Translations under genes and position numbers: made by a program
Origin: an uncultured Prevotellaceae bacterium
GTDB lineage: Bacteria; Bacteroidota; Bacteroidia; Bacteroidales; Bacteroidaceae
Length of the DNA: 64,000 bases
Assembly (NCBI GenBank): GCA_900318775.1
Contig: ONLY01000003.1
Span: 1 to 64,000 of the forward strand
Direction: 5' to 3'
Shown here: piece after piece, positions 1-64,000 of the stretch
How positions within the stretch are numbered: position 1 is the first letter of the stretch
How the letters are laid out: the number at the start of each line of letters is the position of its first letter
The notes under the pieces: generated by a model
What the model was told of the DNA's origin: nothing
Database searches by the model: none
Seen by the model: only the letters and a program-made list of their open reading frames with translations

Positions 1-125
1 AAAAGGAATGACTTCTTGCTTGGCGCCTAATTTGCGAAAAACGCACCAGGCGCGCTGCTTGTCTTCTGTTCTGTTCGCAGTCTGTCAAAGAGCTATTCTG
101 TCTGCCTCCCTTCCGGAAAGCGAGT
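1..125 (-). other. Leader of an rRNA operon (5' part only), with boxA
   Basis: Read on the minus strand, the sequence after the strong promoter at 126-157 contains a boxA-like antitermination site, GCTCTTTGACA (83-93). In Bacteroidota a CTCTTTGACA motif between promoter and 16S gene is typical of rRNA leaders. No 16S sequence is inside the window; it would begin past the left edge. The identification rests on the promoter strength and boxA only. Confidence 0.65.
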
Positions 126-157
126 GCAAAGGTACCGCCTTTTTATGTAATGGCAAA
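126..157 (-). promoter_or_regulatory. Strong Bacteroidota-type promoter for the rRNA operon
   Basis: On the minus strand, TTTG (154-157) is followed after exactly 19 bases by TACCTTTG (127-134), a perfect match to the Bacteroidota primary sigma consensus. The region upstream of it is rich in A/T (about 158-235), as expected for a strong rRNA promoter. It drives transcription leftwards out of the window. Confidence 0.75.
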
Positions 158-720
158 ATCTTTCGGGAACTTTTTTGAAAGAAATGGCAAAAAAGGTGAT
201 TAGGGACAAAAATCTAGAAAGAAAAAGCGTAGGAAACCATAAAAGAGGCCACGAATGGAATCATTCACCTCTTTGGACAGCTACCCGAACTCTCCATCTT
301 TTCGTCCAATTTATGGGCAGAATCAGACTTTGAGCACTGCTAACAAGAATGACTGAAGAGCCATTCCGCTTGCTTCAAATGGCTTGTTGGCAACACACAC
401 GCTTCTTACTATGCAAGCCACCCGTGAAAGACTATGCAAGCCTTTCTGCCATTTGTGGAATAACTTTTACCGCGCTTATCGCAGGCTACTTTTCAGGAGC
501 AAGGGCATGACTTCGCGTGGCATATACTCCTTTTCACCTTGTAATACGCCTAAAAGAAGACGGTTTCAGGTCTCGTGATTATTCTGCGCCGTCAACAAAT
601 TACACATTATTAATTATTATATGGGCATATTCCTAAAAAGGAGCCTATCGTCACGCACCACTACGGCCTCATCGTTTTCTCCTCACTCTGCTTTGACTTT
701 CTTTCCTCACCTTCAAAAAA
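158..720. other. Intergenic region without a supported gene
   Basis: I see no convincing coding sequence here; the short open frames have no family resemblance and poor composition. A modest hairpin lies at 242-274 (AAAGAGG paired with CCTCTTT, plus an inner GAATG/CATTC), without a following T run. The A/T-rich part near 158-235 is probably upstream promoter DNA for the rRNA operon. Confidence 0.5.
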
Positions 721-785
721 CCGACGTCGTCGATGTCGGCAAGGCGATGTCGACGAGGTCGGTCAATCGATGTCGACGACATCGG
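721..785. repeat. Array of three 19-base near-palindromes, period 23 (copy 1)
   Basis: Three units (721-739, 744-762, 767-785) are centred at 730, 753 and 776, so the spacing is exactly 23 bases with 4-base gaps. Each is an imperfect palindrome around a TCGWCGA core with arms like CCGAYGTCG. The array is flanked by AAAAA on the left and TTTT on the right. It matches the reverse complement of the array at 14052-14116 at roughly 62 of 71 bases. It sits about 40 bases upstream of the promoter of the HU-like gene. Confidence 0.85.
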
Positions 786-824
786 TTTTGAAGGCAACGG
801 GCGCGTACCTGCGGAGAGAAGGTA

Positions 825-855
825 TTGCGGAATCGGAAGTTTTTTCGTAATTTTG
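825..855 (+). promoter_or_regulatory. Promoter of the HU-like gene
   Basis: TAATTTTG (848-855) fits the -7 consensus TAnnTTTG, and TTGC at 825-828 lies 19 bases before it. The start codon follows 46 bases later. Confidence 0.6.
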
Positions 856-901
856 CAGGCAAAACACACGTATTACTATTGTCACTATAAAGAAAAACTC
901 T

Positions 902-1315
902 ATGGCTATACCGTACAGAAAAAGAAAGAAGAAAATCCTTGGTCCTGATCATCAGCAACATGAAGCATGGGTGATGGAGCAGTTCAGTTATGATCCGATT
1001 AAGTTCGAAGATTTTGTGAAGGAGTGCGTAATGGCGCAGGGAGTGTCGGAGGCTCAGGTAAAAGGCATTGCAAGCGCTATGTCAAACCGTCTGCGAACTT
1101 ACTTCACGCTGGGGCACAGCGTGCAGATTGAGGGCATTGGCACTCTTAAACCAACCTTTAATGCGCACAGCGCGGAAACACCCGAAGAATTGGGAAACCA
1201 GAGCGTGTTCAAAGTAAAAATGCAGTTCTATCCACACAAAGCGTTCAAAGAGGTGCTGCGCAACATGACGGTGGTGGATATGGATGCTATCAACGAACTT
1301 ACTGGAGAAGAATAA
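902..1315 (+). CDS. HU-like (histone-like) DNA-binding protein, Bacteroidota HU-related family
   Basis: This 137-residue basic protein belongs, by its pattern, to the HU-related family of Bacteroidota (TIGR01201-like), thought to bind and bend DNA as a dimer. It opens with a very basic tail (YRKRKKK). The middle holds the HU-type helical part (VKECVMAQGVSEAQVKGIASAM) and then the G-x-V-x-I-x-G-I-G-T turn that leads into the DNA-binding arm (GHSVQIEGIGTL). It is longer than classical HU (about 90 residues) at both ends. The start at 902 is the first ATG after the promoter. It is a single-gene unit; the palindrome array upstream is a possible binding target for a nucleoid protein, but nothing in the sequence proves that link. 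Confidence 0.8.
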   Translation: MAIPYRKRKKKILGPDHQQHEAWVMEQFSYDPIKFEDFVKECVMAQGVSEAQVKGIASAMSNRLRTYFTLGHSVQIEGIGTLKPTFNAHSAETPEELGNQSVFKVKMQFYPHKAFKEVLRNMTVVDMDAINELTGEE

Positions 1316-1405
1316 GTTGTCCAATAGATGGGCGGAATGAAAGGCGGAAATCTGCAGAAAGCATAAAAATGACGGCCCGAACTAAGAAGTCGAAAAAATA
1401 ATTCA

Positions 1406-1413
1406 TAACTTTG
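1406..1413 (+). promoter_or_regulatory. -7 element for the AraC-type gene
   Basis: TAACTTTG fits TAnnTTTG and lies 9 bases before the ATG at 1422, so the leader is very short. The DPP III gene downstream probably shares this promoter. Confidence 0.6.
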
Positions 1414-1421
1414 CAACCGAA

Positions 1422-1835
1422 ATGGACAAGCAGGGTATTCACAAAGACCGCATTGACGCTATCCTTATCAAGGGAAAGAAGTACCGGGAGCCTTCTTTTT
1501 CCGCTCAAGCATTAGCGGAAATGCTGGAAGTGTCTGCATCAAAATTGTCACGCATCATCAAAGATGAATATGGAATGGCCTATGCAGATATTGTGCACAG
1601 CTACCGTATCCAAGACGCCATGCGCTATTTGAAAGACGCCCGAATGCACCCCTATTCCGTTGATGACATCGGGACATTGGTGGGATTCAAGAACCGGCAG
1701 TCTTTCTTCACCGCCTTCCGCAAGGCAACAGGAACCACCCCAGAGCGCTACCGACGTGATGCCAACGCCCCTAAAGACGCTAGTCCCCAAATGGGCTGCA
1801 AGGCACTGGCCAGTGAGAAGAAGAGGCGTACATGA
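1422..1835 (+). CDS. Small AraC-family transcriptional regulator (DNA-binding domain only)
   Basis: The 137-residue product consists of little more than the two helix-turn-helix motifs of the AraC family. The first HTH is around residues 26-47 (LAEMLEVSASKLSRIIKDEYG). The second, with the family signature, is around residues 80-112 (VDDIGTLVGFKNRQSFFTAF...GTTPERYRR). There is no N-terminal sensor domain, so the signal input is unknown; such stand-alone AraC domains are common in Bacteroidales. The next gene (DPP III) begins 37 bases after the stop with no visible promoter or terminator, so the two may be co-transcribed. Confident on family, no evidence for target genes. Confidence 0.85.
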   Translation: MDKQGIHKDRIDAILIKGKKYREPSFSAQALAEMLEVSASKLSRIIKDEYGMAYADIVHSYRIQDAMRYLKDARMHPYSVDDIGTLVGFKNRQSFFTAFRKATGTTPERYRRDANAPKDASPQMGCKALASEKKRRT

Positions 1836-1872
1836 GCAATCGCGAACAATTATAAATACGATATCAGACAGA

Positions 1873-3903
1873 ATGAATAAGACAGTAAAAACAATGATGA
1901 TTACAGCACTGATGGCTGTTGGAGCTGGCACGACGAACGCACAACAGCATAGTTCCCAAACGGCTTCGTCGGACAAAAAGGAAGGAACCTTCGAGTATAG
2001 CAACGAACGTTTTGCAGACTTGCAAATGCTCCGCTATAAAGTAGAAGGCTTTGAAAACCTCACGCTCAAACAGAAAACATTCATCTATTATCTGCAAGAA
2101 GCTGCCCTTTATGGTCGCGATATCCTCTTCGACCAAAACGGCAAGTATAATCTGCGCATCCGACAGATGATGGAGAACCTCTATACCAACTACCGGGGTG
2201 ACCGCAACGGGAAAGACTTTAAGGCTTTCGAGGAATATCTGAAGCGCCTGTGGTTCTCCAACGGCATACACCACCACTATGGGTGCGAGAAGTTTGTACC
2301 CGGATTCAGCCAGAAATGGTTTAAAGAACAGACGAATTGCTCCGATGAAATCGCAGATGTTATCTTCAATCCGGAAACGATGAAGAAGCGCGTGAATCTT
2401 GCTGACGGCGACGATCTGGTGAAGACAAGCGCTTGCAACTATTACGAGAATGTAACCCAAGCAGAGGCGGAAGCGTTTTATGAAAAGCAGAAGGCTGAGG
2501 GCGATCCATTACGTCCTGTGATGTATGGAATGAATTCGCGCCTTGTGAAAACAAAAAATGGCGAACTCATCGAGAAAAAATGGACAACAAACAGCATGTA
2601 TGGCACAGCGCTGAAGAAGATTGTCGAGAACTTGAAGCTAGCACGCCCCTATGCTGAAGATGCACAACAGCAAAAGGTCATCGACCTGCTCATTTCTTAT
2701 TACGAAACCGGCGATTTGAAGACCTTTGACCAATATTCCATTGCATGGGTACAGAACACAGAGCCGCTGGTTGACTTTGTCAACGGATTCATTGAATGCT
2801 ACGGTGACCCACTGGGCTTAAAATGCTCTTGGGAAGGTTTCGTCAACTTCAAAGACCTCGAAGCGACTAAACGCACGGAAACATTAAGCGCTAACGCCCA
2901 ATGGTTCGAAGACCATTCGCCTGTTGCGCCAGAGTTTAAAAAAGAGAAAGTGAAGGGCATCACGGCTAAAGTCATCAAAGCAGCCATCCTGGCAGGAGAC
3001 CTCTATCCATCTACCGCCATCGGCATTAATCTCCCCAACAGCAATTGGGTTCGTGCAGAACATGGATCCAAGTCCGTCACCATCGGCAACCTTACTCATG
3101 CCTACAGCCAAGCAGCTAAGGGCAATGGCATGCTACAAGAGTTCTCTTATGGACCCGAAGAGATGTCGTTAATGGAAAAATATGGCGATTTAACCAGCGA
3201 TTTACACACCGACTTGCATGAATGCCTTGGTCACGGCAGTGGAAAACTTCTTGAAGGCGTGGATGCTGATAGCTTGAAAGCATACGGCAGCACGATTGAA
3301 GAGGCACGTGCTGACTTGTTTGCGCTTTATTATCTGGCAGACCCGAAGCTGGTGGAACTCAGCCTCGTACCCGATGGTGACGCTTATAAGGCAGCTTACA
3401 TCAGCGAGATGCAAAACGGCTTGCTCACCCAATTGGTACGTATCAATTTAGGGAATGACATTGAAGAAGCACACATGCGCAACCGCGCTCTCATCGCACG
3501 ATGGGCGTATGAGCACGGCAAAGCAGACAATGTCATGGAGCTTGTAAAACGTGACGGCAAGACCTACGTGAAAATCAACGACTACCAGAAGCTTAGAGGA
3601 CTTTTCGGAGAACTTCTGGCAGAAATTCAGCGTGTGAAGTCAACTGGTGATTTCAAGGGCGCACAAACCCTCGTTGAGACATACGGAGTGAAGATTGACC
3701 CCGAACTCCACAAGGAGATTCTCGACCGTTACATAAAACTAAACATTGCCCCATATAAAGGCTTCATCAATCCTGTCTATACCGCTGTGCGCGACGCACA
3801 AGGCAATATCACAGACGTAACCATCTCCTACACGGAAGGATATGCCGAACAAATGCTACGCTACAGCAAGGACTATTCTACACTTCCACTCATCAATGAA
3901 TAA
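1873..3903 (+). CDS. Dipeptidyl-peptidase III (M49 zinc peptidase), exported
   Basis: Zinc exopeptidase that removes dipeptides from the N-terminus of short peptides. The zinc site is visible: HECLGH at residues 449-454 and EEARAD at 476-481, the two signatures of family M49 (the first glutamate being the general base, the second motif supplying the third zinc ligand). The length of 676 residues is normal for the Bacteroides branch. The start chosen is ATG 1873, which gives a signal peptide (MNKTVKTMMITALMAVGAGT, cleavage near TNA-QQ). The longer open frame back to 1660 runs through the AraC gene in another frame and is not credible. The stop overlaps the start of the following AlkD-like gene, implying translational coupling. 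Likely periplasmic role in peptide use. Confidence 0.9.
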   Translation: MNKTVKTMMITALMAVGAGTTNAQQHSSQTASSDKKEGTFEYSNERFADLQMLRYKVEGFENLTLKQKTFIYYLQEAALYGRDILFDQNGKYNLRIRQMMENLYTNYRGDRNGKDFKAFEEYLKRLWFSNGIHHHYGCEKFVPGFSQKWFKEQTNCSDEIADVIFNPETMKKRVNLADGDDLVKTSACNYYENVTQAEAEAFYEKQKAEGDPLRPVMYGMNSRLVKTKNGELIEKKWTTNSMYGTALKKIVENLKLARPYAEDAQQQKVIDLLISYYETGDLKTFDQYSIAWVQNTEPLVDFVNGFIECYGDPLGLKCSWEGFVNFKDLEATKRTETLSANAQWFEDHSPVAPEFKKEKVKGITAKVIKAAILAGDLYPSTAIGINLPNSNWVRAEHGSKSVTIGNLTHAYSQAAKGNGMLQEFSYGPEEMSLMEKYGDLTSDLHTDLHECLGHGSGKLLEGVDADSLKAYGSTIEEARADLFALYYLADPKLVELSLVPDGDAYKAAYISEMQNGLLTQLVRINLGNDIEEAHMRNRALIARWAYEHGKADNVMELVKRDGKTYVKINDYQKLRGLFGELLAEIQRVKSTGDFKGAQTLVETYGVKIDPELHKEILDRYIKLNIAPYKGFINPVYTAVRDAQGNITDVTISYTEGYAEQMLRYSKDYSTLPLINE

Positions 3904-4501
3904 CTTCATCAACGTCATCAAAAAGGAACTCCACGCCCAAATGAACGGAGTAGCATCGGCACATGCAAGGCAAACTGCCGACTATCGAATCAATTGGGGC
4001 GTGGAGTTGCCAAGACTAGTCAATATTGCCGATGAAATCGCGCGTGGCGATTGGAATGAGGCCGACAGGACAATCTCATCAATGCGTTCTCTAGCACAAG
4101 CACTGTGGAACGACAGCACCAGAGAATGCAAGATTCTGGCCTGTATGCTAATGCCAGAAGAAGAGATGCCAGAAGAAGTGTGCGACATTTGGGCTGAAAG
4201 CATTCAGACAGAAGAAATCGCCACAATGTTCTGCATGTATCTCACCAAACGACTTCCATATGCCAGCACAAAGGCCTTCGAATGGATAGCACATGAGGAA
4301 CGGATGCTGCAAACCTGTGGCTACTTGACTCTCTGCCACCTCATCCGGAAATACGACCTAAGTGAAGAAGCTGAAGCTGAATTTCTGGATCAGGCGGGAG
4401 CGGCATTAGACAACAAGTATGCAACAAAAGCCCTGCAGATTTACGCATCAAAGAGCGTAGAGAACAGACGAAAAGCCAAAAAAGTGGCTGATTATTTGTA
4501 G
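3896..4501 (+). CDS. DNA alkylation repair protein, AlkD-like
   Basis: A 201-residue all-helical protein of the DNA alkylation repair family (HEAT-like repeats; the family includes the AlkC/AlkD glycosylases that excise alkylated bases). Recognisable stretches are WGVELPRLVNIADEIA near residue 33, LWNDSTRECKILACML near 72 and the C-terminal helices. ATG 3896 was chosen because it overlaps the DPP III stop (ATGAATAA), a usual coupling arrangement; the open frame extends 18 codons upstream inside DPP III but without family resemblance. Whether it has glycosylase activity or only a scaffold role cannot be told from the sequence. Confidence 0.8.
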   Translation: MNNFINVIKKELHAQMNGVASAHARQTADYRINWGVELPRLVNIADEIARGDWNEADRTISSMRSLAQALWNDSTRECKILACMLMPEEEMPEEVCDIWAESIQTEEIATMFCMYLTKRLPYASTKAFEWIAHEERMLQTCGYLTLCHLIRKYDLSEEAEAEFLDQAGAALDNKYATKALQIYASKSVENRRKAKKVADYL

Positions 4502-4526
4502 TGCCCACAGAAAAGCAGTAAATTTG
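4495..4526 (+). promoter_or_regulatory. Promoter of the Fur-family gene
   Basis: TTTG (4495-4498), 20 bases, then TAAATTTG (4519-4526). It lies at the end of and just after the AlkD-like gene, and the GTG at 4526 falls inside the -7 element, which argues for the ATG start at 4550. Confidence 0.6.
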
Positions 4527-4549
4527 TGCCCATATTGTGCACAGAACGC

Positions 4550-5125
4550 ATGAAAGAGGCAATAACTGACGGCTCAAAGAAGAAGGAAAATGCACGCGAC
4601 ATCCTCGCACGCTTCATGTCAGAACAAGGAATGCGAAAAACCCCAGAGCGGTTTGCCATTCTAGACGTTGTGATGCAAATGAAGGGACACCATAGTGCAG
4701 ATGAAATTCTCACCATGATGCCACAAGACTTTCCTGTCAGTAGAGGCACCATCTACAGCACATTGACTCTGCTGGTGGAATGCGGCTTAGCCTACAACCA
4801 CCAAACAGAAGGCGCCACCCTGTATGAATGCGCTTTCGGCAAGCAGCCCCACCACCATTACATCTGCACAGGATGCCACAAGATATGGGACCTGCAGGAT
4901 TCTACAATTGAGCAGGCAGTCTCAAAGATGAAGACGCCACGCTTCAAGAAATTGCGGTGCAGCACTTACATTTACGGTCTCTGCAACATCTGTCAAGCCA
5001 AACTGGCACGTGTCAAGAAGAAAATGGAGAAGCAGAAGGAGGCCAGCATGACACGCGAGGAAAGACGATTCGCCCGCATCAACGAAGAGTTAGCGAAAGC
5101 AGCAGAATGGTTCAAAGAAAATTAA
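4550..5125 (+). CDS. Fur-family metal- or peroxide-responsive repressor
   Basis: A 191-residue Fur-family regulator. The winged helix is at about residues 15-85 (RKTPERFAILDVVMQMKGHHSADEI...SRGTIYSTLTLLVECGL). The dimerisation part has a histidine cluster (PHHHYICTGC) and two CxxC pairs (CTGC and CNIC) that normally bind structural zinc. A highly charged C-terminal extension of about 40 residues goes beyond typical Fur and has no obvious function. Whether it senses iron, zinc or peroxide cannot be decided here. It is followed by purA after 21 bases; this fur-purA pairing is, to my knowledge, common in Bacteroidales, and both are probably on one transcript. Confidence 0.85.
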   Translation: MKEAITDGSKKKENARDILARFMSEQGMRKTPERFAILDVVMQMKGHHSADEILTMMPQDFPVSRGTIYSTLTLLVECGLAYNHQTEGATLYECAFGKQPHHHYICTGCHKIWDLQDSTIEQAVSKMKTPRFKKLRCSTYIYGLCNICQAKLARVKKKMEKQKEASMTREERRFARINEELAKAAEWFKEN

Positions 5126-5146
5126 ACCAATAAACTAAATAGAACA

Positions 5147-6415
5147 ATGAAAGTAGACGTACTGTTAGGTCTTCAATGGGGAGACGAAGGTAAAGGTAAG
5201 GTAGTGGACGTATTGACACCCCGCTATGACGTTGTAGCCCGCTTCCAGGGAGGTCCTAACGCAGGACACACGCTCGAGTTCGAAGGAGAAAAATATGTTC
5301 TTCGTTCCATTCCATCGGGCATTTTCCAAGGCGAGAAGGTTAATATCATTGGCAACGGCGTGGTACTGGCTCCAGACCTCTTCATGGATGAAGCCAAAGA
5401 CCTTGAGAAGAGCGGTCACAACCTCAAGAACCGCCTCCACATCTCAAAGAAAGCGCATCTCATCATGCCTACGCACCGTCTGCTCGACGCTGCATACGAA
5501 GCAGCTAAAGGCAAGAACAAAGTAGGCACTACAGGCAAAGGCATCGGTCCCACTTACACCGACAAGACTAGCCGCAACGGCTTGCGCGTAGGTGACATCC
5601 TTGACAACTTCGAAGAGAAGTACGCAGCCCACAAAGCACGTCACGAGGAAATACTCAAGAGCCTCAACTATACCGACTACGATATCACAGAGGTGGAAAA
5701 GAAGTGGATGGAGGGCATCGAATACATCAAGCAGTTCCAGCTCGTTGATTCCGAGCACGAAATCAACAACCTCCTGAAACAAGGCAAATCAGTCCTTTGC
5801 GAAGGCGCGCAGGGAACTATGCTTGACATCGACTTCGGCTCTTATCCTTTCGTTACATCATCCAACACCATCTGCGCAGGCGCATGCATCGGTTTGGGTG
5901 TAGGTCCTAACAAAATCGGTGATGTTTTCGGTATCATCAAGGCTTACTGCACACGCGTTGGTGCAGGTCCTTTCCCTACAGAGCTGTTTGACGAGACTGG
6001 CGCCAAGATTCGCGCTATTGGCCATGAGTACGGCGCTGTGACAGGACGTGAGCGCCGCTGTGGTTGGATTGACCTTGTAGCACTGAAGTACGCCATTATG
6101 GTGAGCGGCGTGACTAAGCTCATCATGATGAAGAGCGACGTGCTTGACGACTTCGAGACCATCAAGGCATGCACAGCCTACAAGCTGAAAGATGGCAGTG
6201 TCATCGACTACTTCCCATACGACATCAGCGACGGTCTCATCGAGCCAGTCTATACGGAACTGCCCGGATGGAAGACCGATCTCACCAAGATCACTTCTGA
6301 GTCCGAGTTCCCGAAGGCTTTTGCAGACTACATCGCATTCCTTGAGAAAGAGCTCGAAACTCCTATCACTATCGTCAGCGTTGGCCCAGACCGTGAACAA
6401 ACGATAGAAAGATAA
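5147..6415 (+). CDS. purA: Adenylosuccinate synthetase
   Basis: Catalyses the GTP-dependent condensation of IMP with aspartate to adenylosuccinate, the first committed step from IMP to AMP. The 422-residue protein has the GTP-binding signature GDEGKGK at residues 12-18, the glycine-rich NAGHT motif near 39-43, the IMP-site stretch GTTGKGIGPTY near 128 and the late TGRERRCGW segment near 300. The length is typical. It is 21 bases after the Fur-family gene and is followed only 11 bases later by a TPR regulator gene, so the three may form one unit. Confidence 0.97.
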   Translation: MKVDVLLGLQWGDEGKGKVVDVLTPRYDVVARFQGGPNAGHTLEFEGEKYVLRSIPSGIFQGEKVNIIGNGVVLAPDLFMDEAKDLEKSGHNLKNRLHISKKAHLIMPTHRLLDAAYEAAKGKNKVGTTGKGIGPTYTDKTSRNGLRVGDILDNFEEKYAAHKARHEEILKSLNYTDYDITEVEKKWMEGIEYIKQFQLVDSEHEINNLLKQGKSVLCEGAQGTMLDIDFGSYPFVTSSNTICAGACIGLGVGPNKIGDVFGIIKAYCTRVGAGPFPTELFDETGAKIRAIGHEYGAVTGRERRCGWIDLVALKYAIMVSGVTKLIMMKSDVLDDFETIKACTAYKLKDGSVIDYFPYDISDGLIEPVYTELPGWKTDLTKITSESEFPKAFADYIAFLEKELETPITIVSVGPDREQTIER

Positions 6416-6426
6416 CATATTTCCGA

Positions 6427-7605
6427 ATGAGACGGACCGCCTTTTCATTCCTTCTTATCATCATACTGACTACCTTCTGTACTAGCAGGAGGAGTCAGTA
6501 TGGTGTTGTTTTAGCGGATATAGACAGTCTCACTGAGGTTGATGCAGACAGTGCCAGACGCCTACTGGCTAGACTTGGCAACGAGATGAACGACGCTCCG
6601 GCGGAAGTCCTCGCATATTACCAGCTCCTACTGGTAAAAGCGGATGACAAGGCCCATGTGCGCCACACCTCCGACTCCCTGATTAACATTGTCGCTACAT
6701 ATTTCAAGAAAAATCCCCAAAGCGGGCATCTGCCTGAAGCCTACTACTATGTTGGGCGCGTCAACTCCGACTTACAGAACGGAGAGAGGGCATTTATCTT
6801 TTTCCAAAAAGCGCTTTTGGAAGACAGCACTCACGTATCTATCCACCTCAAGAGCCGCATCTACGCACAGATTGGCTACATCTATCTGCGCAACAGCCTC
6901 TATGAGGAAGCGCTCAACATGCAGCAGCTTGCCTATTTCTATTGCAAGCAAGAAGGTGACACTTTAGGCATGAGATATAGCTCCGAGGACATTCAGACAA
7001 TCACGGCTCTTGCTTCCATCGACAGTGTCAGAGACGCTTTCAAGACAGAGCGCTTAATGAAAGTGCAAAAGCTGGCAGAACAAGTCAAGAGCCAAGCATT
7101 GTATGAGAAAAACACAAAACTACAAGAAGAAAACACCCGAAACAGACTCATCGCATGGGGCGGCAGCATCGGCTTCATCCTTGCCCTGGCAGGAGCAGGA
7201 ACAATTCTGTATCGGCGATATAAACACCATCACGACGAAAGCACCAACTCCACGCTTTCCCCTACAAAGAAGCGTCAATTCTACGACAAAGACATTGACG
7301 AACTGCTGACCACACATATATATAATAATAAAGCATTAAAAGAGGTCGACTGGAAGACGATAGAAACGAAGCTATTGAGTGCCTTTCCTGTCTTCAAGGA
7401 GAAACTCTTCTCCCTTTACCAACTTTCCGACACCGAGTATCACATCTGCATGCTCATCAAGATAGATGTTTCCCCTTCCAATATCGCCAAATTGATGGCG
7501 ATTGGCAATAGTGCGGTATCTCAGAACCGTCTCCGAATGCAACAAAAAGTGTTTGGCGGCAAAGGGACTGCCAAGGATTGGGACAAGTTCATCCTCTCCT
7601 TATAA
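6427..7605 (+). CDS. TPR protein with one membrane span and C-terminal helix-turn-helix
   Basis: A 392-residue protein with an N-terminal signal or anchor (residues 1-20), TPR-like helices at about 50-200 (for example LPEAYYYVGRVNSDLQNGERAFIFFQKAL), a short coiled stretch, a membrane span at about 236-257 (LIAWGGSIGFILALAGAGTI), and a cytoplasmic C-terminal domain ending in a predicted helix-turn-helix (residues about 345-380, VSPSNIAKLMAIGNSAVSQNRLRM). This sensor-through-membrane layout is widespread in Bacteroidales and resembles the protein at 14468-16069. The start is 11 bases after purA. The cluster of secreted proteins that begins at 7772 lies just downstream and is a plausible target, by position only. 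Confidence 0.7.
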   Translation: MRRTAFSFLLIIILTTFCTSRRSQYGVVLADIDSLTEVDADSARRLLARLGNEMNDAPAEVLAYYQLLLVKADDKAHVRHTSDSLINIVATYFKKNPQSGHLPEAYYYVGRVNSDLQNGERAFIFFQKALLEDSTHVSIHLKSRIYAQIGYIYLRNSLYEEALNMQQLAYFYCKQEGDTLGMRYSSEDIQTITALASIDSVRDAFKTERLMKVQKLAEQVKSQALYEKNTKLQEENTRNRLIAWGGSIGFILALAGAGTILYRRYKHHHDESTNSTLSPTKKRQFYDKDIDELLTTHIYNNKALKEVDWKTIETKLLSAFPVFKEKLFSLYQLSDTEYHICMLIKIDVSPSNIAKLMAIGNSAVSQNRLRMQQKVFGGKGTAKDWDKFILSL

Positions 7606-7728
7606 CGCACCGATTTACTGCCGATTAGGAAAAGCCTGTAAATTCCTTGTGAACTGTTCATAAGGGTCCGAAGCGAAATGTGAACTATTTGTAAACTCCA
7701 TTTTATAGCACCGATGGAGTGAAAAGCC

Positions 7729-7736
7729 TATCTTTG
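7729..7736 (+). promoter_or_regulatory. -7 element of the DUF4419 gene cluster
   Basis: TATCTTTG matches TAnnTTTG, 35 bases before the ATG at 7772. No clear TTTG is found at -33, so the promoter may need an activator. Confidence 0.55.
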
Positions 7737-7771
7737 TGGCATCAAAACGTTCAACTACAAAGTTATGCAAG

Positions 7772-9436
7772 ATGAAAACTAACCGTATCACATTGCTGGC
7801 AGTCCTTTGCCTTGCTTTCTTTTCACTCTGCCGAGGTCAAAACCAAAGCACGCCTCCTATTACACCTACTATTCCGGAAGAACAACAGCCACGCGCCTAC
7901 ACGCTTCCACTACCTCTCTATTCAAAGTCTAAAGCCCAAACGATTATAGACAATGTCATTGATTCCATCAACCTGCCAAAGCTGATAGAAGAAACCCAAA
8001 AGCAGCAGAAGCGAATCAAGAAAAAGGCCATAAAAGGAAGGAATAAACACCACAAGGTCCGCAGTTCTCGAAACGAGAAGAGCGCCATCAGCTACTCGGA
8101 CGGAGGAGTCACGTTTGTGGTGGACGGTGACCTTTCTGAAATCGACAACAAGTATTTCAACACTCTCTTAAACGGAAACGAAGTTGCCAAAAGCATCCTT
8201 TCCGTCATGGAATCTCCCCACAAGTCGCAGATAATTGCCACCAGCTTTGCCGATGAGAGCTTGACGTTTCCAGAGAAAGACGTCTTCTTCAGAAGCATCA
8301 TCAGAGCCTATGCGAGCCATCGCCCTATCGTCCTTTCACCCGACATGATTTGGTTGCTCATCAGCCAAGGATTCTCTCGCTACGTGAATGCCCACCCAGA
8401 GCAGCTTCGCGAGCAATTGGTAAGCCATACGGGAAAGATGGACTTAGTGGTACAGACCAGCGAGGATTTGTTCACAGGTCATCCTGACTGGACAAAGCTG
8501 CTGGATGGCTTCCGCGCTCAGATTGAAGCAAACACCAAGGGCGACCTTGCCCAAACCATCACTGCCGATTTCTCCACCACAGGAGTCACAGAACGCATCG
8601 CCTCCGAAGTCACACTGATGGAGACGGTGAAGTCCTACTTCGAATACATTATCATGCGCCTCAGTTGCGGCATTCCTTCCATCACCCTCAAAGGAACTCC
8701 CCAAGACTGGCAAAAGGTATTGGACAAGACCCAGCTGCTGAAGCCCTACGGACTTGAAGCATGGACAGAAAGCCTCACTCCCATCCTGAAAGAGTTTGTT
8801 TTGGCAGCACAAGGGAACCCCAACCGCAAGTTCTGGCAAAGCATGGTCAAGCAAGAAAGGCCAGACCAATTAGAGGGTGGAGCCTGCAATCCCAATAAAC
8901 CAACAGAGATTGACGGCTGGCTCCTGAAACTCTTCCCCGATGAGAACGGACAGACACTCGACCAAACACCTCACACCAAGAGCATGCCTGTCGACCGAGC
9001 ACGAGCAAACTTCAAATACCAGCAGATTAACCCTGCCGATGGAAGCCTCATCAGCGAGACAACGATGGAGTTGATAGCAGGCTTTGTAGGTGCAGAAGTG
9101 GACACAGTCACCCGTGCCATCACCCCCAAGATTGGCTGGATGGTCTGCACCACCGACAACAACGAAACCACCCACCTAGAGGCCCTACAAAGGATGAATG
9201 ACCCAGGAAGTTTGTTAGGCATCCATATCCGTGTGAAGGAAGTGCCTGAAATACTCGCCCAACTCGAACACATCCACAAACTACATCTCGTTTTCACCGA
9301 TGAAATCGTTCTTCCCGACTGGATGGACAGTCTGACCATTGACGAACTCATCATTGCCAACGAAGACAAGCTCTCCGACGGAGAGAAAGAAACTATTCGC
9401 CAACGCTTCCCACAAGTGCAATTCACCACTTGGTAA
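7772..9436 (+). CDS. Secreted DUF4419 protein
   Basis: The 554-residue product starts at ATG 7772 with a signal peptide (MKTNRITLLAVLCLAFFSLC, cleavage near CRG-Q); the open frame extends upstream to a GTG at 7736 that overlaps the promoter and is not used. From about residue 100 it matches the DUF4419 pattern: SFADESLTFPEKDVFF, HRPIVLSPDMIWLLISQGFS, and LRLSCGIPSITLKGTPQDW. DUF4419 has no established activity to my knowledge. A basic stretch (KQQKRIKKKAIKGRNKHHK) precedes the domain. It is the first of three consecutive exported proteins; the second starts 33 bases after its stop. Confidence 0.75.
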   Translation: MKTNRITLLAVLCLAFFSLCRGQNQSTPPITPTIPEEQQPRAYTLPLPLYSKSKAQTIIDNVIDSINLPKLIEETQKQQKRIKKKAIKGRNKHHKVRSSRNEKSAISYSDGGVTFVVDGDLSEIDNKYFNTLLNGNEVAKSILSVMESPHKSQIIATSFADESLTFPEKDVFFRSIIRAYASHRPIVLSPDMIWLLISQGFSRYVNAHPEQLREQLVSHTGKMDLVVQTSEDLFTGHPDWTKLLDGFRAQIEANTKGDLAQTITADFSTTGVTERIASEVTLMETVKSYFEYIIMRLSCGIPSITLKGTPQDWQKVLDKTQLLKPYGLEAWTESLTPILKEFVLAAQGNPNRKFWQSMVKQERPDQLEGGACNPNKPTEIDGWLLKLFPDENGQTLDQTPHTKSMPVDRARANFKYQQINPADGSLISETTMELIAGFVGAEVDTVTRAITPKIGWMVCTTDNNETTHLEALQRMNDPGSLLGIHIRVKEVPEILAQLEHIHKLHLVFTDEIVLPDWMDSLTIDELIIANEDKLSDGEKETIRQRFPQVQFTTW

Positions 9437-9469
9437 GCATAGTTACATAACCCACAAAATATACATACA

Positions 9470-10318
9470 ATGAAAGCTACTTTTACTAACATCATGGCCG
9501 CAGCAGCCATTGCCTTTGCGCCTACACTCTGCATGGCACAGACCGACAACCCTCGTGGAGTCTACAAACTCACATCGCTCATCAATAAAGAGGGCGTCAC
9601 CATCCAAGCACCGTTCGACCAATATAAAATATGCACCGACAGCGTGACACTGATGTTCACCATGCAGGGTAGCGGATTCTCTTTGGGCAAGAACGACTCA
9701 CAAGTGTTCAACTACACAGGCGAAAAGCCCGATGCCAACAATGCCACTGCCACCCGCATCTTCGACAGCAACGCTGAGCACTTCACGCTGAAATGGTGGA
9801 GCACCTATCAGAGCCACCTCTACTTTCCCCACAACGACTGGTGCACCGAGTTCTACGAATCAGGCAAATACACCAATAATGCCAAAGCCATTCTCGATGC
9901 CCTCATGTCGCCCAACGCTTCCCACCCCCAGAATCCCTTCATCGGCACATGGCGATTCCTTGGCATGATGGACGAACTGCGTGATGTGAAGAAGCAACTG
10001 AACGCACTCCGTAAGGATGCCGCCAAAGGCATGAACATCGGCAACCTCATCTTCACCCACTCACATGCCATCATGTACAGCAACAGCACCCGAGGCGGCT
10101 CCATCGAACTTGCTGCCTATAATGGCAAGAAGAAAATCATGATGGTAGATGAACAACACAAGAAAGCCCACGAACACGCCTTTATCTGGCTCTCCAAAGA
10201 CTGCTTCGCCATGGAAGTCCACCTCGACGGCTACCGCACCGACTACCAAATCTGGGAACGCATGCCCGACTCCACCCCCCTCTTCAACCGCATCGCCAGC
10301 CAGTATGTAGTACACTAA
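9470..10318 (+). CDS. Secreted protein of unknown function, possibly lipocalin-like
   Basis: The 282-residue protein carries a signal peptide (MKATFTNIMAAAAIAFAPTL, cleavage near CMA-Q). Two similar halves are apparent: both begin with a short GxY/GTWRxxx strand pattern (NPRGVYKLTSLI near residue 27 and NPFIGTWRFLGMM near residue 159), as in Bacteroidales lipocalin-like proteins where GTW marks the first strand of a barrel. I do not recognise a named family with certainty. It lies 33 bases after the DUF4419 gene and 13 bases before the next, so it is very likely part of the same operon. Confidence 0.6.
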   Translation: MKATFTNIMAAAAIAFAPTLCMAQTDNPRGVYKLTSLINKEGVTIQAPFDQYKICTDSVTLMFTMQGSGFSLGKNDSQVFNYTGEKPDANNATATRIFDSNAEHFTLKWWSTYQSHLYFPHNDWCTEFYESGKYTNNAKAILDALMSPNASHPQNPFIGTWRFLGMMDELRDVKKQLNALRKDAAKGMNIGNLIFTHSHAIMYSNSTRGGSIELAAYNGKKKIMMVDEQHKKAHEHAFIWLSKDCFAMEVHLDGYRTDYQIWERMPDSTPLFNRIASQYVVH

Positions 10319-10331
10319 AAAAGACAGCCCC

Positions 10332-11159
10332 ATGAAAAAAGCCCTCACCCTCATGCTGCTGACGCTCATCGCCACCAGCACCTTTGCGCAACCACTCAAA
10401 ATCATGAGAACCGACCGACTGCTCACTGCCTCAGGCTTGCCTCGTTACAGGAAAGGGAAAGACATCAACACCCCCTTCATCGAGGCATTCCGATATGGAA
10501 TGAGCCAAGAGGCAAAACGATGGTGGACAGGCTATTACGAACCAAACATACCCTATGCCAGCACAGAGAAAGAACGTAAAAAGAGAGAGAAGGCGTACAA
10601 TGCCTACGAGGAGAAGCGGGACAAGATGACCGACTCACTCCCTCATCACAGACATCTGTTCATCGCACGCCCTTCCTTTTCTCCTCCATTCGGTTTCTCC
10701 TATAGTCCTAAAGACACAGCACTAGTCTATCTGGAGCAGCGGTGGGACGGAAACAAGAAAAAAGGCAAGAAAGCGACATTTCACTCCCACAAGATGAAAG
10801 TGACTGAAGCCATCTACGACTCCATCCAATGCTTGCACAAACTGGCGGTTTACACTTCTGCCCAGTTCGACCCCGACTACACGACGCTTGATGGAACCAG
10901 TTACCACTTTGTCTGGTACTCTTTCTCAGGCGACAAATACGCCAGAAGCTCCGACAATGGGTCAAGAACCTGCAAACAGTTACAGAAGACCTTCGAGAAC
11001 ATCTGCTTGGCATTGAGGACAGACAACCACGACCAACTCCAATCCCTCATGCCCACTGTCTACGAACTCCTTGCCCACTACCGCACCCTCCTCTTGCCCG
11101 ACGTGCCGATAGACGATTGGGATTTGGATGCAGCAGTTAGGAAACGGAATAACCAATAA
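10332..11159 (+). CDS. Secreted protein of unknown function
   Basis: A 275-residue exported protein with a clear signal peptide (MKKALTLMLLTLIATSTFAQ). The body is charged, with a lysine-rich section near residues 75-100 and aromatic-rich segments (WWTGYYEPNIPY, SPPFGFSYSPKD). I do not recognise a family. It is third in the operon headed by the DUF4419 gene, starting 13 bases after the previous stop. It ends two bases before the convergent deacylase gene, with no visible terminator between them. Confidence 0.6.
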   Translation: MKKALTLMLLTLIATSTFAQPLKIMRTDRLLTASGLPRYRKGKDINTPFIEAFRYGMSQEAKRWWTGYYEPNIPYASTEKERKKREKAYNAYEEKRDKMTDSLPHHRHLFIARPSFSPPFGFSYSPKDTALVYLEQRWDGNKKKGKKATFHSHKMKVTEAIYDSIQCLHKLAVYTSAQFDPDYTTLDGTSYHFVWYSFSGDKYARSSDNGSRTCKQLQKTFENICLALRTDNHDQLQSLMPTVYELLAHYRTLLLPDVPIDDWDLDAAVRKRNNQ

Positions 11160-11160
11160 C

Positions 11161-12240
11161 TCAAAGTGAAGACAGCAACTTCACGTACAGCGAGATGGCA
11201 TTGTCTATCTCGCTGATTTTTATGTACTCGTCTGCCGTGTGAGAGCGTGACGACTCACCAGGTCCGAGTTTGAGCGAAGGGAAGCGCATCAGGGCTTGGT
11301 CGCTCAACGTAGGCGAGCCGAAGGGTTTCAAGCCCTCTTTGATGCAGGCTTGGACAAAGGGGTGCGACTCGTCTATCCTCGACGACGACAGGCGGAAAGA
11401 ACGTGCTTTCAACTCCGAAGTGAGATGCTTCTGGAAGAAAGCAAAGATTTCCTCATTGGTGTAGCACTCGTTGCTGCGTACATCAATGGTGAAGGTACAC
11501 TGATCGGGGATGACGTTGTGCTGTGTGCCAGCATTGACAATCGTGACCGTGTTCTTCACTGGGCCCAGCAGTTCCGTCTGCTTCGGGAACTGCCACTGCG
11601 AGAGCCACAGGATGTCCTTCATGGCATGATAGATGGCGTTGTCGCCCTCGTTCCGAGCCGCGTGTCCCGCCTTGCCGTGTGCTGTCGCATCAATCACCAT
11701 CAGCCCCTTTTCCGCAATAGCAGGTTGCATGCCCGTAGGTTCGCCAACGATAGCAAAGTCAATCTTCGGCAAGAGGGGCAACACACTCTCGATGCCGTTC
11801 TTGCCAGAGACCTCCTCTTCGCAACTCGCCAAATAAATAAGATGATATGATTGCAGACAGTCTTTCAACAGCATGAACACCTGCAGCAGCGCCATCAAAC
11901 CACCGCCACAATCGTTACTACCCAAGCCATAGAGCGTGTCGCCCTCTTGTGTCGGAGAGAACGGGTCGTGCTGCCAACCAGCCACAGGCTTCACGGTGTC
12001 AATGTGTGCATTGAGCAAAATAATGGGCTTCTTCTCCGCCTGGCCACCATCGTCCAGCGCGTGGGCTGACAGGCACCACACGTTGTTCCCATGCCGCTGG
12101 GGGTTCAGCCCCTTCTCCTTCATATATGCTTCCAGCACATCGGCAGCCGCCTTTTCGTCGCGGCTCACGCTTGGCGTGGCAATCAGCCTCTTCAGCAGTT
12201 CCACCGCCTCCTCGGTCTGTTCCTTATACTTCAGTTCCAT
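11161..12240 (-). CDS. argE: M20 metallohydrolase, probable N-acyl-ornithine deacylase
   Basis: A 359-residue M20-family amidohydrolase. Metal-site motifs are in order: NAHIDTV (residues about 77-83), GLGSNDCGGG (about 104-113), SCEEEVSGKNG (about 135-145) and VGEPTGMQ, followed by the dimerisation domain (KGKAGHAARNEGDNA-like segment). The overall pattern resembles what Bacteroides genomes annotate as acetylornithine deacetylase; in B. fragilis arginine synthesis uses N-succinylated intermediates, so the substrate may be succinyl- rather than acetyl-ornithine. No other arginine gene is nearby, so the symbol is by similarity only. It is a single-gene unit with a consensus promoter. Confidence 0.75.
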   Translation of the reverse strand: MELKYKEQTEEAVELLKRLIATPSVSRDEKAAADVLEAYMKEKGLNPQRHGNNVWCLSAHALDDGGQAEKKPIILLNAHIDTVKPVAGWQHDPFSPTQEGDTLYGLGSNDCGGGLMALLQVFMLLKDCLQSYHLIYLASCEEEVSGKNGIESVLPLLPKIDFAIVGEPTGMQPAIAEKGLMVIDATAHGKAGHAARNEGDNAIYHAMKDILWLSQWQFPKQTELLGPVKNTVTIVNAGTQHNVIPDQCTFTIDVRSNECYTNEEIFAFFQKHLTSELKARSFRLSSSRIDESHPFVQACIKEGLKPFGSPTLSDQALMRFPSLKLGPGESSRSHTADEYIKISEIDNAISLYVKLLSSL

Positions 12241-12262
12241 TGTTTCAGTTCCTTTTTGGGGG

Positions 12263-12293
12263 CAAAGTTAGTTTTTTTCTTTTACTTTGCAAA
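12263..12293 (-). promoter_or_regulatory. Promoter of the M20 deacylase gene
   Basis: On the minus strand, TTTG (12290-12293), exactly 19 bases, then TAACTTTG (12263-12270). Perfect consensus; the ATG at 12240 follows after 22 bases. Confidence 0.75.
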
Positions 12294-12431
12294 AAAATCG
12301 GCCATAGGGGTATTTGATTCTCCTTTTCGTGTGTCTTATTTGCAGAGAAAGGCAAAAATGCCTGCATCACAATCTTTATGAATTACGACAAAACCACATT
12401 CGAGCAACTCTACAAGAACAACTAACGACAA

Positions 12432-12872
12432 ATGTATCGGTTCGCCTTCTCCATACTGGAGGAGGCGGAAGATGCCCGTGATGCCGTGAGCCAGGTCTTC
12501 ACCCAGATGTGGCACACGCAGCCTCAACTGAAGGAGGACTCCATCACGGGCTACCTCTTGGCAGCAGTACGGAACCACTGCCTCAACACCCTGCGAACCC
12601 GCCGACAGAATGCCACCATCGAAGCAGAACTGAAAGCCGAGCTATCCGAACATCAGGCACAGGAACGGCACGAACTGCTGGACGAACTGGCGCGAGTCAT
12701 CGACGAGCACCTGACAGAGCAGGACAAGCGCATCCTCGCTCTCCACTACGACCAAGAAATGACTTATCGCGAAACGGCTCAAACCCTGGGCATCAGCTCT
12801 TCTGCCGTCAACAAGCACATTTCTCATTCACTTTCCAAAATCCGTTCCATCTTTAAGACCACCGAACAATGA
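12432..12872 (+). CDS. ECF-type RNA polymerase sigma factor, N-terminus cut by an in-frame stop
   Basis: The 146-residue open frame carries sigma region 2 from its first residue (MYRFAFSILEEAEDARDAVSQVF) and region 4 at about 92-140 (LTEQDKRILALHYDQEMTYR...TLGISSSAVNKHISHSLSK). A natural N-terminus lies in the same frame just upstream: ATG at 12378 followed by NYDKTTFEQLYKNN, then TAA at 12423-12425, then RQ and the MYRFAFS start. In related factors a tyrosine codon stands where TAA is found, so one base change (TAC or TAT to TAA) explains it. Restart at 12432 would lack part of the first helix. It may be a pseudogene, a sequencing error, or a shortened protein. The stop overlaps the ATG of the next gene. 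Confidence 0.8.
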   Translation: MYRFAFSILEEAEDARDAVSQVFTQMWHTQPQLKEDSITGYLLAAVRNHCLNTLRTRRQNATIEAELKAELSEHQAQERHELLDELARVIDEHLTEQDKRILALHYDQEMTYRETAQTLGISSSAVNKHISHSLSKIRSIFKTTEQ

Positions 12873-13876
12873 AAACCGAAGAACTTGACAAGAAAATAGG
12901 CATGCCCGACATCGACACAGAATGGGCAAAGTTTGAGAAAGAAGTGATGGGTACAGCAAAACCAAGTCCCAAGCACACTTTTCTCAAGAGTTTCACCACC
13001 AAAGCCGCCGCCATTGCCGGCATCATCTTCCTGCTCGGCGGAGCCATTGCCTCGGCCGTCATCGTCATCCAAAACAACGACAGCCAGCCACAGGCGGAGA
13101 AGTTTGAGTACAAGCCGCTGGTAGAAGTCATCCAGCAAAAGCACAAGGGAAAAGAAACCTCCTTCTACATCGTCCACTACTGCGAGGGCGTGTGGATTCA
13201 GCACGAAGGCGAAAAGGGACACATCGAGGAAGAGTATTTCCAGATGGCATTCCGCGTTGCGCAGACCGTCATGCAGATAGACGGCAAGCCATTCACCCAG
13301 AAGAACCTGCCACGTATGCGCAACAGCCATCTAAAGAAGATTGAGCTGAAGCGGCAGGATGGCAAAGTGATGGTCAACCTCATTACCCAGTTATCGGGCG
13401 GCATCCCATCAGGTGTGACAGGCAATGCACCACGCATCCAGACCCTCTTCCTCTTCCCCAACGGCATGCTCGGCATCATCGACAAGAAGGCAAAGGCGGG
13501 CGACTGGCAGCACTACAGCATCACCGACTGGGATGAGAACCAGTGGGGCTGGAGTGTTCGCAAGGAGATGGAACGTGGTTGCCACCGCCTCGGCTACAAA
13601 GCCTACATCTATGCCAGTGCTGAAACGCCCCAGCAGTACATCGACCGCGCCACCCGCATGATGGACGAGATGGGCATCCAGAATTACGAGCTGGTCAAAG
13701 ACCTCCCCATCGCGCACTGGACCGATCAGCAGTATCGCCAATGGGCCCAGCTGCAGAAACAAAAACATCCGCAGTACGACTGGCGATGGCTATTCGACCA
13801 GTTGCCCGAAAGCCTCGACGGCACCGACCTGCACGACAAGTGGCACATCGTCAAGGAAGTGTATGGTGTGAAATAA
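12869..13876 (+). CDS. Membrane protein next to the sigma factor, possible anti-sigma factor
   Basis: A 335-residue protein with a soluble N-terminus (about 1-45), one membrane span (about 46-68, AAAIAGIIFLLGGAIASAVIVI) and a large outer domain of about 265 residues. The ATGA overlap with the sigma gene implies translational coupling, and the membrane topology fits an anti-sigma factor or a signal receptor. The N-terminal part is short and I do not see the usual FecR signature, so the role is inferred from context. The outer part (for example IVHYCEGVWIQHEGEKGHIE) has no family I can name. A terminator follows at 13951. Confidence 0.6.
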   Translation: MKTEELDKKIGMPDIDTEWAKFEKEVMGTAKPSPKHTFLKSFTTKAAAIAGIIFLLGGAIASAVIVIQNNDSQPQAEKFEYKPLVEVIQQKHKGKETSFYIVHYCEGVWIQHEGEKGHIEEEYFQMAFRVAQTVMQIDGKPFTQKNLPRMRNSHLKKIELKRQDGKVMVNLITQLSGGIPSGVTGNAPRIQTLFLFPNGMLGIIDKKAKAGDWQHYSITDWDENQWGWSVRKEMERGCHRLGYKAYIYASAETPQQYIDRATRMMDEMGIQNYELVKDLPIAHWTDQQYRQWAQLQKQKHPQYDWRWLFDQLPESLDGTDLHDKWHIVKEVYGVK

Positions 13877-13950
13877 ACAATAATGACTGTGCGCCTTTAG
13901 CAACTGATAGTAATTAAAGATAAGTTAGTTAAACGAAGGTTAACCAAAGA

Positions 13951-13986
13951 GCCAGCTACTTGCGAAAGTGGCTGGTTTCTTTTTCC
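13951..13986 (+). terminator. Intrinsic terminator of the sigma factor operon
   Basis: GCCAGCTACTT pairs with AAGTGGCTGGT (three G-T wobbles) around a 3- to 4-base loop and is followed by TTTCTTTTTCC. Confidence 0.75.
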
Positions 13987-14051
13987 ATCATCCTAAAAGC
14001 CTTCCATCCTTTTTTGCCTCAACCGAACGCCCCATCGCTAACACCTCCAAA

Positions 14052-14116
14052 CCGATGTCGTCGACATCGCTTCACCGACCTCGTCGACATCGGTCGACCG
14101 ACGTCGACGAGGTCGG
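14052..14116. repeat. Array of three 19-base near-palindromes, period 23 (copy 2)
   Basis: Units at 14052-14070, 14075-14093 and 14098-14116 are centred at 14061, 14084 and 14107, again exactly 23 bases apart. Units 2 and 3 have arms CCGACCTCG/CGACATCGG and CCGACGTCG/CGAGGTCGG. It is the inverted copy of the array at 721-785, with about nine differences over 71 bases. Flanks are AAA and TTTT. It is downstream of the sigma operon terminator and about 320 bases upstream of the next promoter. Confidence 0.85.
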
Positions 14117-14319
14117 TTTTGGGGCACAAAGCGCACCTCTTCTGCAGGAGTGGATATTCCTCAGCTGAAACAGCGGTGTTGCCCCATCTGGCGCATCAAC
14201 AATACTGTTTGAATAGCACATCATCTGCCCGTGCCATTCCATCAAGTGAGCAGCAAGCCGTCCAACGTGCCCTTTTATCACAGGGAAATGGGGGAGCAAG
14301 TGGGGGGTGCGCAGCCACT
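14117..14319. other. Intergenic DNA, nothing recognised
   Basis: This is part of the 591-base gap between the putative anti-sigma gene and the TPR regulator. The short open frames that cross it also run through the palindrome array and show no family resemblance. No RNA gene was recognised. Confidence 0.4.
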
Positions 14320-14412
14320 TTTCCACCTCAAACAGTGGAAAAAGGGTGGAAAATCAGCACGTAATTCAATGATTATCAGACAGCGATAGATGGAATCAAC
14401 ATTTCCACCTCA
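14320..14412. promoter_or_regulatory. Repeated TTTCCACCTCA boxes upstream of the TPR regulator
   Basis: TTTCCACCTCA occurs at 14320-14330 and again at 14402-14412, and the inverted form GGTGGAAAA lies at 14345-14353. The second box ends 4 bases before the -33 element of the promoter at 14417. The first box and the inverted box could form a hairpin. An operator role is inferred from spacing only. Confidence 0.4.
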
Positions 14413-14416
14413 TTCC

Positions 14417-14447
14417 TTTGCGGAATCACCGAATAGCTATACCTTTG
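14417..14447 (+). promoter_or_regulatory. Promoter of the TPR regulator and outer-membrane barrel genes
   Basis: TTTG (14417-14420), exactly 19 bases, then TACCTTTG (14440-14447). It lies inside the longer open frame that begins at 14390, which decides for the start at 14468. Confidence 0.75.
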
Positions 14448-14467
14448 CATCCACAAAACGGGCAAAT

Positions 14468-16069
14468 ATGAAACGAAAAACAATTGGCATCATCGTCGGA
14501 GTGTTGGTGTTAGGTTTGGTAGGCGCCATGGGATGGAACCTGCGAGACCTGCCACAGCAACACTTGCTCCATGAAGCAGAAGACATTGTATTCACTGACG
14601 CAGATAGCGCAAAACAGATACTGGAACGAGTTGACACGACTCGGTTGACAGAGAGTTCACAGATGCTCTATGACCTGCTGCGGGCTATGGTGCATGAAGA
14701 ACAATGGTATGTGCAGCATAGCGATACAGCCTCCTGCCTCTCGTCGGATGCGGAAATCTGGAACTTCAAGCGCGAAGCAGGCCGCCAGGAAGCAAGCCAT
14801 CAAGCATTTCCCGATGACAGCACCCTTTCTCGCGTGTACCGCTATTATGAAGAAGAGAGCCTTGGCGGTGCCAGCGACGACCAGGATGCCCTGAGACATT
14901 TCGGGCGCATTTGCTTCGTGCTGAGTGGCCACCAAGATGAAAAAGCGCTGCCATCACAAGTCAGCAAGTTCTTCCACTTGGCCATCCATTGCGCCGAGAC
15001 GGCAGAAGACCATTCCCTCGCCTATCGAGCTTATGACAAGTTTGCAAGCCACAAGCTTCTTCCCTCGTCAATTCAACAAGAGCAGGCTCAACGACGTGCA
15101 CTGGAACATTATCGCTTGTCGGCCGACCATCCACGATGGCTGCTGACGATACTTAACGACTACGGATACCATGTGCTCCATTCCGCACCTTTCGACCTGC
15201 ACCACTTTAGCTCTCTGGAACGCATCGTCAACATGGCGGCCCTGCATTGCAAAGAACCAGCATCGCCACAGGTCACAGACTCCATCTATCAGACTCTGGA
15301 CTCCCTTTGGGCATTGCCTCACCCCAATTTTTCACCAACACTTGCCTTTAGCATCAGAAGAGGCGTTTCCATCACTGGAGACATTACCGTACCCATCGGG
15401 ATGTATGAAGAAGCCTATGCCGACACCGCGAACCATTGGCCCGAGAAGTATGAAACCATCATAAAATGGTCGGAGCAAGAGTTCGCCACCAGCCAAGGCG
15501 CATATCTGGCATCAGGCTATGTGAAGAAGTCTGCCTTGACACAACGATACCTGATGCTGGCCATCATTGTCATTCTCCTGCTGAGCTTACTGTTTCTGGC
15601 TTTCCTTTTCCGCAACTGGCACCTCAAGACTCGCCAACAACATGAAGCGGAGCAAAACGCTCACCAGCGCGAAGCCCATGAATTGGCAGAGCGTCTGCGG
15701 CAGAAGGATACCGTCATCGCCATGCTGCGTGGCCACATCATGGACAAGAGTGAAATTCTCGACATGCTGGAAACAAAGGCAAACAAACGCACCATCATCA
15801 ACGCCCGCAATTGGCGCGAGATAGAGATGACGCTTGACACTGCCGATGGCAACTTCGTCAGCCGTTTGCGAGCTGAGCACCCGCAGTTCAGCGAGGATGA
15901 CATCCGGCTATGCATGCTCACACGGCTGAAACTCTCCAACACCGCTCTTTCAGCCATCTATGCGATTTCCGTCTCAGCCGTGCAGCATCGCAAGCAGAAA
16001 CTGAAAAAGGAAGGGTTTGGCGTCACAGACCCAACCATCACCTTCGACCAGATTATCGCAAACTACTAA
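14468..16069 (+). CDS. TPR-type membrane sensor with C-terminal helix-turn-helix
   Basis: The 533-residue protein starts at ATG 14468 with a signal anchor (KTIGIIVGVLVLGLVGAMGW), followed by a periplasmic helical region with TPR character (about 25-375), a membrane span at about 379-400 (LMLAIIVILLLSLLFLAFLF), a coiled stretch (HEAEQNAHQREAHELAERLR), and a C-terminal domain at about 440-533 with the pattern NWREIEMTLD...LRAEHPQFSEDDIRLCMLTR...ISVSAVQHRKQKLK. The last part is a likely helix-turn-helix and resembles the C-terminus of the protein at 6427-7605. It is followed after 12 bases by an outer-membrane barrel gene, so it probably regulates or senses for that gene. The alternative start at 14390 would put the promoter inside the gene. 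Confidence 0.75.
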   Translation: MKRKTIGIIVGVLVLGLVGAMGWNLRDLPQQHLLHEAEDIVFTDADSAKQILERVDTTRLTESSQMLYDLLRAMVHEEQWYVQHSDTASCLSSDAEIWNFKREAGRQEASHQAFPDDSTLSRVYRYYEEESLGGASDDQDALRHFGRICFVLSGHQDEKALPSQVSKFFHLAIHCAETAEDHSLAYRAYDKFASHKLLPSSIQQEQAQRRALEHYRLSADHPRWLLTILNDYGYHVLHSAPFDLHHFSSLERIVNMAALHCKEPASPQVTDSIYQTLDSLWALPHPNFSPTLAFSIRRGVSITGDITVPIGMYEEAYADTANHWPEKYETIIKWSEQEFATSQGAYLASGYVKKSALTQRYLMLAIIVILLLSLLFLAFLFRNWHLKTRQQHEAEQNAHQREAHELAERLRQKDTVIAMLRGHIMDKSEILDMLETKANKRTIINARNWREIEMTLDTADGNFVSRLRAEHPQFSEDDIRLCMLTRLKLSNTALSAIYAISVSAVQHRKQKLKKEGFGVTDPTITFDQIIANY

Positions 16070-16081
16070 TCCATAACAAAC

Positions 16082-18802
16082 ATGATGAAAAGCCTTTTTC
16101 GATCCGGAAACCTCCGCATCCTGCTATTGCTATGCCTCATCGTAAGCACACAAACAGCCCTTAAGGCTGACATTGTCAAGGGCCGTGTAGTGGATGCCGA
16201 AACAAAAGAACCTATACCAGAAGCCCAGGTGAAGTACACTCAACAGACAGACAACTACGGCTATTCCATCAGGTCTGCACAAACGGACTCTTTGGGCAAT
16301 TTCACAATCTTTGCCGATGGACGCGGCAAACTTGAAGTGTTCATGCTGGGCTACAACACGATGTCGAAGACGGTACTGGCCTTCAGCAATAGCCAGAAAG
16401 ACACAATTGACATTGGCACGATGGAACTGAAAATGGCTCCGCAGATGCTGAAGATGGTAGAGGTGAAGGGGCACGCACGGCGGTTCACCGTAAAGGGCGA
16501 CACGATTGTCTTTCACCCTGAGGCTTTCCACTTGCAGGAGGGCGCAAGGCTTGACGAACTGATTAAGCAACTGCCGGGTGTGCAGATGGGCAGTGACGGA
16601 AAACTCTCATGGAACGGAAAGCCCATCCGCATCACGATGGACGGTGAGAGTCTATTCGGCGGCGACGACCTGGTGAAGCAGCTGCCTGCCGAGGCGGTGG
16701 AGAATATCAAGGCTTACAACAAGCAATCGGAATTTAGCAAGCGCACAGGCAAAGATGACGGGACACAGGACATGGTGCTCGACCTGAACATCAAGCCAAG
16801 CTTCCTCGACCGCTGGTATGGCGATGTGAAAGCATACTACCAGTCACCGAAATACTATAATGGCGAACTTTTGATGAACCGCCTGTCTAAGACTGACCCC
16901 CTGATGGTCTTTGCCAATGCAAACAACATCGACAGGCATTGGCGACGCAATATGAACGGGAGTAGCGCATACATGAGCCAAGGTTTTGGCAAAGAGCAAG
17001 GCATCTCGGCCGGCTATCAGCACAATGGAAAAGTAAGAAAGGAAGGCTCACAGGAACTGAAGAGCTTCTACAGTTTCACTGGCGGATTAGCGCATGATGA
17101 CGACTGGCAGACCTTAAACCAATTGACAGAGAACTACTTTCCCAACACTGCAGCTACACGCATCAGCACTGAGGAACATCAGCGCACACACGAGCTGGAG
17201 CCACGACTCAACGCCAACCTTCAATGGATGCCTGACTCGCTGAACACCTTCTGGTTAACTGCAAATGTGGAGCACAGCGATAGCCGCTCGCACAGCCACC
17301 AACGCTCCGAACAAGAAGATGCATTTGGCATAGACTATATGCCGACGCTCTCGCAACAGAACACAACCAACACGAATGGGAACGAAACGAAACTGAATGC
17401 CCGAATCGGATGGGAGCACTACGTGAAGGATGTCGTACTGGGAGCGAGTGTCAAACTGGATTACCAAGATGGGAAGACCGATGGCCTGACCAACCGCACC
17501 ATCACAGCGCATACGCAATCCTACTCCTCATCGCAATTCACCCAAACCTACACCTCACCTGCTCGGCAATTCTCCACGACGGCAGAGGCTCACCATGCCC
17601 GATGGCTCACTGGGAAATGGATGATACAGGCACAATATATCCTGACCTACGACCGCAACCGCAAGGACCAAGACTTCATGACCAATGGAATGGCCGATGA
17701 CGCTAACAGCTACCATCAGCTATACACCCACCATGAGCATGGCTTGCGAGTCTCACAGACCATCAACCTCAATCCTGTTCAGCTGATGCCGATGGTCTCG
17801 ACTCGCTGGCAGCGTGAAGGTCAAGACTACCAACGAGGCATGCTCGACACAACGGCCGTACGCCATTACTTTTTTGTTGACCCCTCACTCCGGGCCACAT
17901 GGAAACTCAGCAAGACCATAGGACTTGAACTGAACTACGCCTTCACGACGAAACAGCCCGATATCCTCAAGACCATTGGCTTCCGCGACCTCACCGACCC
18001 GTACTTCATCACAGAGGGCAATCCTCATTTGCGAAACACGCACACGCACACAACGAATCTAACTTACAACATGGTGCTCGCACACAGCCAGACCTCTTTC
18101 AGCACCTCTGCCGGCTACACGCACAACAACTGCGAGACCACCACTGCGTTAAGTTACGACCCAAAAACTGCCATCTATACCAGCCGACCCGAAAATGTCA
18201 AAGGCAGCAAATCATGGACATTCCGACTCAACATCGACCAGAGTCTGGGCGACTACTTGCGTCTGCAAAGCGACTTCCACCTGAATGCGGGCAAACGGTA
18301 CGGTTACCTCACCTTCCAGCCCACACAGCAAGAGCGAACCTTGAACCGCCAAAGCAGCATGAATCCTCGAGAGAACCTCACTTTCTCATTCGATTACAAC
18401 TGGCTCAAAGCCTCTGTTTATGCAGAGATTGCCGCTGACAGACTCCGCTATACGGCTTCACCCGAACAGAACACGACCCACTGGAACAACAACTTCGGTC
18501 TGAACGCAGAGATTTCCTTAGGCAACTTCTACGTCTACACCAGCCTCAACGAGCGCATCAGCCGAGGCTACACTCTCAGCAGCATGAACCGCAACATCCT
18601 CGTGTGGGACAGTTCCGTCACTTGGAAAATACTGAAGAATAAAGCCCGTATCACGTTGGAGCTGGACGATATATTAAACAGCGAAGACGGACGCTGGAGC
18701 GAGCAGTCTGCCTATCAGCAAACGACCTCCTGGCAGAAGTTCCGCCACCACTATGTCGGCATCAGCTTCACATACCATCTGGACGCGAAGAAGAAGGAAT
18801 GA
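16082..18802 (+). CDS. Outer-membrane beta-barrel protein, TonB-receptor-like with carboxypeptidase-like domain
   Basis: A 906-residue outer-membrane protein. After the signal peptide (about 1-30, ending ALKA-D) there is a carboxypeptidase-regulatory-like beta-sandwich at about 31-118 (VKGRVVDAETKEPIPEAQV), a plug-like domain at about 125-240 (VKGDTIVFHP, RLDELIKQLPGVQMGSDGKL) and a long barrel with alternating aromatic strands to the C-terminus. It fits the family of barrels related to SusC-type receptors but without a SusD partner nearby, and no clear TonB box was identified. The substrate is unknown. It is coupled to the upstream TPR sensor (12-base gap). No terminator is obvious; a tiny CCTCT/AGAGG hairpin follows the stop. 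Confidence 0.8.
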   Translation: MMKSLFRSGNLRILLLLCLIVSTQTALKADIVKGRVVDAETKEPIPEAQVKYTQQTDNYGYSIRSAQTDSLGNFTIFADGRGKLEVFMLGYNTMSKTVLAFSNSQKDTIDIGTMELKMAPQMLKMVEVKGHARRFTVKGDTIVFHPEAFHLQEGARLDELIKQLPGVQMGSDGKLSWNGKPIRITMDGESLFGGDDLVKQLPAEAVENIKAYNKQSEFSKRTGKDDGTQDMVLDLNIKPSFLDRWYGDVKAYYQSPKYYNGELLMNRLSKTDPLMVFANANNIDRHWRRNMNGSSAYMSQGFGKEQGISAGYQHNGKVRKEGSQELKSFYSFTGGLAHDDDWQTLNQLTENYFPNTAATRISTEEHQRTHELEPRLNANLQWMPDSLNTFWLTANVEHSDSRSHSHQRSEQEDAFGIDYMPTLSQQNTTNTNGNETKLNARIGWEHYVKDVVLGASVKLDYQDGKTDGLTNRTITAHTQSYSSSQFTQTYTSPARQFSTTAEAHHARWLTGKWMIQAQYILTYDRNRKDQDFMTNGMADDANSYHQLYTHHEHGLRVSQTINLNPVQLMPMVSTRWQREGQDYQRGMLDTTAVRHYFFVDPSLRATWKLSKTIGLELNYAFTTKQPDILKTIGFRDLTDPYFITEGNPHLRNTHTHTTNLTYNMVLAHSQTSFSTSAGYTHNNCETTTALSYDPKTAIYTSRPENVKGSKSWTFRLNIDQSLGDYLRLQSDFHLNAGKRYGYLTFQPTQQERTLNRQSSMNPRENLTFSFDYNWLKASVYAEIAADRLRYTASPEQNTTHWNNNFGLNAEISLGNFYVYTSLNERISRGYTLSSMNRNILVWDSSVTWKILKNKARITLELDDILNSEDGRWSEQSAYQQTTSWQKFRHHYVGISFTYHLDAKKKE

Positions 18803-18960
18803 CCTCTGCGAAGAGGAGAATAAGCTACAGAAAGAATCTGGCCAAAGTGTTTGGCTCACAAAGGCGCGGCTTTCCAATCATAATGCACAAGAAAGGAATC
18901 TATTTCCCGTTCATTCACATTATTTTACCCTCAAAACCACGTATATTATTGAGAAAGTCG

Positions 18961-18968
18961 TAACTTTG
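18961..18968 (+). promoter_or_regulatory. -7 element of glyS
   Basis: TAACTTTG, 40 bases before the ATG at 19009; no good -33 TTTG is seen. Confidence 0.6.
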
Positions 18969-19008
18969 CAACGTTTTTGTGGACTGAACAATAAAAACAT
19001 ACAACATA

Positions 19009-20562
19009 ATGGCACAACAAGAAGACATTTTCAAGAAAGTGGTGAGCCACTGCAAGGAATACGGATTCGTGTTCCCTTCATCAGAGATTTACGACGGACT
19101 GGGCGCAGTATATGACTACGGTCAGAACGGCGTGGAGTTGAAGAACAACATCAAGCAATACTGGTGGCAGTATATGGTGCTGCTGCACGAGAACATCGTG
19201 GGCATCGACTCCGCCATCTTCATGCACCCCACTATTTGGAAGGCTTCAGGCCATGTGGATGCGTTCAACGACCCACTCATCGACAACCGCGACTCTAAGA
19301 AGCGCTATCGCGCTGATGTGCTCATCGAGGACCAGATTGCCAAGTATGACGAGAAGATTGAGAAAGAAGTAGCAAAGGCACGCAAGCGTTTTGGCGATGC
19401 TTTTGACGAGGCACAGTACCGTGCAACATCTCCTCGCGTGCTCGAAGAGCAGGCTAAGCGTGACAATCTGCACCAGCGTTATCAGGAAGTGATGAACGCA
19501 GAAGGTGGCATCGACTTGGAGGGCTTGAAGCAGATTATCCTCGACGAGGGAATTGTATGTCCCATCAGCGGCACAAGAAACTGGACGGATGTGCGTCAGT
19601 TCAACCTGATGTTCAAGACAGAGATGGGCGCTGCTGCTGAAGGCGCATCAACCATCTATCTGCGCCCAGAGACGGCTCAGGGCATCTTCGTAAACTACCT
19701 GAACGTGCAGAAGACAGGCCGCATGAAGATTCCGTTTGGCATTGCCCAGATTGGCAAGGCATTCCGCAATGAGATTGTGGCGCGTCAGTTCATCTTCCGC
19801 ATGAGGGAGTTTGAGCAGATGGAGATGCAGTTCTTCGTGAAGCCCGGCACTGAACTCCAGTGGTTTGAGGAATGGAAGAAGCGCCGCATGGCTTGGCACC
19901 TGGCTCTTGGCTTCGGTGCAGAGAACTACCGCTTCCACGACCACGACAAGCTGGCTCACTATGCCAACGCGGCTACCGACGTGGAGTTCAAGATGCCATT
20001 CGGCTTCAAGGAGGTGGAGGGCATCCACTCTCGCACCAACTTCGACCTTTCTCAGCACGCTCAGTACAGCGGCAAGAAGATTGAATACTTTGACCCAGAA
20101 GACAACACTTCATACACTCCATACGTCATTGAGACTTCCATCGGTGTGGACCGCATGTTCCTCTCTGTGATGTGCCACAGCTACTGCGAGGAGAAACTCG
20201 AAGGCGGCGACACTCGCGTGGTGCTCCGTCTGCCTGCTGCCCTCGCTCCTATCAAGCTGGCCGTGTTCCCACTCACCAAGAAGGACGGTCTGCCAGAGAA
20301 GGCTCGCGAAATCATCGACAGCCTCAAGTTCCACTTCAACTGCAAGTATGAGGAGAAAGACCAAATTGGTAAGCGCTACCGTCGTCAGGACGCCATTGGC
20401 ACACCTTTCTGCGTGACTGTGGACAATCAAACCCTAGAGGACAACACGGTGACATTGCGCTACCGCGACACAATGAAGCAAGAACGCGTGAACATCGCAG
20501 ACCTTCGTGGCATCATCGAAGACCAAGTGACTATCACTAGCCTTCTGAAGAATCTGAAATAA
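19009..20562 (+). CDS. glyS: Glycyl-tRNA synthetase (homodimeric class II)
   Basis: Charges tRNA-Gly with glycine in the cytoplasm. The 517-residue protein is the single-chain bacterial/eukaryotic type. Class II motif 2 is visible as FRNEIVARQFIFRMREFEQMEMQFF near residues 247-271, with the glycine-specific GASTIYLRPETAQGIFVNY segment near 207-225 and motif 3 around ETSIGVDRMFL (about 375-385). The C-terminal anticodon-binding domain follows (LPAALAPIKLAVFPLTKKDG onward). The gene has its own promoter; the FKBP lipoprotein gene starts 57 bases after the stop and may be co-transcribed. Confidence 0.96.
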   Translation: MAQQEDIFKKVVSHCKEYGFVFPSSEIYDGLGAVYDYGQNGVELKNNIKQYWWQYMVLLHENIVGIDSAIFMHPTIWKASGHVDAFNDPLIDNRDSKKRYRADVLIEDQIAKYDEKIEKEVAKARKRFGDAFDEAQYRATSPRVLEEQAKRDNLHQRYQEVMNAEGGIDLEGLKQIILDEGIVCPISGTRNWTDVRQFNLMFKTEMGAAAEGASTIYLRPETAQGIFVNYLNVQKTGRMKIPFGIAQIGKAFRNEIVARQFIFRMREFEQMEMQFFVKPGTELQWFEEWKKRRMAWHLALGFGAENYRFHDHDKLAHYANAATDVEFKMPFGFKEVEGIHSRTNFDLSQHAQYSGKKIEYFDPEDNTSYTPYVIETSIGVDRMFLSVMCHSYCEEKLEGGDTRVVLRLPAALAPIKLAVFPLTKKDGLPEKAREIIDSLKFHFNCKYEEKDQIGKRYRRQDAIGTPFCVTVDNQTLEDNTVTLRYRDTMKQERVNIADLRGIIEDQVTITSLLKNLK

Positions 20563-20619
20563 CCAGTCCAAGTGCGAGCGGTTCACTGCCCACGGAGCGC
20601 TGGAAACAGTACATATCAT

Positions 20620-21255
20620 ATGACTATCAAAGGATTCTTATATCGTACCCTCATTGCGTTAGCCCTTCCCCTAATGGGGATGGGCGCGTCTTCATGCAGC
20701 GAGAACGAAGAAGCGGGCGAGTATGACAACTGGCAGACAAGGAATCAGCATTATGTTGATTCCATTGCCAACTTGGCACAGAATGGCACAGACGGATGGA
20801 CCAAGATTTTGGGCTACCAACACGTTTCCTCTGAAGAGAAGCCAGACCTGAACAACAACCATTACGTCTACATTCAGAAGAACAGTAATGGCACAGGCAC
20901 CAAGAAGCCTGAGTACAACGACTCTGTCCGCGTGCACTATTTCGGTCGTCTGATACCTTCCAGCTCATACAAAAACGGCTTCAACTTCGGCAAGAGCTAC
21001 AGTTCCAACACATTCAACGAGGCTACAGACGTTCCCACGCTGATGGCCGTGAATGCCAATGTGGACGGCTTTGCCACTGCGCTGATGAACATGGTGGAAG
21101 GCGATGACTGGACTATCGTCATCCCATATCACCTCGGTTATGGAACCAGCGCCTATGGCTCGGCCCAAATACCAGGTTACTCAGCACTCATCTTCAACGT
21201 GAAGCTTGCGCGTATCTATAAATATAAGATAGATACCGACACCACATGGCATTAG
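20620..21255 (+). CDS. FKBP-type peptidyl-prolyl isomerase lipoprotein
   Basis: A 211-residue lipoprotein starting at ATG 20620. The signal peptide ends in a lipobox-like GASSC, so the mature protein would be anchored by Cys-26 or nearby. The FKBP fold occupies the C-terminal half: DSVRVHYFGRLI, FGKSYSSNTFNEA, VDGFATALMNMVEGDDWTIVIPYHLGYG, and IPGYSALIFNVKL. These match the active-site and strand pattern of FKBPs, although the sequence between the first two strands is altered. It probably helps fold envelope proteins. The longer frame from 20572 adds 16 residues that would destroy the signal peptide. Confidence 0.88.
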   Translation: MTIKGFLYRTLIALALPLMGMGASSCSENEEAGEYDNWQTRNQHYVDSIANLAQNGTDGWTKILGYQHVSSEEKPDLNNNHYVYIQKNSNGTGTKKPEYNDSVRVHYFGRLIPSSSYKNGFNFGKSYSSNTFNEATDVPTLMAVNANVDGFATALMNMVEGDDWTIVIPYHLGYGTSAYGSAQIPGYSALIFNVKLARIYKYKIDTDTTWH

Positions 21256-21380
21256 TTCTGCCAAGCACACGATTGACCGACTCTGCAACAGGACAAACGT
21301 CCCCATTCCTGTCCTCCAACGCGCTGCAATAAGGTAAAGCACAATAGGACCATAAGAGCAACAAATACCACCAACCAACA

Positions 21381-21417
21381 CGGTCCTTGATTCCGTACAC
21401 ATTGGAATCAGGGACCG
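21381..21417. terminator. Hairpin, possible terminator after the FKBP gene
   Basis: CGGTCCTTGATTCC (21381-21394) pairs with GGAATCAGGGACCG (21404-21417), with one mismatch and a 9-base loop. No clear T run follows, so termination is uncertain. Confidence 0.45.
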
Positions 21418-21570
21418 CATTAACTTTTCACATCTGTCCACGCACCTTGTGCGCCGTTATCTGCGGGTCAATGAGGCCCAGAGAAAAAAGACTGGACAAG
21501 AGAAAACAATCCCCATGAACAACTCCCATTGAGCCAACAATCTATGAGAAAGGAAGAGGTTGGATACAAC

Positions 21571-21602
21571 AAGGGGCTGCGTCCATACCGACACAGCCCC
21601 TT
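21571..21602 (-). terminator. Terminator of asd
   Basis: AAGGGGCTG (21571-21579) pairs with CAGCCCCTT (21594-21602). On the minus strand it follows the asd stop by 33 bases and is followed by TTGTTGTAT. Confidence 0.6.
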
Positions 21603-21634
21603 GACATATCATATCTATTACAAAGAGAATGGCC

Positions 21635-22645
21635 TTATTTCACATTGCCGACCTTAATGAGGTACTCGGCAATCTGTACAGCGTTCAAAGCTGCACCCTT
21701 CTTAATCTGGTCGCCAGAGAGCCAGAATGTAAGACCGTTCTCATTGGCAAGATCCTTGCGCACACGACCTACGTATACATCATCCTTGCCAGCAGTGAAG
21801 AGCGGCATAGGATACTTCTGGTTCTTAGGATCGTCGATGAGTGTCACGCCCTCAGCCGCAGCGATGGCAGCCTGTGCCTCTTCCACAGAGATAGGCTTCT
21901 CCGTCTCCACCCATACAGCCTCAGAGTGAGCACGAAGTGACGAGATACGCACGCACATAGCCGAGCACTTCGCATCGGTGTGCATAATCTTGCGGGTCTC
22001 GTTAAACATCTTCATTTCCTCTTTTGTGTAGCCATTATCCTGGAACACATCAATCTGAGGAATCACGTTGTAAGCCAACTGATAAGCGAACTTGTTCACA
22101 GTAGGCTCCTTGCCTTCTACAAGTTCCTTGTACTGCTGCTGCAATTCAGCCATTGCTGCTGCGCCAGCACCAGAAGCGCTCTGATAGCTTGCCACATGGA
22201 TGCGCTGGATGTGGCTCAATTTCTCAATAGGCTTGAGCACAACCACCATCATGATAGTGGTGCAGTTAGGGTTGGCGATGATGCCACGAGGACGGTTCAG
22301 TGCATCTTCTGCATTGCACTCAGGCACAACCAATGGCACATCATCGTCCATACGGAATGCGCTAGAGTTGTCAATCATCACTGCACCATACTTCGTGATG
22401 TCCTCTGCAAACTCTTTTGAAGTTCCAGCACCAGCCGAGGTGAAAGCGATATCAACGCCCTTGAAGTCATCGCCGTGTTTGAGAAGCTGCACCTCATATT
22501 CCTTACCACGGAACGTATATTTCGTGCCAGCACTACGAGTGGAGCCGAAAAGCACAAGTTCGTCAATTGGGAAATTTCTCTCATCAAGAACACGAAGGAA
22601 TTCCTGTCCTACGGCACCACTGGCACCGACGATAGCTACTTTCAT
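21635..22645 (-). CDS. asd: Aspartate-semialdehyde dehydrogenase
   Basis: Reduces aspartyl-4-phosphate to aspartate semialdehyde with NADPH, the branch point to lysine/diaminopimelate, threonine and methionine. The 336-residue protein has the nucleotide-binding GASGAVG at residues 8-14, the catalytic cysteine in NPNCTT (Cys-128) and the substrate stretch [10 protein letters not shown] near 150. The length is normal. It is a single-gene unit, divergent from the antiporter gene, and belongs to the same pathway as dapB at 42326. Confidence 0.96.
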
Positions 22646-22697
22646 CTTGTTTACCTTATTTGTTATTGAAATTATTGATTCACCGTAAAAAACGCTG

Positions 22698-22705
22698 CAA
22701 AATTA
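22698..22705 (-). promoter_or_regulatory. -7 element of asd
   Basis: On the minus strand TAATTTTG, 52 bases before the asd ATG; it is 45 bases from the divergent promoter at 22750. Confidence 0.55.
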
Positions 22706-22749
22706 CAACTTTCCAATAGAAAAAAGAAAGAGGAACGATGGAAAAAGTG

Positions 22750-22757
22750 TATCTTTG
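22750..22757 (+). promoter_or_regulatory. -7 element of the antiporter gene
   Basis: TATCTTTG, about 60 bases before the TTG start at 22817. Confidence 0.55.
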
Positions 22758-22816
22758 CACAAAAATCATGTGTTTCGACACATAAACGTACTTATTGGAC
22801 TACCAAACCTATCAAC

Positions 22817-24958
22817 TTGGACGTAATCACCACATATCTGCCCATCACTGACCCGACGTGGATCTTCCTGCTCGTGCTCTGCGTGATTCTGTTTGCTCCT
22901 ATGATATTCAGCAAACTACACATTCCGCACATTATCGGAATGATTCTGGCAGGTGTGCTGATTGGCGAGCACGGCTTCAACATCTTGGCCCGAGACGCCT
23001 CGTTCGAACTCTTCGGAAAGGTAGGCATCTACTTCATCATGTTCTTGGCAGGTTTGGAGATGAACTTGCAGAACCTCAAGCAGAACCGCACTAAGGGGCT
23101 TGTCTTTGGCATCATCACCACGTTTATTCCCTTCGTCTTAGGCTATGTGGCAGGGTACTACTTCCTCCACTACAGTTTCTTGGCCTCGCTCCTGCTGGCC
23201 TGCATCTTCGCATCCCATACATTGGTGGCCTACCCCATTGTAGGGCGCTACGGACTCAGCAATACTCCTTCTGTCACCATCTCGGTAGCAGCCACGATGG
23301 TGGCTCTCCTCTCTGCCCTGCTCTTCTTAGCAGGCATTGCTGGCGTCATCAAGGGGACAGGCGGTTGGCTGTTTTGGGGACTCTTCGGACTAAAGTTCGT
23401 TGTCTACATCTTTGCTATGTTCTTCCTGCTGCCGCGCCTCATCCGCGCGTTCTTCAAGAAGTATAGCGAGCCCGTCATCCAATTCACCTTCACGCTGACC
23501 GTGGTGCTCCTTTCTGCAGCTGTCGCTGAACTTTGCGGACTTGAAGGCATTTTCGGAGCATTCCTTTCAGGTTTGGTGCTCAACCGCTTTGTGCCCAACA
23601 CCTCGCCTTTGATGAGCCGCATTGAGTTTATCGGCAACGCCCTTTTCATTCCTTATTTTCTGATTGGCGTGGGCATGCTGGTGAATGTAGCGCCCTTGTT
23701 CCGCGAGTCCCAAGCTGCCGTTGTGGTAGTTATCATGGTGGTGGCAGGCACGTTGTCTAAATATCTGGCCGCATACACCAGCCGCAAAATCTTCCATATG
23801 TCCCGTGCGGAGGGAGTAATGATGTTTGGCCTCACCGAAGCCCACGCAGCAGGCGCCCTGGCAATGGTGATGGTAGGCGTGAACCTTCAGATAGCTCCAG
23901 GCATTCCCCTCATGAACAACGCCGTGCTTGACGGTGTGGTCATCATGATACTCATTTCATGCATCATCTCTTCCATTGCCACCGACCAGGCAGCCAAGAA
24001 GCTGAAGGTGCAAGGCAGCAGCACAGACAAGAAGACACGCCGAGACAGCACCGCCCTCGATGACGAAAAGATACTTATTCCCATCAATGAGCCCGGCAAC
24101 ATCGGCACTTTGATGTCTACAGCCTTCATGATGCGCAACCGCCAGCTCAACCGCGGCCTCATCTGCCTGAACATCATCAACGACGCTGACTTGAGCGACC
24201 AGACACAAGCACACAGCCGTGAGTGTCTGGAAATGGCCTCTCAACTGGCCTCTGCAGCAGATGTGCCCGTGCAGACCCAGACGCGCCTTGCTGTCAACTT
24301 CGCCACAGCTACCATTCATGCCCTGCACGAAAACGATGCCAGCGAGCTTCTCATCGGTCTGCACCGCCAGCGGCATAAGGGCGACTCTTTCCTGGGACTC
24401 TTTGCGCAAGGCCTCATCGACGGAGTGTCACGGCAAATTATCATTGTGGACCTTCACATTCCTGCCAACACCATCCGCAAGATTGTAGTGGCCGTACCCG
24501 AAAAGGCTGAGTACGAACGTGGCTTTTACCGCTGGATTAACCGTATGGCTCGCATGGCAGAAGACCTCAGCTGCCAGATGGTGTTCTACGCGCCAGAAAG
24601 CACCAACAGTCTCATTTTCCGCTATATGCGTGAACGTCACAAGAGTGTGCGCGATGACTACGAAATACTGGAATCCTGGAACGACTTCCCCGCCTTGCGC
24701 CACGAAGTCAACACAGACCAGCTCCTTGTTGTGGTCACCGCCCGACGTGGCAGTATCTCCTATCAGAGTGCCTTTTCAAAGCTGCCCCACCAGTTGCAGC
24801 AGCAGTTCAGCCACACAAGCCTCATGCTCATTTATCCCGACCAGGAAGAGCAGACGGGCGAGCACCATGACTTCACCGACCCGCATCGCAACACGACGAA
24901 CGCTGACACCACACTCCTCGGCAAGTGGCTCAGCAAGTGGATTGGAGAGATGGGATAA
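22817..24958 (+). CDS. Cation:proton antiporter (CPA2 type) with C-terminal USP-like domain
   Basis: A 713-residue inner-membrane protein. Residues 1 to about 390 form 11-13 hydrophobic spans of the Na+/H+ exchanger fold (IPHIIGMILAGVLIGEHGFN, GLEMNLQNLKQNR, ILLACIFASHTLVAYPIVG). The C-terminal 300 residues are soluble and resemble two universal-stress-like halves, as in Bacteroidota members of this family. It likely exchanges K+ or Na+ for protons. No ATG lies in frame near the start; the first usable codon is TTG 22817, which gives the expected N-terminus (DVITTYLPITDPTWIF). The next gene (lolD) is 148 bases downstream. Confidence 0.88.
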   Translation: MDVITTYLPITDPTWIFLLVLCVILFAPMIFSKLHIPHIIGMILAGVLIGEHGFNILARDASFELFGKVGIYFIMFLAGLEMNLQNLKQNRTKGLVFGIITTFIPFVLGYVAGYYFLHYSFLASLLLACIFASHTLVAYPIVGRYGLSNTPSVTISVAATMVALLSALLFLAGIAGVIKGTGGWLFWGLFGLKFVVYIFAMFFLLPRLIRAFFKKYSEPVIQFTFTLTVVLLSAAVAELCGLEGIFGAFLSGLVLNRFVPNTSPLMSRIEFIGNALFIPYFLIGVGMLVNVAPLFRESQAAVVVVIMVVAGTLSKYLAAYTSRKIFHMSRAEGVMMFGLTEAHAAGALAMVMVGVNLQIAPGIPLMNNAVLDGVVIMILISCIISSIATDQAAKKLKVQGSSTDKKTRRDSTALDDEKILIPINEPGNIGTLMSTAFMMRNRQLNRGLICLNIINDADLSDQTQAHSRECLEMASQLASAADVPVQTQTRLAVNFATATIHALHENDASELLIGLHRQRHKGDSFLGLFAQGLIDGVSRQIIIVDLHIPANTIRKIVVAVPEKAEYERGFYRWINRMARMAEDLSCQMVFYAPESTNSLIFRYMRERHKSVRDDYEILESWNDFPALRHEVNTDQLLVVVTARRGSISYQSAFSKLPHQLQQQFSHTSLMLIYPDQEEQTGEHHDFTDPHRNTTNADTTLLGKWLSKWIGEMG

Positions 24959-25106
24959 GGAACCGTATCGGGCATTCCCATTTCCAGTGCCCACATAAGA
25001 CTGCGCTTAGGCAGTCGAAGAGAAAGAGCAAAGACAAAAGAACTGGCGACAAGCACTCAAAGGAAGTAGCCTTCCGCACAGCAACCAAGCAACACAACGA
25101 AAAGTA

Positions 25107-25832
25107 ATGATACAACTACAAAACATCACGAAATCCTTCGGCACGCTCCAAGTGCTCAAAGGCATTGACCTTCAAATCGGGAAGGGAGAAGTGGTCAGCA
25201 TCGTAGGCCCTTCTGGAGCTGGCAAGACCACGCTGCTCCAAATCATGGGCACCCTCGATACCCCCGACACTGGCTCCGTATTCCTTGACGGCATCGATGT
25301 CACCCGGCTGAAAGACAAAGAACTGGCACGCTTCCGCAACCAGCGGCTTGGCTTCGTGTTCCAGTTCCACCAGCTTTTGCCCGAATTCACGGCCCTGGAG
25401 AACGTGTGCATCCCTGCCCTCATTGCAGGTACCAGCACAAAACAAGCCACCGAGCATGCCAAGGAATTGCTCGACTACCTGAACCTCAGCGAGCGCGCCA
25501 ATCACAAGCCTGCAGAACTTTCCGGTGGTGAGAAGCAGCGCATTGCTGTGGCACGGGCACTCATCAACAACCCTGCCATCATTCTAGCCGACGAACCCTC
25601 TGGCTCGCTCGACTCCAAGAACAAGGAGGAACTTCACCAACTTTTCTTCGACCTGCGCGACAAGTTCGGGCAGACCTTCGTCATCGTCACCCATGACGAG
25701 GCGCTCTCACAAATCACAGACAGAACGATACATATTAAAGACGGAATGATAGAAAACGTCATTGGCGCGAACGAAGCGGATGAAGTGAATAAAGCTGAAG
25801 ACGTTGATGACAACACCGCGCCATCCGCATAA
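25107..25832 (+). CDS. lolD: ABC transporter ATP-binding protein, LolD-like
   Basis: A 241-residue ATPase of the LolD/MacB group. Walker A is GPSGAGKTT (residues about 33-41), the Q-loop is [15 protein letters not shown], the signature is LSGGEKQR, Walker B is [13 protein letters not shown] and the switch histidine is in VTHDE. In the Lol system this subunit, with LolC/E, releases lipoproteins from the inner membrane. No permease gene is adjacent, so it could serve another MacB-type exporter. The acidic C-terminal tail ([15 protein letters not shown]) is outside the domain. Confidence 0.85.
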
Positions 25833-25927
25833 CAAGTGGCGCTCATCCCCAGCAAAGCGGTAAGGCCCCGCCTGCAAACGCTTCACCACAACACACCGAC
25901 ATCAATCATCTCAAAAACAGAAAACTT

Positions 25928-26674
25928 ATGGCACAGCTAAAATTAGGCAAGAGAAACCAACTGAAGGTCTTGCGCATAAAAGAACATGGTGTTTATCTTG
26001 AAGGAGGCGACATAGGCGACATCCTGCTGCCCAAGCGCTATGTGCCCGAAGGCACTAAAGTGGGCGATGTACTCGACGTTTTCCTCTACCTCGACCAGGA
26101 GGAGCGCCTCATCGCCACGACCGAGCATCCACTCATTGAGGTGGGGCAGTTTGCCTACCTTGAGTGCAGTTGGACCAACGAATACGGTGCTTACCTCAAC
26201 TGGGGCTTGATGAAAGACCTTTTCTGCCCCTTCCGCGAGCAGAAAGTGCGCATGCAACGCGGCAAGCGGTACCAAGTCTATTGCTACATCGACGACAAGA
26301 CATACCGCATTGTCTGCTCCAGCAAGATTGAGAAGTTCCAAAAAGCCATCAGCGAACAGAACGGAGGCAGCACACAGTCCTCGCGTCCTGCACGCCCCAA
26401 CTTCTCACCTTACCCCGACACGCCACCTTCAGACCGCAAGGTGATTATCGGAGACTTCTCGAAGCGCCTCTTCGAGCATCTGCAACTCACTCCCAACGGC
26501 TTCTCGCCCTATCATGACAAGTCGCCCGCCGAGGAAATCTATTCCATGTTTGGCGTCAGCAAGAAAGTGTTCAAGCAGGCAGTGGGCGACCTCTACAAGC
26601 AGGAACTCATCACCATCCGTCCCGATGGCATCGAGCTGACGGTGAAGGGGAAAGCAATGGGCGTAGAAGAATAA
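25928..26674 (+). CDS. CvfB-like RNA-binding protein with S1-like domains
   Basis: A 248-residue protein of the CvfB/YitL family: tandem S1-like OB-folds followed by a C-terminal winged helix. The first S1-like unit (LKVLRIKEHGVYLEGGDIGDILLPKRYVP) and the second (FAYLECSWTNEYGAYLNWGLMKDLFCPF) are plain, and the winged helix is at about 185-245 (SPAEEIYSMFGVSKKVFKQAVGDLYKQELI). A Ser/Pro-rich linker (SRPARPNFSPYPDTPPSDR) replaces the third S1 unit found in longer relatives of about 280 residues. It presumably binds RNA; its targets are unknown. The esterase gene begins 2 bases after the stop. Confidence 0.85.
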   Translation: MAQLKLGKRNQLKVLRIKEHGVYLEGGDIGDILLPKRYVPEGTKVGDVLDVFLYLDQEERLIATTEHPLIEVGQFAYLECSWTNEYGAYLNWGLMKDLFCPFREQKVRMQRGKRYQVYCYIDDKTYRIVCSSKIEKFQKAISEQNGGSTQSSRPARPNFSPYPDTPPSDRKVIIGDFSKRLFEHLQLTPNGFSPYHDKSPAEEIYSMFGVSKKVFKQAVGDLYKQELITIRPDGIELTVKGKAMGVEE

Positions 26675-26676
26675 CC

Positions 26677-27801
26677 ATGTTACGACTCATCCTTCTCCTC
26701 ACCCTCATCTCCCTTCCGCTATCCGCACAAAACCTCACTAAGGCTCAAGCGCAGCAGGAAGCACAAACCCTTGCCACCCAATGGATTGTCGACATCCAGA
26801 CACGCTATCGACAGGCTTGGCAAGACCACACTCTCACCATCGACGGCAAAACCATGCCCTTTTGGTACACCACTTTCGGCACCAAGCCCACCGATGGTTA
26901 CAGCCTCTTCATCTCCCTGCACGGAGGAGGAAATGCGCCCGCTCGACTCAACGACAGCCAGTGGGAGAACCAAAAGCAGCTCTATCAACCCGTCAACAGC
27001 ATCTACCTTGTTCCCCGTGCCCCTTACGACGATTGGGACATGTGGTTCAAGCCCGACCTCGATTCCTTCTATGCCGCCCTCATCCAAATGTGCGTAGCCT
27101 ACCTCGATGTCAACCCCGACAAAGTCTACCTCATAGGCTACTCCGCAGGAGGCGACGGCGTGTGGCGCATGGCCCCCCGCATGGCAGACACATGGGCAGG
27201 AGCCTCCATGATGGCAGGGCACCCCGGCGATGTATCCTTGCTCAATCTCCGCAACACCCCCTTCATGGTGTGGTGCGGTGCCCTCGATGCCGCCTACAAC
27301 CGCAACCACGAATGTGCTCAGCGAGGCATGGAACTCGACTCCCTTCACACCCAAGATCCCAACGGCTACATCCACGAAAACCACATCGTTGCCGGAAAAC
27401 CACACTGGATGGATCTCGCTGACGCAGCCGCCCTTCCTTGGTTGCAACGACATCAGCGCAGTCCGTACCCTACCCACATCGTGTGGCAGCAGGAAGAAGT
27501 TACCCATTCCCACTTCTACTGGCTCACAGCCCCCTCCGATCAGCTTCAGCGAGGCAAGACCGTACGCCTCACTCTCCAAGGCAATACCGTCAACATCCAG
27601 CAGTGCGACTACACCCAACTCACCCTCCACTTCAACGACCAGATGGTGAACCTCGATCAACCCGTCACCATCAAGCACAACGGGAGAACCCTCTTCAAAG
27701 GAAAACTGCCCCGCACCCTCACCAACCTGCAAACGACCCTCGCACAGCGTGGCGACCTCCGCTATATGTTTCCAGCGCAAGCCACCGTCAAGGTGAACTG
27801 A
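26677..27801 (+). CDS. Secreted alpha/beta hydrolase, depolymerase/esterase-like
   Basis: A 374-residue exported hydrolase with a signal peptide (MLRLILLLTLISLPLSAQ). The oxyanion region is SLHGGG (near residue 86), the nucleophile elbow is GYSAGG (Ser at about 158), the acid is probably in GALDAAYN (about 205) and the histidine in GKPHWMD (about 240). This order fits the PHB-depolymerase/feruloyl-esterase-like group of alpha/beta hydrolases. A C-terminal beta-rich tail of about 100 residues follows. The substrate is unknown; ester-linked plant polymers or oligopeptides are possible. It is coupled to the CvfB-like gene by a 2-base gap, although the functions do not obviously match. Confidence 0.75.
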   Translation: MLRLILLLTLISLPLSAQNLTKAQAQQEAQTLATQWIVDIQTRYRQAWQDHTLTIDGKTMPFWYTTFGTKPTDGYSLFISLHGGGNAPARLNDSQWENQKQLYQPVNSIYLVPRAPYDDWDMWFKPDLDSFYAALIQMCVAYLDVNPDKVYLIGYSAGGDGVWRMAPRMADTWAGASMMAGHPGDVSLLNLRNTPFMVWCGALDAAYNRNHECAQRGMELDSLHTQDPNGYIHENHIVAGKPHWMDLADAAALPWLQRHQRSPYPTHIVWQQEEVTHSHFYWLTAPSDQLQRGKTVRLTLQGNTVNIQQCDYTQLTLHFNDQMVNLDQPVTIKHNGRTLFKGKLPRTLTNLQTTLAQRGDLRYMFPAQATVKVN

Positions 27802-28267
27802 CTCAACTTTTACTTCGTCGTGCGAATGGTTCGCAAGTTGAATGGAAGAGAACAGAAAGGAATGGAAAAGGAGTTGGGCTTTCGAAACAATAATCAATCG
27901 CACTGCAGACGACGTTCAACGTAAATTAGTTTTATTTCACGAACCCGTCAACCTGGAATAGTCGCCAGGTTGACAGGTTCATAAAATAGAACTTAATTAC
28001 GTTGACAGCAGAGTACTCGTAAGAGTCCTCCTTTGGTGTCCCTTTGCTTTTCCTTGACAAATCGGTGATGGCTCGTGATGGTAAGCTCGTGGTAAGCTCG
28101 TAGCAAGGCAGTAGCAAAAGACATGTTCACGCCTTTGTATTAGGTAGTGCAAGTTAAACTGTGTCAAGGCTATTGCCGGCCGTGCTTATGAGCCATACGT
28201 TATTCCGTGTAAGGGCTATCCTGACAAAGAATGAAAGGGCTGATTGTGTTGTCAGCTGTCAATCTGG
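27802..28267. other. Intergenic region between convergent genes
   Basis: The 466-base gap contains the inverted repeat at 27941-27980 and a short direct repeat (GGTAAGCTCGT twice, about 28080-28102). A 61-codon minus-strand open frame crosses the inverted repeat and was not accepted. No RNA gene or terminator with a T run was seen. Confidence 0.5.
27941..27980. repeat. 16-base inverted repeat with 8-base loop
   Basis: GAACCCGTCAACCTGG (27941-27956) pairs with CCAGGTTGACAGGTTC (27965-27980), with one C-A mismatch. No T run follows on either strand, so it is not a standard terminator. Confidence 0.7.
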
Positions 28268-29797
28268 TTATCTCACCCATTGTTCCGGATTCAAGCGCGT
28301 ACTTTCGTTACGCAGCTGGAAGTGCAATATGTAGCGTCCATCCGAATCTTGGCCAACAGCGCCCAGCGCGTCCTTCGTCTTCACGCTCTGCCCCTTCCGA
28401 ACCGATACAGATGAAAGGCCAGAATAGACCGAAATATAAGAACCGTGTCGAAGCATGACGATGTAAGTGCCCGCATATTGGAACACAGAACTTACTGTTC
28501 CGTTGAACACAGCTCGAGCAGCACATCCTTGCTGTCCTCGTATGTCTATGCCCTTGTTGTCCAGCATCACATTGCGGAGACCTGCTACAGCATAGTTGCC
28601 ATAGTGGCCCACCACATTATAGCTGCCCGTGATAGGCATTGGCAAACGTCCCTTGTTTGCTACAAAGTTGCTTGACAATCGGGCATCACCACTGGCATCG
28701 TTGCTCTTCCAGGCCTCATACTTCTCACGTTCCACTTTTTCTTCCTTCGTGGCCGTCTTCACATTCGCCTCAGCCGCTTTAGCTTCAGCCTTGGCCTTCT
28801 CTGCCGCAGCCTTGGCTGCTGTTCTTTCCGCATCAGTCTTTGCAGCTTTGCGAGCGGCTTCTGCGGCCTCTGCAGCCTTGCGTGCCCGTTCTGCTGCCGC
28901 TTTGGCCTCAGCCAATTTGCGTGCCTTCTCACGAGCCTCTGCCTCAGCCTTCTTGCGTGCCTCTTCAGCCTTACGCTTCCGCTCGGCTTCTGCACGGCGT
29001 GCAGCCTCTATCTCAGCCTGAATGATGCGGTCTATTTCAGCATTGATAGCTGCTTCCTTCTTTTGGTAGTCTTTAATTTGCTGCTGAACCGTAGCAATGT
29101 TTTTGTTCAGGAATTCTACCTGTGTCTGTGCATGCTGCTTCATGCCCTGCAACGAGCGTTTTTGCCGCTCTACCGTCTGCAGGTTTTGTTCCTTTTGAGT
29201 TTTAGCCGCCAACAGCTCGTTCTGCTTAGCCTTCACTTCCAGCTGCTTCTCCTTCAGCAGTTCTCCCTGTGCCTTTTGGAACGTGGAGTACTCACGCAGA
29301 TAGCGCAGACGGCGCATCATCTGCGAGAAATTCTCTGCCGAGAAGATGAACATCAGCTGGTTCTGCACCGACTTGTTCCTGCGCAAATGCACCATCGCTT
29401 TCGCATAGCGCTTCTTCTTCACATCCAGTTCCCGCTGTAATCTGTCCAGCTCTGCATTCAGCGTGTCTATCGTCACATCCAAGGAATGAATCTCCTTGTT
29501 CAAGCTGTCAATAGACTGTTGTTGTTTGCCTATCTGATGGTCAAGAATCAGCACGCTGTCCAAACTCGCCTTCACATCCTTGTTCAGTTTAGCCAGACGA
29601 GCCTGTGACTGCTTCTTGGCTGCTTGTGTGGCAGCTTGCTCCTTCTTCAGCTGCGCTTTCGTGGGAGCAGGCTTCTTTTGCTGAGCCGTCTTAGTGGTGG
29701 CAGGCTTCTTAGCTGCTGTGGTCTTCTTTCCTCGGGTCTGAGCTACCGAAGGAAGTGCCAGCGCCAAGGACATTGCTATGATTACGAGTTTTTTCAC
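28268..29797 (-). CDS. EnvC-like murein hydrolase activator (degenerate LytM/M23 domain)
   Basis: A 509-residue exported protein. The signal peptide (MKKLVIIAMSLALALPSVAQ) is followed by a Lys/Ala-rich segment, coiled coils at about 65-270, an Ala/Lys/Glu-rich helix at about 270-360 and a C-terminal M23-like domain at about 385-509. The zinc ligands of active M23 enzymes are missing: the first motif reads NKGIDIR instead of HxGxD, and the HxH motif reads ILHFQLR. This fits EnvC, which activates amidases at the division site but does not cut peptidoglycan itself. The ATG overlaps the stop of the DUF4292 gene, making it third in a coupled operon. Confidence 0.85.
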   Translation of the reverse strand: MKKLVIIAMSLALALPSVAQTRGKKTTAAKKPATTKTAQQKKPAPTKAQLKKEQAATQAAKKQSQARLAKLNKDVKASLDSVLILDHQIGKQQQSIDSLNKEIHSLDVTIDTLNAELDRLQRELDVKKKRYAKAMVHLRRNKSVQNQLMFIFSAENFSQMMRRLRYLREYSTFQKAQGELLKEKQLEVKAKQNELLAAKTQKEQNLQTVERQKRSLQGMKQHAQTQVEFLNKNIATVQQQIKDYQKKEAAINAEIDRIIQAEIEAARRAEAERKRKAEEARKKAEAEAREKARKLAEAKAAAERARKAAEAAEAARKAAKTDAERTAAKAAAEKAKAEAKAAEANVKTATKEEKVEREKYEAWKSNDASGDARLSSNFVANKGRLPMPITGSYNVVGHYGNYAVAGLRNVMLDNKGIDIRGQQGCAARAVFNGTVSSVFQYAGTYIVMLRHGSYISVYSGLSSVSVRKGQSVKTKDALGAVGQDSDGRYILHFQLRNESTRLNPEQWVR

Positions 29798-30453
29798 TGG
29801 GCCATCAGGTTGCTAAAAAGTTTGTTGGCATCCGTCTTCACATACTTGTCCGACACTGTCGTATGAGCGTCCCAGTTCGAGGCATTGCCCTTGTTGGAGA
29901 GCTGCAAGTCCAACTGGATAGGGCGGCTGGCAGGAATCGTGTAAGAGACCTTATCTGAATTCTGTGCCTCTTGCCAGAAGAAGTCCTGAATGGTGCTGAA
30001 GCCAATGTTGCGGCTCTTCAGCGAAGAGAATTCCTCATATGTAGTGCTCACATAACGCTTGTTCAAACGGTCAATAACCAGCACGTTGCTGGGCGACAGC
30101 TCCAAACGGCCCACTTCTGCAATGCCCAGAAGAGGGTCCACCAAGGTAATCTGAATCACATCATCATAACGCATGCGCAGCGTGCCCGTGGTCGAAATGT
30201 CCTTATCGTCTCGTCTCAAGCGCACTTTCACCTTTGCCGTGAAGTTTGTGCCAGCAGCAATTTGCTTCGCTGCAGAAGGAGCATCTTGCTTCGCCGGCGC
30301 TTTCGCAGTCTCCTTTGAGGGGGTAGCGGAAGGTGTATTTACCGTCACCACAGGCGCTGTCTTGTCTGTTCCATTGTCTACAGCCTTCTTGGCCGAGCGA
30401 CACGATGCCATCACCAGCAGTGCAGGCACCAGCAACCATACCAGTTTATTCAT
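29794..30453 (-). CDS. DUF4292 lipoprotein
   Basis: A 219-residue lipoprotein with lipobox VMASC (Cys at about 18), a Thr/Pro/Ala linker to about residue 65, then a beta-rich domain (FTAKVKVRLRRDDKDISTTGTLRMRYDDVIQITL) that matches DUF4292. The fold pattern recalls LolA/LolB-like half-barrels, so a role in lipoprotein or lipid handling is possible but unproven. It overlaps both neighbours by 4 bases (TPR gene upstream, EnvC-like gene downstream), so all three are translated together. Confidence 0.82.
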   Translation of the reverse strand: MNKLVWLLVPALLVMASCRSAKKAVDNGTDKTAPVVTVNTPSATPSKETAKAPAKQDAPSAAKQIAAGTNFTAKVKVRLRRDDKDISTTGTLRMRYDDVIQITLVDPLLGIAEVGRLELSPSNVLVIDRLNKRYVSTTYEEFSSLKSRNIGFSTIQDFFWQEAQNSDKVSYTIPASRPIQLDLQLSNKGNASNWDAHTTVSDKYVKTDANKLFSNLMAQ

Positions 30454-32090
30454 TTCTTCTTAGGGTTTTTCTTATTAATCTTCTTAATATGTTCCACAAC
30501 ATCATCACTAATCTCTTCACCGTCTTTCTGCATCTGCTCCACCGTCTTATCCATCCACACGGCTGCTTCCTCATAGCGTTTCAGCTGGTAGAGCACCCAT
30601 GCATACGTGTCCATATAGGTAGCGTTGTTCGGCTCCAGTTCGTTCGATTTGCGGCTCATCTCCTCTGCACGAACCAGATTCTTCTTTTTCTGAGAGAGGT
30701 AATAGGCATAGTTGTTCAGCACCACAGCATCGTCTGGCGCATATCCCAGACACGCGTCAAACGATTGGAACGCCTTTTCGTCCTGCCCCAACTGGTGGTA
30801 GATGTCTCCCAGCAGCGAATACATATTTGTATATAACTGCACGCGATTTGACACGCCACCCTGCTCCACATGGTCCAAACCATCTTTGAACGCTTCAACC
30901 GCTTGCGCCAATTTAGCCTGCTGGAAGTAGGCCACTCCCAGATAATAGTAGAACACAGGGTCTTCCGTCTTGTAGTCAACTGCCGGTTTACAGATATTTA
31001 TGATTTCCAGCGTGTCTTCTTCGTCAATGGCATAAGAGAGAAGCTCCGTGCGTGCCATATTGTTCTCAGGGTCAAGCTCCAGCATCCGCCACAAGTCAGG
31101 CTTCACCTTATTGTGAGGCATCTTCTTCGTGACCATGTAGCGCACCTTCAGCTCCAGCAGTCCTCCCTGCTCCTGAGTATTAGGCATCACCTCATCAAAC
31201 AGCTGCATGATGACGGTCGAGTCTGTGCCCGATGTTAAGTTCTCGTGCACCAGCACACCCATCATTCTCACGCGGGTTGCGTCGTCCACCGCCTTACTTG
31301 TCAGTAAGCGCTTGATATAGTCATGGTAGAGCGAATCTTGACCCTCACCTCTGTAATAGTTCGCCATTGACAGGAGCATCGCCCCATTCTCACGGTCCTT
31401 CGCCTCAACAGCCTTGAACTGAGCCAAAGCCTCATCCTTTCTTCCTGCGTCCAGGTACAAGTCGCCTATCACCACCTGATAACGCAGGTCATTCGGGTAT
31501 TCGGCAGCCAACTGCTCCATTTCCTCAAACGCACGCTTCTCATCCTTCATCTGCAAGAACAGGCGGAACTTCTCCATTGACAGCTGCTCACTCTTTCCCT
31601 CCTTCACTTCCACCTTGTCCATCACTTTCACCATTTGCTCATAGTCATGCTTCTGGTCATACAAATCCAGCAACATCATCAGCACTTCCCCCTTCTCCGG
31701 CCAGCGTTGCGCCATCGCCTCCACATGTTTCAGCGCCTCATCGTTGCGGCGGTGTTCCATATAGAGCGACACCAATCGGTTCTTATACCAATAATTGTCA
31801 GGGTATAAACGGCATGCCTCCTCCAATGCTCCGATAGACAGCGAGTCATTGCCCACATAGCGATACAAACCGGCCAGTTCATACAGCACCACGCCCGATG
31901 TTGGATTCAACATATTGCAATAGCTAAACAAGTCGATTGCCTCAGCATAGTTGTTTGCCAACTTCTGCCGTTCTGCCTCCTGGAAGAGATAGTCAAACTT
32001 CACCCCTTGCGCACCAGCTGTAACCCACAACCAGCACACAAAGCAAAAGACGCCCCATTGTCGCCAACCGTTCATCTTCACATTGTTCAT
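30450..32090 (-). CDS. Exported TPR-repeat protein
   Basis: About 546 residues, starting at ATG 32090 (MNNVKMNGWRQW); a six-codon-longer frame begins inside the promoter and is rejected. A signal peptide (VFCFVCWLWVTAGA-Q) is followed by at least ten TPR-like helix pairs covering nearly the whole protein (for example NYAEAIDLFSYCNMLNPTSG, SLSIGALEEACRLYPDN). No other domain is visible. It is the first gene of the TPR/DUF4292/EnvC-like operon, with a 4-base overlap to the next gene, which suggests a scaffolding role in cell-envelope assembly. Confidence 0.82.
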   Translation of the reverse strand: MNNVKMNGWRQWGVFCFVCWLWVTAGAQGVKFDYLFQEAERQKLANNYAEAIDLFSYCNMLNPTSGVVLYELAGLYRYVGNDSLSIGALEEACRLYPDNYWYKNRLVSLYMEHRRNDEALKHVEAMAQRWPEKGEVLMMLLDLYDQKHDYEQMVKVMDKVEVKEGKSEQLSMEKFRLFLQMKDEKRAFEEMEQLAAEYPNDLRYQVVIGDLYLDAGRKDEALAQFKAVEAKDRENGAMLLSMANYYRGEGQDSLYHDYIKRLLTSKAVDDATRVRMMGVLVHENLTSGTDSTVIMQLFDEVMPNTQEQGGLLELKVRYMVTKKMPHNKVKPDLWRMLELDPENNMARTELLSYAIDEEDTLEIINICKPAVDYKTEDPVFYYYLGVAYFQQAKLAQAVEAFKDGLDHVEQGGVSNRVQLYTNMYSLLGDIYHQLGQDEKAFQSFDACLGYAPDDAVVLNNYAYYLSQKKKNLVRAEEMSRKSNELEPNNATYMDTYAWVLYQLKRYEEAAVWMDKTVEQMQKDGEEISDDVVEHIKKINKKNPKKK

Positions 32091-32105
32091 AATCAAAATT
32101 TTGTG

Positions 32106-32113
32106 CAAAGGTA
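32106..32113 (-). promoter_or_regulatory. -7 element of the TPR/DUF4292/EnvC-like operon
   Basis: On the minus strand TACCTTTG, 15 bases before the ATG at 32090. Divergent from the dgt promoter, with a period-7 repeat between the two. Confidence 0.6.
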
Positions 32114-32124
32114 GTGCTTTTTCG

Positions 32125-32159
32125 ATTAAGAATTAAGAATAAAGAGTTAAGATTTAAGA
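32125..32159. repeat. Five direct heptamers NTTAAGA
   Basis: ATTAAGA, ATTAAGA, ATAAAGA, GTTAAGA and TTTAAGA follow each other without gaps, exactly 7 bases apart. The tract fills the gap between the two divergent promoters and covers the -33 region of dgt. Confidence 0.8.
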
Positions 32160-32167
32160 AAATATCC

Positions 32168-32175
32168 TAACTTTG
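32168..32175 (+). promoter_or_regulatory. -7 element of dgt
   Basis: TAACTTTG, 84 bases before the ATG at 32260. Confidence 0.55.
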
Positions 32176-32259
32176 CAACCGCCACGCAGCAGAAACCGCT
32201 TTCACCTGTTCGTTTCTCCTGCAACGGCCGCTCATAAACGACTTAACCTCATCGCAGTA

Positions 32260-33573
32260 ATGAACTGGCTTCAACTCATCTCCAATAAGCGTCTCGGCCA
32301 AGAAGACTATCACGGTCTGCATGGCGACGACCGCACCGAATTCAAGCGCGACTACGACCGCCTTATCTTCTCTGCCCCATTCCGGCGCATGCAGAACAAG
32401 ACACAGGTATTTCCTCTGCCAGGCAGCATCTTCGTGCACAACCGCCTCACCCACTCCCTAGAGGTGGCCAGCGTGGGCCGCAGCCTGGGCGACGATGTGG
32501 CGCACAAACTCATTCAGCGGCATCCGGAACTTGCCCACACACTCTTCGCAGAGATTGGTTCCATTGTCTCTGCCGCCTGTTTGGCGCACGACATGGGCAA
32601 TCCGCCCTTTGGCCACTCAGGCGAGCGCGCCATCGCCTCCTACTTCAGCGAGGGCGAAGGCATCAAGTACAAAGGGCAACTCACCCCCGAGCAATGGGCC
32701 GACATCACCCACTTCGACGGCAATGCCAATGCCTTCCGCCTACTCACCCACCAGTTCAAAGGACGTCGCCAAGGCGGATTCGTGCTCACCTACTCCACCC
32801 TGGCCGCCATCGTCAAATACCCCTATCCTGCCATTGAGGCTACCAAGCAAAAGTTTGGCTACTTCACGCAGGAAGAGCCTCTTTATACCCGTATCGCCCA
32901 TGAACTCGGCATCTCACAAACCAAAGTGGGCTGGATGCGCCATCCTCTCGCCTATCTCGTAGAAGCCGCTGATGACATCTGCTACGAAATTATGGACCTG
33001 GAGGATGCCCACAAGCTGAAGATACTCTCCTTTGAGCAAACCCGCGACCTCATGCTAGGCTTCGTCACACCTGAACGCCGCGAGCACATCATCAAGCGCG
33101 CATCCGAAACCGCCGACCTCAACGAGCAAGTAGCCTATTTCCGCTCCTGCGCCATTGGCGAACTGGAAAAAGAATGTGTCCGTGTCTTTGTAGAGAACGA
33201 AGAAAGCATCCTCAACGGCACCTTCTGCGGTTCCCTCATCGACCATGCCTGCCCACTTGTCCACGATGCCTACGAAGCTTGCGTCAAAGTGGCCATAAGC
33301 CGCATCTACCGCAGCCGCGACGTTGTCGACACCGAACTGGCCGGTTATAAAATCATCTACACCCTCATGGGGCTCTTCATCCATGCGGTGATGAACCCTC
33401 AACACGCCTACAGCCGCCTTCTGCTCGACCGCGTGTCTTCCCAATACGAAGTCACCCACCCCGACACCTATGTGCGCATCATGGCGGTACTCGACTACCT
33501 CTCTGGCATGACAGACGTCTTCGCCCTTGACCTCTACCGCAAGATTAACGGCGAAAGCCTTCCTATGATATAA
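32260..33573 (+). CDS. dgt: dGTP triphosphohydrolase
   Basis: HD-domain enzyme that cleaves dGTP to deoxyguanosine and triphosphate and so affects dNTP pools. The 437-residue protein begins at ATG 32260 (MNWLQLISNKRLG), a typical start for the family; the open frame upstream overlaps the promoter. Metal-binding residues appear in NRLTHSLEVASVGRSLG (about residues 62-78) and in CLAHDMGNPPFGHSGE (about 108-123), the HD pair. The stretch FDGNANAFRLLTHQ near 160 is also family-typical. It is followed by a strong terminator at 33580. Confidence 0.92.
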   Translation: MNWLQLISNKRLGQEDYHGLHGDDRTEFKRDYDRLIFSAPFRRMQNKTQVFPLPGSIFVHNRLTHSLEVASVGRSLGDDVAHKLIQRHPELAHTLFAEIGSIVSAACLAHDMGNPPFGHSGERAIASYFSEGEGIKYKGQLTPEQWADITHFDGNANAFRLLTHQFKGRRQGGFVLTYSTLAAIVKYPYPAIEATKQKFGYFTQEEPLYTRIAHELGISQTKVGWMRHPLAYLVEAADDICYEIMDLEDAHKLKILSFEQTRDLMLGFVTPERREHIIKRASETADLNEQVAYFRSCAIGELEKECVRVFVENEESILNGTFCGSLIDHACPLVHDAYEACVKVAISRIYRSRDVVDTELAGYKIIYTLMGLFIHAVMNPQHAYSRLLLDRVSSQYEVTHPDTYVRIMAVLDYLSGMTDVFALDLYRKINGESLPMI

Positions 33574-33579
33574 TAATCA

Positions 33580-33619
33580 GTTGGCGGCATTAAACAAGTG
33601 CGTGTTTAATGCCGCCAAC
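33580..33619. terminator. Bidirectional hairpin between dgt and the nucleoside kinase
   Basis: The 17-base arm at 33580-33596 pairs perfectly with 33603-33619 (6-base loop). It separates two convergent genes. The T run after it is weak on the plus strand. Confidence 0.7.
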
Positions 33620-33627
33620 GGGTATGC

Positions 33628-34755
33628 TTAATATTCGAAGATGCTGCCACCAAGGAACTCGCGCAAAAGAGAGTCAGGCGGGAGCAAGCTGACAGGCATA
33701 TCGTGGAAACGGTTGCAGACCCAGATGAGCCGTTGGGCTTCGCCATAATTCGGATCTGTTTGAGGCACTTCCTTGAGCAAGGGAAGTGCTTTTTCTTTCA
33801 AAAGCGCTATTTCATACTGGAAGCCCGTGCAGAAGTTGATGTCCGCGTTCTCCTGGAACGGCACAATCCATTGGTCCTCGCCTCTGCGCACAGAGGACCA
33901 GCGCGCCAAAGTCTCCGAGGCCGTAGTGTTGCGGAACTGAGCATCGCGAACCATGCGGCGGAGCAAGCGGTTGTCGGTAGTGCCCTGATAGGTGCCGTTG
34001 TCCTGCTTCGCCACGGTAAGGCCCGAGATATAGACACGCAAGAGGGCCTCGTCTGGGATGTCTCCCGTCAACATAGGATTGAGGGCATGAATACCCTCCA
34101 TGATAAGGACGGTGTTGGGCTCCAGACGCAGACGACGCCCGCTGGGCTCGTTCCGGCCCGTTGTGAAGTCATAACGAGGCAGTTCCACTTCCTCTCCCTG
34201 CAACAGCTGGTTAAAGTGCTTTTGAAACAGCGGGATATCGAGCGCGTAGATACTCTCATAGTCATAGCCTCCTCTGGCATCGCGCGGTGTCTTCTCACGG
34301 TCCACATAATAGTCATCAAAAGAGATGCTCTGAGCCGTATAGCCATTCCGCTCCAGCGCCATGCAGAGCTTCTTGCTGAAGGTGGTCTTGCCGCTCGAAG
34401 AAGGACCTGCAATCAAAATTGCCCTCACCTTCGGGCGCTGTGCCACAGCGTCTCCAATTAGCTGTATTCCACGCGATTGAAGTGCCTCAGCCATCTTCAC
34501 CATCTTCTCAGACTCGCCATTATCTATAGCACGGTTCATCATTCCGATAGACAGAAACACCGTCTTCAGGCGATGAGAGAACAAGTAGCGTCCCCTGATG
34601 CGGCCAACCAGATACTGAATCACCTCATCAAGCGTTTTCCCTGCAAATTCTGCTTTAATTTGCTCTGAAATCTTCAAAAAAGCCCCGTTCACTTCGAACT
34701 TTTCCGAACTTTTATTACTTTTGCACCCGTATGGTGTAGATGTATCCATAGGCAT
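33628..34755 (-). CDS. Uridine-kinase-like nucleoside kinase, short form without TGS domain
   Basis: A 375-residue P-loop kinase. The kinase part starts near residue 110: Walker A AGPSSSGKTTFSKK, then SISFDDYYVDREKTP, MEGIHALNP, TTDNRLLRRMVRDAQFRN and the C-terminal SLLREFLGGSIFEY, all typical of the Bacteroidales 'uridine kinase' group. Those relatives usually have about 550 residues, with a TGS/threonyl-tRNA-synthetase-like N-terminal half; here only about 110 residues precede the P-loop. Predicted to phosphorylate uridine/cytidine or another nucleoside. ATG 34755 is chosen after the promoter at 34783; the TTG at 34761 is less likely. Confidence 0.8.
   Translation of the reverse strand: MPMDTSTPYGCKSNKSSEKFEVNGAFLKISEQIKAEFAGKTLDEVIQYLVGRIRGRYLFSHRLKTVFLSIGMMNRAIDNGESEKMVKMAEALQSRGIQLIGDAVAQRPKVRAILIAGPSSSGKTTFSKKLCMALERNGYTAQSISFDDYYVDREKTPRDARGGYDYESIYALDIPLFQKHFNQLLQGEEVELPRYDFTTGRNEPSGRRLRLEPNTVLIMEGIHALNPMLTGDIPDEALLRVYISGLTVAKQDNGTYQGTTDNRLLRRMVRDAQFRNTTASETLARWSSVRRGEDQWIVPFQENADINFCTGFQYEIALLKEKALPLLKEVPQTDPNYGEAQRLIWVCNRFHDMPVSLLPPDSLLREFLGGSIFEY
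34716..34723 (+). promoter_or_regulatory. Possible promoter of the Na/Pi cotransporter gene, inside the divergent kinase gene
   Basis: TACTTTTG followed by CACCC matches the -7 consensus and would give a leader of about 110 bases. It overlaps the first codons of the kinase on the other strand. A second candidate, TAGGTTTG at 34769-34776, is nearer. Confidence 0.4.
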
Positions 34756-34782
34756 AAACAATTTCGCTTAGGTTTGATGTGC

Positions 34783-34790
34783 CAAATATA
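34783..34790 (-). promoter_or_regulatory. -7 element of the nucleoside kinase gene
   Basis: On the minus strand TATATTTG, 27 bases before the ATG at 34755. Confidence 0.55.
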
Positions 34791-34840
34791 CGACAATTCT
34801 TCGACACACCTCACACACAAACGATTAAATTATACTTTTT

Positions 34841-36571
34841 ATGCTTGAATTAACACAATTTTTAGTGCTCATCGGCTCGGTTGCCATGCTCATGTATGGC
34901 ATGAAAGTGATGAGTGAAGGCCTTCAGAAGATGGCGGGCAGCAAGCTGCGCACCGTGCTGGGCACCATGACCACCAACCGCTTCACAGGTTTGCTCACAG
35001 GCGCCTTCATCACCACCGCCATCCAGTCCTCCACAGCCACCACCGTGATGACCGTCAGCTTCGTGAGCGCCGGACTGCTGTCGCTTGCACAGGCCATCTC
35101 CGTCATCATGGGCGCCAACATCGGCACCACAGCCACCGCATGGATTATGGTGCTGGGAGGCGGTTCGTTCGATATGCGCCTGGTTATCTATCTGGCCATC
35201 GTGGTGAGCATCATATTCATCTACACCAAGAAAAATACCAATCTGGGCGAATTCATCATTGGTTTGGCCTTCATGCTGTTAGGTTTGACCACCCTGAAGA
35301 ATAATGCTAATGACATGCACCTCGACGAGGTGCCAGCCATCTCCAACTTCTTCGCTCATATCAGCGGCTGGGGCTATGGCTCCTACTTCCTGTTCCTCAC
35401 TATCGGTGGACTCCTCACCTGCGCCGTGCAGAGTTCCGCAGCCATCATGGCCATCACCATGACCCTCTGCTCCACGGGCATCCTGCCCATCGACATGGGC
35501 ATCGCGCTGGTGATGGGTGAGAACATCGGCACCACTGTCACCTCCAACATCGTGGCTCTCTCAGCCACCACACAGGCAAGACGTGCCGCCATGGCCCACC
35601 TCGTCTTCAACCTCTTCGGAGTCATCTGGGTGCTGGCCATCTTCCCCTATTTCGTCGATTTCATCTGTGGACTTTGGAACGTGGAGTACACACCAGGCGT
35701 GCTCAACCGCAATGTGAACCGCAACAGTCTCAGTGCCATCCTCGCCACCTTCCACACCGCCTTCAACGTGTGCAACGTGCTCATCCTGATTTGGTTCATC
35801 AACCCCATGGAGAAGCTCGTGTGCCTGTTAGTGGCGCAGAAGGCCACCGAGGAAGAAGAAGAAGGTCGACTGCACTTCATCTCTGGCGGCATCCTCTCCA
35901 CCGCCGAGCTCTCCATCCTCGAGGCCAAGAAAGAAATCAACCTCTTCGTGGAACGCTGCGTGCGGATGTACCAGATGGTAGAGCAACTCCTCCACACCGA
36001 GAAGGGCGACCACTTCAACAAGCTCTTCAGCCGCGTGGAAAAATACGAGAGCATCACCGACAACATGGAGGTGGAGATATGCGACTACCTCTCCAAGGTG
36101 AGCGAAGGACGCCTGTCTGCCGAGTCAAAGCAGGAGATTCAGCACATGATGCGCATATGCGACGAGTTGGAGTCGGTAGGCGACTCCTGCTACAATATCG
36201 CCCGCACCATGAACCGTAAGCGCCAGCACTCGCAGGAAGACTTCACCGAGAAGCAGTACGAGCACATCCAGAACATGATGCAGCTCGTTGAGGAAGCCAT
36301 CAAGCAGATGGCCGTAGTCATCGAGCACGGCGAGCATCGCTTTGTGGACCTGCACAAGAGCTACAACACTGAACATGAAATCAATAACTACCGCAACCAG
36401 CTCAAGAGCCAGAACATCATCGACGTGAGCAACCAGCTCTACGACTATCAAATCGGTGTCTATTACATGGACCTCATCGCTGAATGCGAGAAACTGGGCG
36501 ACTATATAATAAATGTAATAGAAGCCTCAGGCATCAAGGAAAAGAAAGCCAACGGCTTCAAGGTCAGCTGA
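34841..36571 (+). CDS. Na+/phosphate cotransporter with PhoU-like domain
   Basis: A 576-residue inner-membrane protein. Two inverted copies of the transport motif are seen: TTAIQSSTATTVM near residue 50 and CAVQSSAAIMA near 195, each followed by GANIGTT or GENIGTTVT. Hydrophobic spans cover about residues 1-325. The C-terminal 230 residues are helical and PhoU-like (MRICDELESVGDSCYNIARTM, AECEKLGDYIINVIEA). It imports inorganic phosphate driven by Na+. It is a single-gene unit with a terminator at 36612. Confidence 0.92.
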   Translation: MLELTQFLVLIGSVAMLMYGMKVMSEGLQKMAGSKLRTVLGTMTTNRFTGLLTGAFITTAIQSSTATTVMTVSFVSAGLLSLAQAISVIMGANIGTTATAWIMVLGGGSFDMRLVIYLAIVVSIIFIYTKKNTNLGEFIIGLAFMLLGLTTLKNNANDMHLDEVPAISNFFAHISGWGYGSYFLFLTIGGLLTCAVQSSAAIMAITMTLCSTGILPIDMGIALVMGENIGTTVTSNIVALSATTQARRAAMAHLVFNLFGVIWVLAIFPYFVDFICGLWNVEYTPGVLNRNVNRNSLSAILATFHTAFNVCNVLILIWFINPMEKLVCLLVAQKATEEEEEGRLHFISGGILSTAELSILEAKKEINLFVERCVRMYQMVEQLLHTEKGDHFNKLFSRVEKYESITDNMEVEICDYLSKVSEGRLSAESKQEIQHMMRICDELESVGDSCYNIARTMNRKRQHSQEDFTEKQYEHIQNMMQLVEEAIKQMAVVIEHGEHRFVDLHKSYNTEHEINNYRNQLKSQNIIDVSNQLYDYQIGVYYMDLIAECEKLGDYIINVIEASGIKEKKANGFKVS

Positions 36572-36611
36572 CACAGGCAATCAGTCTGCAGCAAGCAGTT
36601 CCAACAGAAAA

Positions 36612-36657
36612 AAACATGACGGATGGCTAAATTTATGACGAGCCATCCGTCATGTTT
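36612..36657 (+). terminator. Terminator of the Na/Pi cotransporter gene
   Basis: The arm AACATGACGGATGGCT pairs perfectly with AGCCATCCGTCATGTT (14-base loop), followed by TCAATTAAAAT. The 3' end runs into the tRNA-Arg promoter. Confidence 0.7.
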
Positions 36658-36670
36658 CAATTAAAATACT

Positions 36671-36678
36671 TACCTTTG
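36671..36678 (+). promoter_or_regulatory. -7 element of tRNA-Arg
   Basis: TACCTTTG, 18 bases before the mature tRNA start. Its upstream region overlaps the preceding terminator. Confidence 0.6.
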
Positions 36679-36695
36679 CATCCGCTTACTAGGAT

Positions 36696-36767
36696 GGCCC
36701 CATAGTTCAATGGATAGAACAAATCTCTCCTAAAGATTAGATCCGGGTTCGATTCCCGGTGGAGCTA
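36696..36767 (+). tRNA. tRNA-Arg(CCT)
   Basis: A 72-base cloverleaf: D arm with TTCAATGGATAGAA, anticodon stem AATCT/AGATT around the loop CTCCTAA (anticodon CCT, reads AGG), T arm CCGGGTTCGATTCCCGG, discriminator A. No CCA is encoded (the next bases are CGA). The acceptor stem GGCCCCA/TGGAGCT has a C-A mismatch at position 4 and a G-T pair at position 1. Confidence 0.93.
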
Positions 36768-36772
36768 CGAAC

Positions 36773-36872
36773 TAATATATAATGTATAATTTATAATATA
36801 TAATAGGGCTAACGCTATGTGCCGCACAAGCCGCATGGCTATTATATATTATACATTATAAATTATACATTA
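36773..36872. repeat. 100-base inverted repeat made of TAATNTA heptamers, between two tRNA genes
   Basis: The left arm (36773-36806) is four TAATNTA heptamers plus TAATAG; the right arm (36839-36872) is CTATTA plus four TANATTA heptamers. The arms pair at 31 of 34 positions around a 32-base G/C-richer core (36807-36838). Confidence 0.85.
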
Positions 36873-36877
36873 CCTAC

Positions 36878-36950
36878 ACGGGGTTAGTTTAGTTGGTAGA
36901 ATATCGGTCTCCAAAACCGAGGGTCGGGGGTTCGAGTCCCTCACCCCGTG
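36878..36950 (+). tRNA. tRNA-Trp(CCA)
   Basis: A 73-base cloverleaf: acceptor ACGGGGT/ACCCCGT, D arm with TTAGTTGGTAGAA, anticodon loop CTCCAAA in stem TCGGT/ACCGA (anticodon CCA), T arm TCGGGGGTTCGAGTCCCTC-like, discriminator G. No CCA is encoded. It starts 5 bases after the inverted repeat and has no separate promoter that I can see, so it may be read from the tRNA-Arg promoter through the repeat. Confidence 0.95.
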
Positions 36951-36954
36951 CTCA

Positions 36955-36999
36955 GCAGGCGGGCCAAGAAGGCAATTCTTCTTGGCCCGCCTGCCTTTT
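36955..36999 (+). terminator. Strong terminator after the tRNA pair
   Basis: A perfect 16-base stem (36955-36970 with 36979-36994), rich in G/C, 8-base loop, followed by CTTTTTCC. Confidence 0.88.
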
Positions 37000-37027
37000 T
37001 CCTCTTCTTTCGCCATCACCATTTCCT

Positions 37028-37058
37028 TTTGTCCGTATTTGTATTTTTTTAACCTTTG
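37028..37058 (+). promoter_or_regulatory. Probable promoter of the large secreted protein gene
   Basis: TTTG (37028-37031), 19 bases, then AACCTTTG (37051-37058), one base off consensus. A 160-base A/T-rich leader follows up to the ATG at 37219, as often seen in front of highly expressed surface protein genes of this phylum. Confidence 0.5.
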
Positions 37059-37218
37059 TATCATTTCCTAAAATTATGGTTTAATATTTGAAACATTATG
37101 CGCCATAATCTACCGAACTTTACCGCCGAAATATCTACGACACTGGGCAAAGTGTCGACGATACCTTTTACACATTATTTATTAATTAACAATTTTATCT
37201 AACCAATCAAACCAAAGT

Positions 37219-40200
37219 ATGAAGAAACTTTTTACGTTTGTTCTGGCGCTGGCTGCATCCTTTGCGGCCTATGCGCAAAACTGGGAGGCAGGTGAAGACG
37301 TCACTGCAGCTCTCGGTCTTGGTGACACCGACGGTACCTTCTCTGGCGACTGGGCTCCCAACGATTATGCTGGCGGTGACGTAAAAACAGCCGGTAACTA
37401 CTGGAAGGGCGACGCTCCTAACGAGTACCGTGCCATCGAAGACGGCCATGGCGTTCTTGCCTTCTACAACCGTCCCAACTTCGACCTGTATCAGGTTGTA
37501 AGAGTTCCAGCAGGTTCTTACACCATCAAGGTGCAGTCCTACTACCGTGAAGGTAACCCAAACGATACCTTCACCAACTGGAACAACAAGGGCCGTGTCA
37601 AGAAGAATGTATATCTCTATGCATCCATCTTGGAGAACGAAGACCCAACATCAACCGTTGTACGTGACTTCAGCAAGCTGATCCGTTCAATGGCCAGCCA
37701 GGATCCTGTAGCTACAGCAGAGCGTTACAGCAACGCAGAGCTCAGCTGGGCTACCGACGGTCACCAGCAAAAGAAGTACGGTGTAAACGAACCTATTGAG
37801 GTTTACTACCCAAGCTGTAACTCAGGTAACTACTATTACCTCGCTGGCCCAGACGCTTGCTATCCTAACGAGATGAAGATTGTGCTCTCCGAAGATGCTT
37901 ATGTTCGTATGGGTATCCGCAAGATTGCATCTATCCCAGAGGACTATGTTCCACTCTATGACTTCCAGGTTATCTACAACGGCCCAGCCAACGAAGAGGC
38001 TGTGATGGACGCTGCTGCGGAGGACTGTACCAAGGCATTGGAAGAGCTTAAGGACTTCCAGACTCAGCTTGAAGAGGCAGATTTCACTGGCTTTGCAGGC
38101 GCTGTGGGCGACCTCGTGATGGAGTTCGAAGATGCTATTGACGAAGCAGAATCTGTTGCTGACCTTGACCAAATTCTTTCTGATATTAAAACGACCACAG
38201 AGAACTACCTCAAGAGCCTTACTGCCGTAAATAGCTTGGATGACCTCATCAGCATGTCTGCCGACATGTTAGCATCAACCAACTTCCCAGGCTATTCAAC
38301 TTTCGAGGCTGCATACAACCAAGCAGTCGCTGACGCCAAGACTAGCGAGACAGAAAAACTTGGCGACAATCCAGGCGTTTACTTCAATACTGTATATGAG
38401 ACACTCGCAACTGCTCGCGCCAACTACCTCGACTCTCAGGAAAAAGACGAAGAAGGCGCAAAGGACTTCTCTGCCTTAATCAAGTATCCTTGGTTCGTGA
38501 ATCCAGAGTACACTCCTACCCAGAACGAGGACAAAACTTGGACTCTGAAGGAATCGACTTGGAACTGGGGCGATGTTCAAGGCCAAGATGACTATAGCAA
38601 TAAGAAGAATGGTAGAACCGACATCTCATCTCAAGTCATTTTGGGTACCGATGCTTCTGTCAACAACCAATGGTATAAGAGACTGAAGGCATTCGGTAAT
38701 GGTTGGTCTGCTAACAGCTTCCATCTGTACTATCAGGGTGGTCTGATTGGTGTATCACAGGGCTGGTGCTCTGAATTCGATGACTGGGAAGGCGTTTGCC
38801 AGCAGTTGGTTGGTCTTCCTAACGGTTACTATAGCCTGAAGGGACTTGCACGTGGTACTGGTACCGGTAAGTGGAACGATGACAACCTGCCTCCATATCA
38901 CAACATTTTCGCGCAGAACTCTGATGAAGTAGTAGTTAGATCTGTTGTTGGCCATACCGACTCTTATTATTCTCCAGCATACGGATGGAATGAATGGAAT
39001 CCTAACGTATGGCAGGAGCACAAGACTGGCACAATCGAAGTTTCAGACGGTAGACTCTTGATTGGCTGCCAAAGTAGCTGGATTGCAAACTTCACAGGCT
39101 TCCGCCTCCTGTTCTACGGAACAAATCCTCCTTTCACAAGCCTGATCCAGAAAGAGCTTGAAGCTATTGAAAATGATCGTGCCGACATCACATTCAAAGG
39201 TGACAACGCGGCTATTGACGAGCTTCTCAAGCAGATTGTATTGCCTATCGAGGATGCTGAAACATACGACGCTGCACTCGTAAAGATTCACGACATCAAC
39301 GACTACATCACCAAAGCTAAGGCTGCCGCAAAGAACTACAAAGCTGCTGAGACTTACACTAAACTCCTGGACACCTACACTACTGCAGACGAACAGGATA
39401 TTATCAATCCTGCATGGACTTATGCAATAAATCTGGGTGAAAACGAAAATGACGTTTACACCATGATCGATCCAGCCAACGCTACTGCTAACAAGTACGG
39501 TGATTACCTCAAGCTGTACGAAAAGGCTGGCAAGTTCGCAAGTACTGATGCAAACTTGGGCAAGGTGATTAGCGAGCAGACTGCTTACCTCAAAGCCAAT
39601 TACGTATCTGAAGCAACCCTGCAGTCATTCATCGACAATATCTATCCTGCATACAACCGCGCATTGTTTGCTGAAGAGGGAGCTGCTGATGCTACTAAGG
39701 ATAAGCCATATACCGTAGGCATCGTGAACCCAAGCTTCACTGATAGTCCATCAGACGGTTGGTCAGGTGCTACTCCATCTCAGAACCAGTATGGTCAGGA
39801 AGTTGTAGGTAACGTAGTGAAGGGTCTCAACGCAGAGCTTTGGAACGCTGATCCATTCACACTCTCTCAGAAGCTTGTTGGTCTGCCAGCTGGTACTTAC
39901 AGACTTAGCGCACAAGTCCTCTATCGCGACGGTAAAGAAGTCACTAAGGAGCTCGTTGACAAGTACAATGCAGAAGGCCAAGAGAATTGGGAGAACGCTA
40001 ATGCAATGCTCTTCGCTAAGACAAGCGACGAAAACATCCAGTCTGTGAAGATCAAGGCTATTGAGGCTCTCCAGTCTAAAACATTCTCATTCACTGAGGG
40101 TAAGTTCGATCTCGACAAGGAAAACAGTGAATATGATGACGACGACAACCTCATTGATCCTGTTTACAAAGAGAACTACGATGAGGTGAAGAAGGATGAC

Positions 40201-40593
40201 AAAGGTAAGCCTGCCTATCCATTCGACACCGAAGTCGTTACTGAGGGAGGCACCTTCTACTACCCAGCTTCTATGTACGGTTTCTACTGCGTTTGCCAGA
40301 AAGATCCTGAGTTCTTCAGACATAGCGTAGAGATTACCATCGAGGATGGTGAGACACTCGAGATTGGTATCCAGAAGACCGTGAAGAAGGATTCAGACTG
40401 GGTTATCTTCGACAACTTCGAACTTCTCTACCTCTCAGGTGAGACCTTCAAGGAGACCGTTACAGAAATCACTGAGACAGAAGCTGCACCAAAGGCTGAG
40501 AGCAAGAAGCTCTTCAACCTCGCTGGTCAGGAAGTCAACAAGGACTTCAAGGGCATCACTATTGATTCTAACGGTGTGAAGCGCTACAAGTAA
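37219..40593 (+). CDS. Large secreted modular protein (1124 residues), three beta-rich modules and conserved C-terminal tail
   Basis: The signal peptide (MKKLFTFVLALAASFAAYAQ) is clear. Three beta-rich modules lie at about 35-255, 410-630 and 825-1080, each with the same core phrase: VVRVPAGSYTIKVQSYYREG, QLVGLPNGYYSLKGLARGTG and KLVGLPAGTYRLSAQVLYRDG, and each closing with an F-x-L/V-x-Y strand. This is like carbohydrate-binding beta-sandwiches. Helical linkers of about 155-195 residues (acidic, FIVAR-like) separate them. The last 30 residues (KKLFNLAGQEVNKDFKGITI, then SNGVKRYK) resemble a tail common in Prevotella secreted proteins, possibly a sorting signal. No enzyme motif was seen. Codon use is strongly biased (many GGT, AAG, GAC), suggesting high expression. 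It is monocistronic, with a terminator at 40625. Confidence 0.75.
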   Translation: MKKLFTFVLALAASFAAYAQNWEAGEDVTAALGLGDTDGTFSGDWAPNDYAGGDVKTAGNYWKGDAPNEYRAIEDGHGVLAFYNRPNFDLYQVVRVPAGSYTIKVQSYYREGNPNDTFTNWNNKGRVKKNVYLYASILENEDPTSTVVRDFSKLIRSMASQDPVATAERYSNAELSWATDGHQQKKYGVNEPIEVYYPSCNSGNYYYLAGPDACYPNEMKIVLSEDAYVRMGIRKIASIPEDYVPLYDFQVIYNGPANEEAVMDAAAEDCTKALEELKDFQTQLEEADFTGFAGAVGDLVMEFEDAIDEAESVADLDQILSDIKTTTENYLKSLTAVNSLDDLISMSADMLASTNFPGYSTFEAAYNQAVADAKTSETEKLGDNPGVYFNTVYETLATARANYLDSQEKDEEGAKDFSALIKYPWFVNPEYTPTQNEDKTWTLKESTWNWGDVQGQDDYSNKKNGRTDISSQVILGTDASVNNQWYKRLKAFGNGWSANSFHLYYQGGLIGVSQGWCSEFDDWEGVCQQLVGLPNGYYSLKGLARGTGTGKWNDDNLPPYHNIFAQNSDEVVVRSVVGHTDSYYSPAYGWNEWNPNVWQEHKTGTIEVSDGRLLIGCQSSWIANFTGFRLLFYGTNPPFTSLIQKELEAIENDRADITFKGDNAAIDELLKQIVLPIEDAETYDAALVKIHDINDYITKAKAAAKNYKAAETYTKLLDTYTTADEQDIINPAWTYAINLGENENDVYTMIDPANATANKYGDYLKLYEKAGKFASTDANLGKVISEQTAYLKANYVSEATLQSFIDNIYPAYNRALFAEEGAADATKDKPYTVGIVNPSFTDSPSDGWSGATPSQNQYGQEVVGNVVKGLNAELWNADPFTLSQKLVGLPAGTYRLSAQVLYRDGKEVTKELVDKYNAEGQENWENANAMLFAKTSDENIQSVKIKAIEALQSKTFSFTEGKFDLDKENSEYDDDDNLIDPVYKENYDEVKKDDKGKPAYPFDTEVVTEGGTFYYPASMYGFYCVCQKDPEFFRHSVEITIEDGETLEIGIQKTVKKDSDWVIFDNFELLYLSGETFKETVTEITETEAAPKAESKKLFNLAGQEVNKDFKGITIDSNGVKRYK

Positions 40594-40624
40594 TACAATC
40601 GCATTACATTCTTCTAAATAAAGA

Positions 40625-40652
40625 CCCCGCCACTCACTTTCGAGTGGCGGGG
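40625..40652 (+). terminator. Terminator of the large secreted protein gene
   Basis: CCCCGCCACTC pairs with GAGTGGCGGGG (6-base loop), followed by CTTTTTATT. Confidence 0.88.
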
Positions 40653-40757
40653 CTTTTTATTCAATTAAGTGGGAAGTGATTCTTTTTACTTCACTTTTAA
40701 CACCCTTTTAATCTCCCCCCTAAGCAGGAAGATTTTGGGGCTTTCCCCCTCCAAAAA

Positions 40758-40822
40758 CGGTGTGAGTCACACCGAGGGTGGCGGTCTGAGTCACACCGAC
40801 CATACCGGTGTGACTCAGACCG
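40758..40822. repeat. Array of three 17-base near-palindromes, period 24
   Basis: CGGTGTGAGTCACACCG (40758-40774), CGGTCTGAGTCACACCG (40782-40798) and CGGTGTGACTCAGACCG (40806-40822) are centred 24 bases apart with 7-base gaps. Unit 3 is the exact reverse complement of unit 2. The architecture matches the arrays at 721 and 14052, but the sequence is unrelated. Confidence 0.85.
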
Positions 40823-40884
40823 CCAAAGTGGTGCAGGAAGCACCTCTACAGGATGGGTAAGCGAAGGGGCAAGAAAGCGCACCT

Positions 40885-42222
40885 TCAGTCATCTTTTTCG
40901 TGCAGGAAATCGGGTGTCCGGCGAATATACTCGTAGCCGAACTTACAGCGCAGACAGTCGCGGCGCTGGCAGTAATTGCGATGAAGCTGGAGAAGCGCCT
41001 GAGAGTCGGCAGCGCTCTCGCACGGAATGCCTGCTGCAGCCCAGTCGCGGATGATGGTGTCGTTCTCGGGCGGCAGTTGCTGCCACATGGCGAAAGCGCG
41101 GTCGCAGAGGCGCTGGTCGGACTTGTAGCGGCCATAGGTGAAGAGCATGGGCGCCACGCTGTTGATGATAAGCAACTGGATGGACGCCTGGGAGAGAGCT
41201 TTCTCTGTCGGCTTCGCTGGCTGGGAGGCGAACGTGTAGTGGGTGCGCCAGAAGTCGCTCACATGAGTGAGGAGCAGGGCGCTTACCTCCTCGATGCTCT
41301 CGGCATTGAGAAGGCGGGAGAGATTGAGCCGCTGCTCGTAGTAGAGCATGGCAAGCTGGGCAATGCGGATATGGGGGAAGTTCTGCGGGCGCAGCCTGAG
41401 GAACTTCCACGCGCTGCGCGGTATGGGAGTAAGGGTGAACTTGTGGCGCAAGAAACGGTACTCCTTTTGCAGGCGGACATAATAGTCGTCCTGTGGCTGT
41501 GCTGCCTGCGTTGAAGCAGGAGCTGCACCGGTCGAGGGGTCTTCTTCCAGCAAGCCTGCTTGGCCAAAGAAGATGGCTTCTATCTGGAAAAGGCTGTCGC
41601 GATGCTTTCCCACGGCCATGAGGGGGATGGAACGTGCCCACTGCTCGAAGGCGTCGCCATTGATACCAAAGCCGAAACTGCGTGCCAGGGTAACAAAGAG
41701 GGTGCCTTCCCAGTCTTTGTCGAGGCTCTCGCGGCGCTGCATGATTTGCCGTGCGCGCTCCTCGAAGCGCTGGAGGGCGAGTGTAGTCATCCAGTTGTGC
41801 ACCAGAAAAAGCGGCAGGTCGCCCACTACCCCACGGCAACGAGGACGGACATCGTTGTGGCAGAGTGTGCCGTAGTTCTCACGCACCGAGGCGGGCACAG
41901 GGAGCTGCAGCTGGGGAATGGGCTGCCCGCTGGGATAGAACAGGGGCTGGTCCACCTCGCATGCCACATGGAGGATGATGTTCTCATAGGCGGGGTCGGT
42001 GTCGTGATGGTGCTTGAACCAGTCGCTGGTCTTGAGGTGCAACTCTACGTTGCCTGCCCATTCAGCACCGTCCAGCTTGATTTTCGCCCCTGTGAAGTCG
42101 GGGCCTGCATCCGTGTTGTGAATGCCGGGGTTGAGCACCTCCAGCAGACGCCCATCGGTGGTGCGGAGCTCGCGCAAGGGGAAAAGCCTGTGCATCCACG
42201 TGTAATGCAAGAGTTGTTCCAT
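40885..42222 (-). CDS. DUF2851 family protein
   Basis: A 445-residue cytoplasmic protein matching DUF2851: it starts MEQLLHYTWMHRLFPLREL, and includes GRLLEVLNPGIHNTDAGPDF near residue 24, NVELHLKTSDW near 58 and a C-terminal cysteine cluster (CQRRDCLRCKFGYEYIRR) that may bind metal. The family is widespread in Bacteroidota; its function is unknown to me. An Ala/Gln-rich insertion lies near residue 225. It is divergent from dapB, with overlapping promoters. Confidence 0.85.
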   Translation of the reverse strand: MEQLLHYTWMHRLFPLRELRTTDGRLLEVLNPGIHNTDAGPDFTGAKIKLDGAEWAGNVELHLKTSDWFKHHHDTDPAYENIILHVACEVDQPLFYPSGQPIPQLQLPVPASVRENYGTLCHNDVRPRCRGVVGDLPLFLVHNWMTTLALQRFEERARQIMQRRESLDKDWEGTLFVTLARSFGFGINGDAFEQWARSIPLMAVGKHRDSLFQIEAIFFGQAGLLEEDPSTGAAPASTQAAQPQDDYYVRLQKEYRFLRHKFTLTPIPRSAWKFLRLRPQNFPHIRIAQLAMLYYEQRLNLSRLLNAESIEEVSALLLTHVSDFWRTHYTFASQPAKPTEKALSQASIQLLIINSVAPMLFTYGRYKSDQRLCDRAFAMWQQLPPENDTIIRDWAAAGIPCESAADSQALLQLHRNYCQRRDCLRCKFGYEYIRRTPDFLHEKDD

Positions 42223-42244
42223 GTTTCTTGTACTAATTTTTGTT

Positions 42245-42252
42245 CAAAGGTA
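42245..42252 (-). promoter_or_regulatory. -7 element of the DUF2851 gene
   Basis: On the minus strand TACCTTTG, 22 bases before the ATG at 42222. Confidence 0.55.
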
Positions 42253-42273
42253 CAGAAAAAAAAGAAAATTCAC

Positions 42274-42281
42274 TACCTTTG
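42274..42281 (+). promoter_or_regulatory. -7 element of the dapB operon
   Basis: TACCTTTG, 44 bases before the ATG at 42326; only 21 bases from the divergent -7 element, so the two promoters must overlap. Confidence 0.6.
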
Positions 42282-42325
42282 CAGTGTTTTTCAAGAATTT
42301 ACACCATCAAACAAGACATACGACA

Positions 42326-43090
42326 ATGAAAATAGCATTGATTGGATATGGCAAGATGGGCAAGATGATTGAGCAGATTGCCTTGAGCCGCGGCCACGAG
42401 ATTGTGAGCATCATCGACATCGACAACCAGGAGGACTTCGAGAGCGAGGCGTTTGCCAGCGCTGACGTTGCTATCGAGTTCACCACGCCCATGACTGCGT
42501 ATGGCAACTACCTGAAGGCCTGGAAAGCGGGCGTGAAGGTGGTGAGCGGCAGCACAGGATGGCTGAAGGAGCATGGCGACGACGTGCGCAAAGCCTGCAC
42601 GGAGGGCGGCAAGACGCTGTTCTGGGCCAGCAACTACTCCATCGGCGTGGCTATCTTCAGCGCTGTGAACAAGTATCTGGCCAGCATCATGAACCAGTTC
42701 CCGCAGTATGACGTGAAGGAGGAGGAAACGCACCACATCCACAAGCTGGACCACCCTTCTGGCACGGGCATCACGCTGGCAGAGCAGATTGTGGAGCGCC
42801 TGGACCGCAAGAAGGACTGGACCATGGGCTATCTGCAGCAGCCTGACGGCACAGTGGAAGGCACAGACCAGGTGGCCGCTGACTTGCTGCCCATCAGCAG
42901 CATCCGCCGCGACGAGGTGCCTGGCATCCACTCTATCACATGGAACAGCGAAGCAGACCAGATTACCATCACGCACGACGCACACTCTCGTCAGGGCTTT
43001 GCGCTGGGCGCTGTGATTGCCGCAGAGTTCACAGCACAGCACGAGGGACTGCTGAGCACGGATGACTTGTTCAATTTCAGTGAAAAGTGA
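42326..43090 (+). CDS. dapB: 4-hydroxy-tetrahydrodipicolinate reductase
   Basis: Second step of the diaminopimelate/lysine branch: reduces 4-hydroxy-tetrahydrodipicolinate with NAD(P)H. The 254-residue protein shows the nucleotide site (IALIGYGKMGKMI, residues 3-15), the catalytic segment EEETHHIHKLDHPSGTGITL near residue 132 (His and Lys of the active site) and the C-terminal HDAHSRQGFALGAV. ATG 42326 gives the usual N-terminus; the longer frame from 42221 overlaps the promoter. The last codons (AGT GAA AAG TGA) are part of the heptamer repeat at 43080, so the repeat supplies the stop codon. asd at 21635 makes its pathway precursor. Confidence 0.95.
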   Translation: MKIALIGYGKMGKMIEQIALSRGHEIVSIIDIDNQEDFESEAFASADVAIEFTTPMTAYGNYLKAWKAGVKVVSGSTGWLKEHGDDVRKACTEGGKTLFWASNYSIGVAIFSAVNKYLASIMNQFPQYDVKEEETHHIHKLDHPSGTGITLAEQIVERLDRKKDWTMGYLQQPDGTVEGTDQVAADLLPISSIRRDEVPGIHSITWNSEADQITITHDAHSRQGFALGAVIAAEFTAQHEGLLSTDDLFNFSEK

Positions 43091-43188
43091 AAAGCGAAAA
43101 GCGAAAAATCTAAGTTACCAACTATTCGGATGGATTCTCAATAGTAATGGTAATTCAGATTTTTCGCTTTTCACTCTTCACTTTTCAC
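43080..43188. repeat. Inverted repeat built of GTGAAAA heptamers (copy 1), dapB-lepB gap
   Basis: The left arm (43080-43111) is four GYGAAAA heptamers plus ATCT; the right arm (43157-43188) is AGAT plus four complementary heptamers. The arms pair at 30 of 32 positions around a 45-base core that begins AAGTTAC. The left arm contains the dapB stop codon. Confidence 0.85.
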
Positions 43189-43206
43189 TCACAATATTTC
43201 AACTAC

Positions 43207-44694
43207 ATGGGATTCGACTATAAGAACTTTAAGAAGACACGTTCTGGTGAGAACAACAAGCCCGAATGGACGGGCTGGAAATGGGTGAAGTTTGGCGTGG
43301 CCACGGCCTGCTATCTGGCTTTCCTCGTATGGGTGAAGTCATGGTGGGGACTGGTGGTGGTACCTTTCATCTATGACGTGTACATCAGCAAGAAAATCAA
43401 ATGGACCTGGTGGAAGGAGCTGGAGAGCGATGTGGCACGCACCATCATGAGCTGGCTGGATGCCATCGTGTTTGCGCTGGTGGCTGTGTATTTTGTCAAC
43501 AACTTCTTCTTCCAAAACTACCAGATTCCCTCTTCATCGCTGGAAAAGACGCTGATGACAGGCGACTTCCTGCTAGTGAGCAAGATGAGCTATGGCCCAC
43601 GCATTCCGCAGACGCCACTGACCATGCCGCTGACACAGCACACGCTGCCACTGGTGAACACGAAGTCGTATCTCGAATGGCCTCAGTGGGAGTATCGCCG
43701 CGTGAAGGGATTTGGCAAGGTGGAGCTGGGCGACATCGTGGTGTTCAACTATCCAGCCGGCGACACCGTGGCTGTGGGACACAACGGCGACTATTATGAC
43801 CTGTGCTACCAGCTGGGCAGCAGGGCCGTGATGGAGCAAGGATATGAGGTGCCGCTGATGCAGGACCTTCCCCGCGAGGAGCAGCAGAAGCAGTTCGACC
43901 AGCTGTACAACATCGGCAAGCAGGTGGTGGCCTCGCAGACGAATATCTACGGCAGCGTGACGAGCCGTCCGGCTGACCGCCGCGAGAACTATGTGAAGCG
44001 CTGTGTGGGCCTGCCCGGACAGACGCTACAAATCAAGGACAAAATCATCTATGTGGACGGCAAGAAGCAGGAGACTCCTACGTTCGCACAGTTCAACTAC
44101 AAGGTCTATACGCGCAACTATCAGGTGCTGACTAACGAAATGTGTGAGGAACTGAACATCAGCGATGAGGACCGTGACAAGATTCTGGACCATGACATGG
44201 GCATTCCGCTCACACACATGGCTGCAGAGGCGCTGCGCGCCAACAAGGACTTCTGCGACAGCATCGTGGAGGTGAAGGACGGCTACTGGGGCAACCTCTA
44301 CCCCATCAACCACCAGTATGGCTGGACACGCGACAACTACGGTCCTATCTGGATTCCAGCCAAGGGCAAGAGCGTGAAGCTGACACTGGATAATCTAGCC
44401 ATCTACGAGCGCCCTATTCGTGTGTATGAGAAGAACGAGCTGGAGGTGAAGGACGGACGCATCTACATCAACGGCAAGCAGACGAACGAATACACGTTCA
44501 AGATGGACTACTACTGGATGATGGGCGACAACCGCCACAACTCGGCAGACAGCCGCTACTGGGGCTTCGTGCCTGAGGACCACGTGGTGGGCAAGCCACT
44601 ATTCATCTGGCTCTCCCTCATCACCGACCGCTACGGACAGTCGCACGGCGTGCGCTGGAAGCGCTTGTTCACATGGGTGGATAATATTAAGTGA
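43207..44694 (+). CDS. lepB: Signal peptidase I, large Bacteroidota type
   Basis: Cleaves signal peptides at the outer face of the inner membrane. The 495-residue protein starts at ATG 43207 and has two hydrophobic segments (about 29-55 and 82-102). The serine/lysine pair is visible: IPSSSLEKTL with Ser-111, and YVKRCVGLPG with Lys-264. The C-terminal box is MMGDNRHNSADSRYWGFVPEDHVVGKP. It is far longer than E. coli LepB (324 residues) because of an insertion between the lysine and the GDNRHNS box. The frame from 43147 would start inside the repeat and is rejected. Its stop codon lies in the next repeat (44691). It sits between dapB and the WbqC-like gene, likely as one operon. Confidence 0.92.
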   Translation: MGFDYKNFKKTRSGENNKPEWTGWKWVKFGVATACYLAFLVWVKSWWGLVVVPFIYDVYISKKIKWTWWKELESDVARTIMSWLDAIVFALVAVYFVNNFFFQNYQIPSSSLEKTLMTGDFLLVSKMSYGPRIPQTPLTMPLTQHTLPLVNTKSYLEWPQWEYRRVKGFGKVELGDIVVFNYPAGDTVAVGHNGDYYDLCYQLGSRAVMEQGYEVPLMQDLPREEQQKQFDQLYNIGKQVVASQTNIYGSVTSRPADRRENYVKRCVGLPGQTLQIKDKIIYVDGKKQETPTFAQFNYKVYTRNYQVLTNEMCEELNISDEDRDKILDHDMGIPLTHMAAEALRANKDFCDSIVEVKDGYWGNLYPINHQYGWTRDNYGPIWIPAKGKSVKLTLDNLAIYERPIRVYEKNELEVKDGRIYINGKQTNEYTFKMDYYWMMGDNRHNSADSRYWGFVPEDHVVGKPLFIWLSLITDRYGQSHGVRWKRLFTWVDNIK

Positions 44695-44805
44695 AGAGTG
44701 AAAAGTGAAGAGTGAAGAGTGAAGAGTGGAAAATCTAAGTTACTTTTGCGAATGAAGAGCCAACAAGCCAAATGGCAGGTAAAATAGATTTTTCACTCTT
44801 CACTC
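44691..44805. repeat. Inverted repeat built of GTGAAGA heptamers (copy 2), lepB-WbqC gap
   Basis: The left arm is six heptamers (44691-44732; GTGAAGA, GTGAAAA, three more GTGAAGA, GTGGAAA) plus ATCT. The right arm (44786-44805) is AGATTTTTCACTCTTCACTC and pairs at 19 of 20 positions. The core starts AAGTTAC as in copy 1 and then reads TACTTTTG (44741-44748), a promoter-like -7 element. The first heptamer contains the lepB stop codon. Confidence 0.85.
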
Positions 44806-44817
44806 CCATAAGAAACT

Positions 44818-45441
44818 ATGACGATGATACTTCCTTCAGCATATCTCCCGCCACTCAGCTGGTTCACAGCCCTGCTTGAGAACGAACCTGTCTGCATTGA
44901 GCAATACGAGAACTACCACAAGCAGACCATCCGCAACCGGTGCACCATCGATGCGCCCAACGGACCGCTGAATCTGTCTATCCCTGTGGACAAAAGCACG
45001 TTTGTGGGCGGGAAGTGCCTGATGAAGGATGTACGCATCAGCAGCCACAACGACTGGCAGCACCAGCATTGGTACGCACTGGAGACAAGCTACTTCAACT
45101 CTCCTTTCTTTGAATATCTGCAGGACGATTTCCGCCCGCTGTATGAACGGAAGTGGGAGTTTCTGATGGACTTCAACGAAGCCCTCATACAAAAATGCTG
45201 CGAGATGCTTGACATCCAGCCAAACATCTCGCGTACTTCTAATTATATAGGGGTTGACTCTACTGCCTACGAGCTTTCCTCAACTGAGCACTCTCAACAG
45301 CCAACTCCTACTTATTATCAAGTCTTTCAGCAGAAGCATGGTTTCTTGCCTAACCTGAGCATCATTGACCTCATCTTCAACATGGGGCCTGAAAGCGTGC
45401 TTGTGTTGCAATCTCAACGCAACCTGCAAGTGGCACGCTGA
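44818..45441 (+). CDS. WbqC-like family protein
   Basis: A 207-residue protein matching the WbqC-like family: ILPSAYLPPLSWFTALLENE at the start, then EQYENYHKQTIRNRC, NLSIPVDKS, DWQHQHWYALETSYFNSPFF and the C-terminal LSIIDLIFNMGPES. WbqC was first noted in O-antigen clusters; the activity of the family is not firmly established to my knowledge. ATG 44818 is used (a second ATG at 44824 is equally possible). It follows lepB through the repeat element. It ends 7 bases before the convergent phosphatase gene with no visible terminator. Confidence 0.82.
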   Translation: MTMILPSAYLPPLSWFTALLENEPVCIEQYENYHKQTIRNRCTIDAPNGPLNLSIPVDKSTFVGGKCLMKDVRISSHNDWQHQHWYALETSYFNSPFFEYLQDDFRPLYERKWEFLMDFNEALIQKCCEMLDIQPNISRTSNYIGVDSTAYELSSTEHSQQPTPTYYQVFQQKHGFLPNLSIIDLIFNMGPESVLVLQSQRNLQVAR

Positions 45442-45448
45442 CAGCGCA

Positions 45449-46171
45449 TCACACAATCATGTTCTGAATGCCGGACAGCATGGCGACCTGCTCTTTCTTG
45501 AGCCCCTTGACATTGACACCTGCCATGAAAGCTCTCAGGCGGTGAAGGTCTGAGCCAAAGAAAGAATAATTGCCTTTGCCCAAGAGCATCTGAGCCTTTT
45601 CCTGCGCGGGCTTACCATAGGCACCGACCAAGGAGACGATATTGAGCTGCAGTTTCACCTTCATCGCTACCAACCGCTCGTAGTCGCTGTCCTCCATATA
45701 GATATAGCGCTCAGGATGAGCCAAGATGGGCGTGTAGCCTATCTCCTGGATACGCTTCAACGTCTCGTAGAAATCGATAGGAGGTTGGAAGTAGGAGGTC
45801 TCCACCAAGAGGTGGTCTCTCTTGGGACCGATGGGCATGAGCTGCTTAGCGGCCAAACGTTCGGTGAAGAGGTTGTCAAGCATGTTCTCTGCAGCCAAAT
45901 TAAGCTTGACAGGGCCTTGATAGGCGGCCTGCAGCTCCTGAAAGCGAGCTTGAAGTTCTTCTGGCGTATTGGGCCAATCTTCCATAATGTGAGGCGTGAG
46001 CCACACTTCCTTGATGCCTATCTTCTCATAATACTCTAACACGGCCAATGACTCCTCCATCTGCTGGACGCCGTCGTCAACTCCGGGGAGTATGTGACTG
46101 TGCCAATCGGTGGCACCAGAAAAGATGCCTGTGTTGATTAGCTTCTTTTTTGTGTTGAAGATACTAAACAT
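45449..46171 (-). CDS. PHP-type tyrosine-protein phosphatase, CpsB/YwqE-like
   Basis: A 240-residue metal-dependent phosphatase. PHP motifs: TDWHSHILPGVDDG (residues about 21-34), LTPHIMEDWPN, LAAENMLDN, LVETSYF, PILAHPERY (about 150-158) and FFGSDLHRL (about 207-215). Family members remove phosphate from tyrosine-rich tails of BY-kinases in capsule/exopolysaccharide export. That partner is the next gene upstream on the same strand (46228-48690), and the export lipoprotein follows beyond it. So the three form one functional set. Confidence 0.9.
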   Translation of the reverse strand: MFSIFNTKKKLINTGIFSGATDWHSHILPGVDDGVQQMEESLAVLEYYEKIGIKEVWLTPHIMEDWPNTPEELQARFQELQAAYQGPVKLNLAAENMLDNLFTERLAAKQLMPIGPKRDHLLVETSYFQPPIDFYETLKRIQEIGYTPILAHPERYIYMEDSDYERLVAMKVKLQLNIVSLVGAYGKPAQEKAQMLLGKGNYSFFGSDLHRLRAFMAGVNVKGLKKEQVAMLSGIQNMIV

Positions 46172-46227
46172 AGATCCCTATTATTTCTTCTGCTATTTAA
46201 CTTCCGAAAGTTGAGTTGTGTAACTGG

Positions 46228-48690
46228 TTACTCTGAGCTTCCGTAGCCGTAACCATAACCGTAACCATAACCGTAGCGGCTGTAGTAACCGTACTTGTGA
46301 TAGCCGTAACGACCTGCAGCCTCGGTGCCATTCAGCAAGAGCGCCATGTTCTTAAACTTCTTCTCTTTATACATCGTGTCAATGTTTGGCAGTATGCCAC
46401 GGTCGAGCAGACCTGCACGGACGATGAAGAGGGTAAGATCCACATAACGGTTGATAATGGATGAGTCAGCCAGTATCTCTACTGGAGGACAATCGAGGAA
46501 CACGTAGTCATACTCTTCACGCATCTTTGCAATCATCTCCTCAAGACGTGGGCTGTACAGCAACTCTGCGGGGTTTGGAGGCAGCGAGCCACAAGGCAGC
46601 ACGTCAAGATTCTTGTGGAGGGTTCCACAAAGCATGACGGAATGGAAGTCGTCAATATCGCTATTGAGATAGCCTGCAACGCCCGCTTTTGGATTATCTA
46701 CATAGATGCTCAAAGAGGCCTTACGAAGGTCGAGGTCGACAACGGCCACTTTCTTGCCCTTGATGGCATAGCAGACCGCGAGGTTCATCGCCAAGAAGGT
46801 CTTACCTGAACCTGGGTTGAAGGATGAAGTCATGATGACCTTATCGCCAGCGTGACCCAGCATGAACTCGAGGTTGGTACGGACCACACGGAAGGCCTCG
46901 TTGATGACGTCGCGGCGATGGTCGCGCACAACAAGCTCTCGTTTCTCGGCAGGAGCCCTGGCACCCGTGCGCTTTGACTTCACCCAAGAGATAAACTTGG
47001 CAAGAGTCTGGAAACGACGTTTCTTCCCGCGCTCATAGAATGGAATCTCACCCACGTAAGGAGTGATGAGGTTTTCAATGTCCTTGCGACCACGCACACG
47101 AGTGTCCATCACTTCCAACATATAGATAATGCCGATGGGGAGTGCCAAGCCAATGGCAAAGGCCACAAGCAGAATCTTTCCCTTGGCGGGCGCAACAGGA
47201 GCATCGGAACCTACAGCCCAGTTGATGATGCGGGTGTTGTAGGCTGTAAATGTCTGGCCTATTTCGTTCTCCTCACGCTTCTGGAGCAAGAAGAGATAGA
47301 GGGATTCCTTCACCTTCTGCTGACGCTCCACAGAGAGGATGTACTTGGCCTGTGTAGGGTTGGTGCTCAACTGCGTGTTGGACATAGCCTCTTTGCGCTC
47401 CAAGGTCTTTATCTGGCTGTTGAGTGTATAGATATAGTTGTCGAGTGAGGCAAGAATCATCTTGCGCATCATGGCCAACTTCTGGTCCAGCTCCACTACA
47501 AGCGGGTTCTGCTCATTGCTGCTGGTGGCGTAGTTGTTGCGCTGCAGGAGGTCCTGATTGTATGATGCGATTTGCTGTTCAATGCTGGGGTTCTCAATGC
47601 CAGAGTTGGCAGGCAGCAACTGGTTCTTGTTGAGGTTGCTGCTCAACTGCTGACGGATGTAGTTGGCCATTGAGCGACGGTTGTTGAAGTCAAACAGCTG
47701 GTCGCCTGTCGCATTGGAACGCTCGAAGTAAGCGCCTGCGGCCTGTGCCACATCTGGAATGCGGTTGCTACTCTTATAGGAGGAGATGTTATCGTCGACC
47801 GTACCGAGCTCTGCCTCAATAACCTTCAGACGCTCTTCAATGAACTTGGAAGTGCTGATGGTGATTTGGTTTTTCTCCTTCAACCAATTCTCATTGTAAA
47901 CTTTGATGATTTCGTTGACAATATCTGTAGCACGCTCCACTGACACATCGGTGTAGGAAAGGTCTATAACGTCAGCGTTCTTATCGGCCAACTCTGCACC
48001 CATACGGCTGAGACAGATTTCCACAGCCACCTTGGAACGGTATTTCTCTATCAGGATTTCGCTGATAGCAGGAAGTGCTGAATTGGGGATATAGGCAGGA
48101 TTGCTGCTCACCACAATAGAACCGCCTGTTGGCATGGCAATAGTGTCAAGCAACGCACCTTTGACGACCTCGGAGCATTTATCCCGACCTATTGAAGTGA
48201 GTTCCAGACGGAACTGGTTGTTCTTGACCGACAACGCACCTGTCAACGACACGTTGTCCATGTTGACAAACTCTACCACATAGGGAAGTGTTGTGCCATA
48301 GAGCAGCTTGTCGTAGAAGAGGCCTTTGACGTAGTAGTTGGTCTCCAAACCAAGGTTTTTCACCACACCAGACATGACGGAAGGTGAATTGAGCGTCAAA
48401 ATCTCATTGTAGACGTTGGACTGCAAGTTAATGCCTCCAAGGTCGGAGAGCTCAGAAACGGCTCCTTTAGCTTTCTTGGAGTCTTCCTTGATGAGTACAG
48501 CTGCCGAACGGGTGTACCGAGGCGGCGTGGTCTTGATATACATGAAAGCAATGGTCAGGCATACAAGGACAGATGCGACAATCCATTGCCACTTATTGAG
48601 GCACAAAAAGAATATATCAACAATGTTCATTCCCTCGCTTTCCTGCTCGGATGAACTTACTTCTATATTACGTGCGTTTTCTTCAGACAT
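46228..48690 (-). CDS. Polysaccharide co-polymerase with BY-kinase domain (Wzc-like)
   Basis: An 820-residue inner-membrane protein for chain-length control and tyrosine phosphorylation in polysaccharide export. The N-terminal Wzz domain begins after residue 20 with a span at about 33-51 (WIVASVLVCLTIAFMYI); periplasmic coiled coils fill about 60-500; the second span is about 510-530 (ILLVAFAIGLALPIGIIYML). The BY-kinase domain follows with Walker A-like SSFNPGSGKTFLAMNLA (near 615-630), VAVVDLDLRKASLS and VFLDCPPVEI. The tail has many tyrosines (RYGYHKYGYYSRYGYGYGYG), the autophosphorylation cluster. It lies between the phosphatase and Wza-like genes. Confidence 0.93.
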   Translation of the reverse strand: MSEENARNIEVSSSEQESEGMNIVDIFFLCLNKWQWIVASVLVCLTIAFMYIKTTPPRYTRSAAVLIKEDSKKAKGAVSELSDLGGINLQSNVYNEILTLNSPSVMSGVVKNLGLETNYYVKGLFYDKLLYGTTLPYVVEFVNMDNVSLTGALSVKNNQFRLELTSIGRDKCSEVVKGALLDTIAMPTGGSIVVSSNPAYIPNSALPAISEILIEKYRSKVAVEICLSRMGAELADKNADVIDLSYTDVSVERATDIVNEIIKVYNENWLKEKNQITISTSKFIEERLKVIEAELGTVDDNISSYKSSNRIPDVAQAAGAYFERSNATGDQLFDFNNRRSMANYIRQQLSSNLNKNQLLPANSGIENPSIEQQIASYNQDLLQRNNYATSSNEQNPLVVELDQKLAMMRKMILASLDNYIYTLNSQIKTLERKEAMSNTQLSTNPTQAKYILSVERQQKVKESLYLFLLQKREENEIGQTFTAYNTRIINWAVGSDAPVAPAKGKILLVAFAIGLALPIGIIYMLEVMDTRVRGRKDIENLITPYVGEIPFYERGKKRRFQTLAKFISWVKSKRTGARAPAEKRELVVRDHRRDVINEAFRVVRTNLEFMLGHAGDKVIMTSSFNPGSGKTFLAMNLAVCYAIKGKKVAVVDLDLRKASLSIYVDNPKAGVAGYLNSDIDDFHSVMLCGTLHKNLDVLPCGSLPPNPAELLYSPRLEEMIAKMREEYDYVFLDCPPVEILADSSIINRYVDLTLFIVRAGLLDRGILPNIDTMYKEKKFKNMALLLNGTEAAGRYGYHKYGYYSRYGYGYGYGYGYGSSE

Positions 48691-48742
48691 TTCTATTCTG
48701 TTTTCTTTAACTGTTTTTCTTTCTATTTCGTATCGCCTATTT

Positions 48743-49546
48743 CTATTTCGTAATCAACAATACCATCGTCACTGCAAATGACATGGCAGACATCCAGAAG
48801 GTTGGCGTCAGGATGGTATTGCCTACAGCCGTACTCTGACGCGCTTTCACTTTGTTTGGCTCCACATAGATGACATCATCCTGCTGCAGCATATAGACGG
48901 GTGATGCACACAACTCCTTGAACTTCGTAAGATCGACTTCGTAGGTATCGATTGTATTGCCATTCTTGCGGAATACCTTGACGTTCTTTCTGTTGCCATA
49001 CTGCGTCAAGTCGCCCGCACGCTCTATGGCGTCCAAAATAGTGAACTGGTCACGGCTGATGGGAATAACACCTGCTGCCTTCACTTCGCCCAACACGCCC
49101 ACGTGAAGGTCTGCGTATTCCACAGTAACTGTCGCGTCTTTCAAACCCTGTTCAGAGGTAGTGAGAGCTTGCTTTACGGCAACTGCTATTTCGTTTCTAT
49201 TCAAACCTGCAACTGCAATCTTACCCAAAATAGGGAAGTCTATTTCACCATTCGCATCCACTGTATAGTAAGAAACGTAGCCGTAGCCCGTGCTCTGAGA
49301 CGTCGTCGAACCAACACGATTGGTGGATGACAACAAGTTATACATGGATGCCAATGCCGGATCCTTACAGCTTACAATAATGGAAATCTTGTCATATGGC
49401 TTAATCTTCACCGTCTGCATCGCATTTGCCACAGGACTGTTATCCCCAGCCACAGTATCTTGGAAATAGTTAAAATTGCGAACAGAACCACAGGAACTCA
49501 ATAAGAGCAAGAGAATTGCAAATAGAAATAGATTCTTTTTCATCAT
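48743..49546 (-). CDS. Polysaccharide export lipoprotein (Wza-like)
   Basis: A 267-residue outer-membrane export protein. Lipobox LLSSC at about residue 19; the poly-export domain (VKIKPYDKISIIVSCKDPAL) and two SLBB-like segments (VGVLGEVKAAGVIPISRDQF, GDLTQYGNRKNVKVF) are visible. It ends in a hydrophobic stretch (TFWMSAMSFAVTMVLLITK) that may anchor it. It is shorter than E. coli Wza (379 residues), as is usual in Bacteroidota. It is first in the three-gene set with the BY-kinase (52-base gap) and the phosphatase. No glycosyltransferases are adjacent within the window. Confidence 0.9.
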   Translation of the reverse strand: MMKKNLFLFAILLLLLSSCGSVRNFNYFQDTVAGDNSPVANAMQTVKIKPYDKISIIVSCKDPALASMYNLLSSTNRVGSTTSQSTGYGYVSYYTVDANGEIDFPILGKIAVAGLNRNEIAVAVKQALTTSEQGLKDATVTVEYADLHVGVLGEVKAAGVIPISRDQFTILDAIERAGDLTQYGNRKNVKVFRKNGNTIDTYEVDLTKFKELCASPVYMLQQDDVIYVEPNKVKARQSTAVGNTILTPTFWMSAMSFAVTMVLLITK

Positions 49547-49628
49547 TCAGTTATAATTGCTTTCCCAAACCGCCATACGGTCCAAAACGTACCACGGAAT
49601 GCAAAGACACATTTACCTATAATTGCTG

Positions 49629-49636
49629 CAAAGTTA
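49629..49636 (-). promoter_or_regulatory. -7 element of the polysaccharide export operon
   Basis: On the minus strand TAACTTTG, 82 bases before the ATG at 49546. Confidence 0.6.
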
Positions 49637-49709
49637 CAACTTTTCCTTCCCCACTCAAGGAAAAACACACTTTTTTTGTTATATTTGTTCTATTTAGAAA
49701 AAGATTTAA

Positions 49710-49717
49710 TACTTTTG
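49710..49717 (+). promoter_or_regulatory. -7 element of the glycine-lipid gene pair
   Basis: TACTTTTG, 17 bases before the ATG at 49735; TTTG at 49684-49687 is 22 bases upstream, longer than optimal. Confidence 0.55.
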
Positions 49718-49734
49718 CATAACTTTTCAGTGAT

Positions 49735-50610
49735 ATGGCGACAGAGGCAGAAGACTTCAAAGTGGACATAGACCAAGTGCTGAAGGACAAGCTGGGCAAC
49801 AAGGCCAAGTTTGTTCCGCGCTGCTTGGTGTCGTGGTTGAAAGGCATCATTCACCAGGACTGGATGAACGTGCATCTGTGTGGCGAAGGGAAAGGACAAG
49901 TAGGTGTAGAATGGCTGGATGGGTGCCTCAATTATCTGAACTGCAGAACAAAGGTGCAGACAAATATCGGTGGTGTGATTCAGGAAGGTCTGGAGGCCTT
50001 ACCCGGCAACGAAGACGGACGGTACTTCACCATCGTGAGCAACCACCCCCTCGGAGGACAAGATGGCATCGCGTTGGGCTCCATCGTCTGCCACAAGTTC
50101 AATAGCCAGATGGTCTATCTGGTCAATGACATCCTGATGAACTTCAAGGGGCTTGCGCCACTATGCGTGCCTATCAACAAGACGGGACGCAATAGCCGCA
50201 ATTTTCCCAAGATGGTGGAGGCTGCGTTTCAGTCGCCCAAGAATGTGGTGATGTTCCCTGCTGGACTCTGCTCACGAAAAGGAGAAGATGACGTCATTAA
50301 GGACCTGGAATGGAAAAAGACGTTCATCACGAAATCTGTTGAATACCAACGAGACGTCATTCCCGTATACTTCTCAGGACACAACTCCGAGCGTTTCTAT
50401 AATATTGCCCGTTGGTGCAAACGGCTGCACATCAAGTTCAACATCGCCATGCTGTATTTGGCCGATGAAATGTACAAGAACCAAGGCAAAACCTTTACCG
50501 TCACTTTCGGAGAACCTATCCCATGGCAGACGTTTGACAAGTCAAAAACACCTACAGAATGGGCACAATGGGTGAAAGAGAAAGTTTATCAGTTAGACAG
50601 AGGACAATAG
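49735..50610 (+). CDS. glsA: Acyltransferase, probable GlsA-like O-acyltransferase for glycine lipids
   Basis: A 291-residue PlsC-superfamily acyltransferase. The catalytic motif reads SNHPLGGQDG (His-104 to Asp-110), that is H-x5-D instead of the usual H-x4-D; I recall the same NHPLGG pattern in Bacteroides relatives. Further motifs are VPINKTGRNSRNFPKM and MFPAGLCSRKGEDD, the latter in the place of the FPEG block. The next gene encodes a GNAT N-acyltransferase. The pair matches the glsA/glsB arrangement described in B. thetaiotaomicron, where GlsB makes N-acylglycine and GlsA adds the O-acyl chain. No membrane span is apparent, so it is probably membrane-associated from the cytoplasm. Confidence 0.75.
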   Translation: MATEAEDFKVDIDQVLKDKLGNKAKFVPRCLVSWLKGIIHQDWMNVHLCGEGKGQVGVEWLDGCLNYLNCRTKVQTNIGGVIQEGLEALPGNEDGRYFTIVSNHPLGGQDGIALGSIVCHKFNSQMVYLVNDILMNFKGLAPLCVPINKTGRNSRNFPKMVEAAFQSPKNVVMFPAGLCSRKGEDDVIKDLEWKKTFITKSVEYQRDVIPVYFSGHNSERFYNIARWCKRLHIKFNIAMLYLADEMYKNQGKTFTVTFGEPIPWQTFDKSKTPTEWAQWVKEKVYQLDRGQ

Positions 50611-50657
50611 GGATATACGGAATGTCCCTAACATCAGAATAAGGATACAAACAAGAT

Positions 50658-51686
50658 ATGGAAGCAGAAATCATGGCACCCATCCCCAAAGAGGTGCTGA
50701 AATCAGAACTGACCGACGACAAGCGCTTGCGCATGACCAGCAAGAGCAACAACGAAGTGTATGTCATCACTTGGCAAGACTCTCCTAATGTAGTACGAGA
50801 GATTGGACGTCTCCGCGAAATCGCCTTCCGCGCAGCTGGGGGCGGAACAGGACTCGATTGCGACCTTGACGAGTTTGACACGATGGAGAACCCCTACAAG
50901 CAACTCATCGTATGGAACCCCGAATCGGAAGAGATCATTGGCGGATACCGCTACATTCTGGGTCCCGACATCAAACTGGACGAGAAAGGACAACCCATCT
51001 TGGCTACCAGCCATATGTTCCACTTCTCGGATGAATTCATCAAGGATTATATGCCCTACACCATTGAGCTTGGGCGTTCGTTCGTGACCGTGGAATACCA
51101 ATCTACCCGCGCAGACGGCAAGTCTATCTTCGCCCTGGACAACTTATGGGACGGGCTCGGAGCGCTGGCTGTCATCATGCCCGGATGCAAGTACTTCTTC
51201 GGCAAAATGACCATGTATCCCAGCTACAACCGCAAAGGACGCGACATGATCCTCTACTTCCTCCGCAAGCACTTCGGCGACAAGGACGGTCTTGTAATTC
51301 CTACCAAGCCCCTGGAACTGGAGCATGACCCCAAGGAGTTTGAGAAGATTTTCTGTGAGGATTCCTTCAAGGAGGACTACAAGATTCTCAACCGCGAAGT
51401 GCGTGCCTTAGGCTACAACATTCCTCCACTTGTCAATGCATACATGGGACTCTCTCCCACAATGAAGATGTTTGGAACAGCTATCAACTACGGCTTCGGA
51501 GACGTGGAAGAAACCGGCATCTTGATTGCTGTCAGCGAAATCTACGACCAGAAGCGCATCCGCTACGTGGATAACTTCGCAAAGGAGCACCCCGAGTATA
51601 TCCGCATCACCAGCGGTGCTAACAAAGTCATTTACGAGCCCAAGAACAAGGAAGAGCTTACAGATGACTTTGACCCCGTGAAATGA
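50658..51686 (+). CDS. glsB: GNAT-fold N-acyltransferase, probable GlsB-like for glycine lipids
   Basis: A 342-residue protein of the GNAT/OlsB-like ('hemolysin-like') acyltransferase group. Typical segments are VREIGRLREIAFRAAGGGTG near residue 45, IIGGYRYILGPD near 93, ELGRSFVTVEYQ near 137 and the FFGKMTMYPSYN segment near 180. It is predicted to move a 3-hydroxyacyl chain from acyl-ACP to the amino group of glycine, the first step of glycine-lipid formation. The start is 47 bases after the glsA-like gene, so they form an operon ending at the terminator at 51743. A second ATG at codon 6 is possible. Confidence 0.78.
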   Translation: MEAEIMAPIPKEVLKSELTDDKRLRMTSKSNNEVYVITWQDSPNVVREIGRLREIAFRAAGGGTGLDCDLDEFDTMENPYKQLIVWNPESEEIIGGYRYILGPDIKLDEKGQPILATSHMFHFSDEFIKDYMPYTIELGRSFVTVEYQSTRADGKSIFALDNLWDGLGALAVIMPGCKYFFGKMTMYPSYNRKGRDMILYFLRKHFGDKDGLVIPTKPLELEHDPKEFEKIFCEDSFKEDYKILNREVRALGYNIPPLVNAYMGLSPTMKMFGTAINYGFGDVEETGILIAVSEIYDQKRIRYVDNFAKEHPEYIRITSGANKVIYEPKNKEELTDDFDPVK

Positions 51687-51742
51687 CTTGCTCTAACGGT
51701 TTTCCGCACATCTATAAATATAATGGGGATTACAACCCGCGC

Positions 51743-51782
51743 AAAAGTGGCACAGTTTCTTAGTTTTCGTGCCACTTTTTTT
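51743..51782 (+). terminator. Terminator of the glycine-lipid operon
   Basis: AAAAGTGGCAC (51743-51753) pairs with GTGCCACTTTT (51769-51779), followed by a run of T that continues into the TTTG of the next promoter. Confidence 0.8.
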
Positions 51783-51810
51783 GTCAATACAAATAAAATA
51801 CCTACTTTTG
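51780..51810 (+). promoter_or_regulatory. Promoter of the CoA-transferase gene
   Basis: TTTG (51780-51783), exactly 19 bases, then TACTTTTG (51803-51810). Its -33 element is the end of the upstream terminator's T tract. Confidence 0.75.
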
Positions 51811-51843
51811 CACAAAATTAAATGATTTGTGTATTAAAAGACT

Positions 51844-53340
51844 ATGGCATTTACAAGAATCACCGCTGCAGAGGCTGCAGCACTCATCAAGAACGGAGAC
51901 AATATCGGCCTGTCAGGCTTCACTCCTGCAGGCACACCCAAAGCTGTAACAGCAGAAATTGCTAAGATTGCTCACGCTGAGCATGAAGCCGGCCGCCCAT
52001 ACCAGATTGGTATCTTTACAGGCGCATCTACAGGCCAGTCTTGTGATGGCGTTTTATCCGATGAACAAGCCATCCGTTACCGCGCACCTTACACCACTAA
52101 CTCTACTTTCCGCAAGCATGTGAATGCTGGTGAAATCGCATATAACGACATTCACCTCGGCATGATGGCACAGGATCTTCGCTATGGATTCCTCGGCGAT
52201 GTAGATTGGGCTATCCTTGAAGTGTGCGCCATCGAAGAGGACGGCAAAGTGTACCTTACGGCTGCTGGCGGTATTTCTCCCACTGTAGCCCGTCTCGCAA
52301 AGAAAGGAATTATTCTTGAATTGAATGCGTTCCATTCTGCTAACTCAATCGGCATACACGACGTGTATGAGCCACTTGATCCTCCATGCCGCAAACCTAT
52401 CCCTATTGAGAAGGTAACTGACCGCATCGGCACAACTTACTTGCAGCTCGACCCCAAAAAGATTGTGGGTGTAGTGGAGTGCAACATTCCTGATGAAGCC
52501 CGTTCATTCAAGGATGCAGATCCTATTACAGACAAGATTGGTGAGAACGTGGCAAACTTCCTCATGAACGAGAAGAAGCGCGGCATCATTCCTCCAAGCT
52601 TCCTTCCTTTCCAAAGCGGTGTGGGCACTACTGCCAACGCTATTCTCTTCGCGCTTGGCAGCAATCCAGAGATGCCTCAGATGGAGGTCTATACAGAAGT
52701 GCTTCAGAACGCGATTGTTGACCTCATGTTCCAGGAGAAAGTTAAATGCGCTTCCACTTGTTCACTCACTGTGACAAACGACAAGCTCCAGAGCATTTAC
52801 GACAACATCAATTTCTTCAAGGATAAGCTGGTGCTCCGCCAGTCAGAGATTTCTAACAATGCTGAGGTTATCCGCCGTCTGGGACTCATCGCTATCAATA
52901 CTGCTATCGAGGTGGACCTCTATGGACATGCGAACTCTACACAGATTTGTGGCACTAAGATGATGAATGGCATTGGCGGTTCAGGCGACTTCGAACGCAA
53001 CGCTTTCCTTTCTATCTTCACTTGTTCTTCTGTAGCCAAGGGCGGTGCAATTTCTGCTATTGTACCATTCTGTAGCCACATTGACCACACCGAACACGAC
53101 GTGAACATCATCGTGACAGAACAGGGTGTAGCCGATTTGCGCGGAAAGAGCCCTATCGAACGCGCACATGCTATCATTGAGAACTGTGCACACCCAGACT
53201 ACAAGCAACTGCTTTGGGACTATCTCAAGATTTCGCAGAAGGGTCAGTCATGGCACAACCTCGCCGCCACCCACGCATTCCACGATACCTTTATCAAGGA
53301 AGGTGACATGCACAAGGTGGACTTCAGCAAATTCGCATAA
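51844..53340 (+). CDS. Acetyl-CoA hydrolase/transferase family protein, probable succinyl-CoA:acetate CoA-transferase
   Basis: A 498-residue class I CoA-transferase of the Cat1/AarC group. Visible motifs are the N-terminal IGLSGFTPAGTPK, SGVGTTANAIL near 258, the segment MEVYTEVLQNAIVDLM (near 280) holding the likely catalytic glutamate, and GIGGSGDFERNAFLS near 376. It moves CoA between succinate, acetate or propionate, fitting the succinate/propionate fermentation of this group. The gene has a perfect promoter and a codon bias like that of highly expressed genes. xth follows after 11 bases and is probably read from the same promoter. Confidence 0.88.
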   Translation: MAFTRITAAEAAALIKNGDNIGLSGFTPAGTPKAVTAEIAKIAHAEHEAGRPYQIGIFTGASTGQSCDGVLSDEQAIRYRAPYTTNSTFRKHVNAGEIAYNDIHLGMMAQDLRYGFLGDVDWAILEVCAIEEDGKVYLTAAGGISPTVARLAKKGIILELNAFHSANSIGIHDVYEPLDPPCRKPIPIEKVTDRIGTTYLQLDPKKIVGVVECNIPDEARSFKDADPITDKIGENVANFLMNEKKRGIIPPSFLPFQSGVGTTANAILFALGSNPEMPQMEVYTEVLQNAIVDLMFQEKVKCASTCSLTVTNDKLQSIYDNINFFKDKLVLRQSEISNNAEVIRRLGLIAINTAIEVDLYGHANSTQICGTKMMNGIGGSGDFERNAFLSIFTCSSVAKGGAISAIVPFCSHIDHTEHDVNIIVTEQGVADLRGKSPIERAHAIIENCAHPDYKQLLWDYLKISQKGQSWHNLAATHAFHDTFIKEGDMHKVDFSKFA

Positions 53341-53351
53341 GCAACATAACC

Positions 53352-54140
53352 ATGAAGTTTATTTCTTGGAATGTAAATGGACTCCGCGCCGTGTGCGGCA
53401 AGGGTTTCTCAGAAACCTTCGCCACGCTCGACGCGGATTTCTTTTGCCTGCAGGAGACTAAAATGCAGGCTGGACAACTCGACCTCGCGTTCCCAGGTTA
53501 CCAATCCTACTGGAACTATGCCGACAAGAAAGGCTATTCGGGTACAGCAATCTACACGAAGCATACACCTCTCAATGTCACATACGGGCTGCCATTGGAT
53601 ATTATTCAGCAGATGCCCGCCAATGAATGGCAAGAGATGAACACTGAAGGACGCGTCATCACACTCGAATATGACACTTTCTATGTTGTCACCGTATATA
53701 CTCCCAACTCACAAGATGGGCTTAAGCGCCTTGAGCAGCGCATGATCTGGGACGATGCTTTCCGCATGTATCTGCTACAACTGGATCAGAAGAAGCCTGT
53801 TCTTGCTTGTGGAGACATGAACGTGGCACATGAAGAAATCGACATCAAGAACCCTAAGTCGAATCGCCATAACGCTGGTTTTACGGACGAAGAGCGCACA
53901 AAATTCTCCGACCTACTTCAGAGCGGATTCACTGACACGTTCCGATATTTCTTCCCAGACCAAGAGAATATCTATTCGTGGTGGAGCTATCGCTTCCACG
54001 CTCGCGAAAAGAATGCAGGCTGGCGCATCGACTATTGGCTCTGTTCCAACCGGCTACAGCCCCAGCTACTTTCCGCCCATATACATACTGACATTATGGG
54101 CAGTGACCACTGCCCTGTAGAAGTGACGGTAAAGCTTTGA
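53352..54140 (+). CDS. xth: Exodeoxyribonuclease III / AP endonuclease
   Basis: A 262-residue Mg-dependent endonuclease/exonuclease/phosphatase-fold enzyme for base-excision repair. Motifs in order: SWNVNGLRA (residues 5-13), LQETKM (37-42, the metal-binding Glu), VYTPNSQ near 117, ACGDMNVAHEEIDI near 154, and the C-terminal GSDHCPVEV with the catalytic His. The length is normal for the ExoA subgroup. It lies 11 bases downstream of the CoA-transferase gene, with no promoter of its own. Confidence 0.95.
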   Translation: MKFISWNVNGLRAVCGKGFSETFATLDADFFCLQETKMQAGQLDLAFPGYQSYWNYADKKGYSGTAIYTKHTPLNVTYGLPLDIIQQMPANEWQEMNTEGRVITLEYDTFYVVTVYTPNSQDGLKRLEQRMIWDDAFRMYLLQLDQKKPVLACGDMNVAHEEIDIKNPKSNRHNAGFTDEERTKFSDLLQSGFTDTFRYFFPDQENIYSWWSYRFHAREKNAGWRIDYWLCSNRLQPQLLSAHIHTDIMGSDHCPVEVTVKL

Positions 54141-54174
54141 CCCAAAGCCAAAGTTCTCCCCTTTCCTTCTTTCT

Positions 54175-55893
54175 CTATTGGAAATACGTTTCCATCAACT
54201 TTTGGGCGGCACTATCCCCCATATCGATGGCACGTTGAATATTCCGGCGAGCGTTTTCACGTTCGCCTTTTTGTAACTGCGCATAACCCAGAATGCGGTA
54301 TGCATCAATGATGCCAGAATTCAAGCGAATGGCTTGTTGACACGACTCAATGCACTCATCAAGCATTCCAACCCGTATAGTGATAGCGGCACGCTCCACA
54401 TAATAGAGCGGTGTACGCGGTGCCAGCTCTATTGCCTTATTGATGTCGTCAAGCGCTTGCTGGAACATACGGGCATTTACTTCTATCTGTGAACGCTCAT
54501 AATAAAAGACTGCACTCACTTTACCTTCTAGCAGATAGGCATACTGAGTGTAGTCAAGCACAGCTTCACGATACTTGCCGGCATTGGCATAGAGCTGTCC
54601 ACGACGAATGACATAGTTCGCAGCTTCACGAGGCAAAGGGTTTCCCATCAATGTCAAAGCGGAATCAAGCGGTTCAACCACTGCCATCAAGGAATCTCCA
54701 CGCTCCTCACGAGCCATGCTGATGGCATAAAGATAGGCTGGGGCAGCACTGCCACCACTTTGCAATAAGCCATCATATACGGTGATTGCAGCATCATAGT
54801 CCTTTTTCTCCATCAGCATTTGTGCCAAGAGTGTTTGACACTTTATGTATTCATCCTTTTGCTGGTCACTGGCCGGCTTTGCGGCATTCAGCTGAAGGGC
54901 TTTTTCTACATATCGCATGGCCGTCTCAATCGTCCACTGCGCATATGCGGGCTCTGGCTGCAGCCTCAGTTTGTCAAAGATGAGTGACGCTACGTTGTAG
55001 TGCCCTGATGCCTTGTCCTCTACTAGCGTCAGATATTGTTCCATATCTTGTGCAGCTTCATCAAAGCGAGTAAGGTCAATGAGAGGAGTGGCTCGTCGGA
55101 GATACCCTTCTGCATTCTTTGGAAATGCGGCCACAAAACGGTTGACCATATCCATATACTCTTCATTCTCCGACGATCGAGACTTAATATATAGATAGAC
55201 CAACGCTTCCTCGGCCGTGGCTGGCAAAGCTTTTGAAATGAATATATTGTTCAGAGCAACCGACGCAGAGTTCGTTGGGATAGCAACCATCTTCAACGTC
55301 TCACAAAAACGAGCATCAAGCACATAGCTCTTATTGCCCAAGGTAGAATGCAGAATGCCCACCAATTCTCCTGAACCATTGAATACTGGTGACCCTATCA
55401 AGCCGGCATCCAACTGACGATTCAAACCATAATAGGCATATTTCCCTTGAATAAGAGATGTGTCTTCAACCGCTACTTGCTCACTCTGTACAGCAGTTCC
55501 GTCAGAGGGGCGCAGCACATATAACACAGATTTCAGCGGCTGGACTGATGGCGCTACTGGATAAGGAGCCTTTCCTTTTACAGGAACATGGAAATGCACC
55601 TGCGAATAGGCATCATCGGCACCTAATACGTAATCAACCTCCAACTGCTTCCCATCAGCCGCTACCACAATCGCCTTGCTTGCGCCCTTAAACAAACGGA
55701 AATCAGCCAAAGCCTCGCCATTCCCGCCTACATAGAAGCCTATGCCTTTCTGAAGGAGAGCGCCCTGTTTGTCGTACGTAGTAAGAGAGAATATACCTTT
55801 CCTTGCTTTCGCCGCGAACTTGGGTTGAGCACAAGCCATACAGGCCATACAAAAGAGAGAGAAAGTAAGCAGTAAAGATTTCTTCATGTTCAA
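54175..55893 (-). CDS. Exported protein with inactive trypsin-like domain and TPR repeats
   Basis: A 572-residue exported protein (signal peptide near residues 1-22, ending ACA-Q). Residues about 30-215 align by eye with the HtrA/trypsin fold (GIFSLTTYDKQGALLQKGIGFYV, ADGKQLEVDYVLGADD, IGSPVFNGSGELVGILHSTL). The catalytic residues are gone: Arg-66 stands where the His should be, Ser-97 is near the Asp position, and GLIGSP replaces GNSGGP, with Ile-166 at the serine. Residues about 235-572 form TPR-type helix pairs. It may bind peptides without cutting. It is downstream of recN on the same strand (12-base gap). Confidence 0.78.
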   Translation of the reverse strand: MNMKKSLLLTFSLFCMACMACAQPKFAAKARKGIFSLTTYDKQGALLQKGIGFYVGGNGEALADFRLFKGASKAIVVAADGKQLEVDYVLGADDAYSQVHFHVPVKGKAPYPVAPSVQPLKSVLYVLRPSDGTAVQSEQVAVEDTSLIQGKYAYYGLNRQLDAGLIGSPVFNGSGELVGILHSTLGNKSYVLDARFCETLKMVAIPTNSASVALNNIFISKALPATAEEALVYLYIKSRSSENEEYMDMVNRFVAAFPKNAEGYLRRATPLIDLTRFDEAAQDMEQYLTLVEDKASGHYNVASLIFDKLRLQPEPAYAQWTIETAMRYVEKALQLNAAKPASDQQKDEYIKCQTLLAQMLMEKKDYDAAITVYDGLLQSGGSAAPAYLYAISMAREERGDSLMAVVEPLDSALTLMGNPLPREAANYVIRRGQLYANAGKYREAVLDYTQYAYLLEGKVSAVFYYERSQIEVNARMFQQALDDINKAIELAPRTPLYYVERAAITIRVGMLDECIESCQQAIRLNSGIIDAYRILGYAQLQKGERENARRNIQRAIDMGDSAAQKLMETYFQ

Positions 55894-55905
55894 ATTGCAT
55901 ATACA

Positions 55906-57579
55906 CTATTGGTTCTCCAATAAAGACCGTGCATTGTCCAAGGCGGCCTGCGTGAGTTTCTCGCCACTCAACATGTGGGCAATTTCCTCCACACGCTGCT
56001 CCTCGGTTAACGGAACGATGTGACTCAACGTTGCATCTTCGGTATCTTCCTTATACACTCTATAATGATGAGCACCCAATGCCGCTATTTGTGGCAAATG
56101 CGTAATAGAGATGACTTGACGCTCTTGTTGTCCTATCTCTTGCATAATGCGTGCCATCTTTTCTGCGATGGAGCCACTGACACCCGTATCTATCTCGTCG
56201 AAGATAATGGTTGGCAATTTGACCGCACCCGCAATAAGCGCTTTCAACGACAACATGACACGAGCTATTTCACCACCAGATGCAATTTGGCTGACAGGCT
56301 TTAAGTCTCCACTCTTATTGGCATTAAAAAGGAACAGCACTTGGTCATATCCCGTAGAAGTCAGTTCAGAAGGATGCACTGTCACCGAACATTTGAACTG
56401 GACATTGGGCATACCTAGTGGCAAAAGCCGCTCCTGCATCTCTTGCTCCACTTGCTTGGCCACCTTCACTCGCCCTTTAGACAAACGTTCAGCTAATTGA
56501 ACACATTGTTTCTGCAAAGTATCCACCTTCTGACGCAATTCTTCAAGCATCTCATCAGAATTGGTAATGCGCATCAACTTTTCCTCCAACGCCTCCTGCA
56601 AAGCCAGCAACTCTCCCACTGTGTCAACCCCATGCTTCTTCTGCAAAGAGTAAATGGTGTTTAGACGCTCATTCACTTGTTCTAGCCGATGTGGGTTATA
56701 CTCTACGTCCTCCGCATTACTTTCCAGTTCTGCTGCCACATCTTTGAGCTCTATATAGCAAGAATCTATCCGTTCTGCCAATTCATCTGCCACTGTAAAT
56801 ACGGACGAGATGGATTGCAAGGCTGAAAGTCCTTGCTTGAGCAAACTCAACGCATCAGTTCCGTCTGTAGAAGATTGCAGAAGATTCGCCGCCATATAGA
56901 GCGCTGACTTGATGTCCTCTGCATGTTCCAATGTCTCTTGCTCTGCCTCTAATTCGGCTTGTTCATCTTCTTGTAAGTTTTCGTTGGCTAACTGCTCTAC
57001 TTGGAAACGTAGATAATCCTCGTCTTCCTTACTACGTTTAGTCTCCTCTTGTACCGATTCCAGCTCACGTACCGATGCCTTATAGGCCCTGTATGCATCT
57101 TTGTATTCATCAAGCAATGCCTGATGATTGGCAACAATATCCAATATATTCAACTGGAAATCTTCTTTTCCAAGCAAAAGGTTCTTATGTTGCGAATGCA
57201 CATCGATGAGCTGTTCGCCTATCTCCTTCAACTGAGCTAAAGAAGCTGGCGTATCATTGATGAAAGCACGTGATTTTCCAGATGCCGTCAGTTCGCGCCG
57301 AATAATGCACTCCGTTCCATCAAAGTCAAAATCGTTCTCACTGAAAAACGAATCAAGTTGGTAAGCAGATAGGTCGAAAGTACTTTCTATCACACAACGG
57401 CTTGCTCCAGGCTTCATTGCTTTCGAATCAGCACGCTGTCCTAAAAGCAAACCGATAGCACCGATAATTATAGACTTACCAGCACCAGTTTCACCCGTAA
57501 TCACGGAAAAGCCAGGATGGAACTCTATATCCAGATGCTCAATCAGCGCGTAGTTCTCTATATGCAGATGACGAATCAT
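55906..57579 (-). CDS. recN: DNA repair protein RecN
   Basis: A 557-residue SMC-like ATPase for double-strand break repair. Walker A is TGETGAGKS (residues about 30-38) at the N-terminus, coiled coils fill about 150-360, the ABC-type signature is in QIASGGEIARVMLSLK (near 430) and Walker B is TIIFDEIDTGVSG (near 460), ending in the VISITHLPQIAALG switch. The length is normal. The start overlaps the end of the DUF4835 gene by 4 bases, so the two are coupled. Confidence 0.96.
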   Translation of the reverse strand: MIRHLHIENYALIEHLDIEFHPGFSVITGETGAGKSIIIGAIGLLLGQRADSKAMKPGASRCVIESTFDLSAYQLDSFFSENDFDFDGTECIIRRELTASGKSRAFINDTPASLAQLKEIGEQLIDVHSQHKNLLLGKEDFQLNILDIVANHQALLDEYKDAYRAYKASVRELESVQEETKRSKEDEDYLRFQVEQLANENLQEDEQAELEAEQETLEHAEDIKSALYMAANLLQSSTDGTDALSLLKQGLSALQSISSVFTVADELAERIDSCYIELKDVAAELESNAEDVEYNPHRLEQVNERLNTIYSLQKKHGVDTVGELLALQEALEEKLMRITNSDEMLEELRQKVDTLQKQCVQLAERLSKGRVKVAKQVEQEMQERLLPLGMPNVQFKCSVTVHPSELTSTGYDQVLFLFNANKSGDLKPVSQIASGGEIARVMLSLKALIAGAVKLPTIIFDEIDTGVSGSIAEKMARIMQEIGQQERQVISITHLPQIAALGAHHYRVYKEDTEDATLSHIVPLTEEQRVEEIAHMLSGEKLTQAALDNARSLLENQ

Positions 57580-58502
57580 TTCTTAATTCTGTTCCAATAG
57601 GTGTTTTGGCTAGCATTGATGGAAGAAACGATATCATAAACTTCTTGCTTCTCCTTCTCTGTGCCATGCCCTGAATATATATTGACAATCTCGTCACGTT
57701 TGAAGTCTGTGTAAATCTGAGGCAATTGTGACAAGGGCTTATTGCTGTGTGCTTCTTTCAGCAATTCCAATGCTTCTGTAACAGCCACTCGACCTCTGTC
57801 TGCATTCTGTGCCATCTCGTCAAGCCCCAGCCTATAGTATTTATACTGCATCTGCCGCAGAGGTTCGAGAGATGACTCCATATAGTCATTGATAATGGCA
57901 TGCCGGTTCTTAGAGTCTTGGAATGCTTTCCAACCTGAGCCCTCCATGCCCTGTGCATTATTGACAATACTCTCCACCACATGCAAAACTTCCGTTCCAC
58001 CCAGAGGAGAAAAGGTGTCTAAATCCATACCGATAAACAGATATGCGTAATAGGCAAGCATTGCCGTCAGGTTATTGTCTAAATTATTGATATTGAATTC
58101 CAACGGATCGTGTTCCTTGTATGTAAAGGAAAAGTCCGCATCTTTCATGGAAAAGACCGTTGTGCTATAAGCAGAATTGAATACCGGACGTAAGACTTGA
58201 AACAACAGTTCCCCGGTAAAAGCATTATTTGCCTCATCATACTTTTTAATCGTGATGTTCATACTGCAGTCTATACGCTCCGCCTTTTGGAACTGGAGAT
58301 CTGTCCATTCACGATTATTCATAAATTCCGAGACTGCAGTCTCTAACGTTTCAAATACACTCTTGTTAGTGCCCTGCACTTGCGAGTGAATCACTTTGAC
58401 CGTGCAATTCAGCTCTTGAGCACACAACTTGCTACCCAACGCTAGCACAAAAGCCAGTGTCAAGACTGACAGCACCCTTATTCTCAATAACCTTATCCAC
58501 AT
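57576..58502 (-). CDS. DUF4835 family exported protein
   Basis: A 308-residue exported protein (signal peptide ending KLCA-Q). The pattern ELNCTVKVIHSQVQGTNKSVFETLETAVSEFMNNREWTD-like N-terminus and the central LDNNLTAMLAYYAYLFIGMDLDTFSPLGG are typical of DUF4835. I recall that some databases name this family PorD and link it to type IX secretion; I cannot verify that here. The neighbours (coaBC, exonuclease, dnaN upstream; recN downstream) form a run that is conserved in Bacteroidota. The ATG lies 16 bases after coaBC, and its stop overlaps the recN start. Confidence 0.85.
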   Translation of the reverse strand: MWIRLLRIRVLSVLTLAFVLALGSKLCAQELNCTVKVIHSQVQGTNKSVFETLETAVSEFMNNREWTDLQFQKAERIDCSMNITIKKYDEANNAFTGELLFQVLRPVFNSAYSTTVFSMKDADFSFTYKEHDPLEFNINNLDNNLTAMLAYYAYLFIGMDLDTFSPLGGTEVLHVVESIVNNAQGMEGSGWKAFQDSKNRHAIINDYMESSLEPLRQMQYKYYRLGLDEMAQNADRGRVAVTEALELLKEAHSNKPLSQLPQIYTDFKRDEIVNIYSGHGTEKEKQEVYDIVSSINASQNTYWNRIKK

Positions 58503-58518
58503 ACGCCACGCTCAACCG

Positions 58519-59721
58519 CTACCGCATAACGGCCTCCAATTGATTAATAATATCAACTGCCACTTCTGCCTTTGACTTCAGAGGATACTCCTTCTTGGCA
58601 TCTGCCGTAATGATGGTAACTTTGTTGGTTTCTGTCTGAAATCCCGCTCCCACATCACGCAAACTGTTCAGCACAATAAAATCGAAGTTTTTCTTTTGCA
58701 ATTTTGCTTGAGCGTTTGTCTCCTCGTGGCTAGTTTCAAGTGCAAATCCAACAAGAGCCTGGTTATCCTTTTTCAGTTGACCCAACGAAGCAGCAATATC
58801 AGGATTGGGCTTCAAACGTAGAACCATCTCATCACCAGTACGCTTGATTTTCTCTGAAGCCACATCACAAGGGGTGAAGTCTGCCACAGCAGCACATAAG
58901 ATTGCAGAATCCATTGATGGGAATAATTGCAAACATGCTTCATACATCTCACGAGCACTTTCCACATCCGTACGATGTATGTTAGGATGCTTTGCCTGCA
59001 TCACAGCAGATACAGGTCCACAAACCAAAGACACTTCTGCTCCTCTCTCTGCGCATTCCTCAGCAAGAGCAAAACCCATCTTTCCCGAAGAGTAGTTTCC
59101 AATGAAGCGCACTGGGTCAATCTTCTCATAAGTCGGGCCTGCCGTAATGAGCACTTTCTTGCCTTTCAGGCTATTCCGCTGGGCAAAGAAACGCTCCAGC
59201 GCTGCTACAATGTTCTCTGGTTCTTCCATGCGTCCCTTCCCTTCCAGTTTCGACGCCAAGAATCCTGTACCAGGCTCTATGATATGGTTGCCATATGCCT
59301 GCAGAGTGTTCAGATTTTGCTGCGTAGAAGGATGGGCATACATATCCAAGTCCATGGCTGGAGCCACGAAAACAGGCGCTTTCATCGACAGATAAGTAGT
59401 GATGAGCATATTGTCAGCAATGCCGTTGGCCATCTTGCCAATGGTTGAAGCCGTAGCAGGTGCAATCAGCATGGCATCTGCCCATAGTCCAAGGTCCACA
59501 TGCGAATGCCATGTGCCATCCCGCTGCGAGAAAAACTCGCTGATGACGGGCTTGCTGGTCAGTGCCGACAAAGTGATAGGCGTAATGAACTCTTTACCTG
59601 CAGGGGTAATGACCACCTGCACCTCCGCCTCCTTTTTAATGAGCTGACGGATAATCAGACATGACTTATAAGCAGCAATGCTGCCAGTGATGCCGAGCAC
59701 TATTTTTTTGCCTTTTAACAT
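58519..59721 (-). CDS. coaBC: Bifunctional phosphopantothenoylcysteine decarboxylase / phosphopantothenate-cysteine ligase
   Basis: Two steps of coenzyme A synthesis in one 400-residue protein. The N-terminal flavoprotein half (1 to about 180, CoaC) shows VLGITGSIAAYKS, APATASTIGKMANGIADN and PAMDLDMYAHP. The second half (CoaB, about 185-400) has GKKVLITAGPTYEKIDPVRFIGNYSSGKMG, AAVADFTP and the late LKPNPDIAASLG / FALETS segments. The ATG is 2 bases after the exonuclease stop. It belongs to the dnaN-exonuclease-coaBC-DUF4835-recN operon. Confidence 0.95.
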   Translation of the reverse strand: MLKGKKIVLGITGSIAAYKSCLIIRQLIKKEAEVQVVITPAGKEFITPITLSALTSKPVISEFFSQRDGTWHSHVDLGLWADAMLIAPATASTIGKMANGIADNMLITTYLSMKAPVFVAPAMDLDMYAHPSTQQNLNTLQAYGNHIIEPGTGFLASKLEGKGRMEEPENIVAALERFFAQRNSLKGKKVLITAGPTYEKIDPVRFIGNYSSGKMGFALAEECAERGAEVSLVCGPVSAVMQAKHPNIHRTDVESAREMYEACLQLFPSMDSAILCAAVADFTPCDVASEKIKRTGDEMVLRLKPNPDIAASLGQLKKDNQALVGFALETSHEETNAQAKLQKKNFDFIVLNSLRDVGAGFQTETNKVTIITADAKKEYPLKSKAEVAVDIINQLEAVMR

Positions 59722-59723
59722 AG

Positions 59724-60500
59724 TTACTTTTGTGACTTAGATGCCAAATATAACTTGGTCAGTACCTGCTTGGTGTTTTGGGCGAAATCTCCCTGCATCA
59801 TCCACGCATAATAGCTAGGATCGAGACGAAGGAGCACATCCACCACAGGCTTGCCTTTGTGCTTTCCAAAATTAAAGACTTCCACTCCCTTCTCATTGCG
59901 GATGATACGGCCAGCAAAATCCACGTTATTGTTCATCTTGCTATACTCGGCCAAAAAGTCCACGTCATTTTTCAAATCAGAAGGATAGCGATCCAGCTGT
60001 GCTTCCAGCACCTCCAGCGTAGCCCGCGTGTCAGCCAAAGCCGAATGGGCGTTTTCCAAATCTTTCTCACAATAATACTTGTAAGCTGCCACCAACGTGC
60101 GACGCTCCAACTTGTGATAGATGTTCTGCACGTCAATGCACTTACGCTTCGACACATCGAAGTCCATCCCTTGGCGCATGAATTCCTCACACAACAAAGG
60201 AATGTCAAACTTGTTAGAGTTGAAACCTGCTAAATCACAGCCTTGGAAGGTTCTGAAAAGCTCTGGTGCAATCTCCTTGAATGTTGGGCAGTCAACTACA
60301 TCGGCATCGTATATTCCATGCACTTCCGACGCTCTAGGCGGGATTGGCATGCCCGGATTGAGACGCATAGACTTCGATTCTTCATCACCATTAGGAAAAA
60401 CTTTGATGTAGCAAAGTTCCACAATGCGGTCCTTTGCTACATCAACACCCGTTGTCTCCAAATCGAAGAATATGATTGGATTTTGTAAGTTCAGTTTCAT
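59724..60500 (-). CDS. 3'-5' exonuclease of the DnaQ/epsilon type
   Basis: A 258-residue DEDD exonuclease. Exo I is FFDLETTGVD (residues 11-20), Exo II is around LAGFNSNKFDIPLL (near 91) and Exo III is HSALADTRATLEVL (near 150). The C-terminal 70 residues contain a short FNFGKHKGKPVVDVL module found in other proteins of this type. It may proofread or take part in repair; its place directly after dnaN suggests a replication role. The gaps to dnaN and coaBC are 2 bases each. Confidence 0.9.
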   Translation of the reverse strand: MKLNLQNPIIFFDLETTGVDVAKDRIVELCYIKVFPNGDEESKSMRLNPGMPIPPRASEVHGIYDADVVDCPTFKEIAPELFRTFQGCDLAGFNSNKFDIPLLCEEFMRQGMDFDVSKRKCIDVQNIYHKLERRTLVAAYKYYCEKDLENAHSALADTRATLEVLEAQLDRYPSDLKNDVDFLAEYSKMNNNVDFAGRIIRNEKGVEVFNFGKHKGKPVVDVLLRLDPSYYAWMMQGDFAQNTKQVLTKLYLASKSQK

Positions 60501-60502
60501 TA

Positions 60503-61627
60503 TTAGTCTTTCAACATCATAGGCATCAGCAGCATGATAAGGTCTTCATTCTCATCTTGCTCCGCTGGTGTAATAACACCAGCTCTACTTGGGTCTGCAA
60601 GCTCAAGCACAACGTCACTGCTGGTAATGCTGTTCAGGACATCAAGCAAGAATGGGCCATTGAAGCCTATGCTCATTGCCATGCCATCATACTCGCACAT
60701 GATGTGTTCCTCTGCTGATGTGGAGAAATCCAAATCTTGAGCCGAAACCGTCAATGTGCCACGATCCACATGAAGCTTAATCAGTGCACTGCTCTGGCTG
60801 GCAAACACACTGACACGGCGCAAAGCACTAATAAAGGCCAGACGATCTGCTGTCACGCGGAAAGGATTGTCGGTAGGAATCACTGAGTTGTAATTGGGAT
60901 AACGTCCTTCAATCAAGCGGCAGCTTATCACATAGTCTGTCATCTGAAGCTCAGCATTGCGGTCGTCAAAACGCACCGCCACTTCGCCTTCTGCCTTGGG
61001 GAGCACCGTTTTCAGCAACAAGGCCGGCTTCTTAGGCAAGATAAAGGCCGAGTTCTCATCTGAGCGGACAGAAAGAACACGGTTGCGAACCAATTTATGT
61101 CCATCGCTGGCTACGAACGTGATATTTTCAGTAGTTATATCGAAATATACGCCATTCATCTGAGGACGAAGCTCGTCATCAGCAGCTGCAAAAAGACAAC
61201 GCGTGATACCGTCCAGCATCACCTGCGCTTCAATTGCGATATGGCGAGAAGACTCGCTCACGCCTGTTGGTTCGGGGAATTCATAGCCGTTCTGTCCAAT
61301 CAAGTTATACCGACCATTCTGGTAGTTTATCTCAATGGCAAACGTGTTTGGATCCACATTGAACGTTATAGGCTGTTCGGATATTTCCTTTATCGAACTA
61401 ATTAGCTGTTTAGCGCCAATGGCAAACTTTCCTTCTCCATCTGCATCCATCACCTCGAGGGTAGTCACCATCGTGGTTTCACTGTCGGATGCGGTCATCT
61501 TCAGTGTGCTGCCAGAAAGCTCAAACAGGATGCAGTCGAGAATAGGCAAAGCATTCTTCGAGCTCTGCACTCGGCTTATTGTCTGCAGGCGATTGCTGAG
61601 GCTTGTGCTTGATACATTGAATCTCAT
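60503..61627 (-). CDS. dnaN: DNA polymerase III beta subunit (sliding clamp)
   Basis: A 374-residue ring clamp that tethers replication and repair enzymes to DNA. Three similar domains of about 120 residues are visible; conserved pieces are LPILDCILFELSGSTLKMTASD (domain 1), RCLFAAADDELRPQMNGVYFD and FVASDGHKLVRNRV (domain 2), and the end LIMLLMPMMLKD (clamp C-terminus of the IMPM type). It is the first gene of a five- to six-gene operon and divergent from the DUF3127 gene, with interleaved promoters. Confidence 0.97.
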   Translation of the reverse strand: MRFNVSSTSLSNRLQTISRVQSSKNALPILDCILFELSGSTLKMTASDSETTMVTTLEVMDADGEGKFAIGAKQLISSIKEISEQPITFNVDPNTFAIEINYQNGRYNLIGQNGYEFPEPTGVSESSRHIAIEAQVMLDGITRCLFAAADDELRPQMNGVYFDITTENITFVASDGHKLVRNRVLSVRSDENSAFILPKKPALLLKTVLPKAEGEVAVRFDDRNAELQMTDYVISCRLIEGRYPNYNSVIPTDNPFRVTADRLAFISALRRVSVFASQSSALIKLHVDRGTLTVSAQDLDFSTSAEEHIMCEYDGMAMSIGFNGPFLLDVLNSITSSDVVLELADPSRAGVITPAEQDENEDLIMLLMPMMLKD

Positions 61628-61651
61628 TGTCGAAAATATTTATTTGCACAC

Positions 61652-61681
61652 AAAGTTAGAGAGAAGTTTTGAGAATACAAA
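61652..61681 (-). promoter_or_regulatory. Promoter of the dnaN operon
   Basis: On the minus strand TTTG (61678-61681), 18 bases, TAACTTTG (61652-61659). It overlaps the divergent promoter at 61669-61698. Confidence 0.7.
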
Positions 61682-61698
61682 AAAAAAGCGTACTTTTG
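61669..61698 (+). promoter_or_regulatory. Promoter of the DUF3127 gene
   Basis: TTTG (61669-61672), 18 bases, TACTTTTG (61691-61698). The two -33 elements of this divergent pair lie within 13 bases of each other, so the polymerase can hardly use both at once. Confidence 0.7.
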
Positions 61699-61738
61699 TG
61701 GCTGATTTTAGTGATTGTATAACAATAAATAACAAAAT

Positions 61739-62152
61739 ATGGAATTTACAGGAAGAATCATCGAGGCCCTGGAGCCAAGAAGCGGTATGTCAGCCAGAAC
61801 TGGCAACCCATGGAAAATGCAAGATTTCGTGATAGAGGAGACTGTGGGTCAGTTCCCCAAGAGAATGGTTTTTAATGTCTTCGGTGAAGATAACTTGAAT
61901 CGTTTCAATATACAGAAGGGTCAGGAATTGACCGTATCTTTTGACATCAACGCCCGCGAATACAACGGCCGCTGGTACAATGACATACGCGCATGGAACG
62001 TTGTAGCCGCTCAGCCGGCAGCAGCACCTGCTGCTCAGCCCGCTGTTGCTGCAACAGCCGCCGCCCCATTCCCTCCTGCACAGCCAGCTGCGCCTGCACA
62101 GGCGAATGCCTTTGAGGCAGCTCCCGACGAATCAAGCGACCTGCCTTTCTAA
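61739..62152 (+). CDS. DUF3127 protein, OB-fold with SSB-like C-terminal tip
   Basis: A 137-residue protein. Residues 1-87 match DUF3127, a single OB-fold (MEFTGRIIEALEPRSGMS, WKMQDFVIEETVGQFPKRMVF, LTVSFDINAREYNGRWYNDI). An Ala/Pro/Gln-rich flexible linker (about 90-125) leads to the tip DESSDLPF. SSB proteins end in a very similar acidic tip (DDDIPF) that recruits repair and replication enzymes, so this looks like an SSB-type adaptor. Single-strand binding is an inference. The gene is divergent from dnaN and monocistronic, with a terminator at 62172. Confidence 0.85.
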   Translation: MEFTGRIIEALEPRSGMSARTGNPWKMQDFVIEETVGQFPKRMVFNVFGEDNLNRFNIQKGQELTVSFDINAREYNGRWYNDIRAWNVVAAQPAAAPAAQPAVAATAAAPFPPAQPAAPAQANAFEAAPDESSDLPF

Positions 62153-62171
62153 ACGACACTACAACATAACA

Positions 62172-62219
62172 GGCAAAAGCCCCAGAACATTCTTTCATAA
62201 ATGTTCTGGGGCTTTTGCC
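62172..62219. terminator. Bidirectional terminator between the DUF3127 and DUF2264 genes
   Basis: The 19-base arms (62172-62190 and 62201-62219) pair perfectly; the stem is flanked by GCAAAAG/CTTTTGC, so T-rich tails exist on both strands. Confidence 0.85.
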
Positions 62220-62232
62220 ATGTAGAAGGGGT

Positions 62233-63576
62233 TTATTCCCAATAGAGAATCTCGCGATTAATATTCCATTTGTGATCCTTGGGGAAGTCATCGCCTTCCC
62301 ATGCCTTCTTGCTAGTCCACTTCTCGGCAGGATCTGTCCAGAAAGGATCTGTTGCAGGCAATCCAAGCGGCATGAATGCCAATGAGGTCATGTAGAGCGA
62401 GCCGTTGTTAGTGTACCAGTCTGCCACATTGGGATGTGAACCCACAAAGCCGATGGTCAGGAAGCCGCCTGAATTGTAGTTATGGCTCTTTTGTTTAGCG
62501 TTCTTAAGAGGGTTTTCCACCTGGCCATAGAACATACGGTTGGCTACAGCCGTGATAGCGGCACGCACTTGACCGTTGTGCAGCTCCTGAGGCAGCTGTT
62601 TGCGCCATGCCAACTGCGCCAATGGCTGAAGCACAGCCATGCGGTAAGGGATGCTTCGTCCCACCACAGGGAACGTACCTTCAGGCGAGATGAAACGCTC
62701 CAGAATGACTGACCACTTCTGCATGCGCTTGCGCACTTCCTGCATACGGTTTTTGGCGGTGTTGCGCTTTCCGTCGGTGGCACGGATAAGGTAGCTATTA
62801 CCTCCCTGACGGGCACTAATCATCTCCAGACACTCCAAATACATTGGCTGAATAACGAACGAGTTGTAGTAGTCGAACGCGAAAGATGGGCCATCGCTAT
62901 AGATGCCGTCGCCGATGTACCACTCTTCCACCTTGCTCATGGCTGTCTTGATGCGGAATGCGTCATAGTCTGCTCCCACATACATCAGGAAGCTCTCTTC
63001 CATGCCCACAAAGAGGAACCAGTTGGTATAAGGCGGGTCATAACGGCGCAGACCCTTGATTTCCTTGATATAAAGTTCTTTGGTCTCTTTAGGCAGTGGC
63101 ACCCAAAGGGAATCATAGCCACGGTAGAGGCCTTCTACCACATAAGCTCCGTCCACCAAAGTCTGTCCACCATTCTCCCAGCCAAGACGATCGGGCGAAT
63201 TCGGGTCAACGGCATTGATGATGGCCTTGCGTGTCCACTCGCGCAATTGCTTACGCTTCGCACATTCAGGAGTGTCATCGTCAGGAAGATTAAGCCATGG
63301 CGCCAAACCTGCCAGCAGGCGGCCGAAGGCCTCCATATAGGCAACTTTCTTATCGCGCTTATCCCACGTTGGAGAAAGCTCCAAATTAGTGCAGCCACCT
63401 GCAGTGTCCATCACCTGCTGCAGTTTTCCTTCTGCCATGTTCCGCATCACGGGTTCTGCCATCTGATACATGATGTCCACCCATACTTCGCGGTCTGTCT
63501 TTTGTTTGTTCTTCGGCGCGGCAAACGTGCTCATGCAGGCACACACCAAAGCCATAGTCAAAGCAAATTTCTTCAT
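62233..63576 (-). CDS. Secreted DUF2264 protein
   Basis: A 447-residue exported protein (signal peptide MKKFALTMALVCACMSTFAA). The pattern YMEAFGRLLAGLAPWLNLPDD near residue 83, WENGGQTLVDGAYVVEG near 133, TNWFLFVGMEESFL and YSDGPSFAFDYYNSFVIQPM matches DUF2264, an alpha/alpha-barrel family. Members in Bacteroidales are often near glycan-use genes, so a lyase or hydrolase role is possible, but I cannot name the catalytic residues. The next gene upstream on the strand is the partial one at the right edge; the 62-base gap has no clear promoter, so they may be co-transcribed. Confidence 0.82.
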   Translation of the reverse strand: MKKFALTMALVCACMSTFAAPKNKQKTDREVWVDIMYQMAEPVMRNMAEGKLQQVMDTAGGCTNLELSPTWDKRDKKVAYMEAFGRLLAGLAPWLNLPDDDTPECAKRKQLREWTRKAIINAVDPNSPDRLGWENGGQTLVDGAYVVEGLYRGYDSLWVPLPKETKELYIKEIKGLRRYDPPYTNWFLFVGMEESFLMYVGADYDAFRIKTAMSKVEEWYIGDGIYSDGPSFAFDYYNSFVIQPMYLECLEMISARQGGNSYLIRATDGKRNTAKNRMQEVRKRMQKWSVILERFISPEGTFPVVGRSIPYRMAVLQPLAQLAWRKQLPQELHNGQVRAAITAVANRMFYGQVENPLKNAKQKSHNYNSGGFLTIGFVGSHPNVADWYTNNGSLYMTSLAFMPLGLPATDPFWTDPAEKWTSKKAWEGDDFPKDHKWNINREILYWE

Positions 63577-63638
63577 AATAGGTTATTCATTATTGTTTCT
63601 ATTCAATTCTTATGCCTTATCCTGGCATGCATATTAGG

Positions 63639-64000
63639 TCAATTATATCGTTCAAACTCCGTCATGAAGTCTCCGTTCATTAGAACAAGACTGTCTGTGG
63701 TCAACTGCATGATTTCAAAAGTGTCAACTACTGCAGGCGCCTCATCGCCGATTCGCTTGGGCACACGAAGAAGCAACTGCCCTGCCTGTACCTCCCACGA
63801 GTCGTAATCAACCGACATGTTGTAGGTCGTTGCCCTACCGCCCGAGTTCAGTTCCAGACTCTGCTCGCGGCCATCTGCTCCGCGCTGAGACCACAAGTGC
63901 TGCAACGAGGTGAGGTTGACCGCTACAGAGGCAAAGACATCGTCTTCGGACACATTGTAAACCACTTGCACTTCATCACCCACACGAACACCGCCCATCA
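63639..64000 (-). CDS. Partial gene, lipocalin-like protein (5' end beyond the window)
   Basis: Only the last 120 residues or so are present; the frame stays open to the right edge. The visible part is beta-rich (VAVNLTSLQHLWSQRG, TTYNMSVDYDSWEVQAGQLLLRVPKRIGDE) and ends with FEIMQLTTDSLVLMNGDFMTEFERYN. This ending, in which a strand about 'tdSLvLmngd' closes the protein, is typical of Bacteroidales lipocalin-like proteins. No signal sequence can be judged. The ATG at 63998 is probably internal. Confidence 0.55.
   Translation of the reverse strand, partial: MGGVRVGDEVQVVYNVSEDDVFASVAVNLTSLQHLWSQRGADGREQSLELNSGGRATTYNMSVDYDSWEVQAGQLLLRVPKRIGDEAPAVVDTFEIMQLTTDSLVLMNGDFMTEFERYN

Follow-up and report, generated by a model that had tools for sequence, protein, structure and literature searches.

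The matS sites of MatP, the SBS of SlmA and the NBS of Noc are palindromes found at tens of chromosomal positions, where they are selected irrespective of neighboring genes; they are mostly single, and their sequence is stable over wide taxa. REPIN/RAYT systems consist of short imperfect palindromes in tens of copies, which are mostly extragenic, species-specific, sometimes inserted in-frame within genes, and accompanied by a RAYT in the same genomes (PMC3116915, PMC8049555, PMC6006769). CGTC-type REP repeats are palindromic, occur also in Bacteroidetes, and have no dedicated transposase that could be found; their stem is 8-9 bp long and their loop 4-5 bases, the CGTC tag stands unpaired at the terminus, and most occur as head-to-head dimers (PMC3733652). 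The arrays we describe here differ from the latter in being triples with a 1-3 base center and no tag. Like REPINs, they are palindromic, multi-copy, mostly extragenic, species-specific, and occasionally in-frame in a gene, and they occur in a genus in which most genomes have RAYTs. However, a REPIN is an inverted pair, whereas these arrays have three units at a fixed 23 or 24 bp and no GTAG foot; their RAYTs are not array-flanked on their own account, and their palindrome arms are constrained even where the linked RAYT is lost. With matS, SBS, and NBS they share tens of chromosome-wide palindromic sites selected whatever the gene context, but they form trios, turn over in sequence inside one genus, and have a protein partner known as a candidate only.

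The array at 40758-40822 lies in the window, by which we mean the whole 64,000-nucleotide stretch analyzed (contig C21:1-64000 of the 2.62 Mb genome, in 41 contigs, of an uncultured rumen Bacteroidales). Its class A units follow one another at intervals of exactly 24 bp, and unit 3 is the exact reverse complement of unit 2, both as the initial annotation had reported (Table 1). Within the window, the class A unit pattern has 3 matches at up to 3 mismatches, against 0.22 expected, and none of 100 shuffles reached 3. On a detector that uses only palindromy and unit similarity, the array scores 74, compared with up to 47-51 for shuffled DNA. Across the genome we found 43 exact class A units and 113 with at most 2 mismatches, against 0 for the reversed-pattern control. 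The array is genuine.

Table 1. Arrays, boxes, and neighboring genes in the window.
Feature	Position	Strand	Sequence or remark
Class A unit 1	40758..40774	+	CGGTGTGAGTCACACCG
Class A unit 2	40782..40798	+	CGGTCTGAGTCACACCG; C/C mismatch at arm position 5
Class A unit 3	40806..40822	+	CGGTGTGACTCAGACCG; exact reverse complement of unit 2
Left outer box	40737..40757	+	GGGGCTTTCCCCCTCCAAAAA; degenerate copy of the family outer inverted repeat
Right outer box	40823..40843	-	CCAAAGTGGTGCAGGAAGCAC; inverted partner of the left box
ORF, presumably DUF2851-like	40885..42222	-	Array region lies downstream of it
Class B array	722..784	+	Triple array of period 23; lies upstream of HUb, an HU-HIG gene
Second class B array	14053..14115	+	Period 23; intergenic
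Promoter, which we take to be of Bacteroidetes type from its consensus	825..855	+	TTG-N20-TAATTTTG; between class B array and HUb
HUb	902..1315	+	137 aa, HU-HIG (PF18291); candidate cognate of p23 arrays

Arrays of classes A and B both stand between inverted boxes of about 20 bp, 5'-CTTCC-n4-CCTCAAAA ... TTTTGAGG-n4-GGAAG-3', with the inner part CCTCAAAA common to the two classes. The classes do differ in unit sequence, as first proposed, but the outer box that they share corrects the further statement that they have nothing in common. The two class B (TCGWCGA) arrays of the window were also misdescribed: their period is 23 and their length 63, not 24 and 65. The middle four box bases vary by species (TGCA here, ACTA or ACTG in RGIG3223 and RUG104, and GTCA in RUG14560). 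Between close species the outer boxes drift at the neutral rate of flanking DNA, and thus show no visible present constraint. Spacers inside one genome are of a few recurrent types. Together with the outer boxes common within a genome, this indicates that the copies arose by dispersal, which supports the copying part of an earlier suggestion that a single copying mechanism produced the arrays; no enzyme was tied to that copying.

This genome carries about 38 class A and about 17 class B arrays. Nearly all arrays have three units; the exceptions are one class A array with four and a few arrays with two. Class A arrays were also found in RUG13218, RUG14560, RGIG3223, UBA4359, Candidatus Minthosoma equi, and other relatives, which are uncultured Bacteroidales of rumen or gut. 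Among 61 genomes, the pair pattern is present in 13 of 37 from the same genus and in 0 of 24 from other families of the order. Class A pairs number 74 in this genome, 72 in G010, 67 in G034, 63 in G012, and 56 in G036; class C pairs number 20 in G035, 13 in G003, 12 in G025, 11 in G017, 10 in G016, and 9 in G007; and this genome, G002, G003, G016, G025, and G036 have 33-40 class B pairs each. Two or more families are current in each genome: p24, which is class A here and class C elsewhere, and p23, which comprises class B and its variants (B2, B3, and others). Mutual exclusion of A and C is not significant from counts alone (P = 0.25), and the argument for class replacement therefore rests on the in situ switches described below. 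Class A arrays occupy convergent (14), tandem (12), and divergent (10) intergenic gaps; a promoter or terminator role for all arrays was rejected, given no strong preference for gene orientation. We do not claim chromosomal clustering, as 18 of the 38 class A arrays lie in the two largest contigs yet the omnibus test over all contigs gives P = 0.51. On the same contig but beyond the window, GC skew turns from negative to positive near C21:200 kb; no dnaA signature was found there, and so no replication origin is claimed.

Using the same detector at periods 20-28 and a threshold score of 52, we scanned 464 kb of this genome (C21:1-264000 and C29:1-200000). Triple arrays scoring at least 52 numbered 31, against 0 in five dinucleotide shuffles. 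The initial annotation had held that architecture and not sequence is conserved, and had named such a search against shuffled DNA beforehand as its refuting test; at 31 versus 0, the claim stands, and the varying class at the same orthologous sites in different species upholds it further. Sixteen of the 31 arrays are class A and four are class B. The scan revealed at least five palindrome classes beyond these two, including an even class TGTTACAnnTGTTACA (period 23), TTTCTAAACTTGGAAAT and GTTCATAACTTATGAAC (period 21), and TGCGCACSSTGCGCA (period 23). A decayed array of the CGATGTGGGG type (C21:126063) belongs to a type that is live in G007 and G017. When clustered, as had been proposed, the arrays fall into groups that differ in unit sequence, in parity, and in period (21, 22, 23, or 24), and the class carried varies by species. 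A relative of TGTTACAnnTGTTACA was seen at C29:74583.

At individual orthologous sites, the whole trio of units has changed its sequence jointly. Downstream of the DUF2851-like gene, an array is present in about 12 of 30 same-genus genomes, with classes A, A', B, B2, C, and D represented and several genomes without one. The site holds class A in this genome and G010, a GGGT variant at period 23 in G032, an AGGT variant in G013, class B in G025, G002, and G003, B2 (center CCC/GGG) in G012, class C (TGA to AGA) in G016, and an even AAGCGCTT class at period 22 in G001. The same occurs inside a coding gene. Glycerate kinase contains an in-frame array at one constant codon position across genomes (loci L053, C16:2000-8500 of this genome, L306, L298, L303, L305, L320, and L321), which is class B in this genome, G003, G016, G025, G036, and G062, B2 in G012 and G013, B3 (CGAYGTG-CCC-CACGTCG) in G007, and GGG-centered (CGGTGTG-GGG-CACACCG) in G017; the gene lacks an array in G002 and G035. 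Upstream of HUa, gap-free alignments of eight loci contain units of class A, an A variant, or class C, and the switch from A to C there involved all three units together. Because orthologous sites carry different classes across species, architecture and position outlive sequence; classes come and go on a single layout. In at least ten species, the glycerate kinase triple array and its left outer box are translated, giving an arginine-rich loop that precedes LTVACDVDNP.

Between close species the palindrome arms hardly change. In 24 orthologous pairs of class A arrays, only 6 of 1008 arm sites had changed (0.6%; 2.1% at arm position 5), compared with 33 of 336 spacer sites (9.8%; P = 3 × 10−15). 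All six arm changes come from one pair (L027/L167), in which the outermost base pairs were altered on both sides. The center base had changed in 15.3% of cases, nearly all of them C/G exchanges, and the surroundings by 13.9% in the outer 22 bp, 10.4% in the flank from 23 to 100 bp, and 7.9% farther out. For class B (nine alignments from eight sites), 1 of 324 arm sites (0.3%) and 17 of 108 spacer sites (15.7%) had changed (P = 3 × 10−10), with 7.4% at arm positions 4-5; the half-site is CGANNTCG. No orthologous A or B array that we compared had an internal indel, and spacing was never altered. Array sequence, symmetry, and spacing are therefore kept, and the center and linkers are free. This is the pattern of an array of binding sites, with purifying selection on the site bases but not on the linkers. 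The array at 40758-40822 belongs to a genus-level family of palindrome trios, quite probably protein-binding, whose letters turn over as layout and position persist.

Each array family may have its own cognate protein, and two genes are candidates by their position, HUa for p24 and HUb for p23. HUa is a 133-aa ORF behind the conserved switching array site. The two proteins are paralogues (44-46% identical) that belong to the HU/IHF family, HU-HIG (PF18291), by Pfam score (64.7, 46.2, and 49.1 bits against a cut-off of 26.2). They are the only HU-HIG members found in about 0.88 Mb of this genome (with overlaps). A p24 array precedes the HUa ATG at a distance of 29, 28, or 23 bp in 9 of 10 loci, a figure biased upward because most loci were chosen for containing arrays; the G035 array there has only two units, of class C, and in RGIG3223 the p24 array is 328 bp away from HUa. 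In 8 of 10 loci a -33/-7 promoter (TTG-N20-TAnnTTTG) lies just upstream of the array, which places the array in the promoter-proximal HUa leader, a position expected for autorepression. At HUb, a class B array stands 117 bp upstream of the gene in this genome and G010, two close species only, with about 40 bp between the array and the -33 box that follows it. The predicted structure of HUa (pLDDT 47) was too poor for use. An HU-type reader, suggested by gene position, has in our judgment a little less than an even chance. Counting against it, proteins with the HU fold as a rule show little sequence preference in binding, and to our knowledge IHF does not read palindromes like these; a literature search found no description of the HU/IHF family recognizing palindrome arrays sequence-specifically. 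An AraC-type helix-turn-helix ORF (window 1422-1835) directly follows HUb on the same strand.

Our best explanation, with chances that we judge about even, is that each array is a trio of sites bound by dimeric, sequence-specific proteins and that the specificity of these proteins turns over, with HUa and HUb as the likeliest cognates. One protein dimer would read each of the three 17-bp palindromes, and a spacing of 23 or 24 bp, two-and-a-bit helical turns, would set three dimers side by side. Past copying would have spread the arrays, and selection on palindrome arms and exact spacing would now hold them in place, whatever the gene orientation. Occasionally the preferred sequence of the protein would shift, and the arrays of that family throughout the lineage would follow. 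HUa would read p24, with autoregulation through the array in its own leader just past the promoter; HUb would read p23, from an array upstream of its promoter. Such proteins might have a chromosome-wide architectural or regulatory role. By analogy with the co-evolution of eukaryotic PRDM9 and its sites, it is conceivable, if rather doubtful, that this is a genome-wide turnover of a recognition code, in which small HU-type architectural proteins bind dozens of arrays as well as one at their own gene and, with the evolving specificity of these proteins, the arrays of a lineage change together without leaving their sites, including one inside a coding gene.

The arrays could instead be REPIN-like non-autonomous elements copied by RAYT-type HUH transposases, with array families following RAYT lineages, an account that we consider unlikely but a serious rival. 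RAYT-like proteins with the HUH motif, from a Y1/HUH family akin to the REP-associated tyrosine transposases, were found in 35 of the 41 genomes of the genus; G032, which has an array, gave no RAYT match. The presence of p23 class B tracks the glycerate-kinase-linked RAYT clade (P = 2 × 10−4) and that of p24 a second clade (P = 0.005), with neither P value corrected for phylogeny; array units also fold into hairpins whose mismatch position is constant, and recurrent spacers and species-specific outer boxes within a genome imply copying. However, first-clade proximity is explained by host gene order: the arrays about 1.5 kb upstream lie in-frame in glycerate kinase, and RAYT was accordingly rejected as an adjacent partner. 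Class A arrays have no neighboring RAYT. Second-clade RAYTs have no array directly adjoining, those of this genome (class A) and G016 (class C) are a few percent apart despite the differing class, and the RAYT tree does not part class A from class C genomes. This genome and G010 keep class B with only a 107-codon remnant of the linked RAYT; class B arms are invariant in both, which led us to reject decay of class B here after loss of that RAYT. Nor did we find the hallmarks of REPINs in the arrays, namely an inverted REP pair forming one hairpin element (nearly all have three units at fixed spacing), GT[AG]G at the hairpin foot (the feet are CAAAA/TTTTG boxes or variable spacers), or a cognate RAYT flanked by its repeats. 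A RAYT may have spread the copies, but it leaves the upkeep of the arrays unexplained.

It is very improbable that the arrays are fossil miniature inserts with no present role, similar only through recent bursts. Copy number does differ widely between species, and decayed classes persist in this genome (C21:126063), but orthologous arrays keep invariant arms even with flanks about 10% diverged, which contradicts the fossil reading for classes A and B. Array-free orthologous sites exist (at the DUF2851 site, and in glycerate kinase of G002 and G035), with no target-site duplication established. As to a MITE, the box pattern in this genome occurs at arrays, matches away from them are about as many as in the control, those inspected lie in coding sequence, and no autonomous element bearing the same outer repeats was found. 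We see equally little prospect for arrays that act as RNA structures in transcripts or as bidirectional terminators (a hairpin with a T-run after it), even though GC-rich hairpins adjoin AAAA/TTTT boxes and the array fold is very stable (z = -9.6). Ten array loci gave 0 Rfam matches at the gathering threshold, with sub-threshold matches only for the window region; the T-run is absent at many arrays, including the right side of 40758-40822; the outer boxes drift neutrally; and class A arrays occupy all three gap orientations alike. Between close species, arms show neither wobble nor compensatory drift, both of which RNA structure allows. The constraint acts on sequence, beyond pairing alone, and protein recognition fits better than RNA structure.

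These arrays are an element type defined by layout and not by sequence, in which selection keeps the layout genus-wide while the letters at the same sites change in step. Repeat finders that work by sequence assign these elements to separate, unrelated families, and the kind may therefore be overlooked elsewhere. The natural series of classes (A, A variants, and C; B, B2, B3, and others) could be used to follow joint changes of specificity in a global DNA-binding protein and its many sites. If HU-type proteins do read the arrays, the HU fold would have a sequence-specific, array-reading role, and the arrays could be an organizing system of Bacteroidales chromosomes.

Further triple arrays were seen near RAYT genes. 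AT-rich period-21 arrays (TTTTCCAAGTTGGAAAA, GTTCATAACTTATGAAC) occur at L287 4961 (C19 of this genome), L289 4923 (G010), L311 7198, and L337 6267; in G008:C35 the array lies 175 bp upstream of the RAYT gene. In G013:C46 (L304 880, 9454), even TGTTACAnnTGTAACA arrays of period 23 flank a disrupted RAYT on both sides. The RAYT genes of L267 (G010:C46, beside apparent type I restriction genes) and L268 (G027:C35) are nearly identical in distant genomes, which suggests horizontal transfer. Several genomes without a p24 array upstream of pta have other triple arrays there, TTTGGCTTGAATACAAA, TTCACGCTAAAGTGAA, TGTAACGCTTGTTACA, and TGATTCTTAAGAATCA (L194, L196, L201, L211, and L214), as if the region were a hot spot for them.
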